From Gammaproteobacteria bacterium (GTDB taxonomy: Bacteria; Pseudomonadota; Gammaproteobacteria; S012-40): a stretch of DNA of 64,000 nt. This document shows positions 1-64,000 of this stretch, one piece after another. The DNA lies in contig JAOUMY010000001.1 of the NCBI GenBank assembly GCA_029881255.1, forward strand, positions 620,001 to 684,000, in the 5' to 3' direction. The notes below the pieces were generated by a model. That model was not told the origin of the DNA. It saw only the letters and a program-made list of their open reading frames with translations, and made no database searches. Within the stretch, counting starts at the first letter, position 1. Every line of letters starts with the position of its first letter. Made by a program: the position numbers and the translations under genes.

Positions 1-967
1 CACAAGTTTGAGACAGGCCGAGGGGCAGTCTATTTCTACCTTGTTTTTGCGCGCGGAACACCTTGTTAATGCTTTGAACAAGACAGTAACCGAGTCTTCA
101 TGTTTTACCGAAAGAGGGGTTGAAATCACATTGTCAAACCCAGTCAAAAGGATACGTGTTGATTGCACATTTTCACCCTTTTCCGACGAGCACTTCAGGT
201 CGTCTGCTTTAATCGAAATGAGACGAGTCGACCGAATGCTAAGGATTGAGAGGGAAGAGCGACGACTCGCGCAGCAAAATGCAGTGAAACAACTCGTTCG
301 TGGCCTAGCGCATGAAGTGAAGAATCCCTTAGGAGGACTGCGAGGTGCGGCGCAACTTCTAGAGCGAGAGTTAGAAAGCGCAGATTTAAAAGAATTTACG
401 GATATTATTATTGGTGAGGCAGATCGCTTACAGCAATTAGTTGATGACATGCTGGGACCGAATCAGCTTCCACGTAGGGCGAAAGTTAATATTCACCAGG
501 TATTAGAAAGAGTGCGAAATCTGGTGGAGATCGAATTCGGAAACCAAACTCGCTTTGTTCGTGATTATGATCCCAGTATTCCGGAAATCACTGCAGACAA
601 AGATCGACTTATTCAGGCCGTTCTGAATGTAGTGCGTAATGCTGTGCAGGCTATCAATGAAGCCGGTCGCGTAATAATTAAAACTAGGACTCTGCGTAAA
701 TTTACGCTCGGTAATCACTGCTTTCGTTTGGTACTAAAAATCGAAATTCGGGATAACGGCCCTGGTATTCCAGAAGATATTGCCGATCAAATTTTCTATC
801 CCATGGTGACAAGTAAAGTGACAGGTTCAGGATTGGGACTTGCTATTACACAAACCATCGTTGGGCAACATGATGGCTTGATTGAATGCGTTAGTGAACC
901 AGGGGACACTACTTTTACAATTTTACTGCCTTTTAGTGATGCCGATTTGTCTACGAACGGCGAATAA
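1..967 (+). CDS. glnL: Nitrogen regulation sensor histidine kinase NtrB (5' end cut)
   Basis: This is the cytoplasmic kinase that phosphorylates NtrC when nitrogen is scarce and dephosphorylates it together with PII when nitrogen is plentiful. The reading frame is open to the first bases of the window, so the true start lies outside; about 30 N-terminal residues (part of the PAS domain) seem to be missing compared with the usual ~350 aa. Counting from the TTG at 8, the phospho-acceptor segment GLAHEVKNP puts the histidine near residue 102. An N-box (NVVRNAV), a G1 box (RDNGPGIP) and a G2 box (GSGLGLAI) follow. ntrC begins 18 bp downstream, the usual glnL-glnG order. No membrane segment is visible, as expected for this family. 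Confidence 0.95.
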   Translation, partial: TSLRQAEGQSISTLFLRAEHLVNALNKTVTESSCFTERGVEITLSNPVKRIRVDCTFSPFSDEHFRSSALIEMRRVDRMLRIEREERRLAQQNAVKQLVRGLAHEVKNPLGGLRGAAQLLERELESADLKEFTDIIIGEADRLQQLVDDMLGPNQLPRRAKVNIHQVLERVRNLVEIEFGNQTRFVRDYDPSIPEITADKDRLIQAVLNVVRNAVQAINEAGRVIIKTRTLRKFTLGNHCFRLVLKIEIRDNGPGIPEDIADQIFYPMVTSKVTGSGLGLAITQTIVGQHDGLIECVSEPGDTTFTILLPFSDADLSTNGE

Positions 968-985
968 CAGTTATAGGTAACAACA

Positions 986-2407
986 ATGGGAAATAATGAC
1001 CTTGTTTGGGTAATTGACGATGACCGGTCCATACGTTGGGTATTGGAAAGGGCTTTGCGGCAAGCTGGCTTCGATGTGGAATGTTTCGAAAGCGCGACCA
1101 CCATCATACAACGTCTCCAGGGTAAGCGACCGTCAGCCATTTTATCCGATATTAGAATGCCGGGCATCGACGGACTAGTATTGCTCGACAAGGTGGTTAA
1201 TGAATTTCCGGAAATTCCTGTAATTATAATGACCGCACACTCTGATTTAGATAGTGCTTTATCAGCATATGGTGGAGGCGCGTTTGAATATTTGCCCAAA
1301 CCATTTGATGTTGATGAAGCAGTTGATTTGGTTAGGCGTGCGGTTGAACACAATAAAGACTCCAAATTGACTTTCTCATCAGACGAAAGTATTTCGAACA
1401 CCGAAATAGTCGGTGAAGCGCCTGCTATGCAGGAAGTCTTTCGCGCGATAGGGCGCTTATCACGTTCCAACATTACCGTTTTAATAAACGGTGAATCCGG
1501 AACTGGAAAAGAGTTGGTAGCCAACGCGTTGCATCGCCACAGTCCGCGTTCAGAATTTCCCTTTATTGCGATAAATACAGCTGCCATACCTCGAGACTTG
1601 CTTGAGTCGGAATTGTTCGGGCACGAAAAAGGCGCATTTACCGGAGCTCAAGCGATGCGGCGTGGTCGTTTCGAACAGGCAAATGGTGGTACGCTCTTTC
1701 TGGATGAAATAGGAGATATGCCTGCAGAACTTCAAACTCGTCTGCTCAGGGTATTAGCGTCAGGAGAGTTTTACCGTGTCGGTGGTCATGAGCCGGTAAA
1801 GGTCGATGTACGGATTATTGCTGCGACGCACCAGAACCTCGAAAAATTAGTTGCAAAAGGCCAGTTTCGCGAAGATCTTTTTCACCGTTTGAATGTCATT
1901 CGTATTCATATACCGTCTCTACGAGAGCGGAGGGAAGATATTCCAACTTTGATGCGGTTCTTTTTGAGTCGAGCCTCGAAAGAACTCAATGTTGAACCGA
2001 AAATTTTACGTCAGGATACGGAACGTTTTCTAACCCAGCTTGAGTGGCCCGGGAATGTTAGGCAGTTAGAAAATATCTGTCGCTGGCTTATGGTAATGGC
2101 TCCGGGTGCAGAAATTCACATAGATGATTTGCCTACGGAATTACGTTCAGAAAATGAAACTGACTCAGCGGTTGAAGACTGGGAGAAATCATTAAGAAAT
2201 TGGGCCGCAAGTGCTTTGAGGCAAGGTAAAAACGAAATTCTTAGTACATCGACCCCCCGTTTTGAAAGCATTATGATCTCCGTTGCGTTAGAGTTTACCG
2301 GTGGCCGTAAACAGGAAGCAGCTAAACTTTTAGGTGTTGGGAGAAATACCTTGACTAGGAAATTGAAAGAATTGAATCTGGAAAAAGACGATGTGCTGGT
2401 GGAATAG
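986..2407 (+). CDS. glnG: Nitrogen regulator NtrC (sigma54-dependent activator)
   Basis: NtrC activates sigma54 promoters of nitrogen-assimilation genes after phosphorylation by NtrB. The 473-aa product has the complete family layout: a receiver domain (acidic DDD at 11-13, phospho-Asp D55 in LSDIRMPG, Lys105), a AAA+ domain with Walker A GESGTGKE (169-176), the sigma54-contact loop GAFTGA (216-221) and Walker B LFLDEIGD, then a Fis-type helix-turn-helix at about 437-461. The ATG at 986 is the natural start. It follows glnL at 18 bp, so the two are probably cotranscribed. Length and motifs are normal for NtrC, and nothing is broken. Confidence 0.97.
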   Translation: MGNNDLVWVIDDDRSIRWVLERALRQAGFDVECFESATTIIQRLQGKRPSAILSDIRMPGIDGLVLLDKVVNEFPEIPVIIMTAHSDLDSALSAYGGGAFEYLPKPFDVDEAVDLVRRAVEHNKDSKLTFSSDESISNTEIVGEAPAMQEVFRAIGRLSRSNITVLINGESGTGKELVANALHRHSPRSEFPFIAINTAAIPRDLLESELFGHEKGAFTGAQAMRRGRFEQANGGTLFLDEIGDMPAELQTRLLRVLASGEFYRVGGHEPVKVDVRIIAATHQNLEKLVAKGQFREDLFHRLNVIRIHIPSLRERREDIPTLMRFFLSRASKELNVEPKILRQDTERFLTQLEWPGNVRQLENICRWLMVMAPGAEIHIDDLPTELRSENETDSAVEDWEKSLRNWAASALRQGKNEILSTSTPRFESIMISVALEFTGGRKQEAAKLLGVGRNTLTRKLKELNLEKDDVLVE

Positions 2408-2486
2408 CGCCAGTTTCCATTGCTGACGTTTTATCTCTGGGTTGGTACGATAGCGTCTTAAATGAAAACTCTATACGACAGCGTAA

Positions 2487-2957
2487 ATGATTAATATCGT
2501 TCTCTATGAACCCGAGATTCCACCCAACACTGGCAACATAATGCGTTTGTGCGCAAATATGGGCGCCAATTTACATCTTATTAAACCCTATGGTTTCTCT
2601 TTGGAAGAAAAAAAATTGCGCCGAGCCGGCCTGGACTATAAAGACTGGGCCATCGTAACCGAATATGAAAATTTTGAATCGTTTTTTGAAATTAACAAGC
2701 CAGATATTCTCTACGCTGTTTCAACCAAAGGTGTCGTTCATTACGCCGAAATTACCTTTACTGATGGGGACTATCTACTCTTTGGTCCCGAATCGCGAGG
2801 GCTGCCTTCGAATATATTGTCCGATTTGCGTTTGCGAGCCGTGATTAAGATCCCCATGGTGGAAGACAGTCGTAGTCTTAACCTTTCAAACGCTGTCGCT
2901 ATTATTGCCTACGAATTTTGGCGACAACTGGAATATGTTGGAAGCAGTAGCAGTTAA
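2487..2957 (+). CDS. trmL: tRNA (cytidine/uridine-34 2'-O) methyltransferase TrmL
   Basis: A SPOUT-class methyltransferase expected to 2'-O-methylate the wobble nucleotide of tRNA-Leu isoacceptors using S-adenosylmethionine. The 156-aa length is typical of TrmL, the short SPOUT proteins without an extra RNA-binding domain. Diagnostic segments are the N-terminal VLYEPEIPPNTGNIMR, the motif-2 loop FGPESRGLP, and the C-terminal trefoil-knot region with SRSLNLSNAVAI. It stands alone on the plus strand 79 bp after ntrC. Its stop codon is only 2 bp from the stop of the converging GGCT-like gene, leaving no room for an intergenic terminator. Confidence 0.93.
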   Translation: MINIVLYEPEIPPNTGNIMRLCANMGANLHLIKPYGFSLEEKKLRRAGLDYKDWAIVTEYENFESFFEINKPDILYAVSTKGVVHYAEITFTDGDYLLFGPESRGLPSNILSDLRLRAVIKIPMVEDSRSLNLSNAVAIIAYEFWRQLEYVGSSSS

Positions 2958-2959
2958 CG

Positions 2960-3352
2960 CTAAACCATGTGGCCCAGGTAAGTTCTTAGATACCTGCGTT
3001 GAAAGTGTTCGATATTCCACTCTCGCCTGCTGATACGAAGCTGTTCTTTTGGTCGATAAATAAACGCTAGTGAAGTTTGACCATCCGGTAACCTTACCCT
3101 ACACAGAACCCGGCGGTACATTCTACCTTCGTAACGATCGAGTTTGTTGAGCTGTTTTGTATTTAGCGTAAGCAAAGTTCCTTGTAGTACTTTTCCTTTC
3201 TTCGGTTTAGCTACAGGAAAACACTCGCCTGTCACTTGGTAGGCCTGCATATGCGGAAGTTCGGCATTCACTGTCGAAATATGTTTTCTAAACAATTGCC
3301 ATCGTATTTTACGTATAAGTAGCGTGCCGTAACAAAACACATGTTGTTTCAT
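2960..3352 (-). CDS. Gamma-glutamylcyclotransferase-like (AIG2/GGCT fold) protein
   Basis: A 130-aa protein of the GGCT/AIG2-like fold. Members release 5-oxoproline from gamma-glutamyl amines or peptides, but many bacterial ones have no proven substrate. The substrate-binding loop appears as FCYGTLL near residues 6-12, and the likely catalytic glutamate is E75 in LDRYEG. The basic C-terminal tail (RREWNIEHFQRRYLR) is unusual in composition. Its ATG overlaps the gpsA stop by one base (TAATG), making it the last gene of the rhodanese-grxC-secB-gpsA operon. The fold is clear; the substrate is not. Confidence 0.8.
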   Translation of the reverse strand: MKQHVFCYGTLLIRKIRWQLFRKHISTVNAELPHMQAYQVTGECFPVAKPKKGKVLQGTLLTLNTKQLNKLDRYEGRMYRRVLCRVRLPDGQTSLAFIYRPKEQLRISRREWNIEHFQRRYLRTYLGHMV

Positions 3353-4359
3353 TATTCAGATTTGATTGAACGACCGAGTAAGGCATGAACGGCAGCGAGA
3401 GGATCTTCTTTTTTATAAATAATGCGATAAACATGTTCGACGATGGGCATCTCGACTTTGAGTTGTTTTGCTAGTTGATGAGCTTCCTTTGCAGCATATA
3501 CGCCTTCTGCAACTTGGCCTAGTTTCAATTGGATTTGTTCCAATGACTCGCCTGCGGCCAGGCTGATACCTACACGTCGATTTCTCGATTGATCATCTGT
3601 GCACGTTAAAACCAAATCTCCAAGTCCTGCGAGGCCCATAAATGTGCGAGGGTCTGCGCCTAAAGCTACCCCTAATCGTTGTATTTCAACTAACCCCCGA
3701 GTTATTAAGGCTGCACGCGTATTTGCTCCGAACTCAAGCCCATCCGCAATACCGGCGGCAATGGCAAGAACATTTTTTACGGCTCCGCCAACTTCTACAC
3801 CGATTAGATCATTGCTGGTATAGGCGCGAAATGTTTCGTTGTGCATGATGTCAGCGACTTTGTTGGCGAATTCGTCATTATCGCAGGCAACCGTGATTGC
3901 AGTAGGAAGACCTTTGGCTACTTCTTTGGCGAATGTCGGCCCGGAAACGACAGCAACATTTCTGTCCTTTCCTAGCTCCTCAATACACACCTCGTGCATT
4001 AGTTTAAAACTATCTTTTTCGAATCCTTTGGTAGCTAACAGTACATCAGTCTGGGGTCTTATGTACTTGCCTATTTGATTTGCAACATGCCTGAATGCGG
4101 AGGAGGGAATGACCAACACGAGCAATTCACTTCTTGTGACTACAGTCTCTAGATCGCTTGTGGCGTGGAGAGTGTTCGGAAATACGACATCAGGAAGATA
4201 ACGACTATTACGCGCTTCAAGTGACATCTTCTCAGCCTGATCTTTGTCTCTTGCCCAGAGAAATACGTCGTGACCGTTACGTGCAAACAAAATAGCCAAT
4301 GCAGTTCCCCAGGAACCAGCACCTATAACGCCAACTTTATAGTTTTGTCGTTCAACCAT
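3352..4359 (-). CDS. gpsA: Glycerol-3-phosphate dehydrogenase [NAD(P)+]
   Basis: GpsA reduces dihydroxyacetone phosphate to sn-glycerol-3-phosphate, the entry point of phospholipid synthesis, in the cytoplasm. The 335-aa product has the N-terminal dinucleotide fold (GAGSWGTALA at about 14-23), the central AVVSGPTFAKEV segment, and the substrate-domain KNVLAIAAGIADGLEFGANTRA region with the catalytic lysine. Length is normal. Its ATG overlaps the secB stop by one base, and its own stop overlaps the GGCT start, so translation is coupled through the operon. The secB-gpsA adjacency is widely conserved in gammaproteobacteria. Confidence 0.97.
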   Translation of the reverse strand: MVERQNYKVGVIGAGSWGTALAILFARNGHDVFLWARDKDQAEKMSLEARNSRYLPDVVFPNTLHATSDLETVVTRSELLVLVIPSSAFRHVANQIGKYIRPQTDVLLATKGFEKDSFKLMHEVCIEELGKDRNVAVVSGPTFAKEVAKGLPTAITVACDNDEFANKVADIMHNETFRAYTSNDLIGVEVGGAVKNVLAIAAGIADGLEFGANTRAALITRGLVEIQRLGVALGADPRTFMGLAGLGDLVLTCTDDQSRNRRVGISLAAGESLEQIQLKLGQVAEGVYAAKEAHQLAKQLKVEMPIVEHVYRIIYKKEDPLAAVHALLGRSIKSE

Positions 4360-4817
4360 TAATGCGTAACAGGTTCCTTGCCTCCCTCTGCTCTATCCTG
4401 CATGTGTTGCTGATATAGGGCATCGAAATTTATTGGGGCAAGTAATAACTGAGGAAATCCTGAGCGAGAAACAATATCCGAAATCGCTTCGCGCGCATAT
4501 GGAAAAAGTATATTGGGGCAGTATGCACCGGCCATCACGCCCTTTTCCTGATCGTTATAGCCTTTGATAGTAAATATTCCGGCCTGCTGAACTTCCACTA
4601 GAAACGCGGTTTTGTCACCAAGCTTGGCAGTGACCGTGAGGGTGAGAACGATTTCCTGAACATTTTCATCCAGACGTTGAGTGTTATTATTTAACTGAAG
4701 ATTGATATCTGGTTGCCATTGTTCTTTGAAAATTTCAGGCGTATTCGGTGCTTCGAGTGAAATATCTTTGGTGTAAATCTTTTGAATTGCAAATTCGCGG
4801 CTATCACTGTTTGACAT
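4359..4817 (-). CDS. secB: Protein-export chaperone SecB
   Basis: SecB is the homotetrameric cytoplasmic chaperone that holds unfolded preproteins and delivers them to SecA. The 152-aa product carries family signatures: FAIQKIYTKDISLEAPNTPEIF near the N-terminus, the beta-strand GIFTIKGY, and the helix around LFPYAREAISDIVSRSGFPQLLLAPINFDALY. Length is standard. It lies between grxC (93-bp gap on the upstream side) and gpsA (1-bp overlap), the same order as in enteric bacteria. Confidence 0.97.
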   Translation of the reverse strand: MSNSDSREFAIQKIYTKDISLEAPNTPEIFKEQWQPDINLQLNNNTQRLDENVQEIVLTLTVTAKLGDKTAFLVEVQQAGIFTIKGYNDQEKGVMAGAYCPNILFPYAREAISDIVSRSGFPQLLLAPINFDALYQQHMQDRAEGGKEPVTH

Positions 4818-4910
4818 TCTAAATCCTTATGCTTACGGTGTTTCCGTTTCCTAAGATGGCTCCGGCCACATATTTGTGTATTGGGTAATTGAGTCTAGTT
4901 CTTCCAGTTC

Positions 4911-5177
4911 TCAGTTGTCTTTGGAGATGCCTAGCAGTTCGTCCAGTTCGCCATCAAATGCGAGTTCCTGCATATCGTCAAAACCGCCTACATGGAAATC
5001 CTCAACGAAAATCTGAGGTACACTAGTGCGACGGCTTCTATCTTCCATTTCTATGCGCTTCGAGCTGTCTATATCTACACGTATTTCTGTGTAGTTAACA
5101 CCCTTCTTGTCGAGAAAACGTTTGGCCATCGTGCAATAAGGACAGCTTCCTGTCGTATATATAGTGACTTGTTTCAT
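4911..5177 (-). CDS. grxC: Glutaredoxin 3
   Basis: A small dithiol glutaredoxin (88 aa) that reduces disulfides and glutathione mixed disulfides in the cytoplasm using glutathione. The CPYC active site sits at residues 12-15, followed by the cis-proline loop TSVPQIFV and the glutathione-binding GGFDD. Its start overlaps the stop of the rhodanese gene by 4 bp (ATGA), indicating translational coupling. Pairing a rhodanese with a glutaredoxin suggests a common role in thiol or persulfide handling. Confidence 0.95.
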   Translation of the reverse strand: MKQVTIYTTGSCPYCTMAKRFLDKKGVNYTEIRVDIDSSKRIEMEDRSRRTSVPQIFVEDFHVGGFDDMQELAFDGELDELLGISKDN

Positions 5178-5629
5178 GCCGCCTTTGCTTTCTTTTTCTT
5201 GCCAACAGCCCCGCTAACAACCGGCATATTGGCTTGAATCCACGCACTGATACCGCCACGCAAGTTGTATACCTGTTCGAAGCCGTGTTTTTTCAGAATT
5301 TGGGCGCCTCTTACTGAGCGATTACCAGACTGGCAATACACAATAATGGCTTGCTGTTTGAGTTTATCTAGCTCTCGGGCGCGGGACTCTAGAGCGCCAA
5401 CTGGTATGTGGCTGGCGTTCTGTAGATGAGCCTGTTTAAATTCATTTTCCAAACGAACGTCAAGTACATGTGCCTCATTATTGATCAGCCTTACAGCCTC
5501 GTTAATTCCAATATGATTAACACCGCTAAAACTGGAATCGAGGATATTGCGCACTAAAAGTACGGAGAGCACAATGAACGCGCCTGTTAAGATCCATTCT
5601 TCTGCCACGAAGGCCATGAAGTTTTCCAT
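5174..5629 (-). CDS. Membrane-anchored rhodanese-like sulfurtransferase (YibN type)
   Basis: A 151-aa protein with one N-terminal membrane segment (about residues 11-28) and a single cytoplasmic rhodanese domain. The active-site loop is YCQSGNRSV with the persulfide-carrying Cys99, and the CDC25-like DVRLENEF motif precedes it. The C-terminus ends in a lysine/alanine-rich tail. It corresponds in size and neighbourhood to E. coli YibN (upstream of grxC-secB). It is the first gene of the minus-strand operon. The ArsR-type regulator immediately upstream has the dithiol pattern of persulfide sensors, so regulation by reactive sulfur is plausible, though no direct binding site was identified in this promoter. 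Confidence 0.9.
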   Translation of the reverse strand: MENFMAFVAEEWILTGAFIVLSVLLVRNILDSSFSGVNHIGINEAVRLINNEAHVLDVRLENEFKQAHLQNASHIPVGALESRARELDKLKQQAIIVYCQSGNRSVRGAQILKKHGFEQVYNLRGGISAWIQANMPVVSGAVGKKKKAKAA

Positions 5630-5807
5630 TCAACTAACCTTTATTTCCGTAATGTTATATCTGATGTGCATGAGACGCGTATTTTATACAGGTAAAACCA
5701 AGCTTGATAGCCAAAGTAAGCTTTTTTAATTCCCTCTGGCCATGTAAAATACGCGCCCAAATTTAGTGTTGTTTTGGGCATCCGTGCCGCATATGTTTTG
5801 CAGGTGT

Positions 5808-6149
5808 TTATGCACTGCAGAAAACGTCCCGCATCATGCCGATGAGACGAAGTGTTCTGTTGTCACTGACTCTGTAATAGACACGGTTTGCATCCTTGCG
5901 GGAAGCTAGAATGCCCTTATCTCTGAGTATTGCCAGGTGTTGGGAAATATTGCTTTGCGAGGTTCCGACCATCTCCACAATATCTTGTACGCTGACCTCG
6001 TTAGGTCCAAGTGTACACAAGATTTTGAGTCGCAAGGGGTGAGCCATCGCTTTTATTGAGTGCGCGGCACGTTCAATATCTTCATCCTGAGTTGGTAGAG
6101 GGGTTAAATCGTCGTTTGTCATTTGAAAACCTGTATCAATTTCTGGCAA
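5808..6149 (-). CDS. ArsR-family repressor with persulfide-sensor dithiol (BigR/SqrR/YgaV-like)
   Basis: A 113-aa winged-helix regulator of the ArsR/SmtB family. It has the recognition-helix region SQSNISQHLAILRDKGIL and the wing SRKDANRVYYRV. It lacks the ELCVCDL-type metal site of ArsR/SmtB. Instead it has exactly two cysteines, C45 (LKILCTLG) and C111 (VFCSA), 66 residues apart, which is the spacing of the sulfide/persulfide-sensing cysteine pair known in BigR and SqrR. An alternative ATG nine codons downstream (6122) would shorten the N-terminus without changing this. It lies just upstream of the rhodanese operon and divergent from gpmI. The sensing role is inference from the cysteine positions and context. 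Confidence 0.85.
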   Translation of the reverse strand: MPEIDTGFQMTNDDLTPLPTQDEDIERAAHSIKAMAHPLRLKILCTLGPNEVSVQDIVEMVGTSQSNISQHLAILRDKGILASRKDANRVYYRVSDNRTLRLIGMMRDVFCSA

Positions 6150-6192
6150 CCATGTGCAGGAATTTTTTCGCCTAACACTATATTATTAAAAC

Positions 6193-6208
6193 ATTATACA
6201 ATGATAAT
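6193..6208. promoter_or_regulatory. Candidate ArsR-family operator (inverted repeat)
   Basis: A perfect inverted repeat ATTAT-N6-ATAAT lies 44 bp upstream of the ArsR-regulator start, in the AT-rich divergent region before gpmI. AT-rich palindromes of this size are typical ArsR-family operators. On the minus strand it overlaps a TATAAT-like -10 element, a sensible place for an autoregulatory site. The assignment rests on position and symmetry only. Confidence 0.4.
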
Positions 6209-6329
6209 CTTTTTTTTAGCCCTGGCCACATAGATATTTTTTGTCCCTGTACTTAGGGAGTTTATTAGGGCTAGTCCTTTGTTTTATTGGATTTAAAAGG
6301 CCATAAATTTTTTATTGTTCAAGGAAAAT

Positions 6330-7874
6330 ATGAAAACTAAGCATCGACCTTTGTTGTTAATGATTCTCGATGGCTGGGGTTACCGAGAAGACCCTGAGTT
6401 TAATGCTATTGCACATGCAAATACACCCAATTGGGACCACATCTGGAATACTTACCCACATTCTTTGATCCGCGCCTCTGAGGCAGCGGTTGGGCTTCCG
6501 AACGATCAGATGGGGAACTCAGAAGTTGGTCACCTAAATCTTGGTGCCGGCCGAGTCGTTTACCAGGAAATTCTGAGAATAGCACGGTCGATAGAAACGG
6601 GAGAATTTTACGAAAATCGCACACTAACCCAGCCAGTTGATCTGGCCGTTCAGACCGGAAAAGCTGTTCACATTATTGGCCTATTGTCTGATGGCGGAGT
6701 GCACAGTCACGTTGAACATATTCACGCAATGGTAAAACTTGCCCTCAACAGAGGTGCAAAAAAAGTTTATCTACACGCATTTTTTGATGGGCGGGATACT
6801 GCCCCTAAATCTGCTGAAAAACACATCATAGAAATGGAGTCAAAATTCAAAGAGTTTGGCGGAGGCGAGTTCGCTTCCGTAGTCGGTCGTTACTATTCTA
6901 TGGATAGAGACAATCGTTGGAAACGCGTCAAGAAGGCCTATGATGTTATCGCACATGGAGAAGCAAAATATTCAGCGACAACGGCGCTGGAAGCGCTTCA
7001 AAATGGCTACGATCGGGAAGAGACTGACGAATTCGTCAGAGCAACAGCAATCATGGGCACTCGTGATAAACCGGTTACGATAAACGATGGTGACGTGGTT
7101 TTCTTTATGAATTTCCGTTCCGATCGTGCGCGCCAATTAACACGCGCTTTCATCGAAAACGAATTTGACTGTTTCGATCGTGGTACAGCTCCCAAATTGG
7201 GCGCTTTTATAACATTGACCGAATATAACAGTGATTTTGATGTGCCTGTGGCTTATCCGCCGGAGAGACTTCAAAATGTTTTTGGTGAATATATCTCTCA
7301 GCTTGGTCTTCGCCAGCTACGAATTGCGGAAACAGAAAAGTATGCCCATGTGACGTTTTTTCTAAATGGTGGAAGAGACGAGCCTTTTGCGGGTGAAGAT
7401 CGAATATTAGTCCCTTCACCAGACGTTGCGACCTATGACCTCCAACCAGAGATGAGTGCGCCCACGGTAACACAAAAGCTTATCGATGCAGTTACTGAAG
7501 ATAAATACGATGTCATCATTTGCAATTTCGCTAATCCGGATATGGTCGGACACACGGGCAACTTCGAAGCGACAATAAAAGCAATAGAAGCGCTTGATAT
7601 CTGTATTGGTAAGGTGGTTGACAAGGTCACCTCTGTTGGCGGAGAGATTCTCATTACCGCGGACCATGGTAACGCAGAGTTCATGCGTAACAAGCAAACC
7701 GGCCAGCCGCATACCGCACATACTACGAATCCAGTGCCATTTATTTATATTGGTCGTAATGCAGCGCTTGATGAAATCGGTGCATTGTCCGACGTGACCC
7801 CGACGATGCTGTATTTAATGGATATTGAAAAACCGAGAGAAATGGGCGGCCATAGTATGGTTAAACTGATCTAG
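6330..7874 (+). CDS. gpmI: 2,3-bisphosphoglycerate-independent phosphoglycerate mutase
   Basis: Interconverts 3- and 2-phosphoglycerate in glycolysis and gluconeogenesis using two Mn2+ ions and a phosphoserine intermediate. The 514-aa product is full length. The N-terminal metal-binding segment MILDGWGYRE, the phospho-acceptor Ser64 in DQMGNSEVGHLN, the FFDGRDTAP loop and the C-terminal ITADHGNAE metal site are all present. I chose the ATG at 6330 because AAGGA lies just upstream; an in-frame TTG at 6315 has no such site. The envC-like gene starts on the last base of its stop codon, as in the enteric gpmM-envC pair. Confidence 0.97.
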   Translation: MKTKHRPLLLMILDGWGYREDPEFNAIAHANTPNWDHIWNTYPHSLIRASEAAVGLPNDQMGNSEVGHLNLGAGRVVYQEILRIARSIETGEFYENRTLTQPVDLAVQTGKAVHIIGLLSDGGVHSHVEHIHAMVKLALNRGAKKVYLHAFFDGRDTAPKSAEKHIIEMESKFKEFGGGEFASVVGRYYSMDRDNRWKRVKKAYDVIAHGEAKYSATTALEALQNGYDREETDEFVRATAIMGTRDKPVTINDGDVVFFMNFRSDRARQLTRAFIENEFDCFDRGTAPKLGAFITLTEYNSDFDVPVAYPPERLQNVFGEYISQLGLRQLRIAETEKYAHVTFFLNGGRDEPFAGEDRILVPSPDVATYDLQPEMSAPTVTQKLIDAVTEDKYDVIICNFANPDMVGHTGNFEATIKAIEALDICIGKVVDKVTSVGGEILITADHGNAEFMRNKQTGQPHTAHTTNPVPFIYIGRNAALDEIGALSDVTPTMLYLMDIEKPREMGGHSMVKLI

Positions 7875-9037
7875 TGGATTTTGCACAGGGATGTTTTCGC
7901 ATTCCTTTTTGCACGCTGGTGCTTATAGCAACCAGTTTGTTTCTTTCTCGTCCTCTTTACTCAGCCGAATCACAATCAGAAAAGCTACACGCCGAAATAG
8001 AGCTGATTAAGGCAAATCTTTCCAGCACCCAACGTAATATCACGCAGGTTGAGCACCAACTGGAAACGCTGGACCAGGAAATCGCTAGCTCCACCAGGCA
8101 ACTGGTATCTATCCGCCAAGATATATCCCAGGAAAGAAATGACTTAAGCGAAATTCGACGTCAGCTTAGCGAAGTCATGGATGAAAAAAGACGGCAAACT
8201 GACACCCTGGCTCAGCAAATTCGTACCCGCTACATGTTGGGTAGAGAGCCTTTGTTGAAAATGGCCTTGGGCCAGAACAATCCGGCGAAGATTGGGAGGC
8301 TGGTGACATATTACGATTATCTAAATCAAGCGTATGTTGGCGAAATAGAACATCTCGCCCGACGAAAAGACGCGCTATCGAGACTGAACACACAACTGGA
8401 ACAACGTACAAAAAATCTTGAAACCCTATTGACGCGTCACCAATCAAGATTACGGGACTTTGAAAATCAAAAACAACGCCGTACGTTAGCAGTGGATAAG
8501 TTGCGAATAGAAGAGAGTGACTCCACTCAGCGTTTGGCCAAGATGTTGGCAGATTTTCGGCAGTTGGAACGTTTGACTGAGAAAATGGGTCATATTACTG
8601 ACTTATCCGACTCTAAAGCCTCGTCTGGCATAGCATTCGCAAAGTTTAAGGGCTCACTGCCATGGCCTGTTGAAGGTAAATTGCTGGCGCAATTTGGTGG
8701 CTCGCGAGTGAGTAACGGTCAACTTTCGTGGCGAGGTATTTTGATTGACGCCGAGGAAGGTGATGTCGTTAAAAGCGTTGCGCCAGGTACTGTCGTATTC
8801 TCGGACTGGTTGCGAGGTTATGGATATATGCTAATTGTTGATCATGGCGCGGGTTATTTGAGCCTCTACGGTCACAATCAGGCCCTTATGAAACTGGTAG
8901 GGGACAAGGTTAAGCAGGGCGACAAAATTGCGCTGGTTGGACAAACGGGAACCACACGCAAACCCTCGCTTTATTTTGAAATACGTTTTAAGGGTGAGCC
9001 GGTTAACCCCCAGCGCTGGATTGCATCAGCCCGCTAA
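7874..9037 (+). CDS. envC: EnvC-like murein hydrolase activator (coiled coil + degenerate LytM)
   Basis: A 387-aa exported protein with an N-terminal signal segment (about residues 12-30), a long coiled coil (about 35-240) and a C-terminal LytM/M23 domain. EnvC recruits and activates amidases at the division septum through FtsEX. The first metal-ligand position of active M23 peptidases is replaced (GILIDAEEGD instead of an H-x3-D motif), while the domain otherwise closely resembles EnvC (SLYGHNQ, PSLYFEIRFKG). This fits an activator without its own peptidase activity. It starts with GTG overlapping the gpmI stop by one base. Confidence 0.9.
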   Translation: MDFAQGCFRIPFCTLVLIATSLFLSRPLYSAESQSEKLHAEIELIKANLSSTQRNITQVEHQLETLDQEIASSTRQLVSIRQDISQERNDLSEIRRQLSEVMDEKRRQTDTLAQQIRTRYMLGREPLLKMALGQNNPAKIGRLVTYYDYLNQAYVGEIEHLARRKDALSRLNTQLEQRTKNLETLLTRHQSRLRDFENQKQRRTLAVDKLRIEESDSTQRLAKMLADFRQLERLTEKMGHITDLSDSKASSGIAFAKFKGSLPWPVEGKLLAQFGGSRVSNGQLSWRGILIDAEEGDVVKSVAPGTVVFSDWLRGYGYMLIVDHGAGYLSLYGHNQALMKLVGDKVKQGDKIALVGQTGTTRKPSLYFEIRFKGEPVNPQRWIASAR

Positions 9038-9154
9038 ATTATGTGTGGTTCAGTGTTAAAAACGGTGTAATATTGTGCGATTTCAATAACTAACATATGG
9101 GTGCTTTCGCAGTTGCCTATTTGCTCAGCCGGTAGTGAGGCCGGGGAGAATAAG

Positions 9155-10480
9155 ATGAAGCAGATGACCAAGACACTAACACTAGTAACAACAGGCCTGA
9201 TACTCGGGATTGGAATCTCTATTGGACATGGAGTATTTGCTGAACGAGAGGATATCCCAGAGCGCGCGCCAATTCCCGTCGAGGAGTTACGTACATTTAC
9301 TGAAGTCTTTGCAAAGATCAAAAGTGATTATGTCGAACCGGTTGATGACAAAACGCTGCTCGAAAATGCAATACGGGGCATGCTTAGCGGACTTGATCCA
9401 CACTCCACCTATCTTGATCCAGAAGGTTACAAAGAATTGCAAGTTGGTACCACCGGACAATTTGGTGGCCTCGGAATAGAAGTCGGTATGGAGGATGGTT
9501 TTGTAAAAGTCATCTCGCCAATCGACGAAACGCCAGCGGAACGCGCCGGTGTTAAATCTGGTGACTTAATTGTACGCCTGGATGACACCCCGGTTAAAGG
9601 GTTAACGCTAAACGAAGCGGTCAAGATTATGCGTGGCAAGCCAGGCTCTGCCATCTTGCTTACCATAGTTCGTGAAGGTGAGGAAAAGCCGCTAAAGATT
9701 ACAATTGTCAGAGACATTGTACGTGTGCGTAGTGTCAAGAGCCGTATTCTAGAACCTGGCTTTGGTTATATTCGCATTACCAATTTCCAGTCTAAGACGG
9801 GTGAAAACCTGATCGAGGAAATAGAGGATATGCAGAAGAAGACTGATAACAAGTTAAAAGGCCTGATTCTGGATCTGCGTAATAATCCGGGTGGGGTCTT
9901 AAGTGCAGCTGTTGATGTTTCTGATGCGTTCCTGACGGGAGGTTTGATTGTCTATACCGAGGGAAGGGACAAAGATTCACGACTAAAATTTAATGCCACG
10001 CCAAACGATATTTTGAACGGCCGTCCGCTCATCGTAATGGTAAATGGTGGCTCTGCATCGGCATCCGAAATCGTAGCAGGTGCGCTTCAGGATCATAAAC
10101 GCGCCATCATTTTGGGCGAAAAAACCTTCGGTAAAGGTTCTGTGCAAACGATATTGCCAATGAACACCAATGCCGCCTTGAAACTGACGACTGCTCGCTA
10201 CTACACGCCTTCCGGGCGTTCCATACAGGCAGAAGGGATTGAGCCGCACATCAAATTGCAAACCGTTAGAGTTTCCACCGTAGATAATCAATTTGAAAGG
10301 ATTAAAGAAGCGGATCTTGCTGGTCACCTGGAAAATGAGGAAGACCGTAAAGCCAAGCAAGAGAAAAAGGCCAAAGACGGTGAAGGTGAAGAAAATCTTG
10401 CTCAAAGCGACTATCAATTGTATGAAGCGTTGAATACCTTACGTGCACTCAGCATAATGGAGTCTGGAGCCAGAAATTAA
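9155..10480 (+). CDS. ctpA: C-terminal processing peptidase (S41, CtpA type)
   Basis: A periplasmic serine protease with a Ser-Lys dyad that cleaves near the C-termini of envelope proteins. In related bacteria it turns over cell-wall hydrolases. From the ATG at 9155 (preceded by GGGGAG) the product is 441 aa, with a signal segment, a PDZ domain (GGLGIEVG through MRGKPGSAILLTI) and an S41 core containing NGGSASASEIVAGAL and the dyad lysine in GEKTFGKGSVQ. An in-frame GTG at 9101 would add 18 residues ahead of the signal peptide and is less likely. The lysine- and glutamate-rich C-terminal stretch (about 390-415) is low complexity. EnvC-CtpA-YibQ adjacency is common. Confidence 0.95.
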   Translation: MKQMTKTLTLVTTGLILGIGISIGHGVFAEREDIPERAPIPVEELRTFTEVFAKIKSDYVEPVDDKTLLENAIRGMLSGLDPHSTYLDPEGYKELQVGTTGQFGGLGIEVGMEDGFVKVISPIDETPAERAGVKSGDLIVRLDDTPVKGLTLNEAVKIMRGKPGSAILLTIVREGEEKPLKITIVRDIVRVRSVKSRILEPGFGYIRITNFQSKTGENLIEEIEDMQKKTDNKLKGLILDLRNNPGGVLSAAVDVSDAFLTGGLIVYTEGRDKDSRLKFNATPNDILNGRPLIVMVNGGSASASEIVAGALQDHKRAIILGEKTFGKGSVQTILPMNTNAALKLTTARYYTPSGRSIQAEGIEPHIKLQTVRVSTVDNQFERIKEADLAGHLENEEDRKAKQEKKAKDGEGEENLAQSDYQLYEALNTLRALSIMESGARN

Positions 10481-10494
10481 ATCGGGTCGCTGAT

Positions 10495-11373
10495 TTGTAC
10501 ATCAGTCGATATTTCAAAGATCAGGGTTTATATGGGCAGAAACCTATCAAAGTGGTTATCGCTTCGATAGGTTTTTGTTTTGCACTCTTGTGGCTCGGTT
10601 TTCCATTATCTGCGTTAGCTTCAGGTTTGAATACCGGGCAGATTGCGCGTCCGGTAGTCGCTATAGTCATAGATGATATAGGCGACAACCTCGAAAACGG
10701 TGAGCGGGCCATCTTGCTTCCTTATGCGCTTACTTACTCTTTCTTACCCCACACGCAATATTCTTTAGCGCTAGCACGTTTGGCCGAAAAAAAGCGCAAG
10801 GAAATTATGCTGCATTTGCCCATGGAACCGATGGGTGATGAAGCAATGGGGCCGGGGGGCTTGCAGCTGGAAATGGAGCGCGAAGTTTTTGTTCGAACCT
10901 TGCATGATGATATGCAGTCCTTGCCCCATTTTGTGGGAATCAATAACCACATGGGTAGCCGCCTTACCCGTTTCTCGGTGCCGATGCGCTGGTTAATGGA
11001 AGAACTGAGTCGAGTTGAAGATGTCTATTTTGTCGACAGTTTTACCACTACCGATAGTGTTGCGTACGAAACTGCTCGCGAATATTCCATTCCGACGCTG
11101 ACTCGGGACGTCTTTCTTGATCACAATAGAAATTTTTCTGACATGCCGATGCAATTTGCACGTTTGCTGGCAATCGCTAGGAAACACGGTACTGCATTGG
11201 CTATTGCGCATCCCCATAACGACACATTGGAATTTCTGGATAGAATGCTGGCTGAGTTGCCACACCAGGGCTTTCAACTGGTACCGGTCAGTCAATTAAT
11301 TGAATTTCGAAAAAGGAGGAATACAACATGGCGAGCGTCCTTGTCCCTCTTGCCGAAGGATTTGAAGAATTAG
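10495..11373 (+). CDS. yibQ: Divergent polysaccharide deacetylase (YibQ/DUF610 family)
   Basis: A 292-aa exported protein of the divergent polysaccharide deacetylase family (Polysacc_deac_2), whose biochemical role is not settled. After an N-terminal hydrophobic segment (about 18-43) come AIVIDDIGDN, LHLPMEP, NNHMGSRLTR and the C-terminal AIAHPHN, the conserved acidic and histidine motifs of the family. The start is uncertain: TTG at 10495 is used here, and a GTG at 10552 is in frame but would remove the basic residues before the signal segment. The last 46 bp overlap the start of the DJ-1 gene, whose Shine-Dalgarno site lies inside this gene. Confidence 0.85.
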   Translation: MYISRYFKDQGLYGQKPIKVVIASIGFCFALLWLGFPLSALASGLNTGQIARPVVAIVIDDIGDNLENGERAILLPYALTYSFLPHTQYSLALARLAEKKRKEIMLHLPMEPMGDEAMGPGGLQLEMEREVFVRTLHDDMQSLPHFVGINNHMGSRLTRFSVPMRWLMEELSRVEDVYFVDSFTTTDSVAYETAREYSIPTLTRDVFLDHNRNFSDMPMQFARLLAIARKHGTALAIAHPHNDTLEFLDRMLAELPHQGFQLVPVSQLIEFRKRRNTTWRASLSLLPKDLKN

Positions 11374-11882
11374 AAGCTATTAGTATTACGGATCTATTGA
11401 CCCGTGCCCAGGTTGATGTCGTGACTGCTGGTTTGAAAGACGGGCCAGTTCGGGCAAGTCGCAATATTTGCGTTGTTCCGGAAACGACGATTGATCAGAT
11501 TGGGGATAGACTGTTCGATATGGTGGTGTTACCCGGTGGCCAACCGGGGAGTAACAATCTCGCAGCAGACAAGCGAATACTCGATATTTTGAGAAGACAT
11601 TACGATGCGGGTAAGTTTATCGCAGCTATTTGTGCAGCGCCTAAGGTATTGGCTAGTGCTGGCCTGTTGGATGGCAAAACAGCGACCAGTTATCCGGGTT
11701 CACTAGAAGGGATCAATATCGAGAACTTTAACTATAGCCATGACCCCATAGTTAGCGACGGCAATGTGATAACATCTCGAGGTCCAGGTACGGCAATGGA
11801 TTTCGCACTCCATCTGGTGGAGCTTTTGATGGGCGAACAAACCCGTCATAACGTGGAATCTCATCTACAACGACCCGTGTAG
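11328..11882 (+). CDS. DJ-1/PfpI family protein (YajL/ThiJ-like)
   Basis: A 184-aa cytoplasmic protein of the DJ-1 superfamily. Members protect proteins against oxidative or glyoxal damage as chaperones or deglycases; the exact activity is debated. The nucleophile elbow is AAICAAPKVL with Cys102, and the conserved acidic partner lies in GFEELEA (E14/E15). Overall length and sequence are closest to the YajL/DJ-1 branch. A strong AAGGAGG ribosome-binding site sits 8 bp before the ATG, inside the yibQ reading frame, so the 46-bp overlap is likely genuine. Confidence 0.88.
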   Translation: MASVLVPLAEGFEELEAISITDLLTRAQVDVVTAGLKDGPVRASRNICVVPETTIDQIGDRLFDMVVLPGGQPGSNNLAADKRILDILRRHYDAGKFIAAICAAPKVLASAGLLDGKTATSYPGSLEGINIENFNYSHDPIVSDGNVITSRGPGTAMDFALHLVELLMGEQTRHNVESHLQRPV

Positions 11883-12032
11883 CCGGGAACATCACCGCGT
11901 TAATCCGGTCTATATACCACGGTCGCGAGCTTGTTTGTATTCGGCGCAGATTTCGCTTACTCAAGCACATTTCAGAGTCAGTTTAGGGCTGAAAGCAAGT
12001 TGCTTTAATAGTTGTTTATCAGGGAACAAGGC

Positions 12033-13004
12033 ATGACAGTTTCTGCAATTTTTAAATCTCACCTGGAATTACTAAATCAGAAAATTATTGGACAACAGTA
12101 TCTTACGGAAAGGATGTTTATAGCACTTCTGGCAGATGGCCACTTGCTGGTAGAAGGTGCGCCGGGTTTGGCAAAAACAACGGCGATTAAAGAATTAAGT
12201 CAGGGCCTGGAAGGAGATTTTCATCGCATTCAATTCACGCCTGACCTTTTGCCCGCAGATTTGACGGGAACTGAAATCTATCGTCCACAGGATGGCAGCT
12301 TTATTTTTCAAAAGGGTCCACTGTTTCACAATCTGTTACTTGCTGACGAAATAAACCGAGCACCGGCAAAAGTTCAATCGGCTCTGCTCGAGGCCATGGG
12401 TGAGCGACAAATTACTGTCGGTGGTGAAACTTATCCCTTGCCACAACTCTTTTTGGTAATGGCTACCCAAAACCCGATTGAGCAGGAGGGAACCTACCCT
12501 TTACCGGAAGCTCAACTTGATCGTTTCCTCATGCACATCAATATCGGTTTTCCCGATAAAGAGTCAGAAAAATCTATCTTGCGATTAGTTCGACAGCAAT
12601 CGATGAATTTAATTACCAATGAACCGAAAGTTGAAAATAACCGCATTTCACAGGAAATTTTGTTTAAGGCGCGTCAGGAAGTTCTTGAGATCCACATGGC
12701 TGAAAACCTGGAGGAGTATTTGGTGCAACTGGTTATGGCCTCAAGGGAAGCAAAGCGTTGGAGTGATGATCTCCATCGATGGATTCGTTTTGGCGTTAGC
12801 CCCCGTGCGACCATCGCGCTTGATCGTTGCGCGCGTGCGCATGCCTGGTTGAATGGACGAGATTTTGTTTCCCCCGACGATATTCAAACCATTGCGCCTG
12901 ATGTCATGCGTCATCGGATTTTATTGACATATGAAGCGGAGGCAGAGGGTATCGATGCCGATAGAGTGGTACGCGAAATTCTGAACCGCGTACCAGTGCC
13001 TTGA
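12033..13004 (+). CDS. MoxR-type AAA+ ATPase
   Basis: A AAA+ ATPase of the MoxR family, thought to act as a chaperone that remodels partner proteins carrying VWA (MIDAS) domains. From the ATG at 12033 the product is 323 aa. Walker A is GAPGLAKT (residues 42-49), Walker B is LLLADEINRAP, and sensor 1 is ATQNPIEQEGTYPLPEAQLDRF, the MoxR signature. An in-frame TTG at 12012 would add seven residues. It is the first gene of a six-gene operon whose products (DUF58, two VWA proteins, BatD) are the usual MoxR partners. The operon is related to the Bacteroides aerotolerance (Bat) and methanol-dehydrogenase-maturation clusters; its substrate here is unknown. Confidence 0.93.
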   Translation: MTVSAIFKSHLELLNQKIIGQQYLTERMFIALLADGHLLVEGAPGLAKTTAIKELSQGLEGDFHRIQFTPDLLPADLTGTEIYRPQDGSFIFQKGPLFHNLLLADEINRAPAKVQSALLEAMGERQITVGGETYPLPQLFLVMATQNPIEQEGTYPLPEAQLDRFLMHINIGFPDKESEKSILRLVRQQSMNLITNEPKVENNRISQEILFKARQEVLEIHMAENLEEYLVQLVMASREAKRWSDDLHRWIRFGVSPRATIALDRCARAHAWLNGRDFVSPDDIQTIAPDVMRHRILLTYEAEAEGIDADRVVREILNRVPVP

Positions 13005-13017
13005 TTCGGGTTTGTAA

Positions 13018-13959
13018 ATGTTACGTGGTAACGGAATCTGGGCGGAAGTCGATGAATTAATTGCTCTAAAGGCTTTTGCGGGTCAAATTTTCAAACGAGC
13101 AGAAAAAAAATCTTCCTCACCTCTTGCTGGTGGTTATGCCTCACCTTTTCGCGGCAGAGGTATCGATTTTAGTGAGGTCAGAGAATACCAGCCTGGTGAC
13201 GATATTCGTTCGATAGACTGGCGTGTAACTGCCCGTACCGGAACGCCCCACACTAAATTGTATATCGAAGAAAGAGAACGCCCGGTTTTCTTTATTCTGG
13301 ATTTTAAGCCATCCATGTTTTTCGGTACGCGACAAGCATTCAAATCGGTAGTGATGTGTTACCTGAGTGCATTGTTGGCATGGGCGGCTACTGGGCATGG
13401 AGATCGTGTTGGTGGCCTTCTCTACGGAAGTGATGATCTGGTCTTTCTCAAACCGCTATCAGGAAAGCGAGGTCTTCTCCGATTTATCAATATGATTTCT
13501 TTGTGGAGCAAAAAAATTCCCGATAGCTATCCAAACATAGCTTTTAACGACGAGGCGGTGATTCGGCGAGCAAAATCCCTCATTAGACCTGGTAGCCTCG
13601 TCTATATATTGAGCGATTTTCGAACTATTAGTGAAGACTTTGAACGTCAATTAAATTCACTCGCGCGCCATTGTGATGTTGTAGCGATAAATATTGCCGA
13701 TCATCTTGAACGAAATCCGCCGGCGCACAATCAGCTACGCATATCGGATGGAAAACAGTCTGCCACAATTGACACCTCAACAAAGGCTTCAGTATTTAAG
13801 CTGCGTTCCCAGCACGAATCTCGCCTCAAAAGGTTCGAATCTTTATGTTCGCGACACGGAATACATTCACTTGTCTGTTACACCGATGATGAATGGGCGG
13901 AAGTACTGAGGCAAGGTCTGGCTGTTCGCCACCATAATTCTAAGAGTGCTATACGATGA
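13018..13959 (+). CDS. DUF58 domain protein
   Basis: A 313-aa protein of the DUF58 family, which resembles a VWA domain with a degenerate metal site. The family signature is visible as FRGRGIDFSEVREYQPGDDIRSIDWRVTARTG, followed by PVFFILDFKPSMFFGT, a DxxxSM-like strand in place of a full MIDAS. No signal peptide or membrane segment is seen, so it is probably cytoplasmic. It follows moxR by 13 bp and overlaps the next gene by 4 bp (ATGA). It probably acts with the MoxR ATPase, a partnership inferred from conserved gene order. Confidence 0.9.
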   Translation: MLRGNGIWAEVDELIALKAFAGQIFKRAEKKSSSPLAGGYASPFRGRGIDFSEVREYQPGDDIRSIDWRVTARTGTPHTKLYIEERERPVFFILDFKPSMFFGTRQAFKSVVMCYLSALLAWAATGHGDRVGGLLYGSDDLVFLKPLSGKRGLLRFINMISLWSKKIPDSYPNIAFNDEAVIRRAKSLIRPGSLVYILSDFRTISEDFERQLNSLARHCDVVAINIADHLERNPPAHNQLRISDGKQSATIDTSTKASVFKLRSQHESRLKRFESLCSRHGIHSLVCYTDDEWAEVLRQGLAVRHHNSKSAIR

Positions 13960-14423
13960 ACGATCTGGCATCTGTTTTAGCCAAAATGCGTGATATTCAT
14001 CCCCCAGAACAAGTTTCCTGGTGGCCACCGGCGCTGGGATGGTGGTTGCTGGTTTTAATTCTGTTATTTACCTGGATTTCTTGGAAACTGTGGAAACGTC
14101 GGGCTAGCTCTGTATTGCGCACAATAGCAAAAAAAGAATTTGAACGTCTATTACGTGACTTTGAAATAGACAGAAATAAGAATTCACTATTGCAGGAAAT
14201 TTCCATTTTTCTGAGGCGTACGGCGCTTGCGGCGAATTCCGCAACAAACGCTTCCTTAACTGGTATTTCCTGGTTGCAGTGCCTGGATGAATTGTCGAAA
14301 TATAAAATGTTTGAAAATGGTGCTGGACGAATTATTTCCGAATTACCCTATCAAGCTAACCAAGATTTTGAAGCACAGAGCCTTTTGAAAGAGCTTCGAG
14401 TGTGGGTGAATAAACTGAAATGA
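13956..14423 (+). CDS. DUF4381 single-span membrane protein
   Basis: A 155-aa protein of the DUF4381 family, found almost only in MoxR/VWA operons. One membrane segment is clear (about residues 24-44, WWPPALGWWLLVLILLFTWI), followed by a basic stretch (KLWKRRA) and a cytoplasmic helical domain. Start and stop codons overlap both neighbours by 4 bp (ATGA on each side), so expression is tightly coupled. Function is unknown; it may anchor or scaffold the VWA proteins. Confidence 0.85.
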   Translation: MNDLASVLAKMRDIHPPEQVSWWPPALGWWLLVLILLFTWISWKLWKRRASSVLRTIAKKEFERLLRDFEIDRNKNSLLQEISIFLRRTALAANSATNASLTGISWLQCLDELSKYKMFENGAGRIISELPYQANQDFEAQSLLKELRVWVNKLK

Positions 14424-15448
14424 TAGAGTTCGAATGGCCATACTTCTTTTTTCTTCTTCCACTGCCAGTGTTGACGTGGTTGATTTCCCGCAAGACCAAG
14501 ACTAAAGAGGTTTCTGCGCTGAAAACCCCTTTTTATCAAGAATGGTTAACAGCGCAAGATGTGAACGTAAGGATAAAAAAATCACGGCCATGGAAGTTTT
14601 TCGTTGCCTTACTCGCATGGTGTCTTCTTATCACAGCTACTGCCAGACCATCTTGGATTGGAGAAGCCATCGAAATTCCGATCAGTGGTCGGGATTTAAT
14701 GATGGCGGTCGATTTGTCTGGCAGTATGGAAGTGCCTGACTTCCGCCTCAATGGAGATCAAGTCGATCGGCTAACAATAGTCAAAGAGGTTGCGGGTAAA
14801 TTTATTGAAAGAAGAGTGGGCGACAGAATAGGACTGATACTCTTCGGCAAACGCGCCTATGTGCAAACACCTTTAACATTTGATTTAACAACAGTGCAAA
14901 ATATGTTGAATGAGTCAGTAATTGGTCTGGCTGGAAAGGAAACGGCAATTGGTGATGCGATTGGCCTAGCGGTGAAACGCCTTAGAGAAAGACCTGAACA
15001 AAGTCGAGTATTGATCCTGTTAACCGATGGCGCAAACACCGCCGGTGAAGTAGCACCAGAACAGGCGGCCAGTTTAGCAGCTGAAGCTGGCCTAAAGATC
15101 TACACAATAGGCGTTGGTGCGGACAAGATGGAGATCAGTTCGTTTTTTGGTTCCCGGACTGTGAATCCCTCATCTGATCTTGATGAGGCGACGCTAACAA
15201 AAATTGCCGAACTAACCGGTGGGAAATATTTTCGTGCGCGAGATACGCAAGGTCTGGAGGACGTATACACCCAACTGGATGAACTGGAACCAATGCGATC
15301 AGATAGCGAAGTGTTTCGTCCGCGTAAACAAATATTTTTCTGGTTTCTGACGCTAGCATCCATTTTGTACATTGGAATATTTTTATCGAGAGTGATTGCT
15401 TTTTTGCGTGTGGACAATTCTCACACAGCAGGACGAAGCAATGTCTGA
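14420..15448 (+). CDS. VWA-domain membrane protein (BatA type)
   Basis: A 342-aa protein with N-terminal hydrophobic segments (about 8-22 and 54-74), a periplasmic VWA domain and a C-terminal membrane helix (about 303-323). The MIDAS metal-binding motif DLSGS is intact in LMMAVDLSGSMEV, with a downstream LLTDGANTAG completing the site. This is the BatA arrangement. The gene overlaps its neighbours by 4 and 8 bp. It is probably a MoxR client and forms a complex with the second VWA protein; both statements rest on family knowledge. Confidence 0.9.
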   Translation: MIEFEWPYFFFLLPLPVLTWLISRKTKTKEVSALKTPFYQEWLTAQDVNVRIKKSRPWKFFVALLAWCLLITATARPSWIGEAIEIPISGRDLMMAVDLSGSMEVPDFRLNGDQVDRLTIVKEVAGKFIERRVGDRIGLILFGKRAYVQTPLTFDLTTVQNMLNESVIGLAGKETAIGDAIGLAVKRLRERPEQSRVLILLTDGANTAGEVAPEQAASLAAEAGLKIYTIGVGADKMEISSFFGSRTVNPSSDLDEATLTKIAELTGGKYFRARDTQGLEDVYTQLDELEPMRSDSEVFRPRKQIFFWFLTLASILYIGIFLSRVIAFLRVDNSHTAGRSNV

Positions 15449-17300
15449 ATTTATGAACAATTTTCAATTTCTTCGCCCATATTGGCTTTTCGCCATCATT
15501 CCATTGTTGTTAGCGATAGTGTATTGGAACCGATTTATTACTGTTCAAACCGACTGGCACGATTACGTCGATGCGAAATTTCTCGAACCATTAGGTTTGG
15601 GTAAAGCAGAAAAAAAGAGTAGCAGTCGTTTACCAAGACTGTATTCTTTCGTGGCTGGGATTCTCTGTATTTTCGCTTTGGCTGGGCCAGTGTGGCAGAA
15701 ACTTCCACAACCGATCTTCAAAATTGAGCAAGCGAGAGTCTTTGTCCTTGATTTGTCTGAATCCATGCTGGCGGCTGATGTAGCGCCAAATCGTCTCGCC
15801 CGGGCAAAACTGAAACTTTTAGATTTGTTAAATTTGAGTAAAGAAGGTCAATCTGCCCTGGTGGTTTTTGCTCAGTCTCCCTATGTGGTTTCTCCATTGA
15901 CAGATGATGCACAAACTATTGCAGCCATGGTACCTCCGCTCTCAACCGATATTGTTCCTGTACAGGGCGACGATGTCGATGCGGCTATAGAACAGGCGCG
16001 TGACCTTCTTGTACAAGCGAATTTGAGTCGTGGCGAAATCATTCTTATTGGTGATAGTGTTGTTAAGGACGATACAAATTTACGTCGATTGCAGGACGAT
16101 GGATTTAAGCTCAATGTTCTGGCTGTTGGAACAGAAAAAGGAGCGCCAATTGAGGCGACAAACGGGGGGTTTCTAAAAAATTCTCAAGGCGCAATATTGA
16201 TGCCTCGTCTCGACACTCAGTCGATGAAATCTATGGCTGATTTGAGTGGCGGTCGATACAGTGAAATTTCTATTGACGACAGCGATCTGAAAATTTTAAT
16301 GACAGAGCCAGGTGCTACTGATATGCGATTCTCAGAATCTCAGGATGAAAGAGTGAGCGATCAATGGAGGGAAGAAGGGCCATGGTTGCTCGCATTAGTA
16401 GTAATTATTGTTGCGCTTAGTATGCGTAGGGCTTGGCTATTTAGCATTGTGCTGGTTGCTACTATTGCGCCCTACGATCCGCTGTATGCAGCCGACTTTG
16501 ATATGTTATGGAAAAACGATGATCAACGCGGCAAACAATTGTTTGATGAAAAGAAGTACCGCGATGCAGCACAAACTTTCGGAGATACGCGTTGGCAGGC
16601 AACGTCGCTGTATCGAGATAATAAATTCGCTGAGGCTCTGGAACGCTTCTCTAAAGAAGGTGATGTAGAAGATATATACAATCGAGCCAATACATTGGCC
16701 AAATTGCAGAAAATTGAAGAGGCTATCAAAACCTACGACGAGGTATTGAAACGTAGCCCACAACACGAAGACGCCCAGCATAACCGAGACTTGCTGCAAT
16801 CCTTTCTCGATCAACAAGAAAACAAGCAACAAAATGGTCAGGGAGATGAGCAACAAAATAACGAACAACAAAACCAGGACGAAAAGCAAGGCGCTGATGG
16901 ACAACAGGGTAACGAAAACGATCAACAAGAAAACAATGCTGATCAATCGTCTGATAAGAGTAAAGGTCAACAATCTCAGCAACAACAGCAAGCCAGGGAA
17001 AAAGGAAAAGAACCATCCGATAATGAGTCGCAACAAACCGCTCAATCTGGGCAAGATAAAAAAGAGGAAGCGGAACAGGAGACACAGTCGCAAGTAGCAA
17101 AACAGGATGATGAGAATAAGCAGGAAATGGCAGAAGAGAAGCAAGCTGTGGCGGCTACGGACTCCAAGGAGGCTTATACCGAAGAGTCTCAAGCGATGGA
17201 GCAATGGTTGAGACGCATTCCTGATGATCCCGGTGGCTTACTAAGACAAAAATTTATCATTCAGCATCGTATGCGAGATGCACAGAGGAGATCAGAATAA
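15441..17300 (+). CDS. VWA-TPR membrane protein with Gln/Glu-rich region (BatB/BatC type)
   Basis: A 619-aa protein from the ATG at 15441 (AGGA upstream, inside the previous gene). The N-terminal half has two hydrophobic segments and a VWA domain with MIDAS FVLDLSESML. A membrane helix around 315-340 (LLALVVIIVALSM) comes next, then TPR-like repeats (about 370-450). The C-terminal ~150 residues are low complexity, dominated by Q, N, E, D and K, ending in a short conserved block (QWLRRIPDDPGGLLRQKF). This corresponds to a fusion of BatB and BatC functions. The Q-rich tract produces long meaningless frames on both strands. Confidence 0.9.
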   Translation: MSEFMNNFQFLRPYWLFAIIPLLLAIVYWNRFITVQTDWHDYVDAKFLEPLGLGKAEKKSSSRLPRLYSFVAGILCIFALAGPVWQKLPQPIFKIEQARVFVLDLSESMLAADVAPNRLARAKLKLLDLLNLSKEGQSALVVFAQSPYVVSPLTDDAQTIAAMVPPLSTDIVPVQGDDVDAAIEQARDLLVQANLSRGEIILIGDSVVKDDTNLRRLQDDGFKLNVLAVGTEKGAPIEATNGGFLKNSQGAILMPRLDTQSMKSMADLSGGRYSEISIDDSDLKILMTEPGATDMRFSESQDERVSDQWREEGPWLLALVVIIVALSMRRAWLFSIVLVATIAPYDPLYAADFDMLWKNDDQRGKQLFDEKKYRDAAQTFGDTRWQATSLYRDNKFAEALERFSKEGDVEDIYNRANTLAKLQKIEEAIKTYDEVLKRSPQHEDAQHNRDLLQSFLDQQENKQQNGQGDEQQNNEQQNQDEKQGADGQQGNENDQQENNADQSSDKSKGQQSQQQQQAREKGKEPSDNESQQTAQSGQDKKEEAEQETQSQVAKQDDENKQEMAEEKQAVAATDSKEAYTEESQAMEQWLRRIPDDPGGLLRQKFIIQHRMRDAQRRSE

Positions 17301-19027
17301 TGAGACGTTCACTGATTATAGGCCTCATCTTCAATCTAATTTTCATACCTGTGTCACTGGCCGCACCGAAAGCGATGCTGGATAGAACGCAAATCACAGA
17401 AGGTGAAACGGTACAGTTAGTCATCGAAGGAGATGAAGGAGAACCGGATTTGTCGCCTCTAGAGGCATTGTTTGATGTCTTAGGTACCTCTACCTCAAGC
17501 CAGGTAAACATCATCAATGGTCGAATGACTTCGAATAAACGCTGGATTGTTAGTCTTAGCCCTAAGCAAACGGGTACGCTTGTGATTCCCTCCATTACAA
17601 TGGGAGGGCAAAAGACTGCACGCTTGCAACTGGTGGTTGACGCAGCAGGAACGAGAGCTTCCACCCAAAACGGGAATCCCGTGTTTGTCGAAGTGAACGC
17701 AGATCCGAAACAAGCCTATGTGCAATCTCAAGTGATTTATACAGTAAAGCTATACCACGCAGCAGATATACGAGATGGGGGTCTGTCTCAGCCAACGATT
17801 GATAACGTAGTAACCGAACGTCTTGGTGAAGACAAAAACTACCAAAGCCAGGTCGGGGGCCAACTTTACCAGGTTACCGAACGTCGCTACGCTTTATTTC
17901 CCCAGGCGAGTGGCGATATGACGATTCCCCCGATGGTGTTTAGTGGGCAAATTGTCGATATGCGATCGATGATGAACAACCGAGGATTAGATCCTTTTAA
18001 TCGTTTTTTTAATCAGCCTACGTTTCGCCCGATTCGTCTACGTAGCAAATCGATCACGATACAAGTTAAACCTAAGCCTGCAGAAGCAGGAAATGGAGCC
18101 TGGCTTCCTTCCAGAAAACTGGACTTGACGGAAACGTGGTCAGAAAAACTGGATCAACTCAAGCCAGGGGAGCCGGTGACCAGAACGATACGTATAGAGG
18201 CTGTCGGTTTGACTGGCGCACAACTTCCAGAAATAAACATAGTTGAACACCCTGCATATAAACAGTACCCAGACCAGGCGCGTGTTGAAAATCTCGACGG
18301 TGGTGATTCCTTGATTGGATTGCGAGAACAAAAAATCGCCATTGTGCCAAATCAAGATGGTTTGATAACGCTTCCTGAAATCAAACTGGAGTGGTGGAAT
18401 ACACAGAAGAATAAAAAGGAAGTAGCGCTAATCCCCGCCCGTCAACTCAAGGTTCAAGCTCCTCAGGTAAAACCTTCGGGCGCCGACAATAGCAAGTCAG
18501 GTGGAGAACTACCGGCAATTCAACCTCGACTGTCAGCTGCAAAACAACAAACACTTCCTATTGCCGGCGGCGTTAGTGAAATTTGGGTATGGGTCAGTTT
18601 GATTAACCTAATAGGTTGGTTGACCACTGCCTGGTTATGGTGGCGTTCACGTGCGATTGGTATTCCTTCGACAGTTACCAGCAATAATGGAAAGATAGTC
18701 GACGCGACAAACCCGGCGCAAAAAAAGGCAGCGATTAAGGTCGCCTGTTTGGAAAACAGTCCCGCCAAAACGCGTAACGCACTCATTGCATGGTCTCAGG
18801 CAAATTGGCCCGAAGTGGCCCCATCTAACCTACACCAGATCAAGTCCTGTCTGGAGTCTGATAGAGCCAAAGCGCTGTTGGATGAATTGGACCAGGTGTT
18901 GTACGCACGAGGCGAACAGCGCTGGGATGGGCACCGCTTTTGGGATGAAATAGCGCCGAGTCTGAAAATGCCGATGTCTGAATATCGTGAAAATTTACCC
19001 AAACTGCCACAGCTTTATCCTGTATGA
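17300..19027 (+). CDS. batD: BatD-like exported protein
   Basis: A 575-aa protein with a signal peptide (about 1-21), an extended periplasmic region made of beta-sandwich repeats (about 25-410), one membrane helix (about 430-452, WVWVSLINLIGWLTTAWLWW) and a cytoplasmic tail. Typical BatD features are the early RTQITEGETVQLVIEG, the central PTIDNVVTERLGEDKNYQ and QRRYALFPQASGD-like segment, and the oxygen-tolerance protein family layout. It overlaps the preceding stop codon by one base and is the last gene of the MoxR operon; a rho-independent terminator follows within 40 bp. Confidence 0.9.
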   Translation: MRRSLIIGLIFNLIFIPVSLAAPKAMLDRTQITEGETVQLVIEGDEGEPDLSPLEALFDVLGTSTSSQVNIINGRMTSNKRWIVSLSPKQTGTLVIPSITMGGQKTARLQLVVDAAGTRASTQNGNPVFVEVNADPKQAYVQSQVIYTVKLYHAADIRDGGLSQPTIDNVVTERLGEDKNYQSQVGGQLYQVTERRYALFPQASGDMTIPPMVFSGQIVDMRSMMNNRGLDPFNRFFNQPTFRPIRLRSKSITIQVKPKPAEAGNGAWLPSRKLDLTETWSEKLDQLKPGEPVTRTIRIEAVGLTGAQLPEINIVEHPAYKQYPDQARVENLDGGDSLIGLREQKIAIVPNQDGLITLPEIKLEWWNTQKNKKEVALIPARQLKVQAPQVKPSGADNSKSGGELPAIQPRLSAAKQQTLPIAGGVSEIWVWVSLINLIGWLTTAWLWWRSRAIGIPSTVTSNNGKIVDATNPAQKKAAIKVACLENSPAKTRNALIAWSQANWPEVAPSNLHQIKSCLESDRAKALLDELDQVLYARGEQRWDGHRFWDEIAPSLKMPMSEYRENLPKLPQLYPV

Positions 19028-19062
19028 GACTAAGTACCAACCCGTAACGCTTTTTTAGCTGT

Positions 19063-19092
19063 CCTGGGATTGGTATCATGCCCAGGTTTTTT
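19063..19092 (+). terminator. Rho-independent terminator after batD
   Basis: A CCTGGG/CCCAGG stem (19063-19068 with 19081-19086) encloses a 12-base loop and is followed directly by six T residues. It closes the MoxR-BatD operon. The stem is short and the loop large, so efficiency may be moderate. Confidence 0.65.
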
Positions 19093-19113
19093 ACGTGTTA
19101 CTGAGGAATAGCC

Positions 19114-19707
19114 ATGGCAGGAAAGAAATCGCCGCGCAGAGCCCAAAAAAAAGAGATTTTGCGTCGATTCGACGACAGTTTTGACCTGATCCAGCTGGAT
19201 CTGGGTTTTGAAGTGAAACGCATCAAGCCAAAAGCGATGCTGTACGGCTTGCTTACCGCATTCACACTCTACGGCATTGCATTCAGTCTGACCTATTATG
19301 CAATGAGCAACAACAACTTACCCTTGGACCTTTTTTCCAAATTGGTTTGGGTCATCATGATACCAACGACTATCGTCGGCTTCTTTGTATGGCAGCTAAG
19401 CAGAAACCGCATGGAATACCCGGTTCGTATGCGTATTCGTGAATATATACATGCCATTGAATCAAAAGGTGGTTTGCTGTGGCGATTCTCACCCCTGCTG
19501 GATTTGCTACCTACACCGAATCCCGATGTGAAAAAAGCCTTTGCCTATTCTGAACAAGACAAGATCGAAAAGCTGGATATTGATGATTATATTTTGGCTG
19601 TAGATACCTTGAGGGAACTACTGTTTGATAGTCAAAGCAACCGTTTTACTAGCCAACTTGCTGAAAAGCTGGAAGATAATTTTAGTCAACAGACGAGGGC
19701 GGCATAG
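19114..19707 (+). CDS. Uncharacterised two-span membrane protein
   Basis: I do not recognise a family. The 197-aa product starts with a very basic cytoplasmic-type N-terminus (MAGKKSPRRAQKKEILRRFDD). It has two membrane segments (about 43-66 and 75-96) with the charged SRNRMEYPVRMRIREY immediately after the second, and a hydrophilic C-terminal half. By the positive-inside rule both ends should be cytoplasmic. It is a single gene between the batD terminator and a lipoprotein gene. ATG at 19114 is preceded by a GAGGAA site. Confidence 0.7.
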   Translation: MAGKKSPRRAQKKEILRRFDDSFDLIQLDLGFEVKRIKPKAMLYGLLTAFTLYGIAFSLTYYAMSNNNLPLDLFSKLVWVIMIPTTIVGFFVWQLSRNRMEYPVRMRIREYIHAIESKGGLLWRFSPLLDLLPTPNPDVKKAFAYSEQDKIEKLDIDDYILAVDTLRELLFDSQSNRFTSQLAEKLEDNFSQQTRAA

Positions 19708-19778
19708 CCTCTATTTCAGTTCGATATAAGTTTTTTCCTATAAAATTCAGGCCGTTGTTCAAAAAATGAGTTATTGAA

Positions 19779-20888
19779 ATGCGGCAAATATCTTCATTTA
19801 TTTTTATCTTTATTACGGGCTTAATTCTGTCTGCTTGTTTTCATAAGGCTGAAGAACCCAATCTTGGTGCAATGGATCTTGCGCTTTTTCATCCGGAACT
19901 GCCTAGTCATGGGACGTATGCGGAGCTATTGGGCGCACCGCAATTGGAAATTAGTACTATTGAAGACGCTCAGGACATATCGGGCAAAATCGTCCTTCGA
20001 CTGCTTAACCATATGGCTATCTACAGTGATGAAGTGGATCTCCTCGCCTCATCAGGTATAGGCACGATTGGTTTGGCGCCGGCTTTTAAACCCAAGGGAA
20101 AACCAAGAATTCTGTATGCAAATACCTGTGTAGCGGAAGGTGATAGTGAGGAACTGGACGCAAGCGAAGTTGACGTCAAGAATCTGGAGAATTTGACATC
20201 GGTGTTTCTTGATGACAAAGACAACAGTGGCACGGTATCGGAAGGCGACGGGTGGATACAGCTGATATCACATTGCGAAGAATCCGATCTTTCGAATACA
20301 ACCGGGACGTTGTATTTCAGCAACTTTGCACACCAACAGGATGCCCTGACCGGTGTAGACGCGCCAATTGCCGAATTGAAAGTGGATGCACACTTCGAAT
20401 CGCAGTATGTGAATACCTTTCCATTGTCAATTATGTTTGAACACTTCAGTGCGATATTCAATCGAAGTTATGACGCAAATGACTTTGTCACCAGTTCGTT
20501 TGTGGTTGTGCCAGGGGCGCATTCTATGGCAACGCGAACGGCTTCTGAAGAGAGTATTCAGCAATATGTGCTGTTTTATGAGGACGCTTCTGTTACCTAT
20601 GTTGAAAGTGCCGATGACGAATTTGAATATATAAACTTTAAGGGAAAGTATTACGACAGCGATCTTGATGCTCATATCGTTGTTGATGATTTACAAATGA
20701 CGTTTGACTATGCCTACGATAATAATCTTGGTGCACTTACCGAGCTTAGTATGACACTAAATTCTGAGGCCGTTACAGTCTCATTTGCCGACAGTATGAT
20801 TACAATTACTATGGGCAGTGAAAGTGTTGAATTATCAATCTCAGAATTTTTAGGCGCGGAATATCAAAGTATCGTTCCGATGGATTAG
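19779..20888 (+). CDS. Uncharacterised lipoprotein with one EF-hand-like loop
   Basis: A 369-aa acidic protein with a lipoprotein signal (LILSAC, Cys20 as lipidation site). No known domain is recognised over most of its length. One stretch, D146 to D157 (DKDNSGTVSEGD), matches the 12-residue calcium-binding loop pattern DxDxSGxxxxxD of EF-hand or dockerin-type sites. The C-terminal half (about 230-365) is rich in Asp, Tyr and Ser and looks beta-stranded. A terminator follows after 18 bp. It may be an outer-membrane or periplasmic lipoprotein; its function is unknown. Confidence 0.7.
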   Translation: MRQISSFIFIFITGLILSACFHKAEEPNLGAMDLALFHPELPSHGTYAELLGAPQLEISTIEDAQDISGKIVLRLLNHMAIYSDEVDLLASSGIGTIGLAPAFKPKGKPRILYANTCVAEGDSEELDASEVDVKNLENLTSVFLDDKDNSGTVSEGDGWIQLISHCEESDLSNTTGTLYFSNFAHQQDALTGVDAPIAELKVDAHFESQYVNTFPLSIMFEHFSAIFNRSYDANDFVTSSFVVVPGAHSMATRTASEESIQQYVLFYEDASVTYVESADDEFEYINFKGKYYDSDLDAHIVVDDLQMTFDYAYDNNLGALTELSMTLNSEAVTVSFADSMITITMGSESVELSISEFLGAEYQSIVPMD

Positions 20889-20906
20889 CTTTTCTCCTAG
20901 TTGGCT

Positions 20907-20937
20907 AAAAAGGGTATCATATCGATACCCTTTTTTT
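20907..20937 (+). terminator. Rho-independent terminator
   Basis: A GGGTATC/GATACCC stem (20912-20918 with 20924-20930) with a 5-base loop, preceded by an A run and followed by seven T residues. It ends the lipoprotein transcript and rules out the longer in-frame start for the next gene, whose ATG lies at 20952. The A and T runs on either side make it potentially bidirectional. Confidence 0.85.
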
Positions 20938-20951
20938 ATCTTTGGAAGACA

Positions 20952-21647
20952 ATGCATCACATAGAAATTCGTGAAAGCAGCCGTGCCCGGCACCTGAGCT
21001 TGAAAATCACTTCATATGGTCAGATCGTGGTAACTGTTCCTCGACGAATGCGCAATGTTTGTGTGTCAAGTTTTGTACAACAGCATCGCGAATGGATCGA
21101 TAGTCGCTTGGATAAATTACGGCAAACTCGCCAGGTGTCTGCTGAAGCTGATGTAATGGAACCGAAGCAGATTACCTTGTTGGCCACGGACGAAAGTTTT
21201 ATCGTCGAATTAAAGTCGAAATGTTCGCAAAATAATCGTATCTGCGAATATCCCGGCCGTTTATTGGTAGAAAATTCTGGTACAGTTGTGTTAGCCGACC
21301 AGTTGAAACATTGGATGCAAAAAAAATCAAAATCTGTGCTATTGCCATGGCTGGTACAGAAAAGCCAAGAAACCGGCCTTGTTTACAAAAAAGTAAGTGT
21401 GCGAGGGCAAAGAACCCGCTGGGGAAGTTGTACTGCGACAGGAAATATTAGTCTGAACCGTAATCTTCTTTTTGTACCGCCAAACTTGCTCGACTATCTT
21501 TTGCTTCATGAGTTATGCCATACACGCCACTTAAACCACTCACGTAAATATTGGGAGCTTGTTGCCAGTTTCGAACCAGACTATCGAAATCTGGAGCAAC
21601 AACTCTCCCATGCATATAGCTACGTCCCTATGTGGGCAGTTATATAA
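20952..21647 (+). CDS. YgjP-like (DUF45) metal-dependent hydrolase
   Basis: A 231-aa protein of the YgjP/DUF45 family, related to WSS1/SprT-like zincin peptidases. The zinc site HELCH spans residues 186-190, with a further histidine in HLNHS (H196), matching the family pattern HELxH-x5-H. The conserved RTRWGSC motif precedes it. The start at 20952 is chosen because GGAAG lies upstream and a terminator occupies the sequence before it. The biological substrate is not established. Confidence 0.88.
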   Translation: MHHIEIRESSRARHLSLKITSYGQIVVTVPRRMRNVCVSSFVQQHREWIDSRLDKLRQTRQVSAEADVMEPKQITLLATDESFIVELKSKCSQNNRICEYPGRLLVENSGTVVLADQLKHWMQKKSKSVLLPWLVQKSQETGLVYKKVSVRGQRTRWGSCTATGNISLNRNLLFVPPNLLDYLLLHELCHTRHLNHSRKYWELVASFEPDYRNLEQQLSHAYSYVPMWAVI

Positions 21648-21662
21648 AATCGACAATTCGTA

Positions 21663-22010
21663 TTACAGGGAAATATAGACTTTCCCATCTTTGACACTAC
21701 ATGTGTAGGTTGCGAGATCTTTTTCGCCCCTGATGAAGTTTAGAGCTTGTATGCCCGGTGGAAAATTTGCCCATTTGCAGGCCTTGCCATCTCGAATATC
21801 GAATTCTGCACGATGAAATTTACACTGTATCTTGCCGTCTCCAACGATTTTTCCCTTGGCTAGAGGAGCACCCAAATGGGGGCATTTGGCTTGTGTGGCA
21901 AAAAAACCGTCAGGAAGATGATAAAGTACGTATTTTTCACCGGAAGCTTCTACAGCCTTCAGGGTGTTTAACGGGACGTCAGACTCATTTGCTACCAAAA
22001 CATCAGCCAT
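21663..22010 (-). CDS. Rieske [2Fe-2S] ferredoxin-like protein
   Basis: A 115-aa soluble Rieske-type protein. The cluster ligands are C43-x-H45 and C63-x2-H66 (KCPHLGAP and QCKFHRAEF), the C-x-H-x17-C-x2-H arrangement of this fold. No signal peptide or membrane anchor is present, so it resembles NirD-like or dioxygenase-type ferredoxins rather than the bc1 Rieske subunit. It is monocistronic and convergent with the YgjP gene (15 bp between stops) and divergent from phoB. Its redox partner is not apparent in the window. Confidence 0.9.
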   Translation of the reverse strand: MADVLVANESDVPLNTLKAVEASGEKYVLYHLPDGFFATQAKCPHLGAPLAKGKIVGDGKIQCKFHRAEFDIRDGKACKWANFPPGIQALNFIRGEKDLATYTCSVKDGKVYISL

Positions 22011-22105
22011 GATTTCTCCAAAATATGTGATTTAATCCTCGAATTCTAACACAAGCGAGTGTATAGGGCTGAGAGAGTACGGTGGTCAAAATGTAAATGA
22101 GCGGT

Positions 22106-22123
22106 GTGTCATATTTCTGTAAC
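22106..22123 (+). promoter_or_regulatory. Pho box upstream of phoB
   Basis: Two direct half-sites, GTGTCAT (22106-22112) and CTGTAAC (22117-22123), are separated by ATTT, giving the 7+4+7 layout of the PhoB-binding Pho box (consensus CTGTCAT repeats). It lies 43 bp ahead of the phoB ATG and supports autoregulation of phoBR. Confidence 0.85.
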
Positions 22124-22165
22124 ATAGATAGGGCTTAATTCGAATTCAGATAAAAAGTGTCATCT

Positions 22166-22855
22166 ATGAAAGAAATCCATTTATTGATTGTAGAAGATGA
22201 GCCAGCTATCAGAGATATGCTCGATTTCAGCCTGGATCACAAAGTTTTTCGCTTAAGCATGGTCGAAAATACCGCGCAGGCGCGTCAAATAGTGCTTGAT
22301 GATCCCCCTGATCTTATCGTTTTAGATTGGATGCTTCCAGGTGAGTCTGGTGTCGAGTTTGCGCGATATTTGAAGTCACAGGAATTCAGCAAAGAAATTC
22401 CAGTTATTATGCTGACAGCAAAAGGTGAAGAAGATGATAAGATCCGTGGCCTGGAAGCGGGTGCAGACGACTATGTGACTAAACCCTTTTCACCACGAGA
22501 GTTAAGCGCAAGAATTAAAGCGGTCCTCCGTAGAGGCTCTTCTGCCACGACAACGGTCTTTGAGTTCGAGGCCCTCGTCCTCGATGTTGAAGCGCATCGC
22601 CTTACCATAGATAAGCAATTAATTGAGCTTGGACCTACAGAGTTTCGGCTTTTCAAATTTCTTTTGAGCCACCCCGAAAGAGTGTATAGTCGCGGTCAAT
22701 TGTTAGACCGGGTTTGGGGCAATAACGTCTATGTTGAAGAACGCACTGTCGATGTGCATATTCGCCGACTACGTAAAGCCCTGGGAAATTCAGGGTACGA
22801 CAAGTATGTCCAGACTGTCCGAGGCGCGGGCTATCGCTTTTCCAAACAGGTATAG
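22166..22855 (+). CDS. phoB: Phosphate regulon response regulator PhoB
   Basis: An OmpR-family regulator that binds Pho boxes when phosphorylated by PhoR during phosphate limitation. The 229-aa product has an N-terminal receiver (LIVEDEPAIRDML, phospho-Asp54 in VLDWMLPG, MLTAK, VTKPFSP) and a C-terminal winged helix (LGPTEFRLFKFLLSHPERVYSRGQLLDRVWG, then RTVDVHIRRLRKAL). The ATG at 22166 fits the family start; a GTG three codons earlier (22157) is possible, and no clear ribosome-binding site decides between them. A Pho box precedes it, and phoR follows after 2 bp. Confidence 0.97.
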   Translation: MKEIHLLIVEDEPAIRDMLDFSLDHKVFRLSMVENTAQARQIVLDDPPDLIVLDWMLPGESGVEFARYLKSQEFSKEIPVIMLTAKGEEDDKIRGLEAGADDYVTKPFSPRELSARIKAVLRRGSSATTTVFEFEALVLDVEAHRLTIDKQLIELGPTEFRLFKFLLSHPERVYSRGQLLDRVWGNNVYVEERTVDVHIRRLRKALGNSGYDKYVQTVRGAGYRFSKQV

Positions 22856-22857
22856 GT

Positions 22858-24174
22858 TTGTCACGCAATACCGTCACTGAATTGACCAGATTTTTTCTTC
22901 TTCTGGGCTTATCTGCTTTCATTGGCAGCCTTTTCGGTGCGGCACAGCTGTTCGCGCTGTTTACTTCTATAGGCATTTCCCTATTCCATATTGTACGCAT
23001 TACCCGTCTAGAAGAATGGATGGGCAGTAGTCAGAGGGAGGTACCCGAAGCGAATGGTATATGGGGCAAGATTTATGATCATTTACATCGCAATCAGAAG
23101 CGTAATCACGCGCAAAAAAAGACGCTCGCTGCAGCGTTGTCACGCTTTCGACAGATTACCGCTGCATTGCCCGATGGCGTGGTGATTCTGCAGCGTGACC
23201 ATATTATCGATTGGTGTAATGACTCATCAAAACGTCTTTTAGGAATTCGAACTCCCCACGACATCGGACAGCCAATTACTAATCTTATACGTATTCCTGC
23301 ATTTTCAAAGTATTTAAAAAAGAACGAGTTTAATGAGACGCTACAAATTCGTTCTCCTGAAAACGAATTCATCAGTTTGAGTATTCGTATTGTACCGTAC
23401 GGTAAAGACCAAAGTTTAATGCTGGCGAGAGATATGACGAAAATTAATCGTCTTGAACAGGCTAGAAAAGACTTCGTTGCGAACGCATCCCATGAACTTC
23501 GTACGCCCTTAACCGTGGTAAACGGCTATCTTGAGGCCCTGGCAGAAGACGATAGCGAGGAATTGAAACGATACTCGATGCCCATTCAAGCCATGCGTGA
23601 GCAAACGCTACGCATGCAAAACATCGTTGAAGATCTGCTGGTACTTTCTCGACTCGAAAACTCCGCGACCTTTAACGATACCGAAAAAGTTGATATAGCT
23701 GCACTACTAAATGAGGTTTATTTAGAGACACAAAAGCTGGCTAAGGAAAAGAATCAAATCGTTTCCTTGAATTCGGATGTCAAGCACTTGGTGCTGGGTA
23801 ACCACGGAGAATTGTATAGCGCAATTTCAAATCTTGCGTTTAATGCGGTTCGATATACACCGGTAGGCGGAAAAGTATCTCTGTCCTGTAGGGATGCTAT
23901 CGACGGTATTAAAATTTCGGTTGAAGACAGTGGTATAGGCATTGCGCCTCAACACATTCCGAGGCTTACAGAGCGTTTTTATCGTATCGATACAGGTCGT
24001 TCAAGAGAAACGGGTGGAACAGGCCTTGGACTGGCAATCGTTAAACATGTTTTAATGCGCCACAATGCAAGGCTGGAAATTGAAAGTAACGTAGGTAAAG
24101 GTTCGAAGTTTACTGTCTTTTTCCCAGAGTCTCAGTTTCTCAATGACAGCGACGATGTCACAAAAATGTCATAA
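22858..24174 (+). CDS. phoR: Phosphate regulon sensor kinase PhoR
   Basis: The membrane-bound kinase partner of PhoB. The 438-aa product starts with TTG, 2 bp after phoB; the first ATG is at codon 55, too late. Two membrane segments (about 11-29 and 30-48) carry almost no periplasmic loop, as in PhoR. A PAS domain (about 95-195), the HisKA motif ANASHELRTPLT with His212 and an ATP-binding domain (NLAFNAVRYTP, EDSGIGI, GGTGLGLAIV) follow. Its last 20 codons lie over the first half-sites of the pstS Pho box, so coding and regulatory sequence overlap at its 3' end. Confidence 0.96.
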   Translation: MSRNTVTELTRFFLLLGLSAFIGSLFGAAQLFALFTSIGISLFHIVRITRLEEWMGSSQREVPEANGIWGKIYDHLHRNQKRNHAQKKTLAAALSRFRQITAALPDGVVILQRDHIIDWCNDSSKRLLGIRTPHDIGQPITNLIRIPAFSKYLKKNEFNETLQIRSPENEFISLSIRIVPYGKDQSLMLARDMTKINRLEQARKDFVANASHELRTPLTVVNGYLEALAEDDSEELKRYSMPIQAMREQTLRMQNIVEDLLVLSRLENSATFNDTEKVDIAALLNEVYLETQKLAKEKNQIVSLNSDVKHLVLGNHGELYSAISNLAFNAVRYTPVGGKVSLSCRDAIDGIKISVEDSGIGIAPQHIPRLTERFYRIDTGRSRETGGTGLGLAIVKHVLMRHNARLEIESNVGKGSKFTVFFPESQFLNDSDDVTKMS

Positions 24175-24194
24175 ATCTTTAATAGTATTGTCAC
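24155..24194 (+). promoter_or_regulatory. Extended Pho box (four phased half-sites) upstream of pstS
   Basis: Four PhoB half-sites recur every 11 bp: ATGTCAC (24155), ATGTCAT (24166), CTTTAAT (24177, degenerate) and TTGTCAC (24188). The first two lie inside the final codons of phoR, and the TAA stop of phoR overlaps the second. The array ends 55 bp ahead of the pstS ATG. Tandem Pho boxes bind extra PhoB dimers and usually mark strong phosphate-starvation promoters. Confidence 0.85.
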
Positions 24195-24249
24195 CTGACT
24201 GATCGACACTCGTTCTCTAATGATTTATTTGATCTACAGGAGCATTTAT

Positions 24250-25221
24250 ATGAGATCTTTGTACATGTCAGGTATATTTTTCCTTAGCCTGATTTTCGCT
24301 TCCTCGGCCATGTCCCAAAGCAGTGTGGATGAAGGCCTTCCAAACTACTCCAAAGCAAGTGGTGTATCCGGCAATATTTCCAGTGTTGGATCAGATACCT
24401 TGGCGAACTTGATGACGTTGTGGGCGGAAGAATTTAAACGCCTGTATCCCAATGTGAACGTACAAATTCAGGCCGCGGGTTCTTCGACGGCTCCTCCGGC
24501 ACTAACAGAAGGGACTTCGAATCTTGGACCTATGAGCCGTAAAATGAAGGACAAAGAAATCGAATCTTTTGAAAAACGACACGGATACAAACCAACGGCG
24601 ATCCCGGTTGCGATTGATGCCCTGGCGGTTTATGTCCACAAAGATAACCCAATCAAGGGTCTAAGTATCAAAGATGTCGATGCGATATTTTCCAGTACCC
24701 TGAAATGTGGTGCCGACAAGCCATTCCAGACATGGGGTGACGTGGGTTTAACCGGAAGTTGGGGAAGCCGTACGCTACAGCTATTCGGTCGTAACTCTGT
24801 TTCAGGTACCTATGGCTATTTTAAGCAAAAGGCCTTGTGTAAGGGCGATTTTAAAAACACAGTGAATGAGCAACCCGGTTCAGCCTCTGTTGTACAGTCT
24901 GTATCTTCTTCCTTAAATGGTATCGGTTATTCAGGCATTGGTTATCGCACCTCCGGTGTACGCGCATTGCCGTTGAGCAAGAAGCCGGGTAAACCCTTTG
25001 TTGACGCAACTGCCGACAATGCTGTAAACGGCACCTATCCTCTATCACGTTTCCTCTATGTTTATGTGAATAAGCATCCGAATAAGCCTTTGCCTCCCTT
25101 GGAAAGGGAATTTCTCAAAATGGTTTTATCCAAAACCGGCCAACAAGTGGTAATTAAAGATGGCTATATTCCTTTACCCGCAAAAACAGTTGAAAAACTG
25201 TTGGCGGCGGAATTGAAGTAA
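24250..25221 (+). CDS. pstS: Phosphate ABC transporter substrate-binding protein PstS
   Basis: The periplasmic phosphate-binding protein of the Pst high-affinity importer. From the ATG at 24250 (AGGAG 7 bp upstream) the product is 323 aa with a signal peptide ending near residue 23. The phosphate-binding loops are visible: [41 protein letters not shown] and [14 protein letters not shown]. An in-frame earlier ATG (24220) would add ten residues and has no ribosome-binding site. It is transcribed from the extended Pho box just upstream and is followed by a small LMW-PTP-like gene and pstC. Confidence 0.95.
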
Positions 25222-25252
25222 TTCTAGTAGCGGTAATTGTTGCGGCCAGAGT

Positions 25253-25684
25253 ATGTATAAACGAAAACCACGTATTTTGTTTGTTTCTCTGGCCGCCAAC
25301 GGAGCTGCGCTAATTGCCCATGAAATTTGCGCTAAAAGCTCGTCAGAGTACCTGGATTCACGCGGTGTTTTTTTACCGTTGAGTGAAACCAAAACGAAAG
25401 AGGAGCAGAGTCTAAGTGAAATTACGCAAACTCGAGATCGTCGTCTGGCAAAAGAAGACTTGGACTGGGCCGACCTTATTGTTGAGATCGGTGGCGTCGA
25501 AATATCCTCGGAATTCAAAATTCCGCAGACGACTAGTCGAAAAAAGTGGACACTTGATGACGCTTTGTTGCAGGCCGCAGGGATCTCAGACGATGCATCA
25601 GGGTGTGACAATATTTCTAAGGAATTTGATCGCCGTATCAAGAGCATGGTAGCGGGAATACGTATGCTGTCATCCTCAGACTAG
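25253..25684 (+). CDS. Degenerate low-molecular-weight phosphatase-like protein
   Basis: A 143-aa protein that looks like the low-molecular-weight tyrosine phosphatase/arsenate reductase fold without its active site. Strand 1 and the P-loop (RILFVSLAANGAALIAHEI) align with the family's VCLGNICRSPMAE, but the nucleophilic Cys is Ser and the P-loop Arg is Ala. Later segments fit the family layout: WADLIVEIG corresponds to the aDlIltM strand, and KKWTLDDA to the general-acid loop (usually DPxxx), followed by the C-terminal helix FDRRIKSMVAGIRML. It sits between pstS and pstC, with a Pho box directly downstream. It may bind phosphate or a partner without catalysis. The fold assignment is inference from pattern. 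Confidence 0.6.
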   Translation: MYKRKPRILFVSLAANGAALIAHEICAKSSSEYLDSRGVFLPLSETKTKEEQSLSEITQTRDRRLAKEDLDWADLIVEIGGVEISSEFKIPQTTSRKKWTLDDALLQAAGISDDASGCDNISKEFDRRIKSMVAGIRMLSSSD

Positions 25685-25686
25685 AT

Positions 25687-25715
25687 CTGTAACATTTCTG
25701 TAACATGACGGTAAT
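25687..25715 (+). promoter_or_regulatory. Pho box upstream of pstC
   Basis: Three half-sites are spaced every 11 bp: CTGTAAC (25687), CTGTAAC (25698) and CGGTAAT (25709, weaker). The first two are identical and separated by ATTT. The array ends 12 bp before the pstC ATG, so it may serve an internal promoter, or may have been brought in with the pstC gene. It starts 2 bp after the stop of the LMW-PTP-like gene. Confidence 0.8.
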
Positions 25716-25727
25716 AATATTGCTGCC

Positions 25728-27995
25728 ATGAACAAACCCACAAATACACAATCACTTCTTCCTTCTGGCGTAGAAGCACTTCGTCGTCATAAGCGTCGTA
25801 TTTTATTGGATAAATTCTGTCGTTACGGAATAGGGTTTGGTGGCGTTGGCGTCATTATCGCTATTACGCTTATTTTCTTTTATCTTTTCTGGGTGGTTTT
25901 GCCTTTATTGTCCTCAGCAAAAATTGAACAGTTTTCTCACTTTCCCGTACCCGGTTCCGGCAAGACAGTCTTTTACAGTGTCGAAGAACAAACCGATCTG
26001 GCATTGCGCATAACTGACACTGGCCAGTTGATATTTTTCGATACTAAATCGGGCGAAATTAGAGAAACGCTTGAAATACCGACTCCCGAAGGTGCGTCAA
26101 TCTCGGTGATCGAGCGAGGTGATCCGACGCTGGGTGAGTTTGTCGTTGGTTTCGACAATGGTAGTTTTTATGCTGGTAAGATTGCCTACAAAATTAGCTA
26201 TCCTGGTAATGTTCGCACCGCGAAGCCATCGCTTGAACATCTTAGCGGGGAGGAGCCTCTGCCGCTAATTGATGACGTAGAGGACGCGGTACGTTTAATC
26301 GCCATCCAAAGTGGCGAGGAAGGCTTTACCGTTGCAGCGACATTGTCCGATGGCCAGCTGATGGTGGCGGGTTTCGAAAAAGAAGAATCTCTTTTTGACT
26401 CTGAAGTTTCCTATTCTAAAACATCGGGATTGATTGAGAACGTTGAAGGCGATTTTTCCCGCCTGCTCTTGAATAAAACCCAGGATGTTCTTTCGGTACT
26501 CAGTGATGACAAAATCCTGTATCGCTTTGACATTCGAGACAAAGAAGAACCCGGTGTAGTCGAGCAGGTTGACGTCTCGGACGGCGCGCGCGTTACAGAC
26601 ATGCGCTATCTCGCGGGCTCAGTTTCTTTGTTAATCGCAAATGACAATGGCAACATTTCGCAGTGGTTTGCTGTTCGAAATGAGAATAATGTTAAAGGGT
26701 TGACTCGGATTAGAGACTTCGAGATGGAGTCACGTAGTTCTGTCAAACTCGCACCTGAATATTTCCGCAAGAGCTTTGTCGCCTTTTCTGAAGACGGCAA
26801 TGCTAGTCTTATTCATACCACCGCGCAGCGAGTTTTGTTAACGGAGCGCTTATCGGATAAGGAATTTGTTAACGCGAGTTTTGCACCTAGAGCCAATTTT
26901 CTCATTGCAGAGACGAGTAACGGTGAGGTGATGAGCTGGCGTGTTCACAACGAACACCCGGAAGTCTCGTGGCACTCACTTTGGGAAAAAGTCTGGTATG
27001 AAGGATATAGTGAGCCCGAGTTTGTTTGGCAGTCATCCGCAGCGAGTAATGATTTTGAACCGAAGTTCAGCCTGGTACCTATTTCATTTGGTACGTTAAA
27101 AGCCGCATTTTATGCGATGCTGCTGGCTATGCCATTGTCAATACTCGGTGCAATCTACGCAGCCTATTTTATGGCACCAAAGCTCCGCCAAAGCGTTAAG
27201 CCAACAATAGAAATTATGGAAGCGCTTCCGACGGTTATTCTTGGATTTCTTGCAGGATTATGGCTGGCGCCATTTTTAGAGGAGCATCTACCTGCTGTAT
27301 TTGCCCTGGTCGTATTGATACCTCTTGGAATTATTCTTTTTTCATTGCTGTGGTCAACATTGCCGGGACAAATTCGAAATTCTGTGCCAGACGGATGGAT
27401 GCCGATCCTGCTTATTCCCCTCATTCTATTGTTGAGCTGGTTGGCGATACTAGTGAGTCCCGGTATGGAAAGCGTGCTATTCGATGGAAGCATGCCGTCA
27501 TGGATGAAGTCCGAACTGGGTATTGATTTCGATCAGCGAAATTCTTTAGTTGTCGGGCTTGCTATGGGGTTTGCAGTTATACCAACCATATTCTCCATTG
27601 CCGAAGACGCAATTTTTAGCGTCCCAAAGCACTTAACCAACGGTTCACTGGCTTTGGGTGCGACGCCTTGGCAGACACTGGTGCGAGTTGTACTTCCTAC
27701 GGCAAGTCCAGGCATTTTTTCTGGCGTTATGATTGGTTTCGGAAGGGCTGTGGGAGAAACCATGATTGTGTTAATGGCAACAGGGAATACGCCGGTTATG
27801 GACATGAGCATTTTTCAGGGCATGCGTACGCTTTCTGCAAACATCGCAGTGGAAATGCCAGAATCCGAAGTTGCCAGTTCACATTACCGCATACTCTTTC
27901 TCGCGGCGTTGGTTCTGTTTGTCTTTACATTTCTCTTTAATACCCTGGCAGAGCTGGTGCGTCAGCGTCTGCGCGAAAAATACAGTTCGATCTAG
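25728..27995 (+). CDS. pstC: Phosphate ABC transporter permease PstC (long form)
   Basis: The inner-membrane permease subunit of the Pst importer, 755 aa, about twice the length of enteric PstC (~320 aa). A first membrane segment lies at about 34-60, followed by roughly 380 residues of predicted periplasmic beta-rich sequence with repeated short strands (for example LRITDTGQLIFFD and SVLSDDKILYRFDIRD) that look propeller-like. The canonical permease core begins near residue 445 and includes the EAA loop [25 protein letters not shown]. Such long PstC proteins occur in marine gammaproteobacteria. No Walker motifs, as expected. It is followed by pstA with no gap. Confidence 0.93.
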   Translation: MNKPTNTQSLLPSGVEALRRHKRRILLDKFCRYGIGFGGVGVIIAITLIFFYLFWVVLPLLSSAKIEQFSHFPVPGSGKTVFYSVEEQTDLALRITDTGQLIFFDTKSGEIRETLEIPTPEGASISVIERGDPTLGEFVVGFDNGSFYAGKIAYKISYPGNVRTAKPSLEHLSGEEPLPLIDDVEDAVRLIAIQSGEEGFTVAATLSDGQLMVAGFEKEESLFDSEVSYSKTSGLIENVEGDFSRLLLNKTQDVLSVLSDDKILYRFDIRDKEEPGVVEQVDVSDGARVTDMRYLAGSVSLLIANDNGNISQWFAVRNENNVKGLTRIRDFEMESRSSVKLAPEYFRKSFVAFSEDGNASLIHTTAQRVLLTERLSDKEFVNASFAPRANFLIAETSNGEVMSWRVHNEHPEVSWHSLWEKVWYEGYSEPEFVWQSSAASNDFEPKFSLVPISFGTLKAAFYAMLLAMPLSILGAIYAAYFMAPKLRQSVKPTIEIMEALPTVILGFLAGLWLAPFLEEHLPAVFALVVLIPLGIILFSLLWSTLPGQIRNSVPDGWMPILLIPLILLLSWLAILVSPGMESVLFDGSMPSWMKSELGIDFDQRNSLVVGLAMGFAVIPTIFSIAEDAIFSVPKHLTNGSLALGATPWQTLVRVVLPTASPGIFSGVMIGFGRAVGETMIVLMATGNTPVMDMSIFQGMRTLSANIAVEMPESEVASSHYRILFLAALVLFVFTFLFNTLAELVRQRLREKYSSI

Positions 27996-28004
27996 GTGTT
28001 GGTG

Positions 28005-29672
28005 ATGAAGAAAGTCAATATAAAACACTGGTACCGTTCGGGTGATCCCTGGATCTGGCTGACTGCGGGTGCTGTCGCCATCAGTATGATTATGGTCGTC
28101 GGTTTGTTAATGCTAATTGCCGTGCGCGGTCTGAGCTACTTCTGGCCCTCAGAAGTTTATCAATTCGACTACCGAAATAATGACGGTACAACGAGCGAGA
28201 TTGTCGGCGAAATATATGACACTGAAATTGTCAGTTCTGCACGTTTAAGAGAGGCAGGTGAACCCGTTCCTGCCGGAGTGACGGAGATTACGCGTTTCCT
28301 GATTAAGATCGGTAATCGAGATGTCTACGGCATGGATTTTAAGTGGCTAAACGAAACACAGATTATCTCTCGCAAGCAATCTACGGAGGCAATGATTGCA
28401 GAGCGAACCGAGTGGGGAAATTTCTATGGAAATCTACAGGAAGTAAGAGAATCCGGTAAGCCAGTCGCCTCCGGTGCTGGTGCTTGGCAGGCGCTTGGTG
28501 AGAGACTGGTTCGCGCTACAGTCATTGCCGAGGAGATTCATAAAGTAGAAAAATCCGAAATTGGCGCTATTAACTATTCCCTGGAGCGCATTAGACTAAA
28601 GCAGCGAAAGCATGAACTGAATGGTTCACTTACTGAAGAAATTAAAGCTGAACTTGATGCTGAAAGAACAACATTAAACCAGGAATACGAATCCCTACAA
28701 AGCAAACTCGCTGGCCTGTACAAAGATATCGGGCGCGACAGTTTGTTGGCCACCATCGCTGGCGGACAACAGATTGAAATACCCGTCTCCAAACTGGTTA
28801 GAGTGTGGCGACCGAATGATTTTGGCTTGTTTGATAAGCTAGGCCACTATTTTGCCAGTTTATGGGAATTTGTTTCAGGCGAGCCACGCGAAGCCAATAC
28901 TGAAGGTGGAATTTTTCCCGCTATATTTGGCACTGTGATGATGGTTATCATCATGTCTTTCTTCGTGACGCCTTTTGGTGTTGTCGCAGCAGTTTATTTG
29001 CGGGAATACGCGACTCAAGGGCCTTTGACCAGAACCATACGTATTGCGGTAAACAATCTTGCAGGGGTGCCTTCGATTGTTTATGGCGTTTTCGGTCTGG
29101 GATTCTTCGTCTATTTCCTCGGTGGAAACATCGATCAACTTTTCTTTCCTGAATCGCTGCCCGCGCCGACCTTTGGTACGCCGGGTATTTTCTGGGCATC
29201 GCTAACACTGGCGATTCTGACTGTACCCGTTGTGATAGTTGCTACGGAAGAAGGTCTATCGCGTATCCCGCGCAATATACGTGAAGGCAGTCTGGCCTTG
29301 GGTGCGACCAAGTGGGAGACTTTGTGGCGTACGATACTGCCGATGGCCAGTCCGGCAATGATGACGGGTTTAATACTAGCCATTGCACGCGCAGCTGGTG
29401 AGGTTGCTCCTCTTATGTTGGTTGGTGTCGTGAAGCTTGCCCCATCTTTACCGCTTGATGGCAATTTTCCCTTTTTGCACCTGGATAGAAAATTCATGCA
29501 TCTCGGGTTTCATATTTACGATGTGGGCTTTCAAAGTCCCAACGTTGAGGCGGCGCGTCCGCTGGTGTATGCAACGGCATTCTTGTTGGTAATGGTAATT
29601 ATTTTGTTGAATCTCGCAGCTATCGCCATCCGTAATCATCTGCGCGAGAAATACAAATCCTTTGATCAATAA
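28005..29672 (+). CDS. pstA: Phosphate ABC transporter permease PstA (long form)
   Basis: Second permease subunit of the Pst importer. From the ATG at 28005 it is 555 aa (a GTG at 27996, right after the pstC stop, is an alternative start), also far longer than enteric PstA (~300 aa). Membrane segment 1 (about 22-45) is followed by ~250 residues of predicted periplasmic sequence including a charged coiled-coil-like helix (KLRKRKHELNG-like region, about 180-235). The permease core starts near 300 ([14 protein letters not shown]) and contains the EAA loop [20 protein letters not shown]. Both PstC and PstA being extended suggests that the two extra domains dock with each other or with PstS. Confidence 0.92.
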
Positions 29673-29683
29673 ATAGGTATTTT

Positions 29684-30517
29684 ATGAGTCAGGCTATACG
29701 CACACATGCAATTAACATGGAAACGCTTGGTCGCGGAGCTAAAGCATCGGACGGTTCTAAGACAGATACATGTATTGATATTAAGAACCTCAATCTATAC
29801 TACGGTGAAAAACATGCGCTCCACGATATTAATCTCGCGATTCCGCGTCATAAAGTTACCGCGTTTATAGGCCCGAGTGGTTGTGGCAAGTCTACGTTGT
29901 TGCGTACCTTGAATCGCATGAATGATCTGGTGGATGGCGTTCGTATTGACGGTTCAATCAAGATTGATAATGAAGATATATATGCCAAAGACATCAATAT
30001 TTCGGAGTTACGCCGACGTGTCGGCATGGTTTTTCAAAAACCAAATCCGTTTCCAAAGTCGATATATGAAAATGTCGCCTACGGTTTGCGTTTGCAGGGC
30101 ATAAAAAGTCGAAGAATGTTGGACGAGGTCGTTGAAAAATCTCTGAAAGGCGCGGCATTGTGGGAAGAAGTTAAGGATCGCCTGCATGACAGTGCCATGG
30201 GATTATCTGGTGGACAGCAGCAGCGTCTGGTAATTGCCCGTGCTATCGCCATTGAGCCGGAAGTTTTGTTGCTTGATGAACCTGCTTCCGCACTAGATCC
30301 TATATCGACCTTAAAGATCGAAGAGCTGATTTATGAATTGAAAGATCGTTTTACCATCGTGATCGTTACACATAATATGCAACAAGCCGCACGGGTGTCA
30401 GATTTTACGGCTTTTATGTATATGGGTGAGTTGATTGAATACTCAGATACGAATACCCTGTTTACTAACCCAAAGAAAAAACGTACCGAAGACTATATTA
30501 CGGGACGTTACGGTTAA
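29684..30517 (+). CDS. pstB: Phosphate ABC transporter ATP-binding protein PstB
   Basis: The ATPase of the Pst importer, 277 aa. Walker A is GPSGCGKST, the signature motif LSGGQQQRL, Walker [12 protein letters not shown] and switch histidine VTHNMQQA. The stretch [14 protein letters not shown] and the [18 protein letters not shown] segment are specific to PstB. It starts 11 bp after pstA. The N-terminal 30 residues are hydrophilic and not part of the usual ABC fold. It is expected to complex with PstC-PstA and signal phosphate sufficiency through PhoU to PhoR. Confidence 0.97.
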
Positions 30518-30535
30518 CAATTCCTGGAGTCAGTG

Positions 30536-31252
30536 ATGGACAAAGAAAGCATCAGTCACCACATTTCCAAGCAGTTTAACGCTGAACTGGAAGATATTCG
30601 CAATCGCGTTTTGAGCATGGGCGGTTTGGTTGAACAGCAGCTCATTCTTGCTATTAAGGCGATGGTGGAAAGTGACAAAGAAGCTGCTGAAAAGGTGGTA
30701 GAAAGCGACTACAAAGTCAACGCCATGGAAGTCGAAATAGATGAAGAATCGGTACAGGTAATTGCACGGCGACAGCCTACTGCAAGTGACTTGCGCCTGG
30801 TCATTGCCGTTATCAAAACGATCACCGATTTGGAACGTATTGGTGATGAATCAGAACGGATTGGTCGTATGGCACTGGACGTCATGAATAACCCCAGTCT
30901 GCAGTTGCCGATTACCGCATGGGATAACATGGGGCAGCGCGTACGCCGCATGTTACATGATGCGCTCGATGCGTTCGCGCGTATGGATGCCGAGGCTGCA
31001 ATGCGCGTGTGGAACGAAGATAGCAATGTAGACGGCGAATACGAAGGTATTATGCGTCAGCTGATGACATATATGATGGAAGATACACGCGCGATACCTA
31101 AAATTCTGGAAGTCATCTGGGCGACACGTGCGTTAGAGCGTATAGGTGACCGAGTTTCAAATATCTGTGAATACATTATATATCTGGTAAAGGGTAAAGA
31201 CGTCAGGCATATTAGCGTTGAACAAATGGAAAATACCGTTCACGGAAGCTGA
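30536..31252 (+). CDS. phoU: Phosphate signalling protein PhoU
   Basis: Negative regulator linking Pst transport activity to PhoR. The 238-aa product has two three-helix repeats with the PhoU metal-binding motifs (RIGDESERIGRMAL and RIGDRVSNICEYIIY, the E/DxxxD pattern). The start at 30536 has GGAG 7 bp upstream; a GTG at 30533 is also in frame. It follows pstB by 18 bp. The GumN/TraB lipoprotein gene starts on the last base of its stop codon. Confidence 0.96.
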   Translation: MDKESISHHISKQFNAELEDIRNRVLSMGGLVEQQLILAIKAMVESDKEAAEKVVESDYKVNAMEVEIDEESVQVIARRQPTASDLRLVIAVIKTITDLERIGDESERIGRMALDVMNNPSLQLPITAWDNMGQRVRRMLHDALDAFARMDAEAAMRVWNEDSNVDGEYEGIMRQLMTYMMEDTRAIPKILEVIWATRALERIGDRVSNICEYIIYLVKGKDVRHISVEQMENTVHGS

Positions 31253-32139
31253 TGTTGAAAATCTCACGCCGTGCAATATTTTTGTTGCCGGTTCTATTAC
31301 TGCTGGTATCTTGCGGCATACTGCCGCGGAACGAACTAGCCTCCGATACCGGCCTGCTGTGGCGAGTTGAAGGGAAGGGTATTCCTGTTTCCTATTTATT
31401 CGGCACCATGCACTCGGAGGATCCAAGAGTGTTGGCGCTTTCTTCGGAAGTGGAATTTGCGTTCAACTCTGCTTCAAGCCTGGTTTTAGAGATCAACTTC
31501 TCTGACGAGAGTCGTCAATACGCCGTCACCAGTATGTTTTTCCAGGACGGCACACGCTTAAGCGATTTATTGTCAGCCACTGTCTACGAGCAAACGCTAA
31601 ATTTGATGAGTGTTCGCGGTTTGGATGAAGTTCGTGTTTCGCGAATGAAGCCTTGGGCAGCGTTTACCTTGATGAATATGCCCGAGTCCAAAACCGGAAT
31701 CTATCTCGATATCAGTCTGTACCAGCGTGCACTAGGTGACGGGAAAGAAGTGTTAGGTCTGGAGACTATTCAGGAACAGATCTCGACCTTTGATGACATG
31801 GATATGTCGACCCAGGTTCAGTTATTAGAAGGGTCTTTGGGCAAGGCAAAAGACTTTGAAAAAGCGCTGCAAGATACCGTAGAGCGCTATTTGTCACGTG
31901 ACCTAAATCGACTGAGCGAACTGAATGAAGAATTTCTTGAAGAGATGTCCCCTGAGCTTGCGCATACCTTTCGTCGGCGTCTGATAGACGACCGAAACCA
32001 GCGTATGTTTTCCCGCTTGATATCATTGCTGCCTAATCAAAAGTACTTTGTTGCAGTGGGTGCTTTGCACTTGCCCGGTGATACAGGTTTAATTGCTCAG
32101 CTACGTGATGCAGGTTTCCAGGTTACTCCTGTCTACTAG
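31252..32139 (+). CDS. TraB/GumN family lipoprotein
   Basis: A 295-aa exported protein of the TraB/GumN (TIKI/ChaN-like) superfamily, putative metal-dependent hydrolases. A lipoprotein signal ends at Cys21 (LLLVSC). The family motifs are YLFGTMHSEDPRVL, with the conserved GTxH, and the C-terminal FVAVGALHLPGDTGLIAQLRDAGF. The ATG overlaps the phoU stop by one base, so it is translated as part of the phosphate operon. A link to phosphate metabolism is suggested by context only. Confidence 0.85.
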   Translation: MLKISRRAIFLLPVLLLLVSCGILPRNELASDTGLLWRVEGKGIPVSYLFGTMHSEDPRVLALSSEVEFAFNSASSLVLEINFSDESRQYAVTSMFFQDGTRLSDLLSATVYEQTLNLMSVRGLDEVRVSRMKPWAAFTLMNMPESKTGIYLDISLYQRALGDGKEVLGLETIQEQISTFDDMDMSTQVQLLEGSLGKAKDFEKALQDTVERYLSRDLNRLSELNEEFLEEMSPELAHTFRRRLIDDRNQRMFSRLISLLPNQKYFVAVGALHLPGDTGLIAQLRDAGFQVTPVY

Positions 32140-32353
32140 CGTTTGCACCGACTTAGTCACCGGCCAGAGAACAGGCATAGCAATAAGATCTTGCCTGCAG
32201 CGTAATTGAAACCATCTATGCTCTGGTCTTATTTCTTTGATCTGAATCCCGTACCCGGTTAATCCAGGACGTTTTCTAAAGTATTTCTATATTCCTGTCG
32301 ACTGTAGATGGTGATTAGTTGTCACTTTTTATGATGTACGGAATAAGAATACT

Positions 32354-33994
32354 ATGCTCATATCAAAATCAGCTGCGGCAACCAAGGGAATTCTGCATAA
32401 GCTTTTAATTTCTATGGCATTATCAGTCGCCGTGGTTTTGGCGGCGGTCGTTTATAGTACCTACAACACCTATTCATCTTATGCCGCGTTTGAACAAATT
32501 AGCGTATACGAATTCGGCGCGGTTTCGCTTTCGGCAGATACAAACTCCAGTTTTCGTCGTCAGATACAACTATGGGATGATGTTTTGCTAAGTGGTGGAA
32601 ACGATGAGGAAAGAGAGAAATATTGGAAAGCGGTGAAAGATGCACATGACGATGTCCAAAGCCGCATCATAGAGCTAAAGCAGGCTTCAAAGGAAGCCAA
32701 AATGTCAGATTTGTTGGACAACTTCCAGCAAAATCACGCCCAGCTGTTTTTTGAATTTGAAAAGGCCTACCAAGCATTTTTGGAATCAGAATACGATGCG
32801 GCTAGTGCCAATCGTCTCGTAGATGAAAAATATGAAGCGGCAGCTGAGCTGGTAGAAGAAATCGAAACGTTTAGTAAGGATAGCCTGGCACTTTCCCTCG
32901 GCTCTACCCTAGGTTCGGCGCGTGAAAATCTATTGATTGCTTCCGTAGTGCTGTTAATCGGCATCTGCATTTCCTATGTTGGACTACTGATTCTCGCCAA
33001 TCGGCAACTCATATCCCCTAGCCGTAAACTCTCGCAAAACATGGCCCAAATTGCTGAAGGTGACTTTACCGTGGAAGTCTCGTTTTCCAGCAATGACGAA
33101 CTAGGCGAGCTGGCGGAAAATCTGCGGAAGTTTAAATCATCGATTGGCAATATGGTGACCGAAATAATTTCTGTGGTGAATCAGTTAAATCGCTCGGCGG
33201 AGGCAATGTCTTCGATAGCGCAACAAACCAAAGACGGTATCCGTCGGCAGAATGACCAGACTGAACAGGTTGCGACAGCTATTAACGAAATGACATTGAC
33301 GGTTCAGGAAGTTTCCAATCACGCGACGCAAGCAGCAAACGCTGCTACCGAGGCCAATACACAGGCAGACACTGGGAAAACAGAGGTGTCCAAATCGATC
33401 GCGGCGATAAATGCATTGGCAAGTGAAGTTGAGCAGTCCGCTGGGGTGATACGTGACCTCGAACAGCATAGCCAGGCTATAGGATCGGTTCTAGACGTCA
33501 TAAGAGATATCGCTGATCAGACAAATCTACTGGCGCTAAATGCCGCAATTGAGGCCGCCAGAGCAGGTGAGCAAGGTCGAGGTTTTGCCGTCGTTGCTGA
33601 CGAAGTACGTATGCTTGCACAACGTACCCAGGAGTCTACACAGGAGATTCAGGGAATGATTGAGCGATTGTTGAGTGGAGCGGACAATGCCGTCAATGTT
33701 ATGGAATCTAGCCAGGGACGAGCGGTAAATACAGTGCAACAAGCCGAAACCGCCGGTGATATTCTAAGTACAATCGTTGGTGCTATCGGTCTGATTAGCG
33801 ACATGAACGCACAAATCGCCAGTGCGGCGGAAGAGCAGGCTGCCGTTGCCAATGAAATAAATCGCAACATCACTACGATTTCAGACATTTCCAACTCTAG
33901 CGCGAAGAATATCGATCAGACCTCAAAGGAAAGTGATAATGTGGCACGCATGAGCCACAGCCTGCAGCAATTGGTTTCACGATTTAAGGTCTAG
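32354..33994 (+). CDS. Methyl-accepting chemotaxis protein
   Basis: A 546-aa transmembrane chemoreceptor. Membrane segments lie near 17-38 and 190-212 and enclose a helical periplasmic sensor of ~150 residues with no recognised ligand domain. A HAMP domain (about 213-268) and a long signalling coiled coil follow, with the highly conserved hairpin tip around IADQTNLLALNAAIEAARAGEQGRGFAVVADEVRMLA. It is an isolated gene; no chemotaxis operon is nearby. The 214-bp gap before it contains nothing I can name. Confidence 0.95.
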   Translation: MLISKSAAATKGILHKLLISMALSVAVVLAAVVYSTYNTYSSYAAFEQISVYEFGAVSLSADTNSSFRRQIQLWDDVLLSGGNDEEREKYWKAVKDAHDDVQSRIIELKQASKEAKMSDLLDNFQQNHAQLFFEFEKAYQAFLESEYDAASANRLVDEKYEAAAELVEEIETFSKDSLALSLGSTLGSARENLLIASVVLLIGICISYVGLLILANRQLISPSRKLSQNMAQIAEGDFTVEVSFSSNDELGELAENLRKFKSSIGNMVTEIISVVNQLNRSAEAMSSIAQQTKDGIRRQNDQTEQVATAINEMTLTVQEVSNHATQAANAATEANTQADTGKTEVSKSIAAINALASEVEQSAGVIRDLEQHSQAIGSVLDVIRDIADQTNLLALNAAIEAARAGEQGRGFAVVADEVRMLAQRTQESTQEIQGMIERLLSGADNAVNVMESSQGRAVNTVQQAETAGDILSTIVGAIGLISDMNAQIASAAEEQAAVANEINRNITTISDISNSSAKNIDQTSKESDNVARMSHSLQQLVSRFKV

Positions 33995-34117
33995 CCAGTT
34001 CCCAGCAAATCTTCCCAGGTCAGTCATTACTTACCTGTCGAGACATTCCCCCCTCCTTTGTCTATACTGTCTCCCTTGTTTAAACTCCACATCTGATCGA
34101 AGACTATTCTGAGTTGT

Positions 34118-34630
34118 ATGGGACGTTACAGACCGCCACCCGGGAAAAAATCACCTTATATTACCCCACAGGGCAAGGCTGAACTGGAGGCTGAGCTAAA
34201 ATACCTATGGCAGGACAAACGGCCGAAGGTGACCCGCTCGGTATCGGAAGCTGCGGCCCAGGGTGACCGTTCCGAAAATGCCGAATATATCTACGGCAAG
34301 AAGATGCTCCGTGAAATTGATAGTCGAATCCGTTACTTACAAAAACGATTGGATGAATTGATCACTGTCGAGCGCATTCCCGATGATTTATCGCGTGTTT
34401 TTTTCGGTGCCTGGGTGAGGCTGGAGGATGACGAAGGCCAGTTCCTTACTTTCCGTATTGTGGGACCAGACGAATTCGATCCGAAGAGAAACTGGATCAG
34501 TCTGGATTCGCCTATGGCTCAGGCATTGTTAAAAAAGGCCATAGGCGATGAAGTATCTGTGCAGACACCTAAAGGGCGTTTAAGCTATATCGTGGATGCT
34601 GTGTCATACCAGGGAGAATTTGAATCGTGA
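34118..34630 (+). CDS. greB: Transcription elongation factor GreB
   Basis: GreB stimulates RNA cleavage by backtracked RNA polymerase. The 170-aa product has the N-terminal antiparallel coiled coil with the acidic tip motif (AAAQGDRSENAEYIYGKKMLREID) and a C-terminal FKBP-like domain (WISLDSPMAQALLKKAIGDEVSVQTPKG). Length and the YIYGKK segment favour GreB over GreA. Its stop overlaps by 4 bp (GTGA) the start of an unrelated exported protein gene, an unusual arrangement for greB. Confidence 0.95.
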   Translation: MGRYRPPPGKKSPYITPQGKAELEAELKYLWQDKRPKVTRSVSEAAAQGDRSENAEYIYGKKMLREIDSRIRYLQKRLDELITVERIPDDLSRVFFGAWVRLEDDEGQFLTFRIVGPDEFDPKRNWISLDSPMAQALLKKAIGDEVSVQTPKGRLSYIVDAVSYQGEFES

Positions 34631-36510
34631 AAAGAACAACAATATTGCTGATACTTGCCGTGATGTTTTCAACATCTATGGTGTGGGCCGAAGAAGATGT
34701 GTTGATATATCCCGGAGACAAAAAATATAAAACCATACAAGACGCGATAGACGATTTTGATACTCATCAAAAGACGATTATTGAACTACCCCCAGGCGAA
34801 TACAAACTCACTCAGCCTCTAATCCTTCGTGATGGTATGACTCTGCGCGGCCAGGACACAGCGCTGACGGTTTTGCGCCCAGACGATGGCGTGGAAAATC
34901 TTACGCTAATCAAATTGAGTCAGATTAATAGTGCCACCATAAGAAATCTCACCTTCCGTGACGCTCTGGTAGGAATAAATTTAACTGACAATTTTTCTTC
35001 CAGTTTTAAAATTCGTAACAATGTTTTCTATCTAGGCGTGAGCCCTGAGGGAACGCAAATGTCGGTTGCTGTTGAACTGTCGGATACTGTTAGTTTGCCA
35101 GATGTTCAATTTAATACCTTTTACAAAAATAGTATTGCGATTTCATCAACTGCAGATGTTTTTGGCACTGTGAAAAACAATATCTTTTCGAACAACGAAT
35201 TTTATACAGATAATCTTGTCAGTAGCCACTTTAGTTACAACTGTTTCGTTAAGAACACGAATGAAATTAACAAAGATGATCCAACGCCTTTCTTAGTGTT
35301 TGCCGACGATGCAAAATTTTCCTATATTGATGAAACAAAAAAAATATTCGATTTTCATTTGCAGGCAAACTCACCGTGCAAGGATCAGGGTAGTGTGGAT
35401 GGTAATACCCCAGACCGATTCGTAGATGAAAAAGAAAGCACAGAAAATATTCCGGATTTCGGTGCATATGGTGGTCCGGACCGCGATCCATATCCATTTT
35501 CTGTGACATTGAAAAAAGTCGAAGCGTCATTGGTTGACGATGGAACTTACACTTTGACAGTTATATGGCTCCCCTCAAAAGACTTTATGATGGCAGCAAC
35601 AGGCTCGCATTATAAACTCGACTTTGGAACGGAAAGCGGAAAGTATGATTTGAGTTTTTCCGAGAGCCTGGCCTCGCCCTACACCATTACAGAAGATTTG
35701 GTGGATAAAGAGGCGAATGCAGGTTTTTATACGACAAATATTGCGGGTTTTAATATTGCCGCGCAATCGATAGGAACGCCGGTAATCTCGTCTACGGTTG
35801 CCGCAAATCAACGCCTCGAAGTAACCTGGTCGGCGGTAGAAAATGCCAGCGCCTATCATTTGACCTACTCTCGCAATGATGATGGCAGCGATTCGAAGAC
35901 AATAGAAAATATTAAAGGTACGCACTACCTGATCGAAGGGCTTGAAAACGGCGTTGCTTACTCTGTTTCGGTGGCGGCAATATTTCAGCCAACATTTTAT
36001 TTCCAAATGCGCGCGGTTGAAGGTTTGAGTGGCAGTAATTTTGAGAGCCACGACAATTCAAAACTTGAATACAGTATACCGCTTGGCGACGATATCGTCA
36101 GTGCGCCATCGGTTTCAGCAATGGCTACTCCCGACTTTGTGCGGGCGTATCCTGCGCTGCCTAATGAGGGTTGTTTTATTGCTACCGCAACATTTGGAAG
36201 CTACGAAGCTTATGAAGTGCAATTTCTACGCGATTTTCGTGATCGATTCTTACTTACGAATAAACCCGGAAGGCACTTTGTTAATTGGTATTATCGTTAC
36301 GGGCCAATTGCCGCTACATGGATAAATAGGGCGCCAGAATTTAAACCCCTGGTACAGGCGGTACTCTATCCATATGTAGGGATTTCACGAATGTTTTTGA
36401 GTTTCGGATCTGTTGCTTCGGGATTGATTCTGTCGATTCTTTATTTTGTACTAACATTGTTTATGTTCAGACTGACCAAGCCTTTATTAACGGGGCGTGC
36501 TCATGATTAA
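34627..36510 (+). CDS. Exported beta-helix protein with CFI-box C-terminal domain
   Basis: A 627-aa protein starting with GTG that overlaps greB. It has a signal peptide (about 1-21) and a right-handed beta-helix resembling pectate-lyase-like repeats (about 30-260; the YKTIQDAIDDF and LRDGMTLRGQD start is characteristic). A fibronectin-type III-like region (about 380-480) follows. A CFI-box begins at Cys516 (CFIATATFGSYEAYEV, then FLRDFRDRFLL and NWYYRYGPIAA), and the protein ends in a membrane helix (about 590-612). The CFI-box C-terminal region is a known sorting-like module of unresolved function in Gram-negative bacteria. It probably anchors a surface or periplasmic beta-helix. Its substrate, if any, is unknown. 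Confidence 0.8.
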   Translation: MKRTTILLILAVMFSTSMVWAEEDVLIYPGDKKYKTIQDAIDDFDTHQKTIIELPPGEYKLTQPLILRDGMTLRGQDTALTVLRPDDGVENLTLIKLSQINSATIRNLTFRDALVGINLTDNFSSSFKIRNNVFYLGVSPEGTQMSVAVELSDTVSLPDVQFNTFYKNSIAISSTADVFGTVKNNIFSNNEFYTDNLVSSHFSYNCFVKNTNEINKDDPTPFLVFADDAKFSYIDETKKIFDFHLQANSPCKDQGSVDGNTPDRFVDEKESTENIPDFGAYGGPDRDPYPFSVTLKKVEASLVDDGTYTLTVIWLPSKDFMMAATGSHYKLDFGTESGKYDLSFSESLASPYTITEDLVDKEANAGFYTTNIAGFNIAAQSIGTPVISSTVAANQRLEVTWSAVENASAYHLTYSRNDDGSDSKTIENIKGTHYLIEGLENGVAYSVSVAAIFQPTFYFQMRAVEGLSGSNFESHDNSKLEYSIPLGDDIVSAPSVSAMATPDFVRAYPALPNEGCFIATATFGSYEAYEVQFLRDFRDRFLLTNKPGRHFVNWYYRYGPIAATWINRAPEFKPLVQAVLYPYVGISRMFLSFGSVASGLILSILYFVLTLFMFRLTKPLLTGRAHD

Positions 36511-37123
36511 AATCAATCACCTCAGCCTTTGTGTTTTGTTGTTTGTATTGCCCAGTGGTATAGCTCACGCTGGTTGGCAAATGGAAAGTAAGCTGGGGGT
36601 GTTTCAGCCAAACTATCAAAACTGGGCAACCTATTATGGTAAGGATTGGACAGGCGCTGCTTCCCTCTCCATAGCGTATAAACCGATTAGACTTATTGCG
36701 ATTGGTGTAGACATGGTTTATCTCCGCGCGAGTGGGGACGGTGGATACCAGAGTAGTGGCGCGCTAGGTGGTGAGGTCACGCATGAAATGGCACCTGGCT
36801 CTGCATATCTCGAGCTTAGTGGGTATATTTTTCGTAATCAGTGGGTCGTACCGTTTGTCGGCGGTGCCTACGGGCGCATGACTTATCGGCAACAAGTGAC
36901 ATACCAGCCAGATATTATTGGCAATCTATATGGCTCAACGGTTTTTGCCGGAGCACGAATCCTGCTGGATGGACTAGACCTGAACGCCGCTAAACTGTTA
37001 CGTGAAGACTACGGAATTGCGCATTCCTATTTGACGCTTGAGTTGAGGCGATTAAGTGCAGAAAAATCGGGCCAGGATCTTGGTGGTAATTTCCTGTTTG
37101 GCGGTCTAAATTTGCTGTTTTGA
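36503..37123 (+). CDS. Small outer-membrane beta-barrel-like protein
   Basis: A 206-aa exported protein: signal peptide to about residue 24 (IAHAGW), then alternating strands with aromatic ends (for example SIAYKPIRLIAIGVDMVYLRA and AYLELSGYIFRNQWVVPFVGGAYGR), finishing in NLLF, a C-terminal phenylalanine typical of outer-membrane proteins. It overlaps the beta-helix gene by 8 bp, so the two are translationally coupled. I do not recognise a named family. The pairing suggests a barrel partner for the exported beta-helix protein. Confidence 0.7.
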   Translation: MIKINHLSLCVLLFVLPSGIAHAGWQMESKLGVFQPNYQNWATYYGKDWTGAASLSIAYKPIRLIAIGVDMVYLRASGDGGYQSSGALGGEVTHEMAPGSAYLELSGYIFRNQWVVPFVGGAYGRMTYRQQVTYQPDIIGNLYGSTVFAGARILLDGLDLNAAKLLREDYGIAHSYLTLELRRLSAEKSGQDLGGNFLFGGLNLLF

Positions 37124-37166
37124 TTGGGCCTGGAAAAAGTCGTTACACTTTCGACCGGAAAAAGCG

Positions 37167-37595
37167 ATGTCAGATTGTTGTTCTAGCGAACGAGATACAA
37201 AAAAAGCCGCCTGTCCAGGTTGCGGTCAACAAGGCGCACGAGTGAAAGATGTCACTTTGCGCCACCAACTCGTGTATCCCTTGAGTCGAGATATCGACGA
37301 GCAACATGTCTATTTTTTCTGTGCTACAGAATCTTGCAACGTTGTCTATTACGAAGCAGATGGCAAGCAATATCATCAAAACCAGGTGCGTACTCCTGTG
37401 GGGCAAAAAAGTCACAGCCCCGATGCCTTGGTGTGCTATTGCTTTGGCATTAGTCGGGCACAAATACAAAAAGATCGCGATGATGGTGTATCAAACGCAC
37501 GAGATTTTGTTCAACTACAGACCAAGGCAAAACTATGCGCTTGTGTCGAACGAAATCCATCAGGAAAGTGTTGTCTGTCTGACTTTAACTGCTGA
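37167..37595 (+). CDS. CopZ N-terminal-type zinc/[2Fe-2S] protein
   Basis: A 142-aa cysteine-rich protein matching the N-terminal domain of the Archaeoglobus-type CopZ copper chaperone, which binds one zinc and a [2Fe-2S] cluster. Visible elements are ACPGCGQQG and FFCATESCNVVYY for zinc, and a BFD-like segment VCYCFGISRAQIQKD with CACVERNPSGKCCL for the cluster. The C-terminal HMA copper-binding domain of full-length CopZ is absent. The C-terminus overlaps the stop of the converging TraB gene by 11 bp. No copper ATPase is visible in the window. A role as a small iron-sulfur carrier is possible. Confidence 0.75.
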   Translation: MSDCCSSERDTKKAACPGCGQQGARVKDVTLRHQLVYPLSRDIDEQHVYFFCATESCNVVYYEADGKQYHQNQVRTPVGQKSHSPDALVCYCFGISRAQIQKDRDDGVSNARDFVQLQTKAKLCACVERNPSGKCCLSDFNC

Positions 37596-38796
37596 GCCGT
37601 TCAAAAATACGAAAGCCGGCTACGTAGGTTCCGATACCAGATCCTAGAGATGCGAGCAGAAAGACCAGCAAAGTACGGGTCACCCGGTTTTTCCACCAAC
37701 CGATCACACGCGTTGTATCACTACGCAGTTTTTCAAAATCTCCCACGCTAGGTTTTCGAACATAGAGTTCTGCTGCCGCTGCCACCATCCCCGCGCCTAT
37801 CATCGGATTCAACGAGGTAATTGGTGCCGCAATAAAAGCGGTGATTATTGTCAGTGGATGTCCAGTGGCGATGATTGCGCCTATTGCCGAGAATCCACCG
37901 TTGATTAATACCCAATCTTTTATCAGCTGAATTCCCAGTTCGGTGTTACGCGAAAACCCAAGCGCAAATCCAATGATAATTATCACTACAATTAGCCAGG
38001 GTAAGAACTTTAAAAGTTTACCAGGTGGAGGTAAGCGATCAAGTTTGTCTATTAAGGTCTGCGGTTCTTCGATACCTTTATTCAAATAGTCGGTCATGCC
38101 TTTCATATGACCTGCACCGATAACCGCAAGAATATTTCTGCAGTTCTTTTCCTTGAGTTCAGCCACAAGTCGGGCACTCATATACTGATCTCGTTCGTCT
38201 ACTAGTGGCTTGTAGATAAACTCGGCCTCCTGGGCGAATTGCGAAAAGGTAGACTCGAGAATATCGCCTTCTTTTAGTTTCTCGATGTCCTCTTCAGAAA
38301 CTTTTTCTCTGGATACGATACTGGCAAACAAACCGGTGATGATAGTAAAGCGCTGCCACCAGGGGACATTACGATAAACGCGTTTAAGTGTTGTACCGAT
38401 TTCTCTGTCGATAAGTAATACAGGAAGATTGGCTTCTTGGGCCTTCTCTATGGCTATGCGCATTTCCGCGCCTGGTTGTATATCGAATTGCTCGGCCATA
38501 CGTTGTTGATGCGCACCGAGAGCGAGATTTGCCGCGACCATGGCGGCCTTGCCTTCTTTGAACACCTGAAACAAATCCATTTTTGCTAAAGCGTCGGGAT
38601 TAACGATGGCATTGTGGCGACTTGGACAAAGCTCAACTGCGATGGCATCGTATCGGCCACTAGCGATGTGGCGTTCTACGGCCTCAGCACTGGCGCGGGA
38701 AACATGCGCAGTACCCAGCAAGGTAATACTTGAACCGTTGATTTCAATAACGCTGGTGGGCTGCAGGTTTTCCTGTTCGGATTGTGATTCTTGCAT
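37585..38796 (-). CDS. TraB/PrgY family membrane protein
   Basis: A protein of about 403 aa of the TraB/PrgY family. The N-terminal domain has the GTAHVS motif and VELCPSRH, both typical of the TIKI/TraB hydrolase fold. Several C-terminal membrane helices (about 275-290, 305-325, 335-360, 380-400) follow. PrgY inhibits peptide pheromone signalling in Enterococcus; the role in proteobacteria is unknown. The ATG at 38796 is preferred; a TTG at 38826 would add ten residues, and neither has a good ribosome-binding site. It is the second TraB-fold protein in the window, unrelated in architecture to the GumN lipoprotein. Confidence 0.85.
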   Translation of the reverse strand: MQESQSEQENLQPTSVIEINGSSITLLGTAHVSRASAEAVERHIASGRYDAIAVELCPSRHNAIVNPDALAKMDLFQVFKEGKAAMVAANLALGAHQQRMAEQFDIQPGAEMRIAIEKAQEANLPVLLIDREIGTTLKRVYRNVPWWQRFTIITGLFASIVSREKVSEEDIEKLKEGDILESTFSQFAQEAEFIYKPLVDERDQYMSARLVAELKEKNCRNILAVIGAGHMKGMTDYLNKGIEEPQTLIDKLDRLPPPGKLLKFLPWLIVVIIIIGFALGFSRNTELGIQLIKDWVLINGGFSAIGAIIATGHPLTIITAFIAAPITSLNPMIGAGMVAAAAELYVRKPSVGDFEKLRSDTTRVIGWWKNRVTRTLLVFLLASLGSGIGTYVAGFRIFERLSS

Positions 38797-38893
38797 GTGT
38801 ATTTCAATCTGACTGTTGAGGACCAAATGCCGTCTGGCTTAGCGAAGCAGGCAACGATACCATATCCGTGGTAAAAGCCAAACGAAACTCAAA

Positions 38894-39214
38894 ATGAAAC
38901 AAGTATATATCGCTGCAAATCTGCCCGATGCCCATATGTGTAAAGACTATCTGGAATCTTTTTCCATGCCCGTGATTATTAAGGGAGAGTTTCTTACCGG
39001 GGCAGCTGGTGAGCTGCCGGTGAATGCCTATCCGTCGGTGTGGGTTGTAGATGAACGCGACTACGAACTTGCCCTCACAAAAGTAAAAATCTACGAGCGC
39101 CATGAGTCAGTTGATCAGCTATATGATAATGACTGGCTGTGTGAGCAATGTGGTGAGCGAATTGAAGCGCAATTTACACAATGCTGGCAATGTGGCAATC
39201 AACGAAATCAGTAA
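38894..39214 (+). CDS. DUF2007 domain protein with zinc-ribbon tail
   Basis: A 106-aa soluble protein. The N-terminal ~70 residues match the DUF2007 (putative signal-transducing) fold: KQVYIAANLPDAHMCKDYLESFSMPVIIKGE, with the VWVVDERDYELA block. The C-terminal part carries two CxxC pairs (CEQCGE and CWQCGN), a short zinc-ribbon. The biochemical role is not known. It is divergent from the TraB gene and its 3' end overlaps the converging Rossmann-protein gene by 7 bp. Confidence 0.75.
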   Translation: MKQVYIAANLPDAHMCKDYLESFSMPVIIKGEFLTGAAGELPVNAYPSVWVVDERDYELALTKVKIYERHESVDQLYDNDWLCEQCGERIEAQFTQCWQCGNQRNQ

Positions 39215-39570
39215 CCAATCACACCGCTACTGGGAAGTCCCTCGCGTCCCATCATTGCCCACATAACTTGAGCCACACTCTCTGGTGCAATTACCGTATG
39301 TTTATTGTCGGAGCTAAATAATGTTTTTCTCAGTTCCATGCGGATCTGGGGATCACCCGAAAGATCGAATATCACATCGAGTTTTTCACCTAGTTCAACT
39401 ATCTCTTCAACATTCAACTGTTTAAGCCCTTGTTCCTGGGCGATTTTATTGAGCAAGGTGCCTTTCGCACTATAAACGCCTACGATATTGATGCCCCGTT
39501 CTTTCAATAGCAACATCTCTTTTAGGAAAATCTCACTATTGTCCGCGCCGATAATGGCGATATTTTGCAT
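39208..39570 (-). CDS. Single-domain Rossmann-fold (NAD(P)-binding-like) protein
   Basis: A 120-aa protein made of little more than one Rossmann half-domain. It has an N-terminal beta-alpha-beta (MQNIAIIGADNSEIFLKEML), then GVYSAKGTLLNKIAQEQGLK and DVIFDLSGDPQIRMELRKTL, resembling the nucleotide-binding part of Gfo/Idh- or DapB-like enzymes with no catalytic domain. It may bind a nucleotide or act as a regulatory module. It lies 78 bp downstream of a diguanylate cyclase gene on the same strand and is probably cotranscribed. An ATG two codons upstream (39576) is an alternative start. Confidence 0.6.
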   Translation of the reverse strand: MQNIAIIGADNSEIFLKEMLLLKERGINIVGVYSAKGTLLNKIAQEQGLKQLNVEEIVELGEKLDVIFDLSGDPQIRMELRKTLFSSDNKHTVIAPESVAQVMWAMMGREGLPSSGVIGY

Positions 39571-39648
39571 GGTCATAACCCGTCCCCTATGGTTTTTCTA
39601 ATACCAAGTATAGCGGCGTGTTTAGAGGAAATTTTTAGAAATCCAGGG

Positions 39649-40947
39649 CTATTGATGCGTGGCAACACGTACGTGTTCCGGTGCGTTACGGGCGCGATCG
39701 AGGGCCTGTGCCGCGAGTGCGAACAAGGCGGACTCGATATCGGCATCTTTTGGATACGCAGAAATACCCACGCTAACGCCTACCCGCAGAGTTTTACCAT
39801 CCCCAATGTTGATGGAGTTGTCCGAAATGGCCTTAACGATGCGCTCAGCTGTTTCTCTGGCACCGTCACCCGATGTCTCTGACAAGATCACCGCAAAATC
39901 GTCACCGCTGTAGCGACAGGCGATATCAGTAGGTCTGATCGCAGACGATATCTGCATAGCGACTGAGCAAAGTACCGAATCGCCAACTAGCCTACCATAG
40001 GTCTTGTTGACGCTGCTGAAGTTGTCGATGTCTATGAACAAAAGCGAAAAGTCTCGGCCATGGCGTTTGGCCCTTTGCATTTCTACGTTCATTTCGTCGT
40101 GAAATTTACTGGCATCGTAAAGTCCGGTCAAATTGTCGTGAACTGACAGGTAATCAATTTCATTTTGCATATTGGAAAATCGCTCGGCCATGATGTTGAA
40201 TGCGCTGGCGAGGTGTGCAAATTCATCGTTGGTCTTGATATTGGCGCGGCTGCTCAAATCACCTTGGGAATATTTGTGGACAGTACGTTCCAGGCGTTTA
40301 ATCGGGTCGAGTACGGCATGCTGAAGTGCAAAGGCTTCTATGAGCGCCAGCACCACGCCAAAACAAAATATCACACCTAATATTGCTACGGACACCCACT
40401 GGTTTTCCTGGGCGTTGAAACGTAGTTTGCTGATTTCGCTACGGGCGGTGGAGTTGAGGTCGTCAAGAACCGCCATACTGCGGGACAAATGCCGGCTAAA
40501 TTCATCCATGCGATTGGTCAGCTCATCGTATGGCGGAATGTTGTTTAGGGTAAGCAGTTTCTCGCCGAGCGCCTTGGCTGCTAGCCACTCTGCACGGGCG
40601 AGTTTGATCAGGTCGGATTGCTGGGGCCGTTGCACGACGGCCATAGCGTTTTCAAAATTACGATCTATCTCTACGCTGAGCCGAATAAAGTTTTCACGAT
40701 CGCCGGCTTCGCCGCGGCTGAGATATTGGGAAAAGGGTAGCTCGGTCTGTATCATCTGGTGCTTCAGACGCGTCGCCTGGTCTATCTCCTGAAGCGGGGC
40801 ATCAATGAGCCTGTCCAGTGTCTGTACGTTGCCCCGGATATTGTTATAGGCGCTGACCATTAGTACCGCGCTCGGAATGATAAGCAAGGTAATTCCGACC
40901 AGAATCCGGGTCCGTAGCGAAACGCGAAAATGTCTGAATGCAGGCAT
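39649..40947 (-). CDS. HAMP-GGDEF diguanylate cyclase (membrane)
   Basis: A membrane-bound protein of about 432 aa expected to make cyclic di-GMP. It has two membrane segments (about 14-36 and 168-190) around a helical periplasmic sensor, a HAMP domain (about 192-245) and a C-terminal GGDEF domain. The active-site motif is SGDDF (347-351) rather than GGDEF or GGEEF, with Ser at the first and Asp at the fourth position. The inhibitory RxxD site (RPTD, 338-341) is intact. SGDEF variants can be active, but the Glu-to-Asp change leaves activity uncertain. A GTG at 40971 is an alternative start. Confidence 0.9.
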   Translation of the reverse strand: MPAFRHFRVSLRTRILVGITLLIIPSAVLMVSAYNNIRGNVQTLDRLIDAPLQEIDQATRLKHQMIQTELPFSQYLSRGEAGDRENFIRLSVEIDRNFENAMAVVQRPQQSDLIKLARAEWLAAKALGEKLLTLNNIPPYDELTNRMDEFSRHLSRSMAVLDDLNSTARSEISKLRFNAQENQWVSVAILGVIFCFGVVLALIEAFALQHAVLDPIKRLERTVHKYSQGDLSSRANIKTNDEFAHLASAFNIMAERFSNMQNEIDYLSVHDNLTGLYDASKFHDEMNVEMQRAKRHGRDFSLLFIDIDNFSSVNKTYGRLVGDSVLCSVAMQISSAIRPTDIACRYSGDDFAVILSETSGDGARETAERIVKAISDNSINIGDGKTLRVGVSVGISAYPKDADIESALFALAAQALDRARNAPEHVRVATHQ

Positions 40948-41121
40948 GATCCCTGTAAATCCCTTCCACACTAGGGCTGCGCCCTTATTCCTTGTTTAGA
41001 AAGAGGAATTAGGCGTAACCAATACAAATGACTATTGTTGTTATCGGGTGTGTTGTTGCTTTTATTTAGGGATTAGAAGGTCTTAAGCGAAGATAATTCC
41101 GGGAATTGTCGGGTATGCCCC

Positions 41122-41154
41122 GAAAAAGAAAAAGGGGTCACAAAAGCGACCCCT
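41122..41154 (-). terminator. Rho-independent terminator after nrdJb
   Basis: Read on the minus strand, AGGGGTC and GACCCCT (41148-41154 with 41133-41139) form a 7-bp stem with an 8-base loop, followed by TTTTT-C-TTTTT. It lies about 55 bp after the nrdJb stop and closes the nrdJ operon. Confidence 0.85.
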
Positions 41155-41207
41155 GGTTCACTGGGAGGTGAAAACCAAAATGCCAACAAGCGAGTGTTAT
41201 TGTTTAT

Positions 41208-41906
41208 TCACCCACACTTACTGTCACCGCAGTTAAGACATGTCATGCAGCCGTCCATTTTGATCATGGCGTTGGTGTTGCACTTGGCGCAGAGCTGGGC
41301 ACCTGCCGGAAATTCGCTGCTGGCGTCATCGTTCTTCGCTGATTTGCCTTCGTACTCGGCGCGTTTGGCCTCGATGAATTGACGCTGATGATCATCTAGT
41401 CCATCTGCCTCAAGCAAGCCGATAAGCTGCATGTGGTTTTCGATAACATCGCCAATTTCCGCGACCAGGGAAGGCATGTACTTGCCTCCCTTCTTGAAAT
41501 AGCCCCCGCGAGGATCAAAGACGGCCTTGAGCTCTTCCACCAGGAAGATGACATCACCACCCTTACGAAACACGGCGGAGATGATGCGCGTCAGCGCAAC
41601 TATCCACTGAAAGTGGTCCATGTTCTTGGAGTTGATGAAAATCTCAAATGGCCGACGAACCTCGTGCTCCGTGCCCTGATTCAAAACCACGTCATTTATT
41701 GTGACGTAGAGAGAATGTTCGGACAGAGGCGTTTTGAGCTTGTAGGTCGAACCGAATAGCATCTCGGGACGCGCTACGTGCTCATTCATGTGTTCCAGTT
41801 CCGGCTCCAGAGGTTTGACCTCTTCCGCGGGCGCTGGGGTTTGTTTGTTTTCGTCGTCTTTCACGACTCGATAATTTACGATTTTTTTGTTTATCCTGAT
41901 ACTCAC
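41208..41906 (-). CDS. nrdJb: NrdJb: small subunit-like part of split class II ribonucleotide reductase
   Basis: A 232-aa protein matching the separately encoded C-terminal part of B12-dependent class II ribonucleotide reductase (the NrdJb of Pseudomonas-type split enzymes). The central region holds conserved IVALTRIISAVFRKGGDV and GKYMPSLVAEIGDVIE. The C-terminus carries two pairs of cysteines (CAKCN and CMTCLNC) that probably act as a shuttle dithiol/zinc site to re-reduce the active site. It starts with GTG, TAGGAG upstream, 46 bp after the nrdJa stop. Both halves are needed for activity in characterised split enzymes; here that is inference from the family. Confidence 0.88.
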   Translation of the reverse strand: MSIRINKKIVNYRVVKDDENKQTPAPAEEVKPLEPELEHMNEHVARPEMLFGSTYKLKTPLSEHSLYVTINDVVLNQGTEHEVRRPFEIFINSKNMDHFQWIVALTRIISAVFRKGGDVIFLVEELKAVFDPRGGYFKKGGKYMPSLVAEIGDVIENHMQLIGLLEADGLDDHQRQFIEAKRAEYEGKSAKNDDASSEFPAGAQLCAKCNTNAMIKMDGCMTCLNCGDSKCG

Positions 41907-41952
41907 TTCTGTACTCCTATCTTCGGGCTAATCAGTCTGCGCTGATATGGCC

Positions 41953-44121
41953 TTAGAATTTTCCGTAATAACCTTCTTTGAGGGCGTCATAGAGATTGGC
42001 GGCGGTATGTATTTCGCCATCATATTCAATCTCCTCGTTGCCCTTGACCTCGACTGTGCTGCCATCATCCAGGGTAAAGCGATAGATAGTGTTTTCCAGG
42101 TCCTTTTCTTTAACCAGTACGCCCTGGAAGGCCTCCGGGTTGAAGCGAAAGGTGGTACACCCCTTTAGGCCTTGCTTGTACGCGTGTAGATAGATGTCCT
42201 TGAAGTCTTCGTAAGGATAATCTGTCGGTACGTTGGCGGTCTTGGAGATCGAGGAATCTATCCACTTCTGTGCAGCGGCCTGTATGTCAACGTGGGCGTT
42301 GGGCGTTATATCCTCGGCGGTGATGAAATAGTCGGGCAGTTGCTGGTCTTGCTCGATGGCATAGGGTTGCGCGTTCGGGTTGATCATCTCCCGATAGGCG
42401 AGTAACTCAAACGAATACACGTCTACTTTTTCTTTTGATTTCTTGCCTTCACGAATTACGTTGCGGGAATAGTGATGGGCAAAACTCGGTTCGATGCCGT
42501 TACTCGCATTATTGGCCAGTGATAGAGAAATGGTGCCAGTCGGCGCGATAGAGCTGTGATGCGTAAAGCGGCAGCCCTTGTCGATAAGCTGTTCAACCAG
42601 TTCCGGCTCAACATCGGCGATCTTCTGCATATAACGACTATATTTGCCGTGCAGAACCTTACCTTTAAGTCTATCGCCGACTTTTACACCGTCGCGAATC
42701 ATTTCCGGGCGCTTGCGCAACATCTCAGGAGTAACTTCGAACTCCTCATTCATGATAGGCGCAGAGCCTTTTTCTTCAGCCAGTGCAAGACCGGCTCGCC
42801 AACCCTGTAAGGCCATTTCACGCGTGACTTTCTCGGTAAATTCGAGAGAGTGTTCTGAGCCATATTTCATACCGAGCATAGTCAGTGTAGAACCGAGGCC
42901 AAGATAGCCCATGCCATGACGGCGCTTACGCAGGATCTCATTGCGTTGGCCTTCCAGAGGCAGGCCATTGATCTCGACGACATTGTCTAGCATGCGTGTG
43001 AAGACATCGACTACCTGTCGGAACTCCTCCCAATCAAACTCGGCGGTTTCGGTGAAAGGCTTGCGCACGAATTTGGTCAAATTAATAGAGCCAAGAAGAC
43101 ATGAGCCATATGGCGGAAGTGGTTGTTCACCACAAGGATTGGTGGCGCGAATATTTTCTTCGAACCAGTTGTTGTTCATCTCGTTGACTTTATCGATGAG
43201 GATGAAGCCAGGCTCGGCGAAGTCGTATGTGGAGGCCATGATCATGTCCCACAGACGGCGCGCCTTGATGGTGCGATAGATTTTACAGGCAACCTGTCCG
43301 CTCTCATTCACGATGTAATTTTTATGTATCGGCCAGTCGCGCCAGACAAAACGCTCCTTGTCGGAAAGATCTATCTTGTCCGATTCTGCCTCTGATTGGG
43401 TGACAGGAAACGCCAGCTGCCAATCTTTGTCTTCCAGTACGGATTCCATGAATTCCTGGGTAATAAGAAGAGAAAGATTGAACTGGCGCAGACGACCGTC
43501 TTCGCGCTTGGCGCGAATAAATTCCATTACATCGGGATGACCAACATCGAATGTCGCCATTTGTGCGCCGCGACGTCCGCCAGCGGAAGAAACGGTGAAA
43601 CACATCTTGTCGTAGATATCCATGAAGGACAGAGGACCAGATGTGTGTGCGCCAGCGCCGGAAACATAGGCACCCTTGGGACGCAGTGTGGAAAATTCGT
43701 AACCAATGCCACAACCGGCCTTCAAGGTTAAACCGGCTTCGTGAACTTTTTCCAGTATGTCGTCCATGGAATCACTGACGATTCCGGAAACCGTGCAATT
43801 AATAGTTGATGTTGCTGGTTTGTATGCCTGGGCACCGGCATTCGACATAATTCGTCCGGCTGGAATCGCGCCGTGACGTAAAGCCCATAGAAATTTTTCT
43901 TCCCATTCTTTTTGTTTCTCTGCATCGGTTTCAACTTCGGCAAGAGCGACAGCCACACGGCGATAGGTATCGTCCATGCTCTGGTCGATAGTGTTGCCAT
44001 GTTTGTCTTTCAGTCGATATTTTTTATCCCAGATGTCGAGAGACGCAGCTTGATAATCGATTTCAGTGACCTTGTTGGGAACGGCTTTCAAATGTGCTGA
44101 TCGCGCTTTCGCTGATGTCAT
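41953..44121 (-). CDS. nrdJ: Adenosylcobalamin-dependent ribonucleotide reductase, catalytic subunit NrdJa
   Basis: The catalytic subunit of a class II ribonucleotide reductase, which makes deoxyribonucleotides with adenosylcobalamin and without oxygen. The 722-aa product has the 10-stranded barrel signatures ATNPCGEQPLPPYGSCLLGSINLT (active-site Asn/Cys/Glu finger loop) and GRIMSNAGAQA, and a C-terminal FRFNPEAFQG region. It lacks the last part of single-chain NrdJ, supplied by the nrdJb gene downstream. The ATG at 44121 is clear. Upstream lie an NrdR-like box and DnaA boxes. Aerobic class I NrdAB genes are not in this window. Confidence 0.96.
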   Translation of the reverse strand: MTSAKARSAHLKAVPNKVTEIDYQAASLDIWDKKYRLKDKHGNTIDQSMDDTYRRVAVALAEVETDAEKQKEWEEKFLWALRHGAIPAGRIMSNAGAQAYKPATSTINCTVSGIVSDSMDDILEKVHEAGLTLKAGCGIGYEFSTLRPKGAYVSGAGAHTSGPLSFMDIYDKMCFTVSSAGGRRGAQMATFDVGHPDVMEFIRAKREDGRLRQFNLSLLITQEFMESVLEDKDWQLAFPVTQSEAESDKIDLSDKERFVWRDWPIHKNYIVNESGQVACKIYRTIKARRLWDMIMASTYDFAEPGFILIDKVNEMNNNWFEENIRATNPCGEQPLPPYGSCLLGSINLTKFVRKPFTETAEFDWEEFRQVVDVFTRMLDNVVEINGLPLEGQRNEILRKRRHGMGYLGLGSTLTMLGMKYGSEHSLEFTEKVTREMALQGWRAGLALAEEKGSAPIMNEEFEVTPEMLRKRPEMIRDGVKVGDRLKGKVLHGKYSRYMQKIADVEPELVEQLIDKGCRFTHHSSIAPTGTISLSLANNASNGIEPSFAHHYSRNVIREGKKSKEKVDVYSFELLAYREMINPNAQPYAIEQDQQLPDYFITAEDITPNAHVDIQAAAQKWIDSSISKTANVPTDYPYEDFKDIYLHAYKQGLKGCTTFRFNPEAFQGVLVKEKDLENTIYRFTLDDGSTVEVKGNEEIEYDGEIHTAANLYDALKEGYYGKF

Positions 44122-44224
44122 GATAAATCCTTCTGTATACGAGCAATAAAGTAAGGCTATTTCCTCTCTTTTCCCCTCTCCCGTTTACGCCTGATTCCTT
44201 GTGTTTTTTTGCCGTATTCCATAC

Positions 44225-44243
44225 CACAACATCTAGTGTTGTG
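44225..44243. promoter_or_regulatory. Inverted repeat near nrdJ start (weak NrdR-like)
   Basis: CACAACA (44225-44231) and TGTTGTG (44237-44243) form a perfect 7-bp inverted repeat with a 5-base centre, about 105 bp upstream of nrdJ. It resembles half of a NrdR tandem but matches the NrdR consensus at only about 10 of 16 positions, so its identity is uncertain. An operator for another repressor is equally possible. Confidence 0.4.
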
Positions 44244-44322
44244 TCATAAGGTTAGTTTCAGTCTCAGAAACTGTCAACCGTTGATTAGCAAGTTATTTTT
44301 GTTTGATTTTCATGGCTTTACG

Positions 44323-44331
44323 TTATCCACA
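44323..44331 (+). promoter_or_regulatory. Consensus DnaA box upstream of nrdJ
   Basis: TTATCCACA, identical to the consensus DnaA box, lies ~200 bp upstream of nrdJ. A near-match in reverse orientation (one mismatch) is at 44371-44379. DnaA directly regulates nrdAB transcription in E. coli, so a similar link to replication is plausible for this class II gene. No other origin features (repeats, AT-rich element, dnaA) are present. Confidence 0.6.
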
Positions 44332-44385
44332 GCTTGCTAACAGCTTATGCCCGGACTTATTCATAACCGAGGTGGATAAATATTG

Positions 44386-44403
44386 ACCACAATATATAGT
44401 GGT
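44386..44403. promoter_or_regulatory. NrdR-like operator
   Basis: A near-palindrome ACCACAATATATAGTGGT spans these positions. Its 16-bp core (44387-44402) matches the NrdR consensus ACACwATATATwGTGT at about 14 of 16 positions. It lies ~270 bp from the nrdJ start, which is far for NrdR control, and ~130 bp upstream of the small Hsp ATG. NrdR normally binds two boxes about three helical turns apart; no clear partner was found at that distance. Confidence 0.5.
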
Positions 44404-44459
44404 TGGGAGAGGAGGCATTTTTACGCGGGCTTGAGGCAAAAATCAAGTACAAAAAGGCG

Positions 44460-44487
44460 CTTGAAATTTCTACTCTCGACCCTAAAT
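44460..44487 (+). promoter_or_regulatory. Heat-shock (sigma32) promoter of the small Hsp gene
   Basis: CTTGAAA (44460-44466) and CCCTAAAT (44480-44487), separated by 13 bp, match the sigma32 -35 (CTTGAA) and -10 (CCCCATnT) elements and spacing. It ends 44 bp before the hsp20 ATG, which has its own AAGGAG site. Confidence 0.75.
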
Positions 44488-44531
44488 CAGGTGTGAAGAG
44501 AATTTATTCCATCCAACTGAAGGAGAGTCAT

Positions 44532-44975
44532 ATGTCTAACCTTACTCGTTATGAACCATGGGGCCTTTTCAGCCAACTTAGAGATGAAATGGACAAGATG
44601 TTTGATCGTACACCGCTAACCGCTGCCGGTAACCAAATCTCCGGTGGCGATTGGGCGCCAGCGGTAGATATCAAAGAGGAAAAAGAGCGCTATGTGATAC
44701 ACGCGGACATTCCAGGCGTAGATCCAAAGGATATTGAAGTCCACATGGAGAATGGTGTGCTGACAGTCAAGGGGCAGCGCGAGTCGGAGAAGAAAGAGGA
44801 CCGCGAAGGCTATAAGCGCGTAGAGCGTATCAAGGGTAGTTTTTATCGAAGTTTTTCTCTGCCAGAGTCTGTAGATACGGATGCGATATCAGCGAAAAGC
44901 CTAAATGGCGTGCTTGAGCTCGTGATTCCTAAGTCGAATAAAAACAGCAGCCGAAAAATTTCGGTGGAAGGCTGA
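44532..44975 (+). CDS. Small heat-shock protein Hsp20
   Basis: A 147-aa ATP-independent chaperone. An N-terminal PWGLFSQLRDEMDKMFDR segment is followed by an alpha-crystallin domain (about 35-130: DIKEEKERYVIHADIPGVDPKDIEVHMENGVLTVKGQR, then the terminal strands NGVLELVIPKSNK). The short C-terminal tail ends in RKISVEG with an I-x-V pattern. The start at 44532 has AAGGAG 7 bp upstream; an open frame upstream of it is not likely to be translated. A sigma32 promoter lies just upstream. A second, divergent Hsp20 and a periplasmic protease follow. Confidence 0.93.
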   Translation: MSNLTRYEPWGLFSQLRDEMDKMFDRTPLTAAGNQISGGDWAPAVDIKEEKERYVIHADIPGVDPKDIEVHMENGVLTVKGQRESEKKEDREGYKRVERIKGSFYRSFSLPESVDTDAISAKSLNGVLELVIPKSNKNSSRKISVEG

Positions 44976-45121
44976 GCATATTTTGTACGGGTGTTCATGT
45001 GAGCGCGTAAGGCGCAAACTTAAATCCAATAGGCACGAGTCTTATGGTGCTATGTGGTTAATCCTTAGTGTGTAGGCGCTCAAACCGTAACATACGCGTT
45101 TATTGAATTTGTGGGGGCTTT

Positions 45122-45610
45122 ATGGCAATTAGGCAGCAACTGAATCGGGCATGGGAACATCTCGCGGACGGCTGGCGTCATTTGACTGAGCGGGCATCCC
45201 ATGCCCTGACCCATTTTCATCCCCATCGTGAACCAGATGGTTCCGATGAGGTCCATCAGCTGGTGAGCAGAAGTGCTCGTTGGGCCTTGTTATCCGCAGA
45301 AGTTGCGGACAATGACAACGAAGTCAGCGTTCGTCTCGAAGTGCCCGGTATGGATAAACAAGGGTTTGATATTGAGGTCGATGAGCAGTATCTCGTCGTA
45401 CGCGGCGAGAAACGTGCTCAGCATAGTGGTAAGAGAGGGCACTACCACATAACCGAATGCGCTTATGGCAGTTTTGAGCGAGCAATTCCTTTGCCTTCAA
45501 AAGTCGAGGCTGATCAGGCTCGGGCTGTTTATAAGCAGGGAGTGTTGTATATTACGCTCCCCAAAATGCACAAGACCGTAAAACGAAAGATTGATGTAAG
45601 CGCAGCATGA
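45122..45610 (+). CDS. Second small heat-shock protein (Hsp20 family)
   Basis: A 162-aa Hsp20 homologue with only distant similarity to its neighbour, so not a recent duplication. The N-terminal ~45 residues are basic and His-rich (LTERASHALTHFHPHREPDG), unlike the other copy. The alpha-crystallin domain (about 55-155) contains VSVRLEVPGMDKQGFDIEVDEQYLVVRGEKR and GVLYITLPK. Its stop overlaps the protease gene by 4 bp (ATGA), suggesting joint translation. Its own promoter was not found in the 146-bp gap. Confidence 0.88.
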   Translation: MAIRQQLNRAWEHLADGWRHLTERASHALTHFHPHREPDGSDEVHQLVSRSARWALLSAEVADNDNEVSVRLEVPGMDKQGFDIEVDEQYLVVRGEKRAQHSGKRGHYHITECAYGSFERAIPLPSKVEADQARAVYKQGVLYITLPKMHKTVKRKIDVSAA

Positions 45611-47007
45611 AGAAGTTAGTAGATCTACGTAAGCGTTTTTTTGTAGCTATTGTGATGTTGCTGGTGGTTTCGCCTGTCATTGGTTGGGCCGCAGTGCCAC
45701 TCAGTAAACTGGCAGGGTTAGCCGGGGGCGAGGAGCCCTCATTGGCACCTATGCTCGATGTGGTAACACCGGCCGTCGTGAATATCTCAACCAAAGGGCA
45801 TGTGGAGACTCAGAACAATCCGTTATTGAGTGATCCGTTTTTCAGGCGTTTTTTTAACGTGCCCGAGCAACCACGACAACGCGAAACTCAGAGCCTGGGT
45901 TCTGGCGTCGTTGTTGACGCTGCGCGTGGGTATGTCCTTACTAATGCGCACGTAATCAAGGACGCGGATGAGATCACTGTTACCTTACGTGACCGCCGTA
46001 GTCTGAAGGCAAAATTAGTTGGTTTCGACAAGGAAACAGATGTCGCCGTTATACAGGTTGACCCTAAAAAGCTGGTCGAAGTCCCCTTTGCAAACTCAGA
46101 TAAGCTGCGCGTAGGCGATTTCGTCGTCGCTATTGGGAATCCCTTCGGCTTGGGCCAAACCGTTACTTCGGGAATTGTTAGTGCGCTTGGACGTAGTGGT
46201 CTGGGGATAGAAGGATATGAGGATTTTATTCAGACCGATGCTTCTATAAACCCAGGAAATTCCGGCGGTGCTCTGGTAAATTTGCGCGGTGAGTTAGTTG
46301 GGATAAATACGGCTATACTTTCACCAGGTGGTGGCGGAAATGTCGGTATAGGTTTCGCCATTCCAATTAATATGGCCAAAGAGATTATGCAACAGTTGAT
46401 CGATCACGGCGAAGTCAAGCGTGGTCGATTAGGCGTATATATTCAGGATTTAACGCCTGACTTGGCAAGCGCGTTCGGTATCAAGCAAAAGGAAGGTGCC
46501 GTTATTTCGCAGATTGCAGAGGGTTCTTCCGCTCAAAAAGCGGGTTTGAAGGCCGGCGATGTGATCATCTCGGTCAACGAAAAACCGGTTGCGGACTCGT
46601 CAGATTTGCGCAATGTCATAGGCTTGCTGCGAGTTGGGCAACAGGTTGATATGGAGATTGTCCGTAACGGTAAGCAAAAAGACATAGTCGCTGTTATTCT
46701 TGAGCAGTCACAGGCCAAGATCGACGGAGAAAAGATTTCGTCACGATTTAGCGGCGCGGTATTTGAATTGACGGAAGTCGAAGACGCCGGTCGCGGTGTT
46801 GTGGAAGGTATTCAGGTAGCATCGGTACAGCGCGGAAGCCCCGCGGCAAGTACCGGTCTACGTGAAGGCGATTTAATCATTTCGGTTAATCGGCGCTACG
46901 TCAGAAATTTCGATGAACTAAAAGCGGCGGTTCGCCAAAGCAGTCGCCGGGGTATTCTGATGAATATCCAGCGTGGCGACGGAGGTTTGTTTCTGCTCAT
47001 ACAGTAA
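45607..47007 (+). CDS. degQ: Periplasmic serine protease DegP/DegQ (HtrA)
   Basis: A 466-aa exported protease/chaperone for misfolded envelope proteins. It has a signal peptide (about 1-29), a trypsin-like domain with catalytic triad H115 (LTNAHV), D145 (ETDVAV) and S219 (NPGNSGGALVNL), and two PDZ domains (about 260-355 and 375-465). Length is nearer DegQ/DegP than DegS. It overlaps the second hsp20 by 4 bp, an arrangement that links a cytoplasmic chaperone with a periplasmic protease. A strong terminator lies 45 bp downstream. Confidence 0.95.
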   Translation: MKKLVDLRKRFFVAIVMLLVVSPVIGWAAVPLSKLAGLAGGEEPSLAPMLDVVTPAVVNISTKGHVETQNNPLLSDPFFRRFFNVPEQPRQRETQSLGSGVVVDAARGYVLTNAHVIKDADEITVTLRDRRSLKAKLVGFDKETDVAVIQVDPKKLVEVPFANSDKLRVGDFVVAIGNPFGLGQTVTSGIVSALGRSGLGIEGYEDFIQTDASINPGNSGGALVNLRGELVGINTAILSPGGGGNVGIGFAIPINMAKEIMQQLIDHGEVKRGRLGVYIQDLTPDLASAFGIKQKEGAVISQIAEGSSAQKAGLKAGDVIISVNEKPVADSSDLRNVIGLLRVGQQVDMEIVRNGKQKDIVAVILEQSQAKIDGEKISSRFSGAVFELTEVEDAGRGVVEGIQVASVQRGSPAASTGLREGDLIISVNRRYVRNFDELKAAVRQSSRRGILMNIQRGDGGLFLLIQ

Positions 47008-47052
47008 AAAATGCACGGTAAAGCCTCGGCTTAACCGAGACGAAGAAAAGAT

Positions 47053-47082
47053 GAGGCCGACACGAACGGCCTCTTTCTTTTT
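47053..47082 (+). terminator. Rho-independent terminator after degQ
   Basis: GAGGCCG and CGGCCTC (47053-47059 with 47067-47073) form a perfect 7-bp G+C-rich stem with a 7-base loop, followed by TTT-C-TTTTT. It ends the hsp20-hsp20-degQ operon. Confidence 0.9.
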
Positions 47083-47231
47083 ATGTATCGCTTGATTTTT
47101 TTCATAAGCTTAGTTTTGTCAATGGCTTAGGGAATTTTTATAAGTCGCTTAATACGCTTAATTGGCAATCCGGGCTATAGAATATTAAAGTACCAGAATC
47201 TTCTAATATACGAGCAATATCCAGAGTTTAT

Positions 47232-50081
47232 ATGGGAATTAATATGACCGCTTCCAACGGTAAAGTCGAAGTCAAGAACACTACTTGTTATATGTGCGCC
47301 TGCCGTTGTGGCATACGCGTCACTCTCAATGACGGCGTAGTGCGCTACATCCAGGGTAATCCCGAGCATCCATTAAATAAGGGTGTGATCTGTGCCAAGG
47401 GTTCCTCAGGCATCATGAAACAGTATTCACCGGCGCGTTTGACGCAACCGCTCAAGCGTAAGGAAGGCGCTGAACGTGGGGATTCTGAGTTTGAAGCCAT
47501 TTCCTGGGATGAAGCCTTCGACATACTCGAAAAACGTCTTGGCCATATTCGCGAAACCGATCCGAGTAAATTTGCATTGTTTACCGGCCGTGATCAGATG
47601 CAGGGTTTGACTGGTCTATGGGCACGTAATTTCGGCACGCCGAACTATGCGGCGCATGGTGGTTTTTGCTCGGTCAATATGGCTGCGGGCATGATTTATT
47701 CTATAGGTGGCTCTTTCTGGGAATTTGGTGGTCCCGATGTCAAGAAGGCCAAAGTCTTGATGATGTTTGGTACGGCCGAAGACCACCACTCCAATCCGCT
47801 CAAGATCCAGATTGGCGAATTTAAACGTAGTGGCGGGCGGTTTATCTCGGTAAATCCCGTGCGCACCGGGTACTCCGCAGTCGCCGACGAATGGGTGCCG
47901 ATTAAGCCTGGTACCGATGGCGCGTTTATCATGGCCATGATGCGCGTCATTCTTGACGAAGACCTATATGACAAAGAATTTCTAATTGACTACACCAACG
48001 CTGGACAGCTCGTCATTGATGAGCCCTTGCGTAATGACCACGGTATGTTGGCGCGCGATGACCACGGTAGAGAGTTGTGGTGGGATGGTAAGTCCGGCGG
48101 CGCTGTTCCGTTTAAGACCGAAGGTGCCGATGTCCAATTATTTGGCGACTACAAACTTGTTGATGGCACGAAAGTTAGGCCAGCATTCCAGCTTTTAGCT
48201 GATCGCATACGTGAATACACTCCGGAAGCGGCGTCGCAAATCTGTGGCATACCTGTGGCAGACATTTATCGCCTGGGTCGTGAACTCGGTGACACGGCAA
48301 TGAATCAAGGCTTCGAGATGCCGATGCAGTGGACTGATGCCTGGGGTAAGAAGCACGACAAGATCATCGGTCGTCCGGTCGCTTTCCACGCCATGCGTGG
48401 TTTGGCAGCCCATTCCAACGGTTTCCAGACTATTCGTGCCTTTTCGATGTTGATGACGATACTGGGTACGATAGATCGCCCCGGCGGTTTCCGTCACAAA
48501 GCACCGTATCCCCGCCCGATTCCGCCAGGGCCAGCGGTACCGAACAAGCCGGAAGACGTACAACCAGGTCGCCCGCTGAATGGTGCGCCCCTTGGTTCTC
48601 CCGCCAGTCCCGATGACTTATTCGTCGACGAAAATGGCAATCCTTTGCGCATCGACAAGGCCTTCTCCTGGGAACATCCGCTGTCCCTGCATGGCCTGAT
48701 GCACAATGCGATAACCAATGCCTGGCGCCAGGACCCGTACAAGATCGATACATTGCTAATCTTCATGGCCAATATGGCCTGGAACTCGACCATGAATACC
48801 TCTGACGTGCGCACCATGCTCAACGATAAAGAGGAAGACGGTACTTACAAGATTCCATTCCTGGTGGTGTGCGATGCCTTCCAGTCAGAGATGGTGGCCT
48901 ATGCGGATCTGGTGCTGCCAGATACGACGTATCTGGAGCGTCACGACTGTATCTCAATGCTGGATAGACCGATTTCGGAATACGAAGGTCCGGTCGACTC
49001 GGTACGTATCCCGGTGTTACCACCGACGGGCCAGTGCAAACCGTTCCAGGAAGTGCTGGTGGAATTGGGCAGCCGCTTGAAGTTTCCTGTCTTTACGACA
49101 GAAGACGGCAAGCGCAAGTACAAAGACTATCCGGAGTTCATTACCAATTTTGAAGTGACCCCTGGTTGCGGTATTGGCTTTCTTGCCGGTTGGCGCGGTA
49201 AAAACGGCGACAAATTCCTGAAGGGTGAACCGAACCCGAATCAGTGGAAGATGTACGAAGAGAATAACTGCGTGTACCACTACCACATGCCCGAGCACAT
49301 GCAGTACATGCGTAACTGGAATAAGGACTATCTCGACTGGGCCTATGATCACCTGTTGATCACCAAGAACGCGCCGATTATCCCGCATATCTACTCGGAG
49401 ATCGTGCAGCAATTCCGTCTCGCCGCAGAAGGCAAGCGTGAAGGCAAACAGCCACCGGAACACCTGCGCGAGCGCGTAAAAACATTTTTCGATCCACTGC
49501 CATTTTTCTATACGCCGCTGGAAGAGCAGCGTACGGATACGGATAAGTATCCGCTCAATGCACTGACACAGCGTCCTATGGCGATGTATCACTCGTGGGA
49601 TTCGCAGAACGCATGGTTACGTCAGATCCATACCTATAATTATTTGTATATGAGTCCCAAGCTTGGTGAGCAGGGCGGCTTTAACGATGGTGATTGGGTA
49701 TGGGTGGAGTCTATGCACGGCAAGGTGCGTTGCATGTGCCGTTTCAGTGAGGCGGTGGAGCCGGGTACGGTGTGGACATGGAATGCGGTTGGTAAGGCAT
49801 CCGGTGCATGGGGCTTGGAAGCAGACGCGAATGAATCACGCAAAGGCTTTTTGCTCAACCACGTCATCTCCGAAGAATTACCGCCAGGGCCTGAGGGTGA
49901 TCATATCTCTAACTCAGACCCAATTACCGGCCAGGCAGGTTGGTATGACGTGCGCGTACGCGTGTACAAGGCCGACGACAATGAGGAGCAAGTCAGTTGG
50001 CCACAATTCAAGACTCAAAAAACCGTCCCAGGTCAGCCGCAGCGTAAGAGCTTTCTGGCCTACTTCGCCGGTCGTAAATAA
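47232..50081 (+). CDS. soeA: Sulfite dehydrogenase molybdopterin subunit SoeA
   Basis: A 949-aa molybdopterin oxidoreductase with one N-terminal [4Fe-4S] cluster (TTCYMCACRCGIRV ... GVICAKG) and bis-MGD domains. The absence of a Tat or Sec signal places it in the cytoplasm, which fits SoeA of purple sulfur bacteria (sulfite to sulfate, quinone-linked) and distinguishes it from periplasmic polysulfide/thiosulfate reductases. A cysteine in GGFCSVNMAAG is a good candidate Mo ligand. The gene order SoeA-SoeB-SoeC matches. The start at 47232 is used; ATG 47244 with GGGA upstream is a credible alternative. Assignment to sulfite rather than polysulfide rests on context. Confidence 0.85.
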   Translation: MGINMTASNGKVEVKNTTCYMCACRCGIRVTLNDGVVRYIQGNPEHPLNKGVICAKGSSGIMKQYSPARLTQPLKRKEGAERGDSEFEAISWDEAFDILEKRLGHIRETDPSKFALFTGRDQMQGLTGLWARNFGTPNYAAHGGFCSVNMAAGMIYSIGGSFWEFGGPDVKKAKVLMMFGTAEDHHSNPLKIQIGEFKRSGGRFISVNPVRTGYSAVADEWVPIKPGTDGAFIMAMMRVILDEDLYDKEFLIDYTNAGQLVIDEPLRNDHGMLARDDHGRELWWDGKSGGAVPFKTEGADVQLFGDYKLVDGTKVRPAFQLLADRIREYTPEAASQICGIPVADIYRLGRELGDTAMNQGFEMPMQWTDAWGKKHDKIIGRPVAFHAMRGLAAHSNGFQTIRAFSMLMTILGTIDRPGGFRHKAPYPRPIPPGPAVPNKPEDVQPGRPLNGAPLGSPASPDDLFVDENGNPLRIDKAFSWEHPLSLHGLMHNAITNAWRQDPYKIDTLLIFMANMAWNSTMNTSDVRTMLNDKEEDGTYKIPFLVVCDAFQSEMVAYADLVLPDTTYLERHDCISMLDRPISEYEGPVDSVRIPVLPPTGQCKPFQEVLVELGSRLKFPVFTTEDGKRKYKDYPEFITNFEVTPGCGIGFLAGWRGKNGDKFLKGEPNPNQWKMYEENNCVYHYHMPEHMQYMRNWNKDYLDWAYDHLLITKNAPIIPHIYSEIVQQFRLAAEGKREGKQPPEHLRERVKTFFDPLPFFYTPLEEQRTDTDKYPLNALTQRPMAMYHSWDSQNAWLRQIHTYNYLYMSPKLGEQGGFNDGDWVWVESMHGKVRCMCRFSEAVEPGTVWTWNAVGKASGAWGLEADANESRKGFLLNHVISEELPPGPEGDHISNSDPITGQAGWYDVRVRVYKADDNEEQVSWPQFKTQKTVPGQPQRKSFLAYFAGRK

Positions 50082-50096
50082 GGAGTAGCCTGAGAC

Positions 50097-50717
50097 ATGA
50101 CACAACTAGCTCTCGTTATCGATTTGAATGTGTGCGTGGGTTGTCACGCCTGTGTTACCAGTTGTAAGGAATGGAACACCTCGGGAACAGCGGGACCTAT
50201 GCCCGATAACAATCCCTATGGCAAAGATCCCAACGGCGTATTCTTTAATCGCGTCCAGACGTTTGAGGTCGGTACTTTTCCGAATACGCAAACGATTCAT
50301 TTTCCAAAATCCTGTCTGCATTGCGAAGACGCGCCATGTGTCCCGGTATGCCCGACGGGTGCGAGCCATAAGCGCGCAGAAGACGGTATCGTGCTTGTCG
50401 ATTATGACAAGTGTATTGGATGTAAGTATTGCTCCTGGGCGTGTCCATATGGCGCGCGTGAGTTCGACGAACATGCCAAGGTAATGAAGAAGTGCACGCT
50501 GTGTGTGGATCGTTTGTATGACGAATCTCTGCCGGAGGCGGAACGTAAGCCCTCATGTGTAATGGCATGTCCGGCTAGTGCGCGTATTTATGGCGACGTC
50601 CATGACCCGGACTCAGAAGCATCACGTCGTATCCGCGAAAATAATGGTTATCAGTTGATGCCAGAAATTGGTACGCGTCCGGCGAATCACTATTTGCCGC
50701 GTCACATCAAGCGATAA
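50097..50717 (+). CDS. soeB: Sulfite dehydrogenase iron-sulfur subunit SoeB
   Basis: A 206-aa electron-transfer subunit with four [4Fe-4S] clusters, as in DmsB/PsrB-type proteins. The cysteine groups are CVGCHACVTSCKE, CLHCEDAPCVPVCP, CIGCKYCSWACP and CTLCVDR with CVMACP near the end. No signal peptide is present. It starts 15 bp after soeA with AGGAG at an ideal distance and precedes the membrane anchor gene. It relays electrons from the Mo centre to the quinone site of SoeC. Confidence 0.93.
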   Translation: MTQLALVIDLNVCVGCHACVTSCKEWNTSGTAGPMPDNNPYGKDPNGVFFNRVQTFEVGTFPNTQTIHFPKSCLHCEDAPCVPVCPTGASHKRAEDGIVLVDYDKCIGCKYCSWACPYGAREFDEHAKVMKKCTLCVDRLYDESLPEAERKPSCVMACPASARIYGDVHDPDSEASRRIRENNGYQLMPEIGTRPANHYLPRHIKR

Positions 50718-50734
50718 GAATACAGGAGTAAGTA

Positions 50735-51685
50735 ATGCATCCAGCGTTTTCCGTTATTTTCTTTACAACTCTTGCCGGCGCTGGCCAGGGTTTGTTTACT
50801 GCGTTATTGGTCGGGCAGATTTACGAATTGTCCGAGCCCATGGTTCAGTATGGAAATAATTTTTATTTTATAGGCGGCGTAATCGCCCTGGTGTTATTAA
50901 CTGCCGGCCTGATTTCGTCGACGTTTCACCTTGGTCACCCATTGCGGGGTTGGCGGGCATTTTCTCAGTGGCGTACCTCATGGTTGTCGCGCGAAATCAT
51001 CGCCCTGCCATCGTTTATGCTGATGGTGTTTATCTATACGGTTGCTCACTTCCTGCGCATGGATTACACCACGACGCTGGCCATAGGCCTGGTCGGTATG
51101 ATCTTCAATATTGGTTTGTATATTTGTACTGGAATGATTTACGCCTGTTTGAAATTCCTGCGCGAGTGGGCGACACCGTTGACGGTGATTAACTTTGTCG
51201 TATTTGGTACGGCATCGGGATTCTCTGTCGCGGCGGTATATGCAAGCCTGGAAGCGCCTGCATTGATTCAGCCTTTCGCCTATATAGCCTTGATTGCCAC
51301 CGTCTTTGGACTAATCACCCGCGGAATGGTGTTGTCACGTAACAAAGAATTGCGCGAGAAACCGACAACCACGGTACAGACGGCGATCGGTGTGCGTCAC
51401 CCCAATATCAAACAGCGTTCGATGGGGATGATGGGCGGTTCGTATAACACCAGGGAGTTTGTTCATGGTGCGAAAGAATCATTCGTACAGAATATCAAAG
51501 TGGTTTTCATGCTCACGGCTTTCGTTATTCCGGCCGGTTTGCATCTAGGCGGGATCATCACTGACATCACCCATCTGTACGCTGCTGCACTGGCGATACA
51601 CATGTTTGGATTGGTGGCAGAACGCTGGCATTTCTTTGCCCAGGTCAATCATCCACAGAATATTTACTATCAGACAGTAGGCTGA
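50735..51685 (+). CDS. soeC: Sulfite dehydrogenase membrane anchor SoeC (DmsC family)
   Basis: A 316-aa polytopic membrane protein of the DmsC-type anchor family with about eight hydrophobic segments. It passes electrons between the Fe-S subunit and the quinone pool. Characteristic features are the HPAFSVIFFTTLAGAGQGLF start, SSTFHLGHPLRGWRAFSQWRTSWLSREI near residues 62-90, and the C-terminal FGLVAERWHFFAQVNHPQNIYY. It begins 17 bp after soeB. A stem-loop with a T run follows the gene. Three subunits are thus complete and ordered; no molybdenum chaperone gene is adjacent. Confidence 0.9.
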   Translation: MHPAFSVIFFTTLAGAGQGLFTALLVGQIYELSEPMVQYGNNFYFIGGVIALVLLTAGLISSTFHLGHPLRGWRAFSQWRTSWLSREIIALPSFMLMVFIYTVAHFLRMDYTTTLAIGLVGMIFNIGLYICTGMIYACLKFLREWATPLTVINFVVFGTASGFSVAAVYASLEAPALIQPFAYIALIATVFGLITRGMVLSRNKELREKPTTTVQTAIGVRHPNIKQRSMGMMGGSYNTREFVHGAKESFVQNIKVVFMLTAFVIPAGLHLGGIITDITHLYAAALAIHMFGLVAERWHFFAQVNHPQNIYYQTVG

Positions 51686-51705
51686 TGTCTTCGAGAACTA
51701 AGCTT

Positions 51706-51737
51706 AAAGGGGGTGAGATTTTCTCGACCCTTTTTGT
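51706..51737 (+). terminator. Rho-independent terminator after soeC
   Basis: AAAGGG...GAGA (51706-51718) pairs imperfectly with TCTCGACCC (51722-51730), one mismatch in the middle, and is followed by TTTTTG. It lies 20 bp after the soeC stop and closes the soeABC operon. Confidence 0.65.
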
Positions 51738-51896
51738 TTAGATTTTGCTCGCTGGAATTCTTATGTCTGAATCTACCTCACTGCTTTTGAATAAGGTTGA
51801 GAACTAGTGGTGGCTATGTCAGTACAAAATTAGTTTGTTTCCTACTGTTCTACAATGATTTCTGATCGTTCCGGGTGTGCAATATAGGTGTCGTAT

Positions 51897-52316
51897 ATGG
51901 CAAATTCAGATTTCAAAATTTTATTATCTGGCCTGATTATGCTTCTGTTCTGCAGTATTGCCACTGTCGTGGCAGGCTTTTATTCGGGATTTCAGGCAGA
52001 AAAAGACATTACCCTTACCGTAATGGCAGCGATGTTTGTTTATCCGTCCCCTTATTTGTTGTTACTGGTGCTTGGCGGGGCAATCTATCACACGAAACGT
52101 TGGCGTCCGATAGCACACACCTTCAATTTGGGTAGTTTTGCGATGCTAATTACGTGGGCTTACCATCTCTTTGTTAAAGACAGGCCGGAGGTGGAAGACG
52201 GTAGTGCCTTGGGTCAAATTCTATTGGGTAATTTTTACTATGCAGCAGGCCTGTTTGTTGCGCTATTGATTGTATTGATTATCGAAGCGAATCTCGCCTG
52301 GCCTTCTGCGCAATGA
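51897..52316 (+). CDS. Small four-span membrane protein, unknown family
   Basis: A 139-aa membrane protein with four hydrophobic segments (about 8-31, 40-62, 78-96, 112-134) and short polar loops, starting at ATG 51897 with an AGG upstream. A GTG three codons earlier is possible. I do not recognise the family. It lies between soeC and an oppositely directed peptidase, converging to within 3 bp of the latter's stop. It is probably monocistronic because a terminator precedes it. Confidence 0.65.
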   Translation: MANSDFKILLSGLIMLLFCSIATVVAGFYSGFQAEKDITLTVMAAMFVYPSPYLLLLVLGGAIYHTKRWRPIAHTFNLGSFAMLITWAYHLFVKDRPEVEDGSALGQILLGNFYYAAGLFVALLIVLIIEANLAWPSAQ

Positions 52317-52319
52317 ATT

Positions 52320-54428
52320 CTAAAACGCCGATGGCGCGAGCGGCGCAGCGGGTTGGCTCAGCCTAATTGGATAGCTTTGATCAAAAACGTAATTTAGTGG
52401 AGACATCGTAGTTTCCCACTGACCCTTGCGAATATTTTCAGGATTATTGCCGCGAAATACCAGGTAGCTGTATGGCTTGTATTGTGGAAGTTTTCGTGTG
52501 AGCCCTTGGATTGCCAGGTTATTTTTTGCGGCAACCCAGATGATGGTTTTCATTTCGTCATTTCGATTTGTGAGAACAACGGAATGTTCATCCCGAGTGT
52601 AGGTCTGGTTTTCTATAATTACGCCATCCGGCGTCAACGCCATCCCGGTTTTGGGCAGTCGCTGCATAAATTTGTTATTCCACCCTAATAGCCAGACTAT
52701 GTCTCCTTGCGGGATTTCATTAATGTCTTTGTCCTTTGCTATGGTCCAGTTCGCTGGGCTCTGGGCCGCCCAGGTTTTGACCATGTTCTCATAGGCCTGA
52801 GCGTTTTCGTCCGAAGATATGACGGCGACAATTTTGTTTTCACCAAACCCCAGGCCAAGCGCCGAAGGAATTTCGTAGTCACTGAGACGTCGAAAAACGT
52901 CAAACCCAGGATCAACTTTCATAGCAACCGGCATATGCGAATAGTTTAAAACATATTTCTGTTCGCGCTGGGCTAAGGTAACGGTCACATTTTCTGGGGT
53001 GTCTGCCTCTGACCAGATTTCTATGGGAATATCGAACTGAAAGTCCAGAGTGTCTTGTGTTTGTCTTAACGTGAATATTAGCTGTTTGCTTATGCTATCC
53101 ACCACAGGTTCGACCAATTCGATCGATGGCGCGCCCGTCGATTTTACCCATTGCAGAAAATAGTCTTCGAAACTTTTGCCTATCATGCCTTCAACAATGG
53201 TGCGCATATCGTCATAGCTGTTGATTTTAAACTTGCCCTGGGCGAAAAAGGCTTTAAGGAAGTCCTTGAATTTTTCGTCACCTATTTTCAGACGTAACAT
53301 GTGAAAAAACATTAAAGCCTTTCCATATCCTATCGCCTCAGATCCTTTGCTATGTTTAGAACGGAATTCTGCTAGGGGAAATTCTGTCTGGGTACGCGCA
53401 AAATCCGTATATGTTTGTAGGATCTCGCGTCTATAGTGCGCTCCAACATGTTGCTGCTCTTTGTAGAGATGGTCTGATAAATAAGCCGTTAGCCCTTCTG
53501 CCCAATTACCGGTTTCATAGTCGACATAAACGCTGTTTCCCCACCAGTTATGTAATATTTCGTGCGGATAAGAGGTATAAAGGGTCTCTGGCATGCGAAT
53601 TAATTTCGGGCCGAGTAGCGTGAATGAGGGCATGCTAAATCCGCTTTCCCAAGAATTTTCGATTAATGCAAATTTGGAGTAGGGATATGGTCCGATGAGC
53701 TCGTTATACATATCAATGTAATCAAACGTTGCCTGGAGAAAATGTTCGGTCAACTTTTTGTCAAAGCTGCGCATAAAGGCATGGGCGGTGAGATCTCTAC
53801 GGGATTTGTTAAATTCGACAACCGCACCGCCAACAATGTAGATATTGTTCTGCGCTTGAGTTTCTTCCCAATTCATGATGTGTGAGCGCTTACTGTGGGT
53901 GTCTGATCGACGAGTTCCCTGGCTGATGATGGTATAATCTTTGGGCACGGTGATATCGAGCTCAAACGTAAAAAGTTCATCGGCAAAAACAGGGAACCAA
54001 CCACTAGAGGAATCCAGGAAGATCCCATCTTCACTAATAATACCGACCTGGTCTGCGGGGTTGGCACTTAAGGAAATAGTGCCGCTATACGAAAGACTCA
54101 ATTGCTTTATGGGAGCACTGAGACGATATTCCTGAAATGTTGTTCCTAAATTGTTTTCTACCCCGGTATTTTCTGTCGTTTCAATCGGGACGTTGGATTT
54201 CTCAATTTTGAATGCCTTGTTTAAACGAAAGCTCAGGGATGTATTTTGCATGTTCTCTGGCACTGAAATAGTGTCTGAGATTTTGATACGGTTTTTCTTT
54301 GGCGATATCGAAATTTCGAAAGAATGATGTACAACTTCGGTGTTTTTAGCGCTATTGTCAGCACTGGAATAGGAAACCCATAATTGGCAAATGGCGAATA
54401 ATGAGATGTAGAAAGCCAGTTTTTTCAT
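52320..54428 (-). CDS. M1-family-like zinc aminopeptidase (exported)
   Basis: A 702-aa exported gluzincin. A signal peptide (about 1-24) is followed by an N-terminal beta domain. The catalytic motif HEILHNWWGNSVYV has zinc ligands H289, H293 and probably E311. The spacing of that glutamate is 17 residues after the second histidine, one less than the usual HEXXH-x18-E of M1 peptidases; the motif DYETGNWAEGLTAY looks like a conserved subfamily. The C-terminal ~200 residues are a divergent region with no recognised domain. It faces away from the TolA-C-like lipoprotein gene. Confidence 0.85.
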   Translation of the reverse strand: MKKLAFYISLFAICQLWVSYSSADNSAKNTEVVHHSFEISISPKKNRIKISDTISVPENMQNTSLSFRLNKAFKIEKSNVPIETTENTGVENNLGTTFQEYRLSAPIKQLSLSYSGTISLSANPADQVGIISEDGIFLDSSSGWFPVFADELFTFELDITVPKDYTIISQGTRRSDTHSKRSHIMNWEETQAQNNIYIVGGAVVEFNKSRRDLTAHAFMRSFDKKLTEHFLQATFDYIDMYNELIGPYPYSKFALIENSWESGFSMPSFTLLGPKLIRMPETLYTSYPHEILHNWWGNSVYVDYETGNWAEGLTAYLSDHLYKEQQHVGAHYRREILQTYTDFARTQTEFPLAEFRSKHSKGSEAIGYGKALMFFHMLRLKIGDEKFKDFLKAFFAQGKFKINSYDDMRTIVEGMIGKSFEDYFLQWVKSTGAPSIELVEPVVDSISKQLIFTLRQTQDTLDFQFDIPIEIWSEADTPENVTVTLAQREQKYVLNYSHMPVAMKVDPGFDVFRRLSDYEIPSALGLGFGENKIVAVISSDENAQAYENMVKTWAAQSPANWTIAKDKDINEIPQGDIVWLLGWNNKFMQRLPKTGMALTPDGVIIENQTYTRDEHSVVLTNRNDEMKTIIWVAAKNNLAIQGLTRKLPQYKPYSYLVFRGNNPENIRKGQWETTMSPLNYVFDQSYPIRLSQPAAPLAPSAF

Positions 54429-54435
54429 TCTTTAT

Positions 54436-54466
54436 AAGCGACCTGTATTTCTGAATAAAGCGACCT
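54436..54466. repeat. Direct repeat pair AAGCGACCT in the peptidase/lipoprotein divergent region
   Basis: AAGCGACCT occurs at 54436-54444 and 54458-54466, exactly 22 bp apart (two helical turns), in the 90-bp divergent intergenic region between the M1-like peptidase and the TolA-C-like lipoprotein genes. This phasing would suit two regulator subunits on one face of the DNA. No regulator is suggested. Confidence 0.4.
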
Positions 54467-54518
54467 AAGATTTTATTGCAAAATTCATACAGAGTCCTGT
54501 TCTATCGGGGGAGTTTAT

Positions 54519-55061
54519 ATGCAAAGGTTTATTTTCATTGCTGTTTTTAGTGGGTTGTTTGCCTGTACGTCTGCTCCACAGAAGATCGAGTTGCCGGCAG
54601 AAACCAAAGAACAGGAGGCAATTCTTACGCCTGCAGAACCAGCGGCACCACCGCAAATTGATTATAGCCAGGAGCAAGTGTTTGCTTTCAACGACATCAG
54701 TTTAGCGCCGAGCGCTATCGATACCGCGCTAGATACTGAGCGCAATGAAGAATCGTGTCTCATTGAAACGCATAAAACACATGTGGCCATGCCTAAAGAG
54801 CAGATCGCCAGATTGTTGAAAAGCAGTTTGTCGAGCAAGTGGATTAAGCCAGCCAATATTGACCGACCCTATCAGTGCAATGTCGAGCTTCGTTTGTCTG
54901 AAAGTGGTTGTGTGACCGAAATTGATATCAAAGGCTGTCAGGACAATCAACAACTCGTGCGTTCGATAGAAATTGCGCTATTCAGATCTGCGCCCTTGCC
55001 TGAGTTACATCCATCAATTGGAGATGGAAGCCTGTTGTTCGAGTTCTTTGCAGGTCCATAG
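54519..55061 (+). CDS. Lipoprotein with TolA/TonB C-terminal-like domain
   Basis: A 180-aa protein with a lipoprotein signal (GLFACTS, Cys16 as lipidation site), a Pro/Glu-rich spacer (about 17-60) and a C-terminal domain (about 98-180) resembling the TolA/TonB C-terminal fold (LLKSSLSSKWIKPANIDRPYQCNVELRLSESGCVTEIDI). Two cysteine pairs there may form disulfides. It is a single gene in the divergent region with the peptidase. Function is unknown; it may be an envelope-linked accessory of the Tol system. Confidence 0.65.
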   Translation: MQRFIFIAVFSGLFACTSAPQKIELPAETKEQEAILTPAEPAAPPQIDYSQEQVFAFNDISLAPSAIDTALDTERNEESCLIETHKTHVAMPKEQIARLLKSSLSSKWIKPANIDRPYQCNVELRLSESGCVTEIDIKGCQDNQQLVRSIEIALFRSAPLPELHPSIGDGSLLFEFFAGP

Positions 55062-55156
55062 CAAAGGATTATTTGTCATCCAACTTGACTTCAGGCGTCT
55101 AAAAACCGGAAACTTTCGCCAGTCTTCATTAATTTGATTAGAAGGAATACGTATTC

Positions 55157-56353
55157 GTGATTATTAAGCCAAAAACCCGTGGATTTATTTGTACTACCAC
55201 CCATCCAAGCGGTTGCGCCGCGAACGTCGCTGAGCAAATAGAAAAAGTGCAGGCAGGTGGCAAGATCGAAAACAGTCCGAAAAAGGTCTTGGTCATAGGG
55301 GCATCTACGGGATATGGGCTGGCCTCGCGTATCGTAGCGGCTTTTGGCTGTGGTGCTGCGACTATCGGCGTATTTCTGGAAAAGGAAGGGACCGAAAAAA
55401 AGCCTGGAACTGCTGGGTGGTACAACACGTGGGCGTTCGAAAATGCAGCGCACAAAGCGGGTCTTTACGCCAAGAGTGTTAATGGTGACGCGTTTTCACA
55501 TGAAGCGCGTGCCAAAGTTATCGAGATGATTAAGGAAGACCTCGGGCAGATAGACATGGTGGTCTATTCACTTGCCTCGCCTGTGCGTAAGTTGCCTGAT
55601 AACGGCGAATTGATCCGTTCAGTGTTAAAGCCGATTGGCAAACCGTATAAGGCAACAGCTATAGACTTGAGCAAGGATGAAATCATACAGGCTGAGGTTG
55701 AGCCGGCGACTGACGAGGAAATCGCCAACACCGTAACTGTCATGGGTGGCGAAGACTGGGAATTGTGGATGTCTGCTCTGCAGGAAGCTGGCGTGCTGGC
55801 CGATGGCGTTCAAACCCTGGCCTATAGCTATATCGGTAGTGATATAACATGGCCTATTTACTGGGAAGGGGCGCTTGGTAAGGCTAAGGAAGATATGGAT
55901 CGCGCGGCAGCTTCGTTACGGAAGCAACTTGCACCGCTGAATGGAAGCGCCAACATCGCTGTGTTAAAGAGTGTGGTGACCCAGGCATCGGCGGCGATAC
56001 CGGTGATGCCGCTTTACATCGCGATGTCTTTTCGCGTTATGAAGGAAAAGCAAGTACACGAGGGTGTGCTGGATCAAATCAATCGCATGTTTCGTACACA
56101 ACTCTATCGCAATGGTGGGCCCGAGCTAGACGATACACAGCGTGTGCGTATGGACGACTGGGAACTGCGTGAGGATGTTCAAGGCGCTATCAGAGAAATG
56201 TGGCCGCAGATCACCAGTGCCAATCTGTTTGAAATGACCGACTATCAAGACTACAAAGATGAGTTTCTAAAGCTATTTGGTTTCGGCGTTCCCGGGGTGG
56301 ACTATGATGCAGATGTGAATCCTGCCGTGGACTTTCATCCAGCTACACTCTAA
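55157..56353 (+). CDS. fabV: Enoyl-ACP reductase FabV
   Basis: The FabV class of NADH-dependent enoyl-acyl carrier protein reductase, which performs the last step of each fatty-acid elongation cycle. The 398-aa product begins [19 protein letters not shown], the FabV signature, and has the cofactor segment [14 protein letters not shown]. The catalytic Tyr-x8-Lys lies within [20 protein letters not shown]. The start is GTG at 55157 with AAGGA upstream. FabV is intrinsically insensitive to triclosan in other species. An 11-bp stem-loop follows the stop codon. No other fatty-acid genes are adjacent. Confidence 0.96.
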
Positions 56354-56368
56354 TGGAATGGTGACAGC

Positions 56369-56399
56369 TGAGTGAGAGCCAGTAGGTTGCTCTCACTCA
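56369..56399. other. Strong stem-loop in the fabV / response-regulator convergent gap
   Basis: TGAGTGAGAGC (56369-56379) and GCTCTCACTCA (56389-56399) form a perfect 11-bp stem with a 9-base loop, 16 bp after the fabV stop. Neither side has a run of T, so it is not a classic rho-independent terminator. It may stabilise the 3' end of the fabV mRNA or act as a bidirectional barrier between the converging transcripts. Confidence 0.6.
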
Positions 56400-56474
56400 A
56401 TCCAGCGTCTTAATCACTCGGCAATTCGTACAGAAAGATGATTTCAAGTATTCATTTCTGAAATCCAGACGTGA

Positions 56475-57191
56475 CTATGTATGAATTTGCTGAGCCAACC
56501 AATGCTGTAATGCCTCATCTGCCTGGCGTAGAATTTCGTCGTTTAACAAACCTCGTTCAATTGCCTGTTTGACAGCACGCACACGTGGGTTGATCCACTC
56601 CGGGGTGACGCTTTCGTCATTGGCATTGAGTTTCTGATATATTGCGGCGAGTCGATTCTGTACGCCGCGTCGAGAAAGATAGCGCCGACGCGCAATCCCA
56701 TTGTCCGTCAAGCCCAGTGCCATATCGATAAGCGCTTCATACTCAACATCAGTTAAAGCATCCATGCGTGTGGTGAGGCGTGCTTGTACGGGTTTGATCA
56801 TAGGATCAATCCAGCACTGATCGTCAACAAACACAGCCTTAATCGCTTTGCCAAGTTCGACGGAAGTGTTGTTCTTCAAGACATAACCATAAACAGTCTG
56901 TTCGGGGACAATTTTTTGTAGTTCACGCAAATAGCTTTCATCTGCATGATTACTCCAGAAAACAATACGAGCCGATGGCTGTACTTGCCACAGCTTTTTA
57001 GCCAGGGCCAGACCATTTAGATCCGGCATTTGAATGTCAGTGAGTAAACAGATGTTGGCGCAGCCCCTCAAGGCGCTAAGTGCAGATTGCCCTTCCCGGT
57101 GAAACACAATGGTAAGTCCACTCAGTGTTTGTTCAAGAAACTCACGATCTCGGGGATTGTCTTCAGCGACATGAATTACAGCATCATGCAT
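56475..57191 (-). CDS. NarL/FixJ-type response regulator
   Basis: A 238-aa regulator. Its receiver has the acidic pair in HVAEDN, the phospho-Asp in LLTDIQMPDLNG and Lys in YVLKNN. A LuxR-like helix-turn-helix (LTDVEYEALIDMALGLTDNGIARRRYLSRRGVQNRLAAIYQKLN) follows and deviates from consensus in the recognition helix. An in-frame upstream extension to 57260 lies inside the kinase gene and is unlikely. It overlaps the kinase stop by 8 bp, so the pair is coexpressed. The stimulus and target genes are unknown. Confidence 0.85.
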   Translation of the reverse strand: MHDAVIHVAEDNPRDREFLEQTLSGLTIVFHREGQSALSALRGCANICLLTDIQMPDLNGLALAKKLWQVQPSARIVFWSNHADESYLRELQKIVPEQTVYGYVLKNNTSVELGKAIKAVFVDDQCWIDPMIKPVQARLTTRMDALTDVEYEALIDMALGLTDNGIARRRYLSRRGVQNRLAAIYQKLNANDESVTPEWINPRVRAVKQAIERGLLNDEILRQADEALQHWLAQQIHT

Positions 57192-58488
57192 AGCGAACCT
57201 CGAGTTCGAGGCAGGTACCGCTACTGAAACGTGACTGGCGGAATGAAAGCTGGGCACCAATCAGTTTTGCACGCTCAAGCATATTGCTAATACCAAAGCC
57301 CCCGGTGGCAGACTCCTGTAAACCGTTTCCATCGTCTTCAACGATAAAGCGCACGCCGCTTTCACTACTTAAGGCGCTTACCTCCAGACGTTTTGCGCTG
57401 GCATGCTTGACCGTATTGATGATGGCTTCCGTGATGATTCTGTAAACATGTATGAGTTTATCCGGACCGAGATGTTCTTCAAGATGGTCAGGAACACTGA
57501 GATGATAGAGTTGTTTGTTCTGGTCTAAATGTCGGTTCATATAGGCATTCAGACTCGCCTGAAGACCAAGATGACTCAGTGTCTGCGGGTGTATGTCCTC
57601 AATAATGTCGCGTATGTTGGTGATGCACTGGTCAACGTCCTTGGTATACATATCGTCAAGTTTTCTACGAAGCGCTGCAAGGTCAGCTAAAGCGCCATCA
57701 TGTAGTTCCATCGCCAGCCGCCGCCGCTCTTCTTCGGCGCCTTGCATGAGTTTATCTACGGCCACGACATTTATCAGCTTTTGTGTCATATCAGATAAAT
57801 AATTGGTGAGTTGATCGAGTTCATCCTGCGGTTTTTCAGAGCGCGGCGTCACGTGTAGATCGCCCTGAGTGATAGAGCGTGCATGTTCAGCAAGAACACT
57901 TATTCGGCGACTGATTCGAGTGCTGAAATACAGAGCAAGTCCAACGCCAACAACTATACAAGCGAAAATACTTACCAGAGACCAAAAAATCAGCTGATCG
58001 CCAGTTTGGTTCAATTCATCATAGTATGTCATGTATGTGTCACGCTTTTGCGCGAGTAATAGGTTGTATTGGTGCTCCAGGCGGGGTAGCAGTTTGTCCA
58101 AGGTCGCGGCGGCATGCGCAGCGTTCCATTTGTCAGACATATTTAGCGTCGCTACGCTGGCGTTGATTTGATTTATTAGATCATTGCTTAGATAAGGTCG
58201 GCATGCCTGGCAGTCTATCGCATCGCTATACATCATAAATTGATCAGAATAATTAAAGACGAATTCGTCTTCTTCTATAGCAATAGACTGTTGTTGGTTA
58301 ATCAGGCGTAACATGCGCTCACCCGCCCCTATGGCGATGTGTAAACTGTCGGTGAGTTTGGCCCAATGCCTTATTTCGCTGTTTTTTGTTGTTAATTCCG
58401 TATGGTAGCTGCGCATAAAGCTTACCAGGATGATGAGTATAAGCACCATTAGAAGTGGCGCCAGAAGGATTTGAGAGCGAAATGACAT
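57184..58488 (-). CDS. NarX/DegS-type sensor histidine kinase
   Basis: A 434-aa membrane kinase with membrane helices at about 7-25 and 166-188 around a ~140-residue periplasmic sensor, a HAMP domain (about 190-240), a HisKA_3 dimerisation domain with His263 (RLAMELHDGALADLAALRRKL) and a C-terminal ATP-binding domain (GFGISNML). The periplasmic region contains a CxxC pair (C93 and C96, DCQACRPY), a possible disulfide redox switch. It lacks NarX's P-box. It is encoded with the response regulator and convergent with fabV. Confidence 0.88.
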   Translation of the reverse strand: MSFRSQILLAPLLMVLILIILVSFMRSYHTELTTKNSEIRHWAKLTDSLHIAIGAGERMLRLINQQQSIAIEEDEFVFNYSDQFMMYSDAIDCQACRPYLSNDLINQINASVATLNMSDKWNAAHAAATLDKLLPRLEHQYNLLLAQKRDTYMTYYDELNQTGDQLIFWSLVSIFACIVVGVGLALYFSTRISRRISVLAEHARSITQGDLHVTPRSEKPQDELDQLTNYLSDMTQKLINVVAVDKLMQGAEEERRRLAMELHDGALADLAALRRKLDDMYTKDVDQCITNIRDIIEDIHPQTLSHLGLQASLNAYMNRHLDQNKQLYHLSVPDHLEEHLGPDKLIHVYRIITEAIINTVKHASAKRLEVSALSSESGVRFIVEDDGNGLQESATGGFGISNMLERAKLIGAQLSFRQSRFSSGTCLELEVRYA

Positions 58489-58659
58489 GTGGTGAACCCG
58501 TATTCAGGAATAGAGAACTATCAATATCAAAATGCTACGCGGAAAGACAATAGTATCGAATGTGAATATGCACAGTTCGTGTCCAGTTTGAAAGTACTCA
58601 TCACTGTGCATCCGCCCCTTAACAAGTTGTTTGCTTGACGGGATGATGGACTCCTTTCA

Positions 58660-59634
58660 ATGCAAAGGATGCCAGGAATGAGAGCTATATTTACTCTAAT
58701 CGTCATATTTGTCGTGAACAGTGCATTCGCCGTAGAGGAGCATCGGATAGCCGGACCAACGCCGAATCTTGCAAATCCCAACGTTGTACAGGTGAGTGAT
58801 CGGGTTTTTGCTATGGTCGGCGATATGGACGTGCCTAACAAAATCAATCAGGGTTATATCTGCAACTCAGTTTTTGTTATTGGGGAAGCTGGCGTGATGG
58901 TCTTCGATTCCGGTGGCAGTAAGCAAATTGGCGAGATGATTATCCGCGAAATTCGCAAACGCAGTGATAAACCGATTACCCACGTCTTCAATACTCACCA
59001 TCACGCCGATCATTGGATGGGTAACCAGGCCTTTATTGAGAGCAGCACAAAAACAAAGATTTTCGGACATGCTGTCATGATCGATACTGCACAGCAAATC
59101 GGCGATCAGTGGACAAAAATTCTTCTCGATATGACTAAGGGTGAAACCGCGGGAACCAGGCCTGTCTATCCTTCAGAACGGTTGCAGGGCAATGAAACAC
59201 TGCAACTGCATGGCTTGACGCTCAAGCTTTATCATCCAGCTCATGCTCATACAAAAGGTGATATTGCGGTATTGATAGAGGAAGAAAAAGTCTTGCTTGC
59301 AGGCGATATATTGTTCTATTTGCGCACGCCTGGATTTCAGGACGCCAGTCCAATGGGTAATCTAAAGGCATTGCAGGATCTGAAGCAGATGTCGTTTACC
59401 AAGGTGGTTCCCGGTCATGGGCCGGTGACTGACAAAAATGGGATCGACTATATGATTGATTATGTGCATCTGTTACACGATCAGGTAAAGCACTATTTCG
59501 ATGAAGGTCTGGCGGATTTTGAAATGAAAAATAAGATCGAGGTTGGCAAATATCGTCAAATGTCAGGCTTTGATGATCGCTTTGGCATTAATGTGAATCG
59601 TATGTTTCTGGAGGTGGAGGAATCCAGTTTTTAG
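58660..59634 (+). CDS. Exported metallo-beta-lactamase-fold hydrolase (SoxH-like)
   Basis: A 324-aa periplasmic MBL-fold protein with a signal peptide (to about residue 24, NSAFAVEEH). Zinc ligands are visible as THHHADHW (H-x-H-x-D-H), HAHTKGD, LLAGDILF and PGHGPV. The closest family I recognise is the SoxH-like group found in quinoprotein and sulfur-oxidation loci, whose substrate is unknown. Despite the fold, nothing indicates beta-lactamase function. The first ATG (58660) is used; ATGs at 58669 and 58678 are possible, and no ribosome-binding site clearly decides. Confidence 0.8.
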   Translation: MQRMPGMRAIFTLIVIFVVNSAFAVEEHRIAGPTPNLANPNVVQVSDRVFAMVGDMDVPNKINQGYICNSVFVIGEAGVMVFDSGGSKQIGEMIIREIRKRSDKPITHVFNTHHHADHWMGNQAFIESSTKTKIFGHAVMIDTAQQIGDQWTKILLDMTKGETAGTRPVYPSERLQGNETLQLHGLTLKLYHPAHAHTKGDIAVLIEEEKVLLAGDILFYLRTPGFQDASPMGNLKALQDLKQMSFTKVVPGHGPVTDKNGIDYMIDYVHLLHDQVKHYFDEGLADFEMKNKIEVGKYRQMSGFDDRFGINVNRMFLEVEESSF

Positions 59635-59644
59635 GGTGGTTTTA

Positions 59645-59806
59645 GTGAAAAGAATTGAGCTTTTAATGTTGTGTTTCGTGATGGCTCATGTGTTGCCAAC
59701 CGTACAGCTAAAAGTTTCGCAACGACTTAGAACTTTACGCCAGTGTTGGTATATCCACGATTGGGAGAACCAAATTAGAAGTAGCAATCCCGGTAAACTC
59801 AACTGA
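59645..59806 (+). CDS. Possible 53-residue small protein
   Basis: A short open frame starting GTG at 59645, with AGGG 8 bp upstream, fills the whole gap between the MBL-fold gene and the converging FGE gene; its TGA stop abuts the FGE stop. The product (MKRIELLMLCFVMAHVLPTV, then a basic and polar C-terminus) begins like a signal peptide or a membrane anchor. Its length is below usual gene thresholds, and a chance open frame cannot be ruled out. Confidence 0.3.
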   Translation: MKRIELLMLCFVMAHVLPTVQLKVSQRLRTLRQCWYIHDWENQIRSSNPGKLN

Positions 59807-60799
59807 CTAAATGTCTTTCGCACAGCGAAATCCGACGTCCTCGCCCAGTACTTCAGGCTCGGCATACTGACGGGTTGCGCCGCGGAAGAAGTAGCTTATA
59901 GCGTAGTGGCCCACACCTCCGCCGCCACCGCGGATAACCTTGTGTATGGTGCCGAACTTTTCGTTTTGATTATTATTCCCGGGATAGGCTTGATACCAAT
60001 CGTCTACCCACTCCCAGACATTTCCTCCCAGGTCGTAGGCACCGTAATAAGATTTGTTCTGTGGATAGGCACCTATCGGGGCAATGCCTTCGTCAAACTC
60101 AGAATCGTCCCCTGTTTCAGTTTTCTCCGTATCCCATTGATTGCCCCAGGGAAATTCATTGCCATTAGGCCCGCGCGCAGCCTTTTCCCATTCCGCTTCT
60201 GTAGGCAGTCGTTGACCACGCCACTTGCAATACGCGTCGGCGTCATGCCAGCTCACCCCTGTAGCGGGATAGACGTCTAGCTCGGCTTGTTTCTTTTTCA
60301 TTTCCTCGATTATGGCGGCACGACTCATTTTGGTGGTGTCCATATCGAGTTTGAAATGTTCCGCAGCGATTTTACGAAACAAACCCTCTTCCATAGTGGC
60401 TGCCTCTTCCATAGTCAGCGCGTAGCCGTTTTGAAACCAATACATAGGTTTTTTGTGCTCAGTAGCACTTACGAATTCCTTGTACTGCTTGAGGGATACC
60501 TCGTACTGATCGATATAAAAATCTTTTAAATGCATCGTGTGTTGCGGGTGTTCATCCAGAAATAAAGGATCGGGAAATCCGTAGCGTTGTTGCAGGCCTT
60601 CTTTGTCTTCCTTGTCACTCCCGCGTATGAACTCACCAGCTGGGACTTTTACCATGGCAATATTTGCATGGCTTCCCTGAACAACCTGTTTCGCTTTTTC
60701 CGATTTAGCGGTAAGCGGTGCCTGTTCCTCATTCGTCGTGTTTTTGCTGCAGGCGCTAATCATTAGGCACAGAAATAGAAAAGGAAAAAGTGTTTTCAT
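59807..60799 (-). CDS. FGE-domain (SUMF1-like) lipoprotein without catalytic cysteines
   Basis: A 330-aa protein with a lipoprotein signal (LMISACSK, Cys17) and a formylglycine-generating-enzyme (SUMF1/EgtB) fold: MVKVPAGEFIRGSDK, GVSWHDADAYCKWRGQRLPTEAEWEKAARG, LGGNVWEWVDDW and the ending VGFRCAKDI. In true FGEs two active-site cysteines follow the GGS motif. Here that region reads IRGGGGGVGHYAISYFFRGA with no cysteine, so sulfatase-activating chemistry is not expected. It follows the cytochrome-FGE fusion gene by 9 bp in one operon and was perhaps derived from it by duplication. Confidence 0.85.
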   Translation of the reverse strand: MKTLFPFLFLCLMISACSKNTTNEEQAPLTAKSEKAKQVVQGSHANIAMVKVPAGEFIRGSDKEDKEGLQQRYGFPDPLFLDEHPQHTMHLKDFYIDQYEVSLKQYKEFVSATEHKKPMYWFQNGYALTMEEAATMEEGLFRKIAAEHFKLDMDTTKMSRAAIIEEMKKKQAELDVYPATGVSWHDADAYCKWRGQRLPTEAEWEKAARGPNGNEFPWGNQWDTEKTETGDDSEFDEGIAPIGAYPQNKSYYGAYDLGGNVWEWVDDWYQAYPGNNNQNEKFGTIHKVIRGGGGGVGHYAISYFFRGATRQYAEPEVLGEDVGFRCAKDI

Positions 60800-60808
60800 T
60801 TTTTAATC

Positions 60809-61816
60809 TCAATCACTGTCTTTGGCGCAACGAAAGCCAAAGGTGTCGTTTTTTGTACGGCGCGCGAAAAATGCGCGATTATATACAGGTGCCGAAATAC
60901 CGCATTTATAAAATGAGCAATCAAACCACGAACCACCCTTAAGTGTTTTGTATCGTTTACCGTAGTTCTCCGAGGCAACTTTGCTATTGGGGTAGGCCTG
61001 ATACCATGAGTCGGTCCATTCCCACACATTGCCCGTCATGTCGTAAACCCCGAATGGACTCCTGCCGCCTTCGAATGCGCCAACCGGCGTGGTGTCGCCA
61101 AGTTTGCGACCGAGTTCCAGCCAACGTAAGGGCATATTGGCGTTTTTTACTTCGAAGGTATTGCCCCAGGGATAGGTGCGTCCGTCGTGTCCTCGCGCCG
61201 CTTTTTCCCACTCGACATCGCTAGGCAATCGTTTGCCTGCCCACTCACAATATTCCTTTGCATCGTACCAATCGACGTAAGTTACCGGGTGATCTGCCTT
61301 GCCTTCCGGGTAATTGCGATTGACAAAATGTTTGGGTGATTTACGACGGGTTTCCTCAATAAAACGTTTGTATTGCAGATTCGTTACTTCATATTTATCG
61401 ATCAGAAAAGACCGTGTTTTCGCCGTGTGCTGAGGGCCTTCGTCAAACAGACGCTCATTTGTGCCGCGTATAAACGTCCCTGCCGGAACAGATGCCATCT
61501 CGTTAGGTTTGTCGCCTAAGCGAGACTCTGCGGAAAACATAGGGAATTGCATACCTAACACCGCTTTCCCCTCGTCCTTCTGTTCGACAGGATTCTGCGG
61601 AGCACTGGCGATGGTCTTTAGTTTGTGTTTGATTTCCGTACGCGTATGACAATTCAGGCAACTATTATCGTTATTACGAAGTATGGCTTTGATGTCGATG
61701 CCGTCGCTATGGCACTTAACACAGGCCTGGACGTGAAAATGGTCGGCTGGCTTTTCCATTGCCAAAACGGCAACGGAAAAGGCTAGCGAAATAAAAAAAA
61801 ATATTACTGATGTCAT
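60809..61816 (-). CDS. Diheme cytochrome c-FGE fusion protein
   Basis: A 335-aa exported protein from the ATG at 61816 (an in-frame TTG at 61864 is weaker). After a signal segment (about 1-20), two heme c motifs CVKCH (32-36) and CLNCH (53-57) are followed by a spacer and an FGE/SUMF1 domain (MASVPAGTFIRGTNE, TYVDWYDAKEYCEWAGKRLPSDVEWEKAARG, MTGNVWEWTDSW, GFRCAKDSD). It keeps a cysteine pair, C300-x4-C305, in the GGSWFDCSFYKCG segment, at nearly the position of the copper-binding cysteines of true FGEs. Upstream is a PfkB kinase gene and downstream the cysteine-less FGE lipoprotein. The substrate is unknown. Confidence 0.85.
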   Translation of the reverse strand: MTSVIFFFISLAFSVAVLAMEKPADHFHVQACVKCHSDGIDIKAILRNNDNSCLNCHTRTEIKHKLKTIASAPQNPVEQKDEGKAVLGMQFPMFSAESRLGDKPNEMASVPAGTFIRGTNERLFDEGPQHTAKTRSFLIDKYEVTNLQYKRFIEETRRKSPKHFVNRNYPEGKADHPVTYVDWYDAKEYCEWAGKRLPSDVEWEKAARGHDGRTYPWGNTFEVKNANMPLRWLELGRKLGDTTPVGAFEGGRSPFGVYDMTGNVWEWTDSWYQAYPNSKVASENYGKRYKTLKGGSWFDCSFYKCGISAPVYNRAFFARRTKNDTFGFRCAKDSD

Positions 61817-61828
61817 ATGGATTGTCGT

Positions 61829-61852
61829 CCGGTTGTCACACTGGACAACCGG
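61829..61852. other. Perfect stem-loop between PfkB kinase and cytochrome-FGE genes
   Basis: CCGGTTGTC (61829-61837) and GACAACCGG (61844-61852) form a perfect 9-bp stem with a 6-base loop, in the 44-bp gap upstream of the cytochrome-FGE start. There is no following T run on the minus strand, so it is not a standard terminator. It could limit read-through from the kinase gene or affect mRNA stability or translation. Confidence 0.6.
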
Positions 61853-61860
61853 CTTGTCGT

Positions 61861-62805
61861 TCAAGAAAAGCTTTCCAGACTGTGACCGAAGTTTTCCTCG
61901 TAGCGTTGTCCGAAAGACTGGCGAGTAAAACTATGGTTTTGTGGTCCGTGGGTTTCAATTTTTATTGCACCGCATAAAGATGCTATCCGACCCGTGGTTT
62001 CCCAATCCAGATCATGCATGAGCCCAAATAAAAGACCAGCGCGATAGGCGTCACCACAGCCGGTTGGGTCGTTGAGTTCCTTAGGTGTGGCACTAGGGAT
62101 CTCATGACGATGAGTCTTGGTGTATATGTGAGAGCCTTTACTGCCAAGCGTTACAATAAACGCCTCAGTTTGTTCGGCAACTTCGTGAGGAGACAAGCCC
62201 GTCTTGTTCTGCAACATCTCGGCTTCGTAATCATTAACCGTCACCCAGGTTGCCAATTCGATAAAGCGTTTCAATTCATCACCGTCGAACATTGGCATGC
62301 CTTGACCCGGATCAAATATAAACGGGATACCGGCTTCATAGAATTCCTGCGCGTGTTGTAACATACCGTCACGGCCATCGGGAGAAATAATGCCGATGCT
62401 AATTCCTTTCGCTGACTTTACCGAGTTCTCATGGGAGAAACCCATGGCACCAGGATGGAAGGCGGTGATCTGGTTATCGTCCATATCGGTTGTGATAAAG
62501 GCCTGCCCGGTATAGCTTTCCTTGATGGTCTTGATGTGTTTGCGACTGATACCGCACTCATCCATCCAGTTCGCATAGGGGCCGAAGTCGCTGCCAACCG
62601 TGGCCATAGGCAGGGGATCGCCGCCGAGCAGCTTCAGGTTGTAGGCGATGTTGCCGGCGCAGCCACCGAATTCTCTGCGCATCTCAGGCACCAGAAAGGA
62701 TACGTTTAGCATATGGGTCTTGTCGGGCAGTATGTGATTCTTGAACCGATCATGGAAGACCATGACGGTGTCGTAGGCATAGGAACCGCAAATCAAGGCA
62801 GTCAT
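61861..62805 (-). CDS. PfkB-family kinase (adenosine/ribokinase-like)
   Basis: A 314-aa carbohydrate kinase of the PfkB family. The N-terminal GGCAGNIAYNLKLLGGDPLPMATVGSDFG and the C-terminal catalytic motif DPTGCGDAYRAGLLFGL (with the catalytic Asp) are clear. Sequence character is closest to bacterial adenosine kinases, but the family also phosphorylates ribose or other sugars, so the substrate is not certain. It is the first gene of the minus-strand kinase-(cyt c-FGE)-FGE group. Confidence 0.85.
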   Translation of the reverse strand: MTALICGSYAYDTVMVFHDRFKNHILPDKTHMLNVSFLVPEMRREFGGCAGNIAYNLKLLGGDPLPMATVGSDFGPYANWMDECGISRKHIKTIKESYTGQAFITTDMDDNQITAFHPGAMGFSHENSVKSAKGISIGIISPDGRDGMLQHAQEFYEAGIPFIFDPGQGMPMFDGDELKRFIELATWVTVNDYEAEMLQNKTGLSPHEVAEQTEAFIVTLGSKGSHIYTKTHRHEIPSATPKELNDPTGCGDAYRAGLLFGLMHDLDWETTGRIASLCGAIKIETHGPQNHSFTRQSFGQRYEENFGHSLESFS

Positions 62806-62873
62806 CTTACTTCTCCTGAGATTTTCAATGGCTTGTAGTGTACTGTTTTTTTATCGGTGGGAAAAACCGCAGT

Positions 62874-63230
62874 TCAGAAATATAGGATCAGCGCCCAGGT
62901 GAGTAGGACATTCAGCTGGGCCAGCATAACTGCTGCAGAGCCTAAGTCCTTGGCGCGGCCTGACAATTCATGGTGTTCCGTGCTGACGCGATCGACTATG
63001 GCCTCCAGACCGCTATTGAGCAACTCGACGATCAAAACCAGCACTAACACGCCGCAAAGTATTGATTTTTCCAGGCCAGTTTCGCCCAGCCAGATACCCA
63101 GCGGGGCAAGTATAAAGAAAAGAACGATTTCCTGGCGAAAGGCCTCTTCATTGCGCCAGGCGGCTTTTAATCCCAACCAGGAATATTTTGCCGCCACTAC
63201 CGCTCTAAAGAGGCCTCTGCTCTCTTTCAT
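62874..63230 (-). CDS. dgkA: Diacylglycerol kinase DgkA
   Basis: A small (118 aa) integral membrane kinase that phosphorylates diacylglycerol for phospholipid recycling. Three membrane helices (about 32-50, 55-75, 95-117) and the active-site segment VLVLIVELLNSGLEAIVDRV with the conserved Glu/Asn and RAKDLGSAAVML are typical of DgkA. The start lies directly after the GcvPB stop codon (stop at 63231, start at 63230). The length matches the enteric enzyme. Confidence 0.95.
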   Translation of the reverse strand: MKESRGLFRAVVAAKYSWLGLKAAWRNEEAFRQEIVLFFILAPLGIWLGETGLEKSILCGVLVLVLIVELLNSGLEAIVDRVSTEHHELSGRAKDLGSAAVMLAQLNVLLTWALILYF

Positions 63231-64000
63231 TTATTTGTTGTTACTCGCATGCCACGACAGGTCTAGCTGCTTTGCAGCCCTGACTTCATCCAGGCGTTTC
63301 ACCGGCATGGTGTGCGGCGCGCCAGTCACTTGTTCAGGCGTTGTCTCTGCCTCCCGTTGGATTTGCACCATGGCCTCGACAAAGGCGTCGAGTATTTCCC
63401 TGGACTCGGTTTCTGTTGGTTCGATCAACAGACACTCGGGTACGAGTAGAGGGAAATACGTCGTCGGCGCATGAAAGCCCAGATCGAGCAGACGCTTGGC
63501 AAAATCCATGGTGTTTACCTTGAGCGTCTTGGCCTGTGATTTGAGGGTCACAATAAACTCATGTGTGGCGCGTCGTTCGGGAAAGGCCAGCTCAAAACCT
63601 TTCTGCTGTAGACGCTTCATCAGGTAATTCGCGTTTAGGGTCGCAAACTCACCCACGCGATGCATTCCCTCTTTACCGAGCAAGCGCGCATAGATGTAGG
63701 CGCGCATTAGGATGCCGGCGTTACCCATGAAGGTGCTCAGGCGCCCCATGGTCGCAGGCATGTCTTTTTCCTGCAACAGGCGGAAGGTGTCACCCGCTTT
63801 GGCGACGACAGGAACAGGCATATATGGCAAAAGTCGTTCATTTACGCCGATCGGACCCGCTCCTGGCCCCCCTCCACCGTGTGGCGTGGAAAAGGTTTTG
63901 TGTAGATTCATATGAATAACGTCAAATCCCATATCGCCGGGTTTTACTTTCCCAAGTATGGCGTTGAGATTTGCACCATCGTAATAAAGCAGTCCACCCG
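63231..64000 (-). CDS. gcvPB: Glycine dehydrogenase (decarboxylating) subunit 2 GcvPB (5' end cut)
   Basis: The PLP-binding half of split glycine decarboxylase, the P-protein of the glycine cleavage system. The frame is open through the right edge, so the N-terminal part is missing and only the C-terminal ~256 residues are seen. The PLP-lysine is in [18 protein letters not shown], followed by the typical glycine-rich GPIGV and the C-terminal [13 protein letters not shown]. The gene reads on the minus strand; the rest of gcv is outside. Its stop abuts the dgkA start. Confidence 0.93.

Follow-up and report, generated by a model that had tools for sequence, protein, structure and literature searches.

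The A and B genes of the window

The window, the whole stretch of 64,000 nucleotides of DNA that was analysed, contains two neighbouring genes on the minus strand, here called A and B, with the following features:

59807-60799, minus strand: gene B, an FGE-fold lipoprotein without the Cys pair (ORF, PF03781 at 189 bits, AlphaFold2 model)
59870-59932, minus strand: active-site-equivalent segment of B, RGGGGGVGHYAISYFFRGATR, Cys-free and with a GHY signature (alignments A2 and A4)
60749-60751, minus strand: predicted lipidated Cys17 of B, in a MISAC lipobox (sequence and lipobox rule)
60800-60808, minus strand: gap of 9 bases between A and B, likely within a single transcript (ORF coordinates)
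60809-61864, minus strand: gene A, a two-CXXCH region and an FGE-like domain (ORF, PF03781 at 205 bits)
60902-60919, minus strand: C-x4-C pair of A (C316, C321) in GGSWFDCSFYKCGISAP, invariant in alignment A1
61646-61723, minus strand: two CXXCH heme-binding motifs of A, CVKCH (61709-61723) and CLNCH (61646-61660), invariant in alignment A1

Gene B is an ATG-initiated ORF of 330 aa that matches the FGE-sulfatase domain superfamily (PF03781) with 189.1 bits over residues 48-328, and gene A matches it with 205.1 bits over residues 121-348, both above the Pfam gathering cut-off of 23.3. An AlphaFold2 model of B, built from an alignment of 75 rows, had a mean pLDDT of 89.8 and matched CalU17 (Z 28.1, rmsd 2.7, 236 residues), EgtB and ToxD (Z 26.4 for each), the S. 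coelicolor FGE (Z 26.0, rmsd 3.1, 226 residues) and human FGE (Z 24.9, rmsd 2.9, 223 residues), with an rmsd of 2.4 to 3.1 over 223 to 237 residues across these FGE-fold structures. By a simple lipobox rule, the N-terminus, MKTLFPFLFLCLMISAC, contains a good lipobox, and lipidation is predicted at Cys17. The initial annotation had described B as an exported FGE-fold lipoprotein, encoded nine bases past A, and this description agrees with the ORF, the PF03781 match, the fold matches and the lipobox. Of the two roles it suggested for the lipoprotein, anchoring and substrate presentation, anchoring may apply to B in the window and presentation would be a putative role, but a recognisable lipobox was missing from more than half of the non-A FGE ORFs (present in 29 of 68 by the simple rule, a count in which some calls are doubtful and a few ORFs are not B-type). 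The term lipoprotein is thus true of B here and not of the B family as a whole. The active-site-equivalent segment RGGGGGVGHYAISYFFRGATR lacks Cys, as had been noted from the start. Its poly-Gly appearance is peculiar to the subtype of this B, while Gly-His-Tyr (GHY) is the family-wide signature, found in every one of the 62 ORFs picked out by the B motif rule, which itself already demands GH[YF].

The longest ORF of A begins at 61864 with a TTG that shares bases with the stop codon of a PfkB-type kinase gene (61861-62805); the ATG at 61816, which precedes a hydrophobic stretch, is the likelier start. With CXXCH motifs on a protein that appears by eye, from this N-terminal hydrophobic stretch, to be exported, A has the marks of a c-type cytochrome and probably carries attached heme. 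Two CXXCH are present in 58 of 59 A ORFs (the 53 A genes read plus six from named records, some likely from the same organisms), the exception being the A of L076, which has none. The N-terminal region also gave weak matches to c3, c7 and MtrC-like models, all below curated cut-offs, in 11, 12 and 10 of 12 members, respectively (best E of 2e-4, 2e-3 and 4e-4). The C-x4-C pair was found in all 41 A genes outside the window's family, which were retrieved with a whole-length profile, as well as in the 12 family A genes from which that profile was built. Each of the 59 A ORFs has exactly four Cys in its last 260 residues, the Cys motif being part of the rule by which these ORFs were selected. An AlphaFold2 model of A from 12 sequences reached a pLDDT of only 52.5.

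Co-occurrence, gene order and matched divergence

Co-occurrence of the two genes, the check proposed in the initial annotation, was analysed in a sample of 369 gammaproteobacterial genomes. A (E<=1e-90) and B (E<=1e-80) were detected in exactly the same 28 genomes, representing 22 genera and 12 families, and at these thresholds none of the 28 genomes with A was without B (Fisher p 1e-42, with genomes treated as unrelated and relatedness uncorrected). Within the window's family, 11 of the 13 genomes searched have A (G000 to G010), each together with B; G011 and G012 gave just weaker partial matches to the A profile, which were not counted. Rare adjacency elsewhere had been named as an argument against the pair, and the opposite was observed: for 50 of the 53 A genes read (one in the window, 11 from its family and 41 in 40 further loci), B lies directly downstream on the same strand. 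The 50 include two cases in which B is cut by a contig end (L205 and L225) and one in which the longest ORF overlaps A (L241). For the other three, A lies away from B, which is on another contig (L054 in G010, L055 in G007 and L206 in G075). Two A matches were left out of the count. One runs off its contig (L245), and the other, L244 (4760-5855), is an A fragment that lacks the heme part and is directly followed by just the C-terminal portion of B, a pair that is broken or chimeric and lies close to a contig end. Measured between longest ORFs, the distance from A to B was exactly -4 bases in 8 of 47 tabulated cases. The 9-base gap in the window makes cotranscription of A and B likely.

Two or three complete A-B pairs are present in each of thirteen genomes. 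Across 48 complete pairs, the distance matrices of A and B showed a correlation of 0.651. When partners were swapped within the 13 multi-pair genomes in 5000 trials, the correlation averaged 0.343 with a maximum of 0.547, none of the 5000 trials being as high as 0.651, and each of 21 single partner swaps lowered it. Since the swaps were kept inside one genome, species history was preserved, and the lowered correlations indicate that each A subtype is matched with its own B subtype. B partners with a lipobox were found with GGSWFDC-type A in 10 of 12 pairs and with GGSWW-type A in 8 of 36, these being related sequences that are not independent. Because the distances match partner by partner in multi-pair genomes, an A-B heteromeric complex, as the initial annotation suggested, is made likely. 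The matched divergence fits specific partners, and it would also fit block inheritance or transfer of a linked pair. Collectively, the co-occurrence in the same 28 of 369 genomes, the adjacency in 50 of 53 cases and the partner-matched subtypes provide good support for A-B as a dedicated two-gene unit.

A-B units also extend beyond the Gammaproteobacteria, to Nitrospirota (L076, as well as L080, where the end of the contig truncates A) and to a record assigned to Myxococcota (L083). The A of a Manganitrophaceae record has, 2.5 kb upstream, a GHY-type FGE gene whose start is lipobox-like. Four FGE-family genes lie in a row in L083 (5400-8812), namely A, two GHY-type genes and one GGSWGLSH-type gene, and by the rule the three non-A genes have a lipobox. 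In L077 (5860-6882), from a groundwater deltaproteobacterial MAG, a two-heme domain is fused to a Cys-less GHY-type FGE domain, not an A-type one. Because the two-heme domain sits on a GHY-type domain in this case, the roles of the subunits may vary.

Solo copies of B, with no A near them, were found in L044 (8513-9481, in the window's genome), L049 (7847-8779), L051 (11561-12502) and L053 (8202-9143). Near the solo B of the last three is a shared gene, 80 to 82% identical, which in L049 encodes delta-aminolevulinic acid dehydratase; Pfam assignments for the solo-B neighbours were ALAD, adenylate kinase, DUF938 and two-component genes. Around A-B itself, no neighbour group besides FGE genes recurred in more than 7 of 57 loci, which suggests that the pair works without local partners. 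By eye, its neighbours are mostly housekeeping genes, with small groups formed by an FMN-reductase-like gene (L039, L040 and L076) and by a small gene with one CXXCH (L230 to L233). Neither DsrA, searched as a sign of reverse Dsr (6 of 28 genomes with the pair against 111 of 341) nor NapC/NirT (12 of 28 against 98 of 341) was significantly enriched with the pair, so no link to a pathway emerged. A plasmid search gave no close relatives, all 465 (B) and 615 (A) matching records being below 60% identity.

Cysteine columns, phylogeny and candidate targets

In a MAFFT alignment of 75 proteins, the two catalytic Cys of the five canonical FGE sequences fall in columns 556 and 561. In each of the 13 A rows, Cys is found in columns 557 and 562 and in neither of the canonical ones. 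The 57 non-A rows have Cys in neither canonical column and mostly carry Gly and Ala at 556 and 561 (44 and 45 of 57). By alignment, therefore, neither B nor A has two catalytic Cys at the positions of a catalytic FGE of the SUMF1 type. The HMMER alignment of the A Cys pair was ambiguous, pairing it with the second catalytic Cys of human FGE and with the next one. The pair of A has FGE spacing but appears to sit one residue beyond both canonical Cys columns, and it may not be an FGE-type site.

The main IQ-TREE tree placed A (100/99) as sister to B (99/94), with 96/82 for A and B jointly, and put the five canonical FGE sequences into a separate clade (99/95); the bootstrap had not settled. The B clade includes the solo B copies and one other row. 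Redundant pairs were thinned among the tree rows, the GGSWGLSH-type genes (L077, L080 and L083) fell outside the filter, and the L005 and L007 rows are the same ORF. With a reduced set, support for A+B fell to 54 and a clade of A with the canonical FGEs was not rejected (p-AU 0.126). Members from L076 and L083 fall in both the A and B clades of the main tree, which suggests that the A/B split predates the spread of pairs over phyla. The sister relationship and the existence of solo B copies would also be consistent with A and B being two unrelated activities, linked duplicates kept adjacent by duplication and transfer without forming a complex. We regard this as very unlikely, given a split older than the spread over phyla, the presence of B in all 28 A-bearing genomes at the thresholds used and the partner-specific matching within genomes.

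A search for PF00884 sulfatases in the window's genome gave no match at E<=1e-10, and by this search the cognate sulfatase substrate expected for a catalytic FGE is missing there. At the same threshold, five of the 28 pair-bearing genomes are without a PF00884 match (G000, G075, G082, G087 and G296, the last 85% complete), and 23 have matches of some kind. Among 28 sulfatase-family loci read from pair-bearing genomes, which are the newly returned ones rather than every place listed, the motif C-x-P/A-S/T-R is present in two, L271 (G034) and L272 (G181). The family search, for which 25 loci were read, contributed CSPTR in L179 (G003); L188, from a genome that has no A-B pair, contains CAPPR in an ORF whose identity is unchecked. 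As judged by motif, candidate Cys-type sulfatases are present in three pair-bearing genomes (G003, G034 and G181). Sulfatase maturation as the role of A-B is weakened by the five of 28 genomes without PF00884 and by the rarity of the Cys-type motif in the loci read. If A makes formylglycine, its target in the five genomes would be something other than a recognised PF00884 sulfatase; such a sulfatase could be distant or missing from the assembly.

These data support the active/inactive pair of the initial annotation only in part: B is without the Cys pair. The activity assigned to A is put in doubt by the shifted Cys, by the grouping with B in the main tree (the clade with canonical FGEs not being rejected, p-AU 0.126) and by the lack of a PF00884 match in the genome. 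A role for A as a true copper-dependent FGE that forms formylglycine on a periplasmic protein and draws two electrons from its own hemes, with B as a SUMF2-like inactive regulator, appears rather unlikely. Such a role would account for the C-x4-C pair in all 53 A genes (12 of which built the profile) and for the two CXXCH of A, as each turnover of FGE requires a reductant that supplies two electrons, with the physiological reductant described as unidentified in excerpts of PMC12123546, and it has a precedent in SUMF2 (excerpts of PMC8067471). At odds with it are the displacement of the Cys pair by one residue in both columns, the main tree, in which A is sister to B and not to canonical FGEs (96/82), the five of 28 genomes without a PF00884 match and the motif in just 2 of 28 sulfatase-family loci; the non-rejected clade with canonical FGEs and the motif-based candidates in L179, L271 and L272 speak in its favour.

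A possible exported redox complex and its relatives

Like human SUMF1/SUMF2, A-B consists of two FGE-fold paralogues, predicted to act in an exported compartment, of which only one has a Cys pair, and B resembles SUMF2 in having an FGE fold without the Cys pair and being encoded with a Cys-bearing paralogue. The SUMF1/SUMF2 heterodimer, a precedent for an FGE-fold pair, is described in excerpts of PMC8067471. A-B differs in the fusion of A to a two-heme domain, the one-residue shift of the Cys pair, the organisation as a bacterial gene pair and the five of 28 pair-bearing genomes without PF00884. With canonical bacterial FGEs (S. coelicolor and T. curvata), the shared traits are the domain family, the fold (shown for B) and the C-x4-C spacing (A), while A differs in Cys-pair position, two-heme fusion and tree position. 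EgtB, SenA, PvdO, CalU17 and ToxD have the FGE fold in common with B, whose best structural matches include CalU17, EgtB and ToxD. B scored under the NCBIfam equivalog cut-offs for EgtB (117.8 against 360 bits), SenA (114.6 against 420) and PvdO (52.5 against 500), and both B and A were below every NCBIfam cut-off listed.

B also resembles PorK/GldK of the T9SS, which are Cys-less FGE-fold lipoproteins. According to excerpts of PMC12421860, PorK is a docking hub in the T9SS ring, with the regions of the substrate groove turned into a docking surface, and the B model matched its structure (9mzu_A, Z 23.1, rmsd 2.6, 219 residues). These likenesses, together with the lipobox on B here, would fit A and B both being non-enzymes, repurposed FGE folds in a PorK-like docking assembly whose hemes only wire electrons through the envelope. 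B is shorter than PorK (330 aa against a chain of 491), has as its partner another FGE-fold protein with heme motifs and reached only 79.6 bits against the GldK model (NCBIfam TIGR03525, cut-off 350 bits). As the conserved Cys pair in A and the conserved GHY in B also seem more than a scaffold needs, we judge a purely structural role unlikely.

On balance, we lean towards A-B being a dedicated exported two-subunit redox complex, with A as the heme subunit and B as its cognate Cys-less hub. The joint and mostly side-by-side occurrence of the genes in distant bacteria, some without a detected sulfatase, makes A-B look like an unstudied exported two-protein redox machine. Both proteins would be exported and A would bind B. 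A, with its small two-heme c-type domain and FGE-like domain with a Cys pair, would be the redox subunit; B would be an FGE-fold docking or specificity hub that pairs specifically with its own A and, in this lineage, may be held on the membrane by a lipid anchor. The hemes of A would conduct electrons into or out of the Cys pair; this pair, which perhaps binds Cu(I), would oxidise or reduce a thiol on an envelope protein. This target would be something other than a recognised PF00884 sulfatase, at least in genomes without one. A literature search on FGE/SUMF with cytochrome, heme or operon returned no such fusion or gene pair in the text it covered, and one matching paper, PMC7117923, concerns neither a cytochrome-FGE fusion nor the A-B pair in the excerpts it provided.

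A bolder proposal, which we find distinctly unlikely, makes A a self-reducing formylglycine-type oxidase and B its obligate, partner-specific substrate-docking subunit, with a non-sulfatase envelope target. The two-heme module, probably of low potential, would then give the pair of electrons for which known FGEs rely on thiols, and A could oxidise a thiol of its target in the envelope of a respiring bacterium; excerpts of PMC4505483 cover the role of thiols for FGE, as well as the use of FGE for making aldehyde-tagged proteins. If true, A would be an FGE linked to respiration, and the question of what reduces FGE physiologically would gain a natural answer. The natural FGE-like/two-heme fusion, which has a matched Cys-less partner in each of the 28 sample genomes that contain it, makes both electron supply and dependence on the partner directly testable, and it suggests that some bacterial FGE-fold pairs do something other than sulfatase activation.

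The window's genome contains a second adjacent FGE-family pair, of another subfamily (L056, 8137-10067, on contig C5 of G000); the first gene of this pair shares about 24 to 30% identity with B and A. In the window, 58660-59634 encodes a metallo-beta-lactamase-fold protein nearest to the SoxH-related 'quinoprotein relay' hydrolases (186 bits, cut-off 280). At 47232-51685 are genes for a molybdopterin oxidoreductase, a 4Fe-4S protein and a membrane subunit that by eye are sulfite dehydrogenase-like (SoeABC-like); as DsrA is present too, the genome is probably that of a sulfur oxidiser.

Follow-up and report, generated by a model that had tools for sequence, protein, structure and literature searches.

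Besides aerobic FGE itself (SUMF1; PF03781), FGE-like domains make up the C-terminal part of the sulfoxide synthases EgtB, OvoA and SenA, and others are non-enzymatic scaffolds or binders, as in PorK/GldK and the Mtd receptor protein; we know of no FGE activity for the exported FGE-like domains of the PvdO and PorK/GldK type. Human FGE pairs with its Cys-less paralogue pFGE (SUMF2), and in the human FGE structures much of the peptide groove, which contacts the sulfatase peptide, is presumably contributed by the segment running from VTN to HPV. According to the part of PMC4505483 available, FGE needs an external reductant in vitro, and the available part of PMC12123546 describes its physiological reductant as still unknown.

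The gene described here encodes a diheme cytochrome c fused to an FGE-like domain. Neither such a fusion, nor a re-registered Cys pair, nor a tandem Cys-less partner was found in the open-access literature searched, and no mention of formylglycine or sulfatase was found in the available parts of PMC5371394, PMC12016527, PMC7029218 and PMC8788666.

The fusion gene and its product

In the window (the whole 64,000-nucleotide stretch that was analysed), the fusion gene is an intact ORF on the reverse strand that starts with ATG (Table 1); an alternative in-frame TTG lies upstream, at 61864. A sequence-only reading of this DNA had seen a diheme cytochrome c and an FGE-like domain in one chain, and this holds: a signal peptide, recognized by eye, is followed by CVKCH and CLNCH, 21 residues apart, then by a linker and an FGE/SUMF1-like domain covered as a whole by PF03781 (profile positions 3–255 of 255, E = 1.6e-60). 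Residues 294–306, GGSWFDCSFYKCG, hold C300 and C305; C190 and C330 presumably correspond, by their position, to the structural disulfide of FGE.

The two-heme segment of the window protein gives Pfam matches to small multiheme families, below the curated cut-offs, and weak matches to Cytochrom_c3_2 (E <= 0.1) occur in 50 of the 57 fusions of alignment A1 (see below). The small multiheme cytochromes (c3/c7, doubled CXXCH) resemble the fusion in their closely spaced CxxCH motifs; unlike them, the fusion has only two hemes, and these are joined to an FGE-like domain. Additional histidines near the heme motifs, candidates for axial ligands, number at least two in 46 of the 57 relatives and fewer in the other 11. 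The perfect inverted repeat just upstream of the ATG may be a chance occurrence, since it is the only terminator-like match where 3.1 are expected in shuffled sequence.

Table 1. Features of the fusion gene and the gene behind it (positions within the window)
Feature	Position	Strand	Basis
Diheme cytochrome c - FGE-like fusion protein, 335 aa	60809..61816	-	ORF; PF03781 1.6e-60; 73 distinct full-length kin
Probable signal peptide, fusion residues 1-19 (...SVAVLA/M)	61760..61816	-	Translation read by eye
Heme c motif 1, CVKCH, residues 32-36	61709..61723	-	Translation; 57/57 in alignment A1
Heme c motif 2, CLNCH, residues 53-57	61646..61660	-	Translation; 57/57 in alignment A1
FGE/SUMF1-like domain, residues 105-332	60821..61504	-	PF03781; VIA fold matches
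D299-C300-x4-C305 loop (DCSFYKC)	60902..60922	-	D, C, Y, C invariant 57/57
9-bp perfect inverted repeat, CCGGTTGTC-6-GACAACCGG	61829..61852	.	Just upstream of fusion ATG, between in-frame TTG and ATG
Partner: second FGE-like protein, 330 aa, no hemes, no Cys pair	59807..60799	-	PF03781 1.5e-55; 9 bp behind fusion
Lipobox-like ISAC of partner (Cys 17)	60749..60760	-	Read by eye

A conserved family with linked heme motifs and cysteines

The loci surveyed were the best 80 of 151 related contig stretches, together with more from 56 related genomes, and a protein was counted as a fusion when it had at least two CxxCH motifs near the N-terminus, a C-x4-C pair after GGS and an FGE-like domain. The combination had been unfamiliar to the sequence-only reading; the search for it returned at least 73 distinct full-length proteins from Pseudomonadota and Nitrospirota, and the fusion is a conserved family, not the oddity of one genome. 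Its named sources are metagenome-assembled genomes labelled Gammaproteobacteria (Chromatiales, Ectothiorhodospiraceae, Thiotrichaceae and others), Gallionella/Nitrosomonadales, and Nitrospirota including Candidatus Manganitrophus; one of them comes from a biocathode. Within 369 genomes drawn from the class, 28 have matches at E <= 1e-60, with at most three copies per genome.

Retention of the cysteines in homologues, on which the earlier proposal had staked itself beforehand, is complete: both heme motifs and the Cys pair are present in 73/73 distinct full-length fusions of the loci surveyed, while the pair occurs in 0/114 heme-less FGE-like relatives from the same loci, a comparison that does not amount to 73 independent tests because in the tree a branch sets the fusion group apart. 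When Cys-pair proteins were selected without the heme criterion, two of 75 lacked hemes, both of them cut off at contig edges. Since the fusions are one clade, the linkage may go back to a single origin followed by strong selection rather than to repeated gains.

Alignment A1 comprises 57 of the 73 fusions (the window protein and 56 of the 72 found), its members having been picked for the two CxxCH motifs and not for the Cys pair; alignment A2 holds 53 sequences, at least 51 of which come from 89 candidates. Both CxxCH motifs are invariant in all 57 fusions of A1, down to about 40% identity, and in the heme segment invariance is limited to the CxxCH letters themselves. In the loop, G294, G295, S296, W297, D299, C300, Y303, C305, S308, N313, R314, F317 and N323 are invariant (57/57), and D-C-x2-Y-x-C-G-x-S-A-P is almost frozen; the Ser of GGS is thus invariant, and the Trp of GNVWEW is kept in 52/57. 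The conservation of hemes and Cys loop exceeds chance.

The Cys pair and the fold compared with FGE

For comparison, ten plasmid loci were fetched, nine of which carry FGEs with GGS-x2-C-x4-C, three of these directly behind sulfatase genes. The fusion domain shares with aerobic FGE the whole fold, GGS, GNVWEW, GFRCA and a C-x4-C in the loop after GGS, and it matches human FGE with a VIA Z of about 24. Unlike in FGE, the pair is shifted by a single residue on either side, some 40 residues of the presumed groove segment are missing, two heme c motifs stand in front, a Cys-less FGE-like gene is the partner and the genome is devoid of sulfatase. The shift by one residue had been spotted in the sequence-only reading, and it turned out to be general: all 57 fusions have GGS-x3-C, whereas 9/9 true FGEs have GGS-x2-C, and the distance from the second Cys to GFR is 21 in the fusions and 20 in the FGEs. 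With one extra residue both before the first Cys and after the second, the offset is symmetric. Measured in 54 of the 57 fusions, the VTN-to-HPV segment has a median length of 29 residues, as against 68–81 in true FGEs (the pattern could measure four of the nine), and hhalign of fusion versus FGE leaves about 40 gap columns there.

How the two loops are to be superposed depends on the aligner, three of them giving three registers: phmmer pairs both cysteines with those of Streptomyces coelicolor FGE by way of one-residue gaps on each side, hhalign places C305, not C300, on the first FGE Cys, and MAFFT anchors on the Tyr; under ungapped alignment from GGS, an invariant Asp occupies the position of the first Cys. 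The AlphaFold model of the fusion has a mean pLDDT of 81.4, with blocks 1–90 at or under 70 and residues 301–304 below 50, the Cys loop being the least confident part of the modelled FGE domain. PDB structure matches were used as fold evidence only; EgtB, ToxD, CalU17 and FGE match about equally (VIA Z 22–26), EgtB 4x8b being on top (Z 25.8, rmsd 2.5, 230 residues), and the best PDB match by sequence is pFGE (1y4j, 9.4e-33). Unlike EgtB, OvoA and SenA, the fusion has no N-terminal iron-binding (DinB-type) domain that Pfam would find, and its NCBIfam scores for EgtB and SenA are 100 and 94 bits against cut-offs of 360 and 420; it differs from PvdO and PorK/GldK, which have no hemes, and scores 59 against a cut-off of 500 and 78 against 350, respectively.

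In a quick tree built with the Cys loop left out, the fusions group with Cys-less relatives; one-clade tests reject neither fusion plus true FGE nor fusion plus partner, and a direct comparison gives p-AU values of 0.49 for fusion plus FGE, 0.34 for fusion plus partner, 0.12 for partner plus FGE and 0.68 for the free tree. The earlier wording that the domain "keeps" C-x4-C is hence right as to the presence of C300 and C305, and goes too far as to their inheritance from FGE (p-AU 0.49 versus 0.34).

An N. B. on substrates had also been made from the window, where no sulfatase gene was seen; this extends to the whole source genome (99.45% complete), in which PF00884 has 0 matches, the same profile finding matches in 10 of 14 known genomes used as control. 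In the genomes of the relatives set, PF00884 proteins, their kind not being assigned, are present in 43/56. A degenerate DNA pattern for CxPxR matches 242/240 times in the genome and 211/202 times in the reversed control, and is uninformative because the control gives similar counts; a C-x4-C-G pattern is equally empty (322/391 versus 392/501). A true FGE had thus been envisaged with good reason as regards fold and C-x4-C, and with less as regards spacing (unlike 9/9 FGEs), the shorter groove segment and the lack of PF00884 matches; by its fold the domain is FGE-like, but probably it is not a sulfatase-activating FGE, as far as sequence can tell. Electron transfer from the hemes to a copper site would be a plausible idea in such a chain.

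The partner gene and the neighbourhood

Directly behind the fusion gene, and in the same orientation, 59 of 65 relatives have a second FGE-like gene that lacks the Cys pair; the 65 are those of the 73 distinct fusions for which at least 900 bases of downstream sequence are available. Of the six loci counted as having no adjacent partner, one, L064, contains it as part of an over-long ORF, two from Nitrospirota have it 2.5–4 kb upstream and three show none. The partner in the window is probably a lipoprotein because of the lipobox-like ISAC at its N-terminus, and such a pattern is present in 26 of 53 partner-type proteins; its AlphaFold model has a mean pLDDT of 88.2. It resembles pFGE, another FGE-like protein that accompanies a first one and lacks the Cys pair; pFGE is eukaryotic and, unlike the fusion, has no hemes; the pairing of the bacterial proteins is putative.

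Beyond the second FGE-like gene, clustering of the 65 loci revealed no shared operon member. Housekeeping neighbours are specific to lineages (TrhP at 10 loci, TilS at eight, UbiD at six and UbiA at five; the names rest on one representative identified for each): in ten Gammaproteobacterial loci (the L017–L030 group) the fusion gene overlaps or abuts trhP, and in the Nitrospirota loci L063, L065, L067, L073, L074 and L078 it has ubiD close by in the same orientation, and in five loci the fusion gene is preceded by ubiA. A "quinone link" as a general reading was rejected, the UbiA and UbiD neighbours being lineage-specific only. In the window, a PfkB-type kinase gene precedes the fusion/partner pair and a gene of the metallo-beta-lactamase fold (58660-59634, + strand) follows it on the opposite strand. 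The product of the latter comes close to the quinoprotein-relay zinc hydrolase families but stays below their cut-offs (186 of 280 and 174.5 of 300 bits).

The hosts and an oxidase cluster

Gene content was counted in 63 genomes chosen by hand, 29 with the fusion (of 36; G009, G010, G045, G180, G181, G296 and G327 were left out) and 34 without (of 41; G017, G020, G030, G042, G043, G050 and G051 were left out), the latter nearly all from other families, so that counts and p values ignore kinship. RuBisCO is encoded in 29/29 fusion genomes and in 13/34 of the others (p = 4.6e-8, kinship ignored); by this marker, the hosts of the fusion are autotrophs. A Cyc2-like motif is found in 17/29 versus 5/34 genomes, the query being a 33-aa motif that also catches other cytochrome-porins. 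Dissimilatory DsrA over the cut-off shows no enrichment (7/29 with the fusion, 10/34 without), and a link to sulfur oxidation was dropped on these numbers. The counts support a role in lithoautotrophs without fixing the pathway.

An FGE-like membrane protein (G000:C1:448154-449209 in the source genome) is encoded among COX1 and FixO genes in conserved order, and the 12 stretches fetched around matches to this oxidase cluster contain the FGE-like gene in 12/12 and a COX1 gene in 11/12 cases. Found at full length in 28/29 fusion genomes and 3/34 others (p = 2e-13), this protein is present in 13/30 fusion genomes of a second set chosen by locus, namely in 9/10 of Gammaproteobacteria or Chromatiales type, 4/11 Gallionellaceae/Nitrosomonadales and 0/9 Nitrospirota; by coordinates, at least three genomes belong to both sets. 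A general link to the oxidase was not upheld in the second set.

Further FGE-like and cytochrome loci were observed. The locus L152 (G000:C1:445000-462000) is a cbb3-like cluster (COX1, FixO and unnamed membrane proteins) with its own membrane-anchored FGE-like protein; in the source genome a two-heme cytochrome c and other genes are nearby, and its COX1 protein is 78–93% identical in 11/12 other genomes. At L141:5513-6481 (G000:C2:280512-281480), there is a further partner-type FGE-like gene without heme fusion; a few genes away, small cytochrome ORFs stand one after another, each with one or two CxxCH motifs. At L140 (G000:C5:321000-327000), genes for a NapC/NirT-type tetraheme protein (PF03264), a one-heme protein and a 422-aa protein stand in a row, the last having an N-terminal CxxCH and resembling a cytochrome-porin. 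In the Nitrospirota genomes G378–G386 the FGE-like paralogues are greatly expanded, with 7–11 matches per genome at E <= 1e-30.

Possible functions

The reading preferred here, which stands an even chance of being correct, is that of a periplasmic heme-linked thiol/metal redox protein that, together with its FGE-like partner, takes part in the electron transfer of lithoautotrophs. The fusion would be a secreted diheme c-type cytochrome, the C-terminal FGE/SUMF1 fold of which does not activate sulfatases, and would share a two-gene unit with another exported FGE-like protein, in many cases a lipoprotein; by analogy to the pairing of human FGE and pFGE, the two FGE-like domains would most likely form a periplasmic or outer-membrane complex. 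The two hemes would exchange electrons with the C300/C305 pair and with other carriers of a lithoautotrophic chain, the cysteines either forming a redox-active disulfide or binding a metal, for instance Cu(I). This reading draws on the joint presence of hemes and Cys pair (73/73 against 0/114), on a heme domain conserved only in CxxCH beside an almost frozen loop, on the adjacent partner in 59/65 loci, on the lack of PF00884 matches in the source genome, on the RuBisCO and Cyc2-like counts and on named relatives from Gallionella, Candidatus Manganitrophus and a biocathode. Points against it are the single ancestral event that could explain the joint conservation, the lack of shared neighbours other than the partner, the uncertain axial ligands of the hemes, the loci counted without an adjacent partner and the breadth of the Cyc2 query.

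Structural disulfides are common in exported proteins, and a somewhat unlikely alternative is that C300–C305 is one of them, stapling the loop of a C-type-lectin-like domain that binds a partner or ligand while the hemes act as tethered carriers. PorK/GldK and the Mtd receptor protein are among the VIA fold matches, the segment bearing the hemes is variable and poorly modelled, as a tether would be, and the presence of as many as three copies in one genome hints at different binding partners; however, the additional invariance of D299, Y303, S308, N313, R314 and N323 goes beyond what a staple needs, and the pair is absent from all 114 heme-less relatives, whose loops would need stapling too. 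Less probable again, and unlikely in our view, is a heme-fed copper oxidase of the FGE type, in which C300 and C305 would bind Cu(I) and activate O2, with the hemes replacing thiols as electron source and the substrate cysteine residing in a different periplasmic protein, which might be the partner. It would accord with the fold match to Cu-bound FGE (VIA Z 22–24), with the phmmer pairing of both cysteines, with the symmetric offset, which allows the two cysteines to remain together at the loop tip, with the retained GGS Ser and GNVWEW Trp and with a clade of fusions and true FGEs that is not rejected, and FGE itself requires a reductant from outside that has yet to be named (PMC4505483 and PMC12123546, available parts). 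Against it stand the Cys spacing unlike that of any of the nine FGEs, the roughly 40 residues missing from the presumed groove segment, a source genome without sulfatase, the hhalign register with C305 on the first FGE Cys and the invariant Asp at that position when the alignment is ungapped from GGS.

That the fusion serves the cbb3-like oxidase, whose cluster carries its own FGE-like membrane protein, as an accessory or assembly factor is highly improbable. The first set of genomes and the conserved order with COX1 and FixO speak for it, and, judged by resemblance, the cluster looks like a region described for Tenderia and Mariprofundus in the available part of PMC5371394; but with 13/30 genomes in the second set and none of the nine Nitrospirota, the fusion does not require the cluster, so the link may be shared ancestry.

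In the boldest reading, which we consider quite unlikely, the family would be periplasmic copper-thiolate oxidases of a new class, in which Cu(I) sits at the re-registered C-x4-C and receives its electrons from the two fused hemes. Their substrate would be a cysteine outside the sulfatases, possibly in the partner, and their hosts iron-, manganese- or electrode-oxidising autotrophs.

Significance of the family

The distribution over two phyla, RuBisCO in 29/29 hosts, the occurrence in lineages of iron and manganese oxidisers and the lack of a description in the literature searched make the family a candidate part of poorly known lithotrophic chains. An oxidase merits testing even at a modest chance because the physiological reductant of FGE is unknown and an external one is needed. 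The fusion is a natural and testable case either of one-electron supply to an FGE fold or of that fold being reused as a redox scaffold; were the oxidase reading true, a natural fusion would demonstrate a way of supplying electrons to an enzyme of the FGE type.
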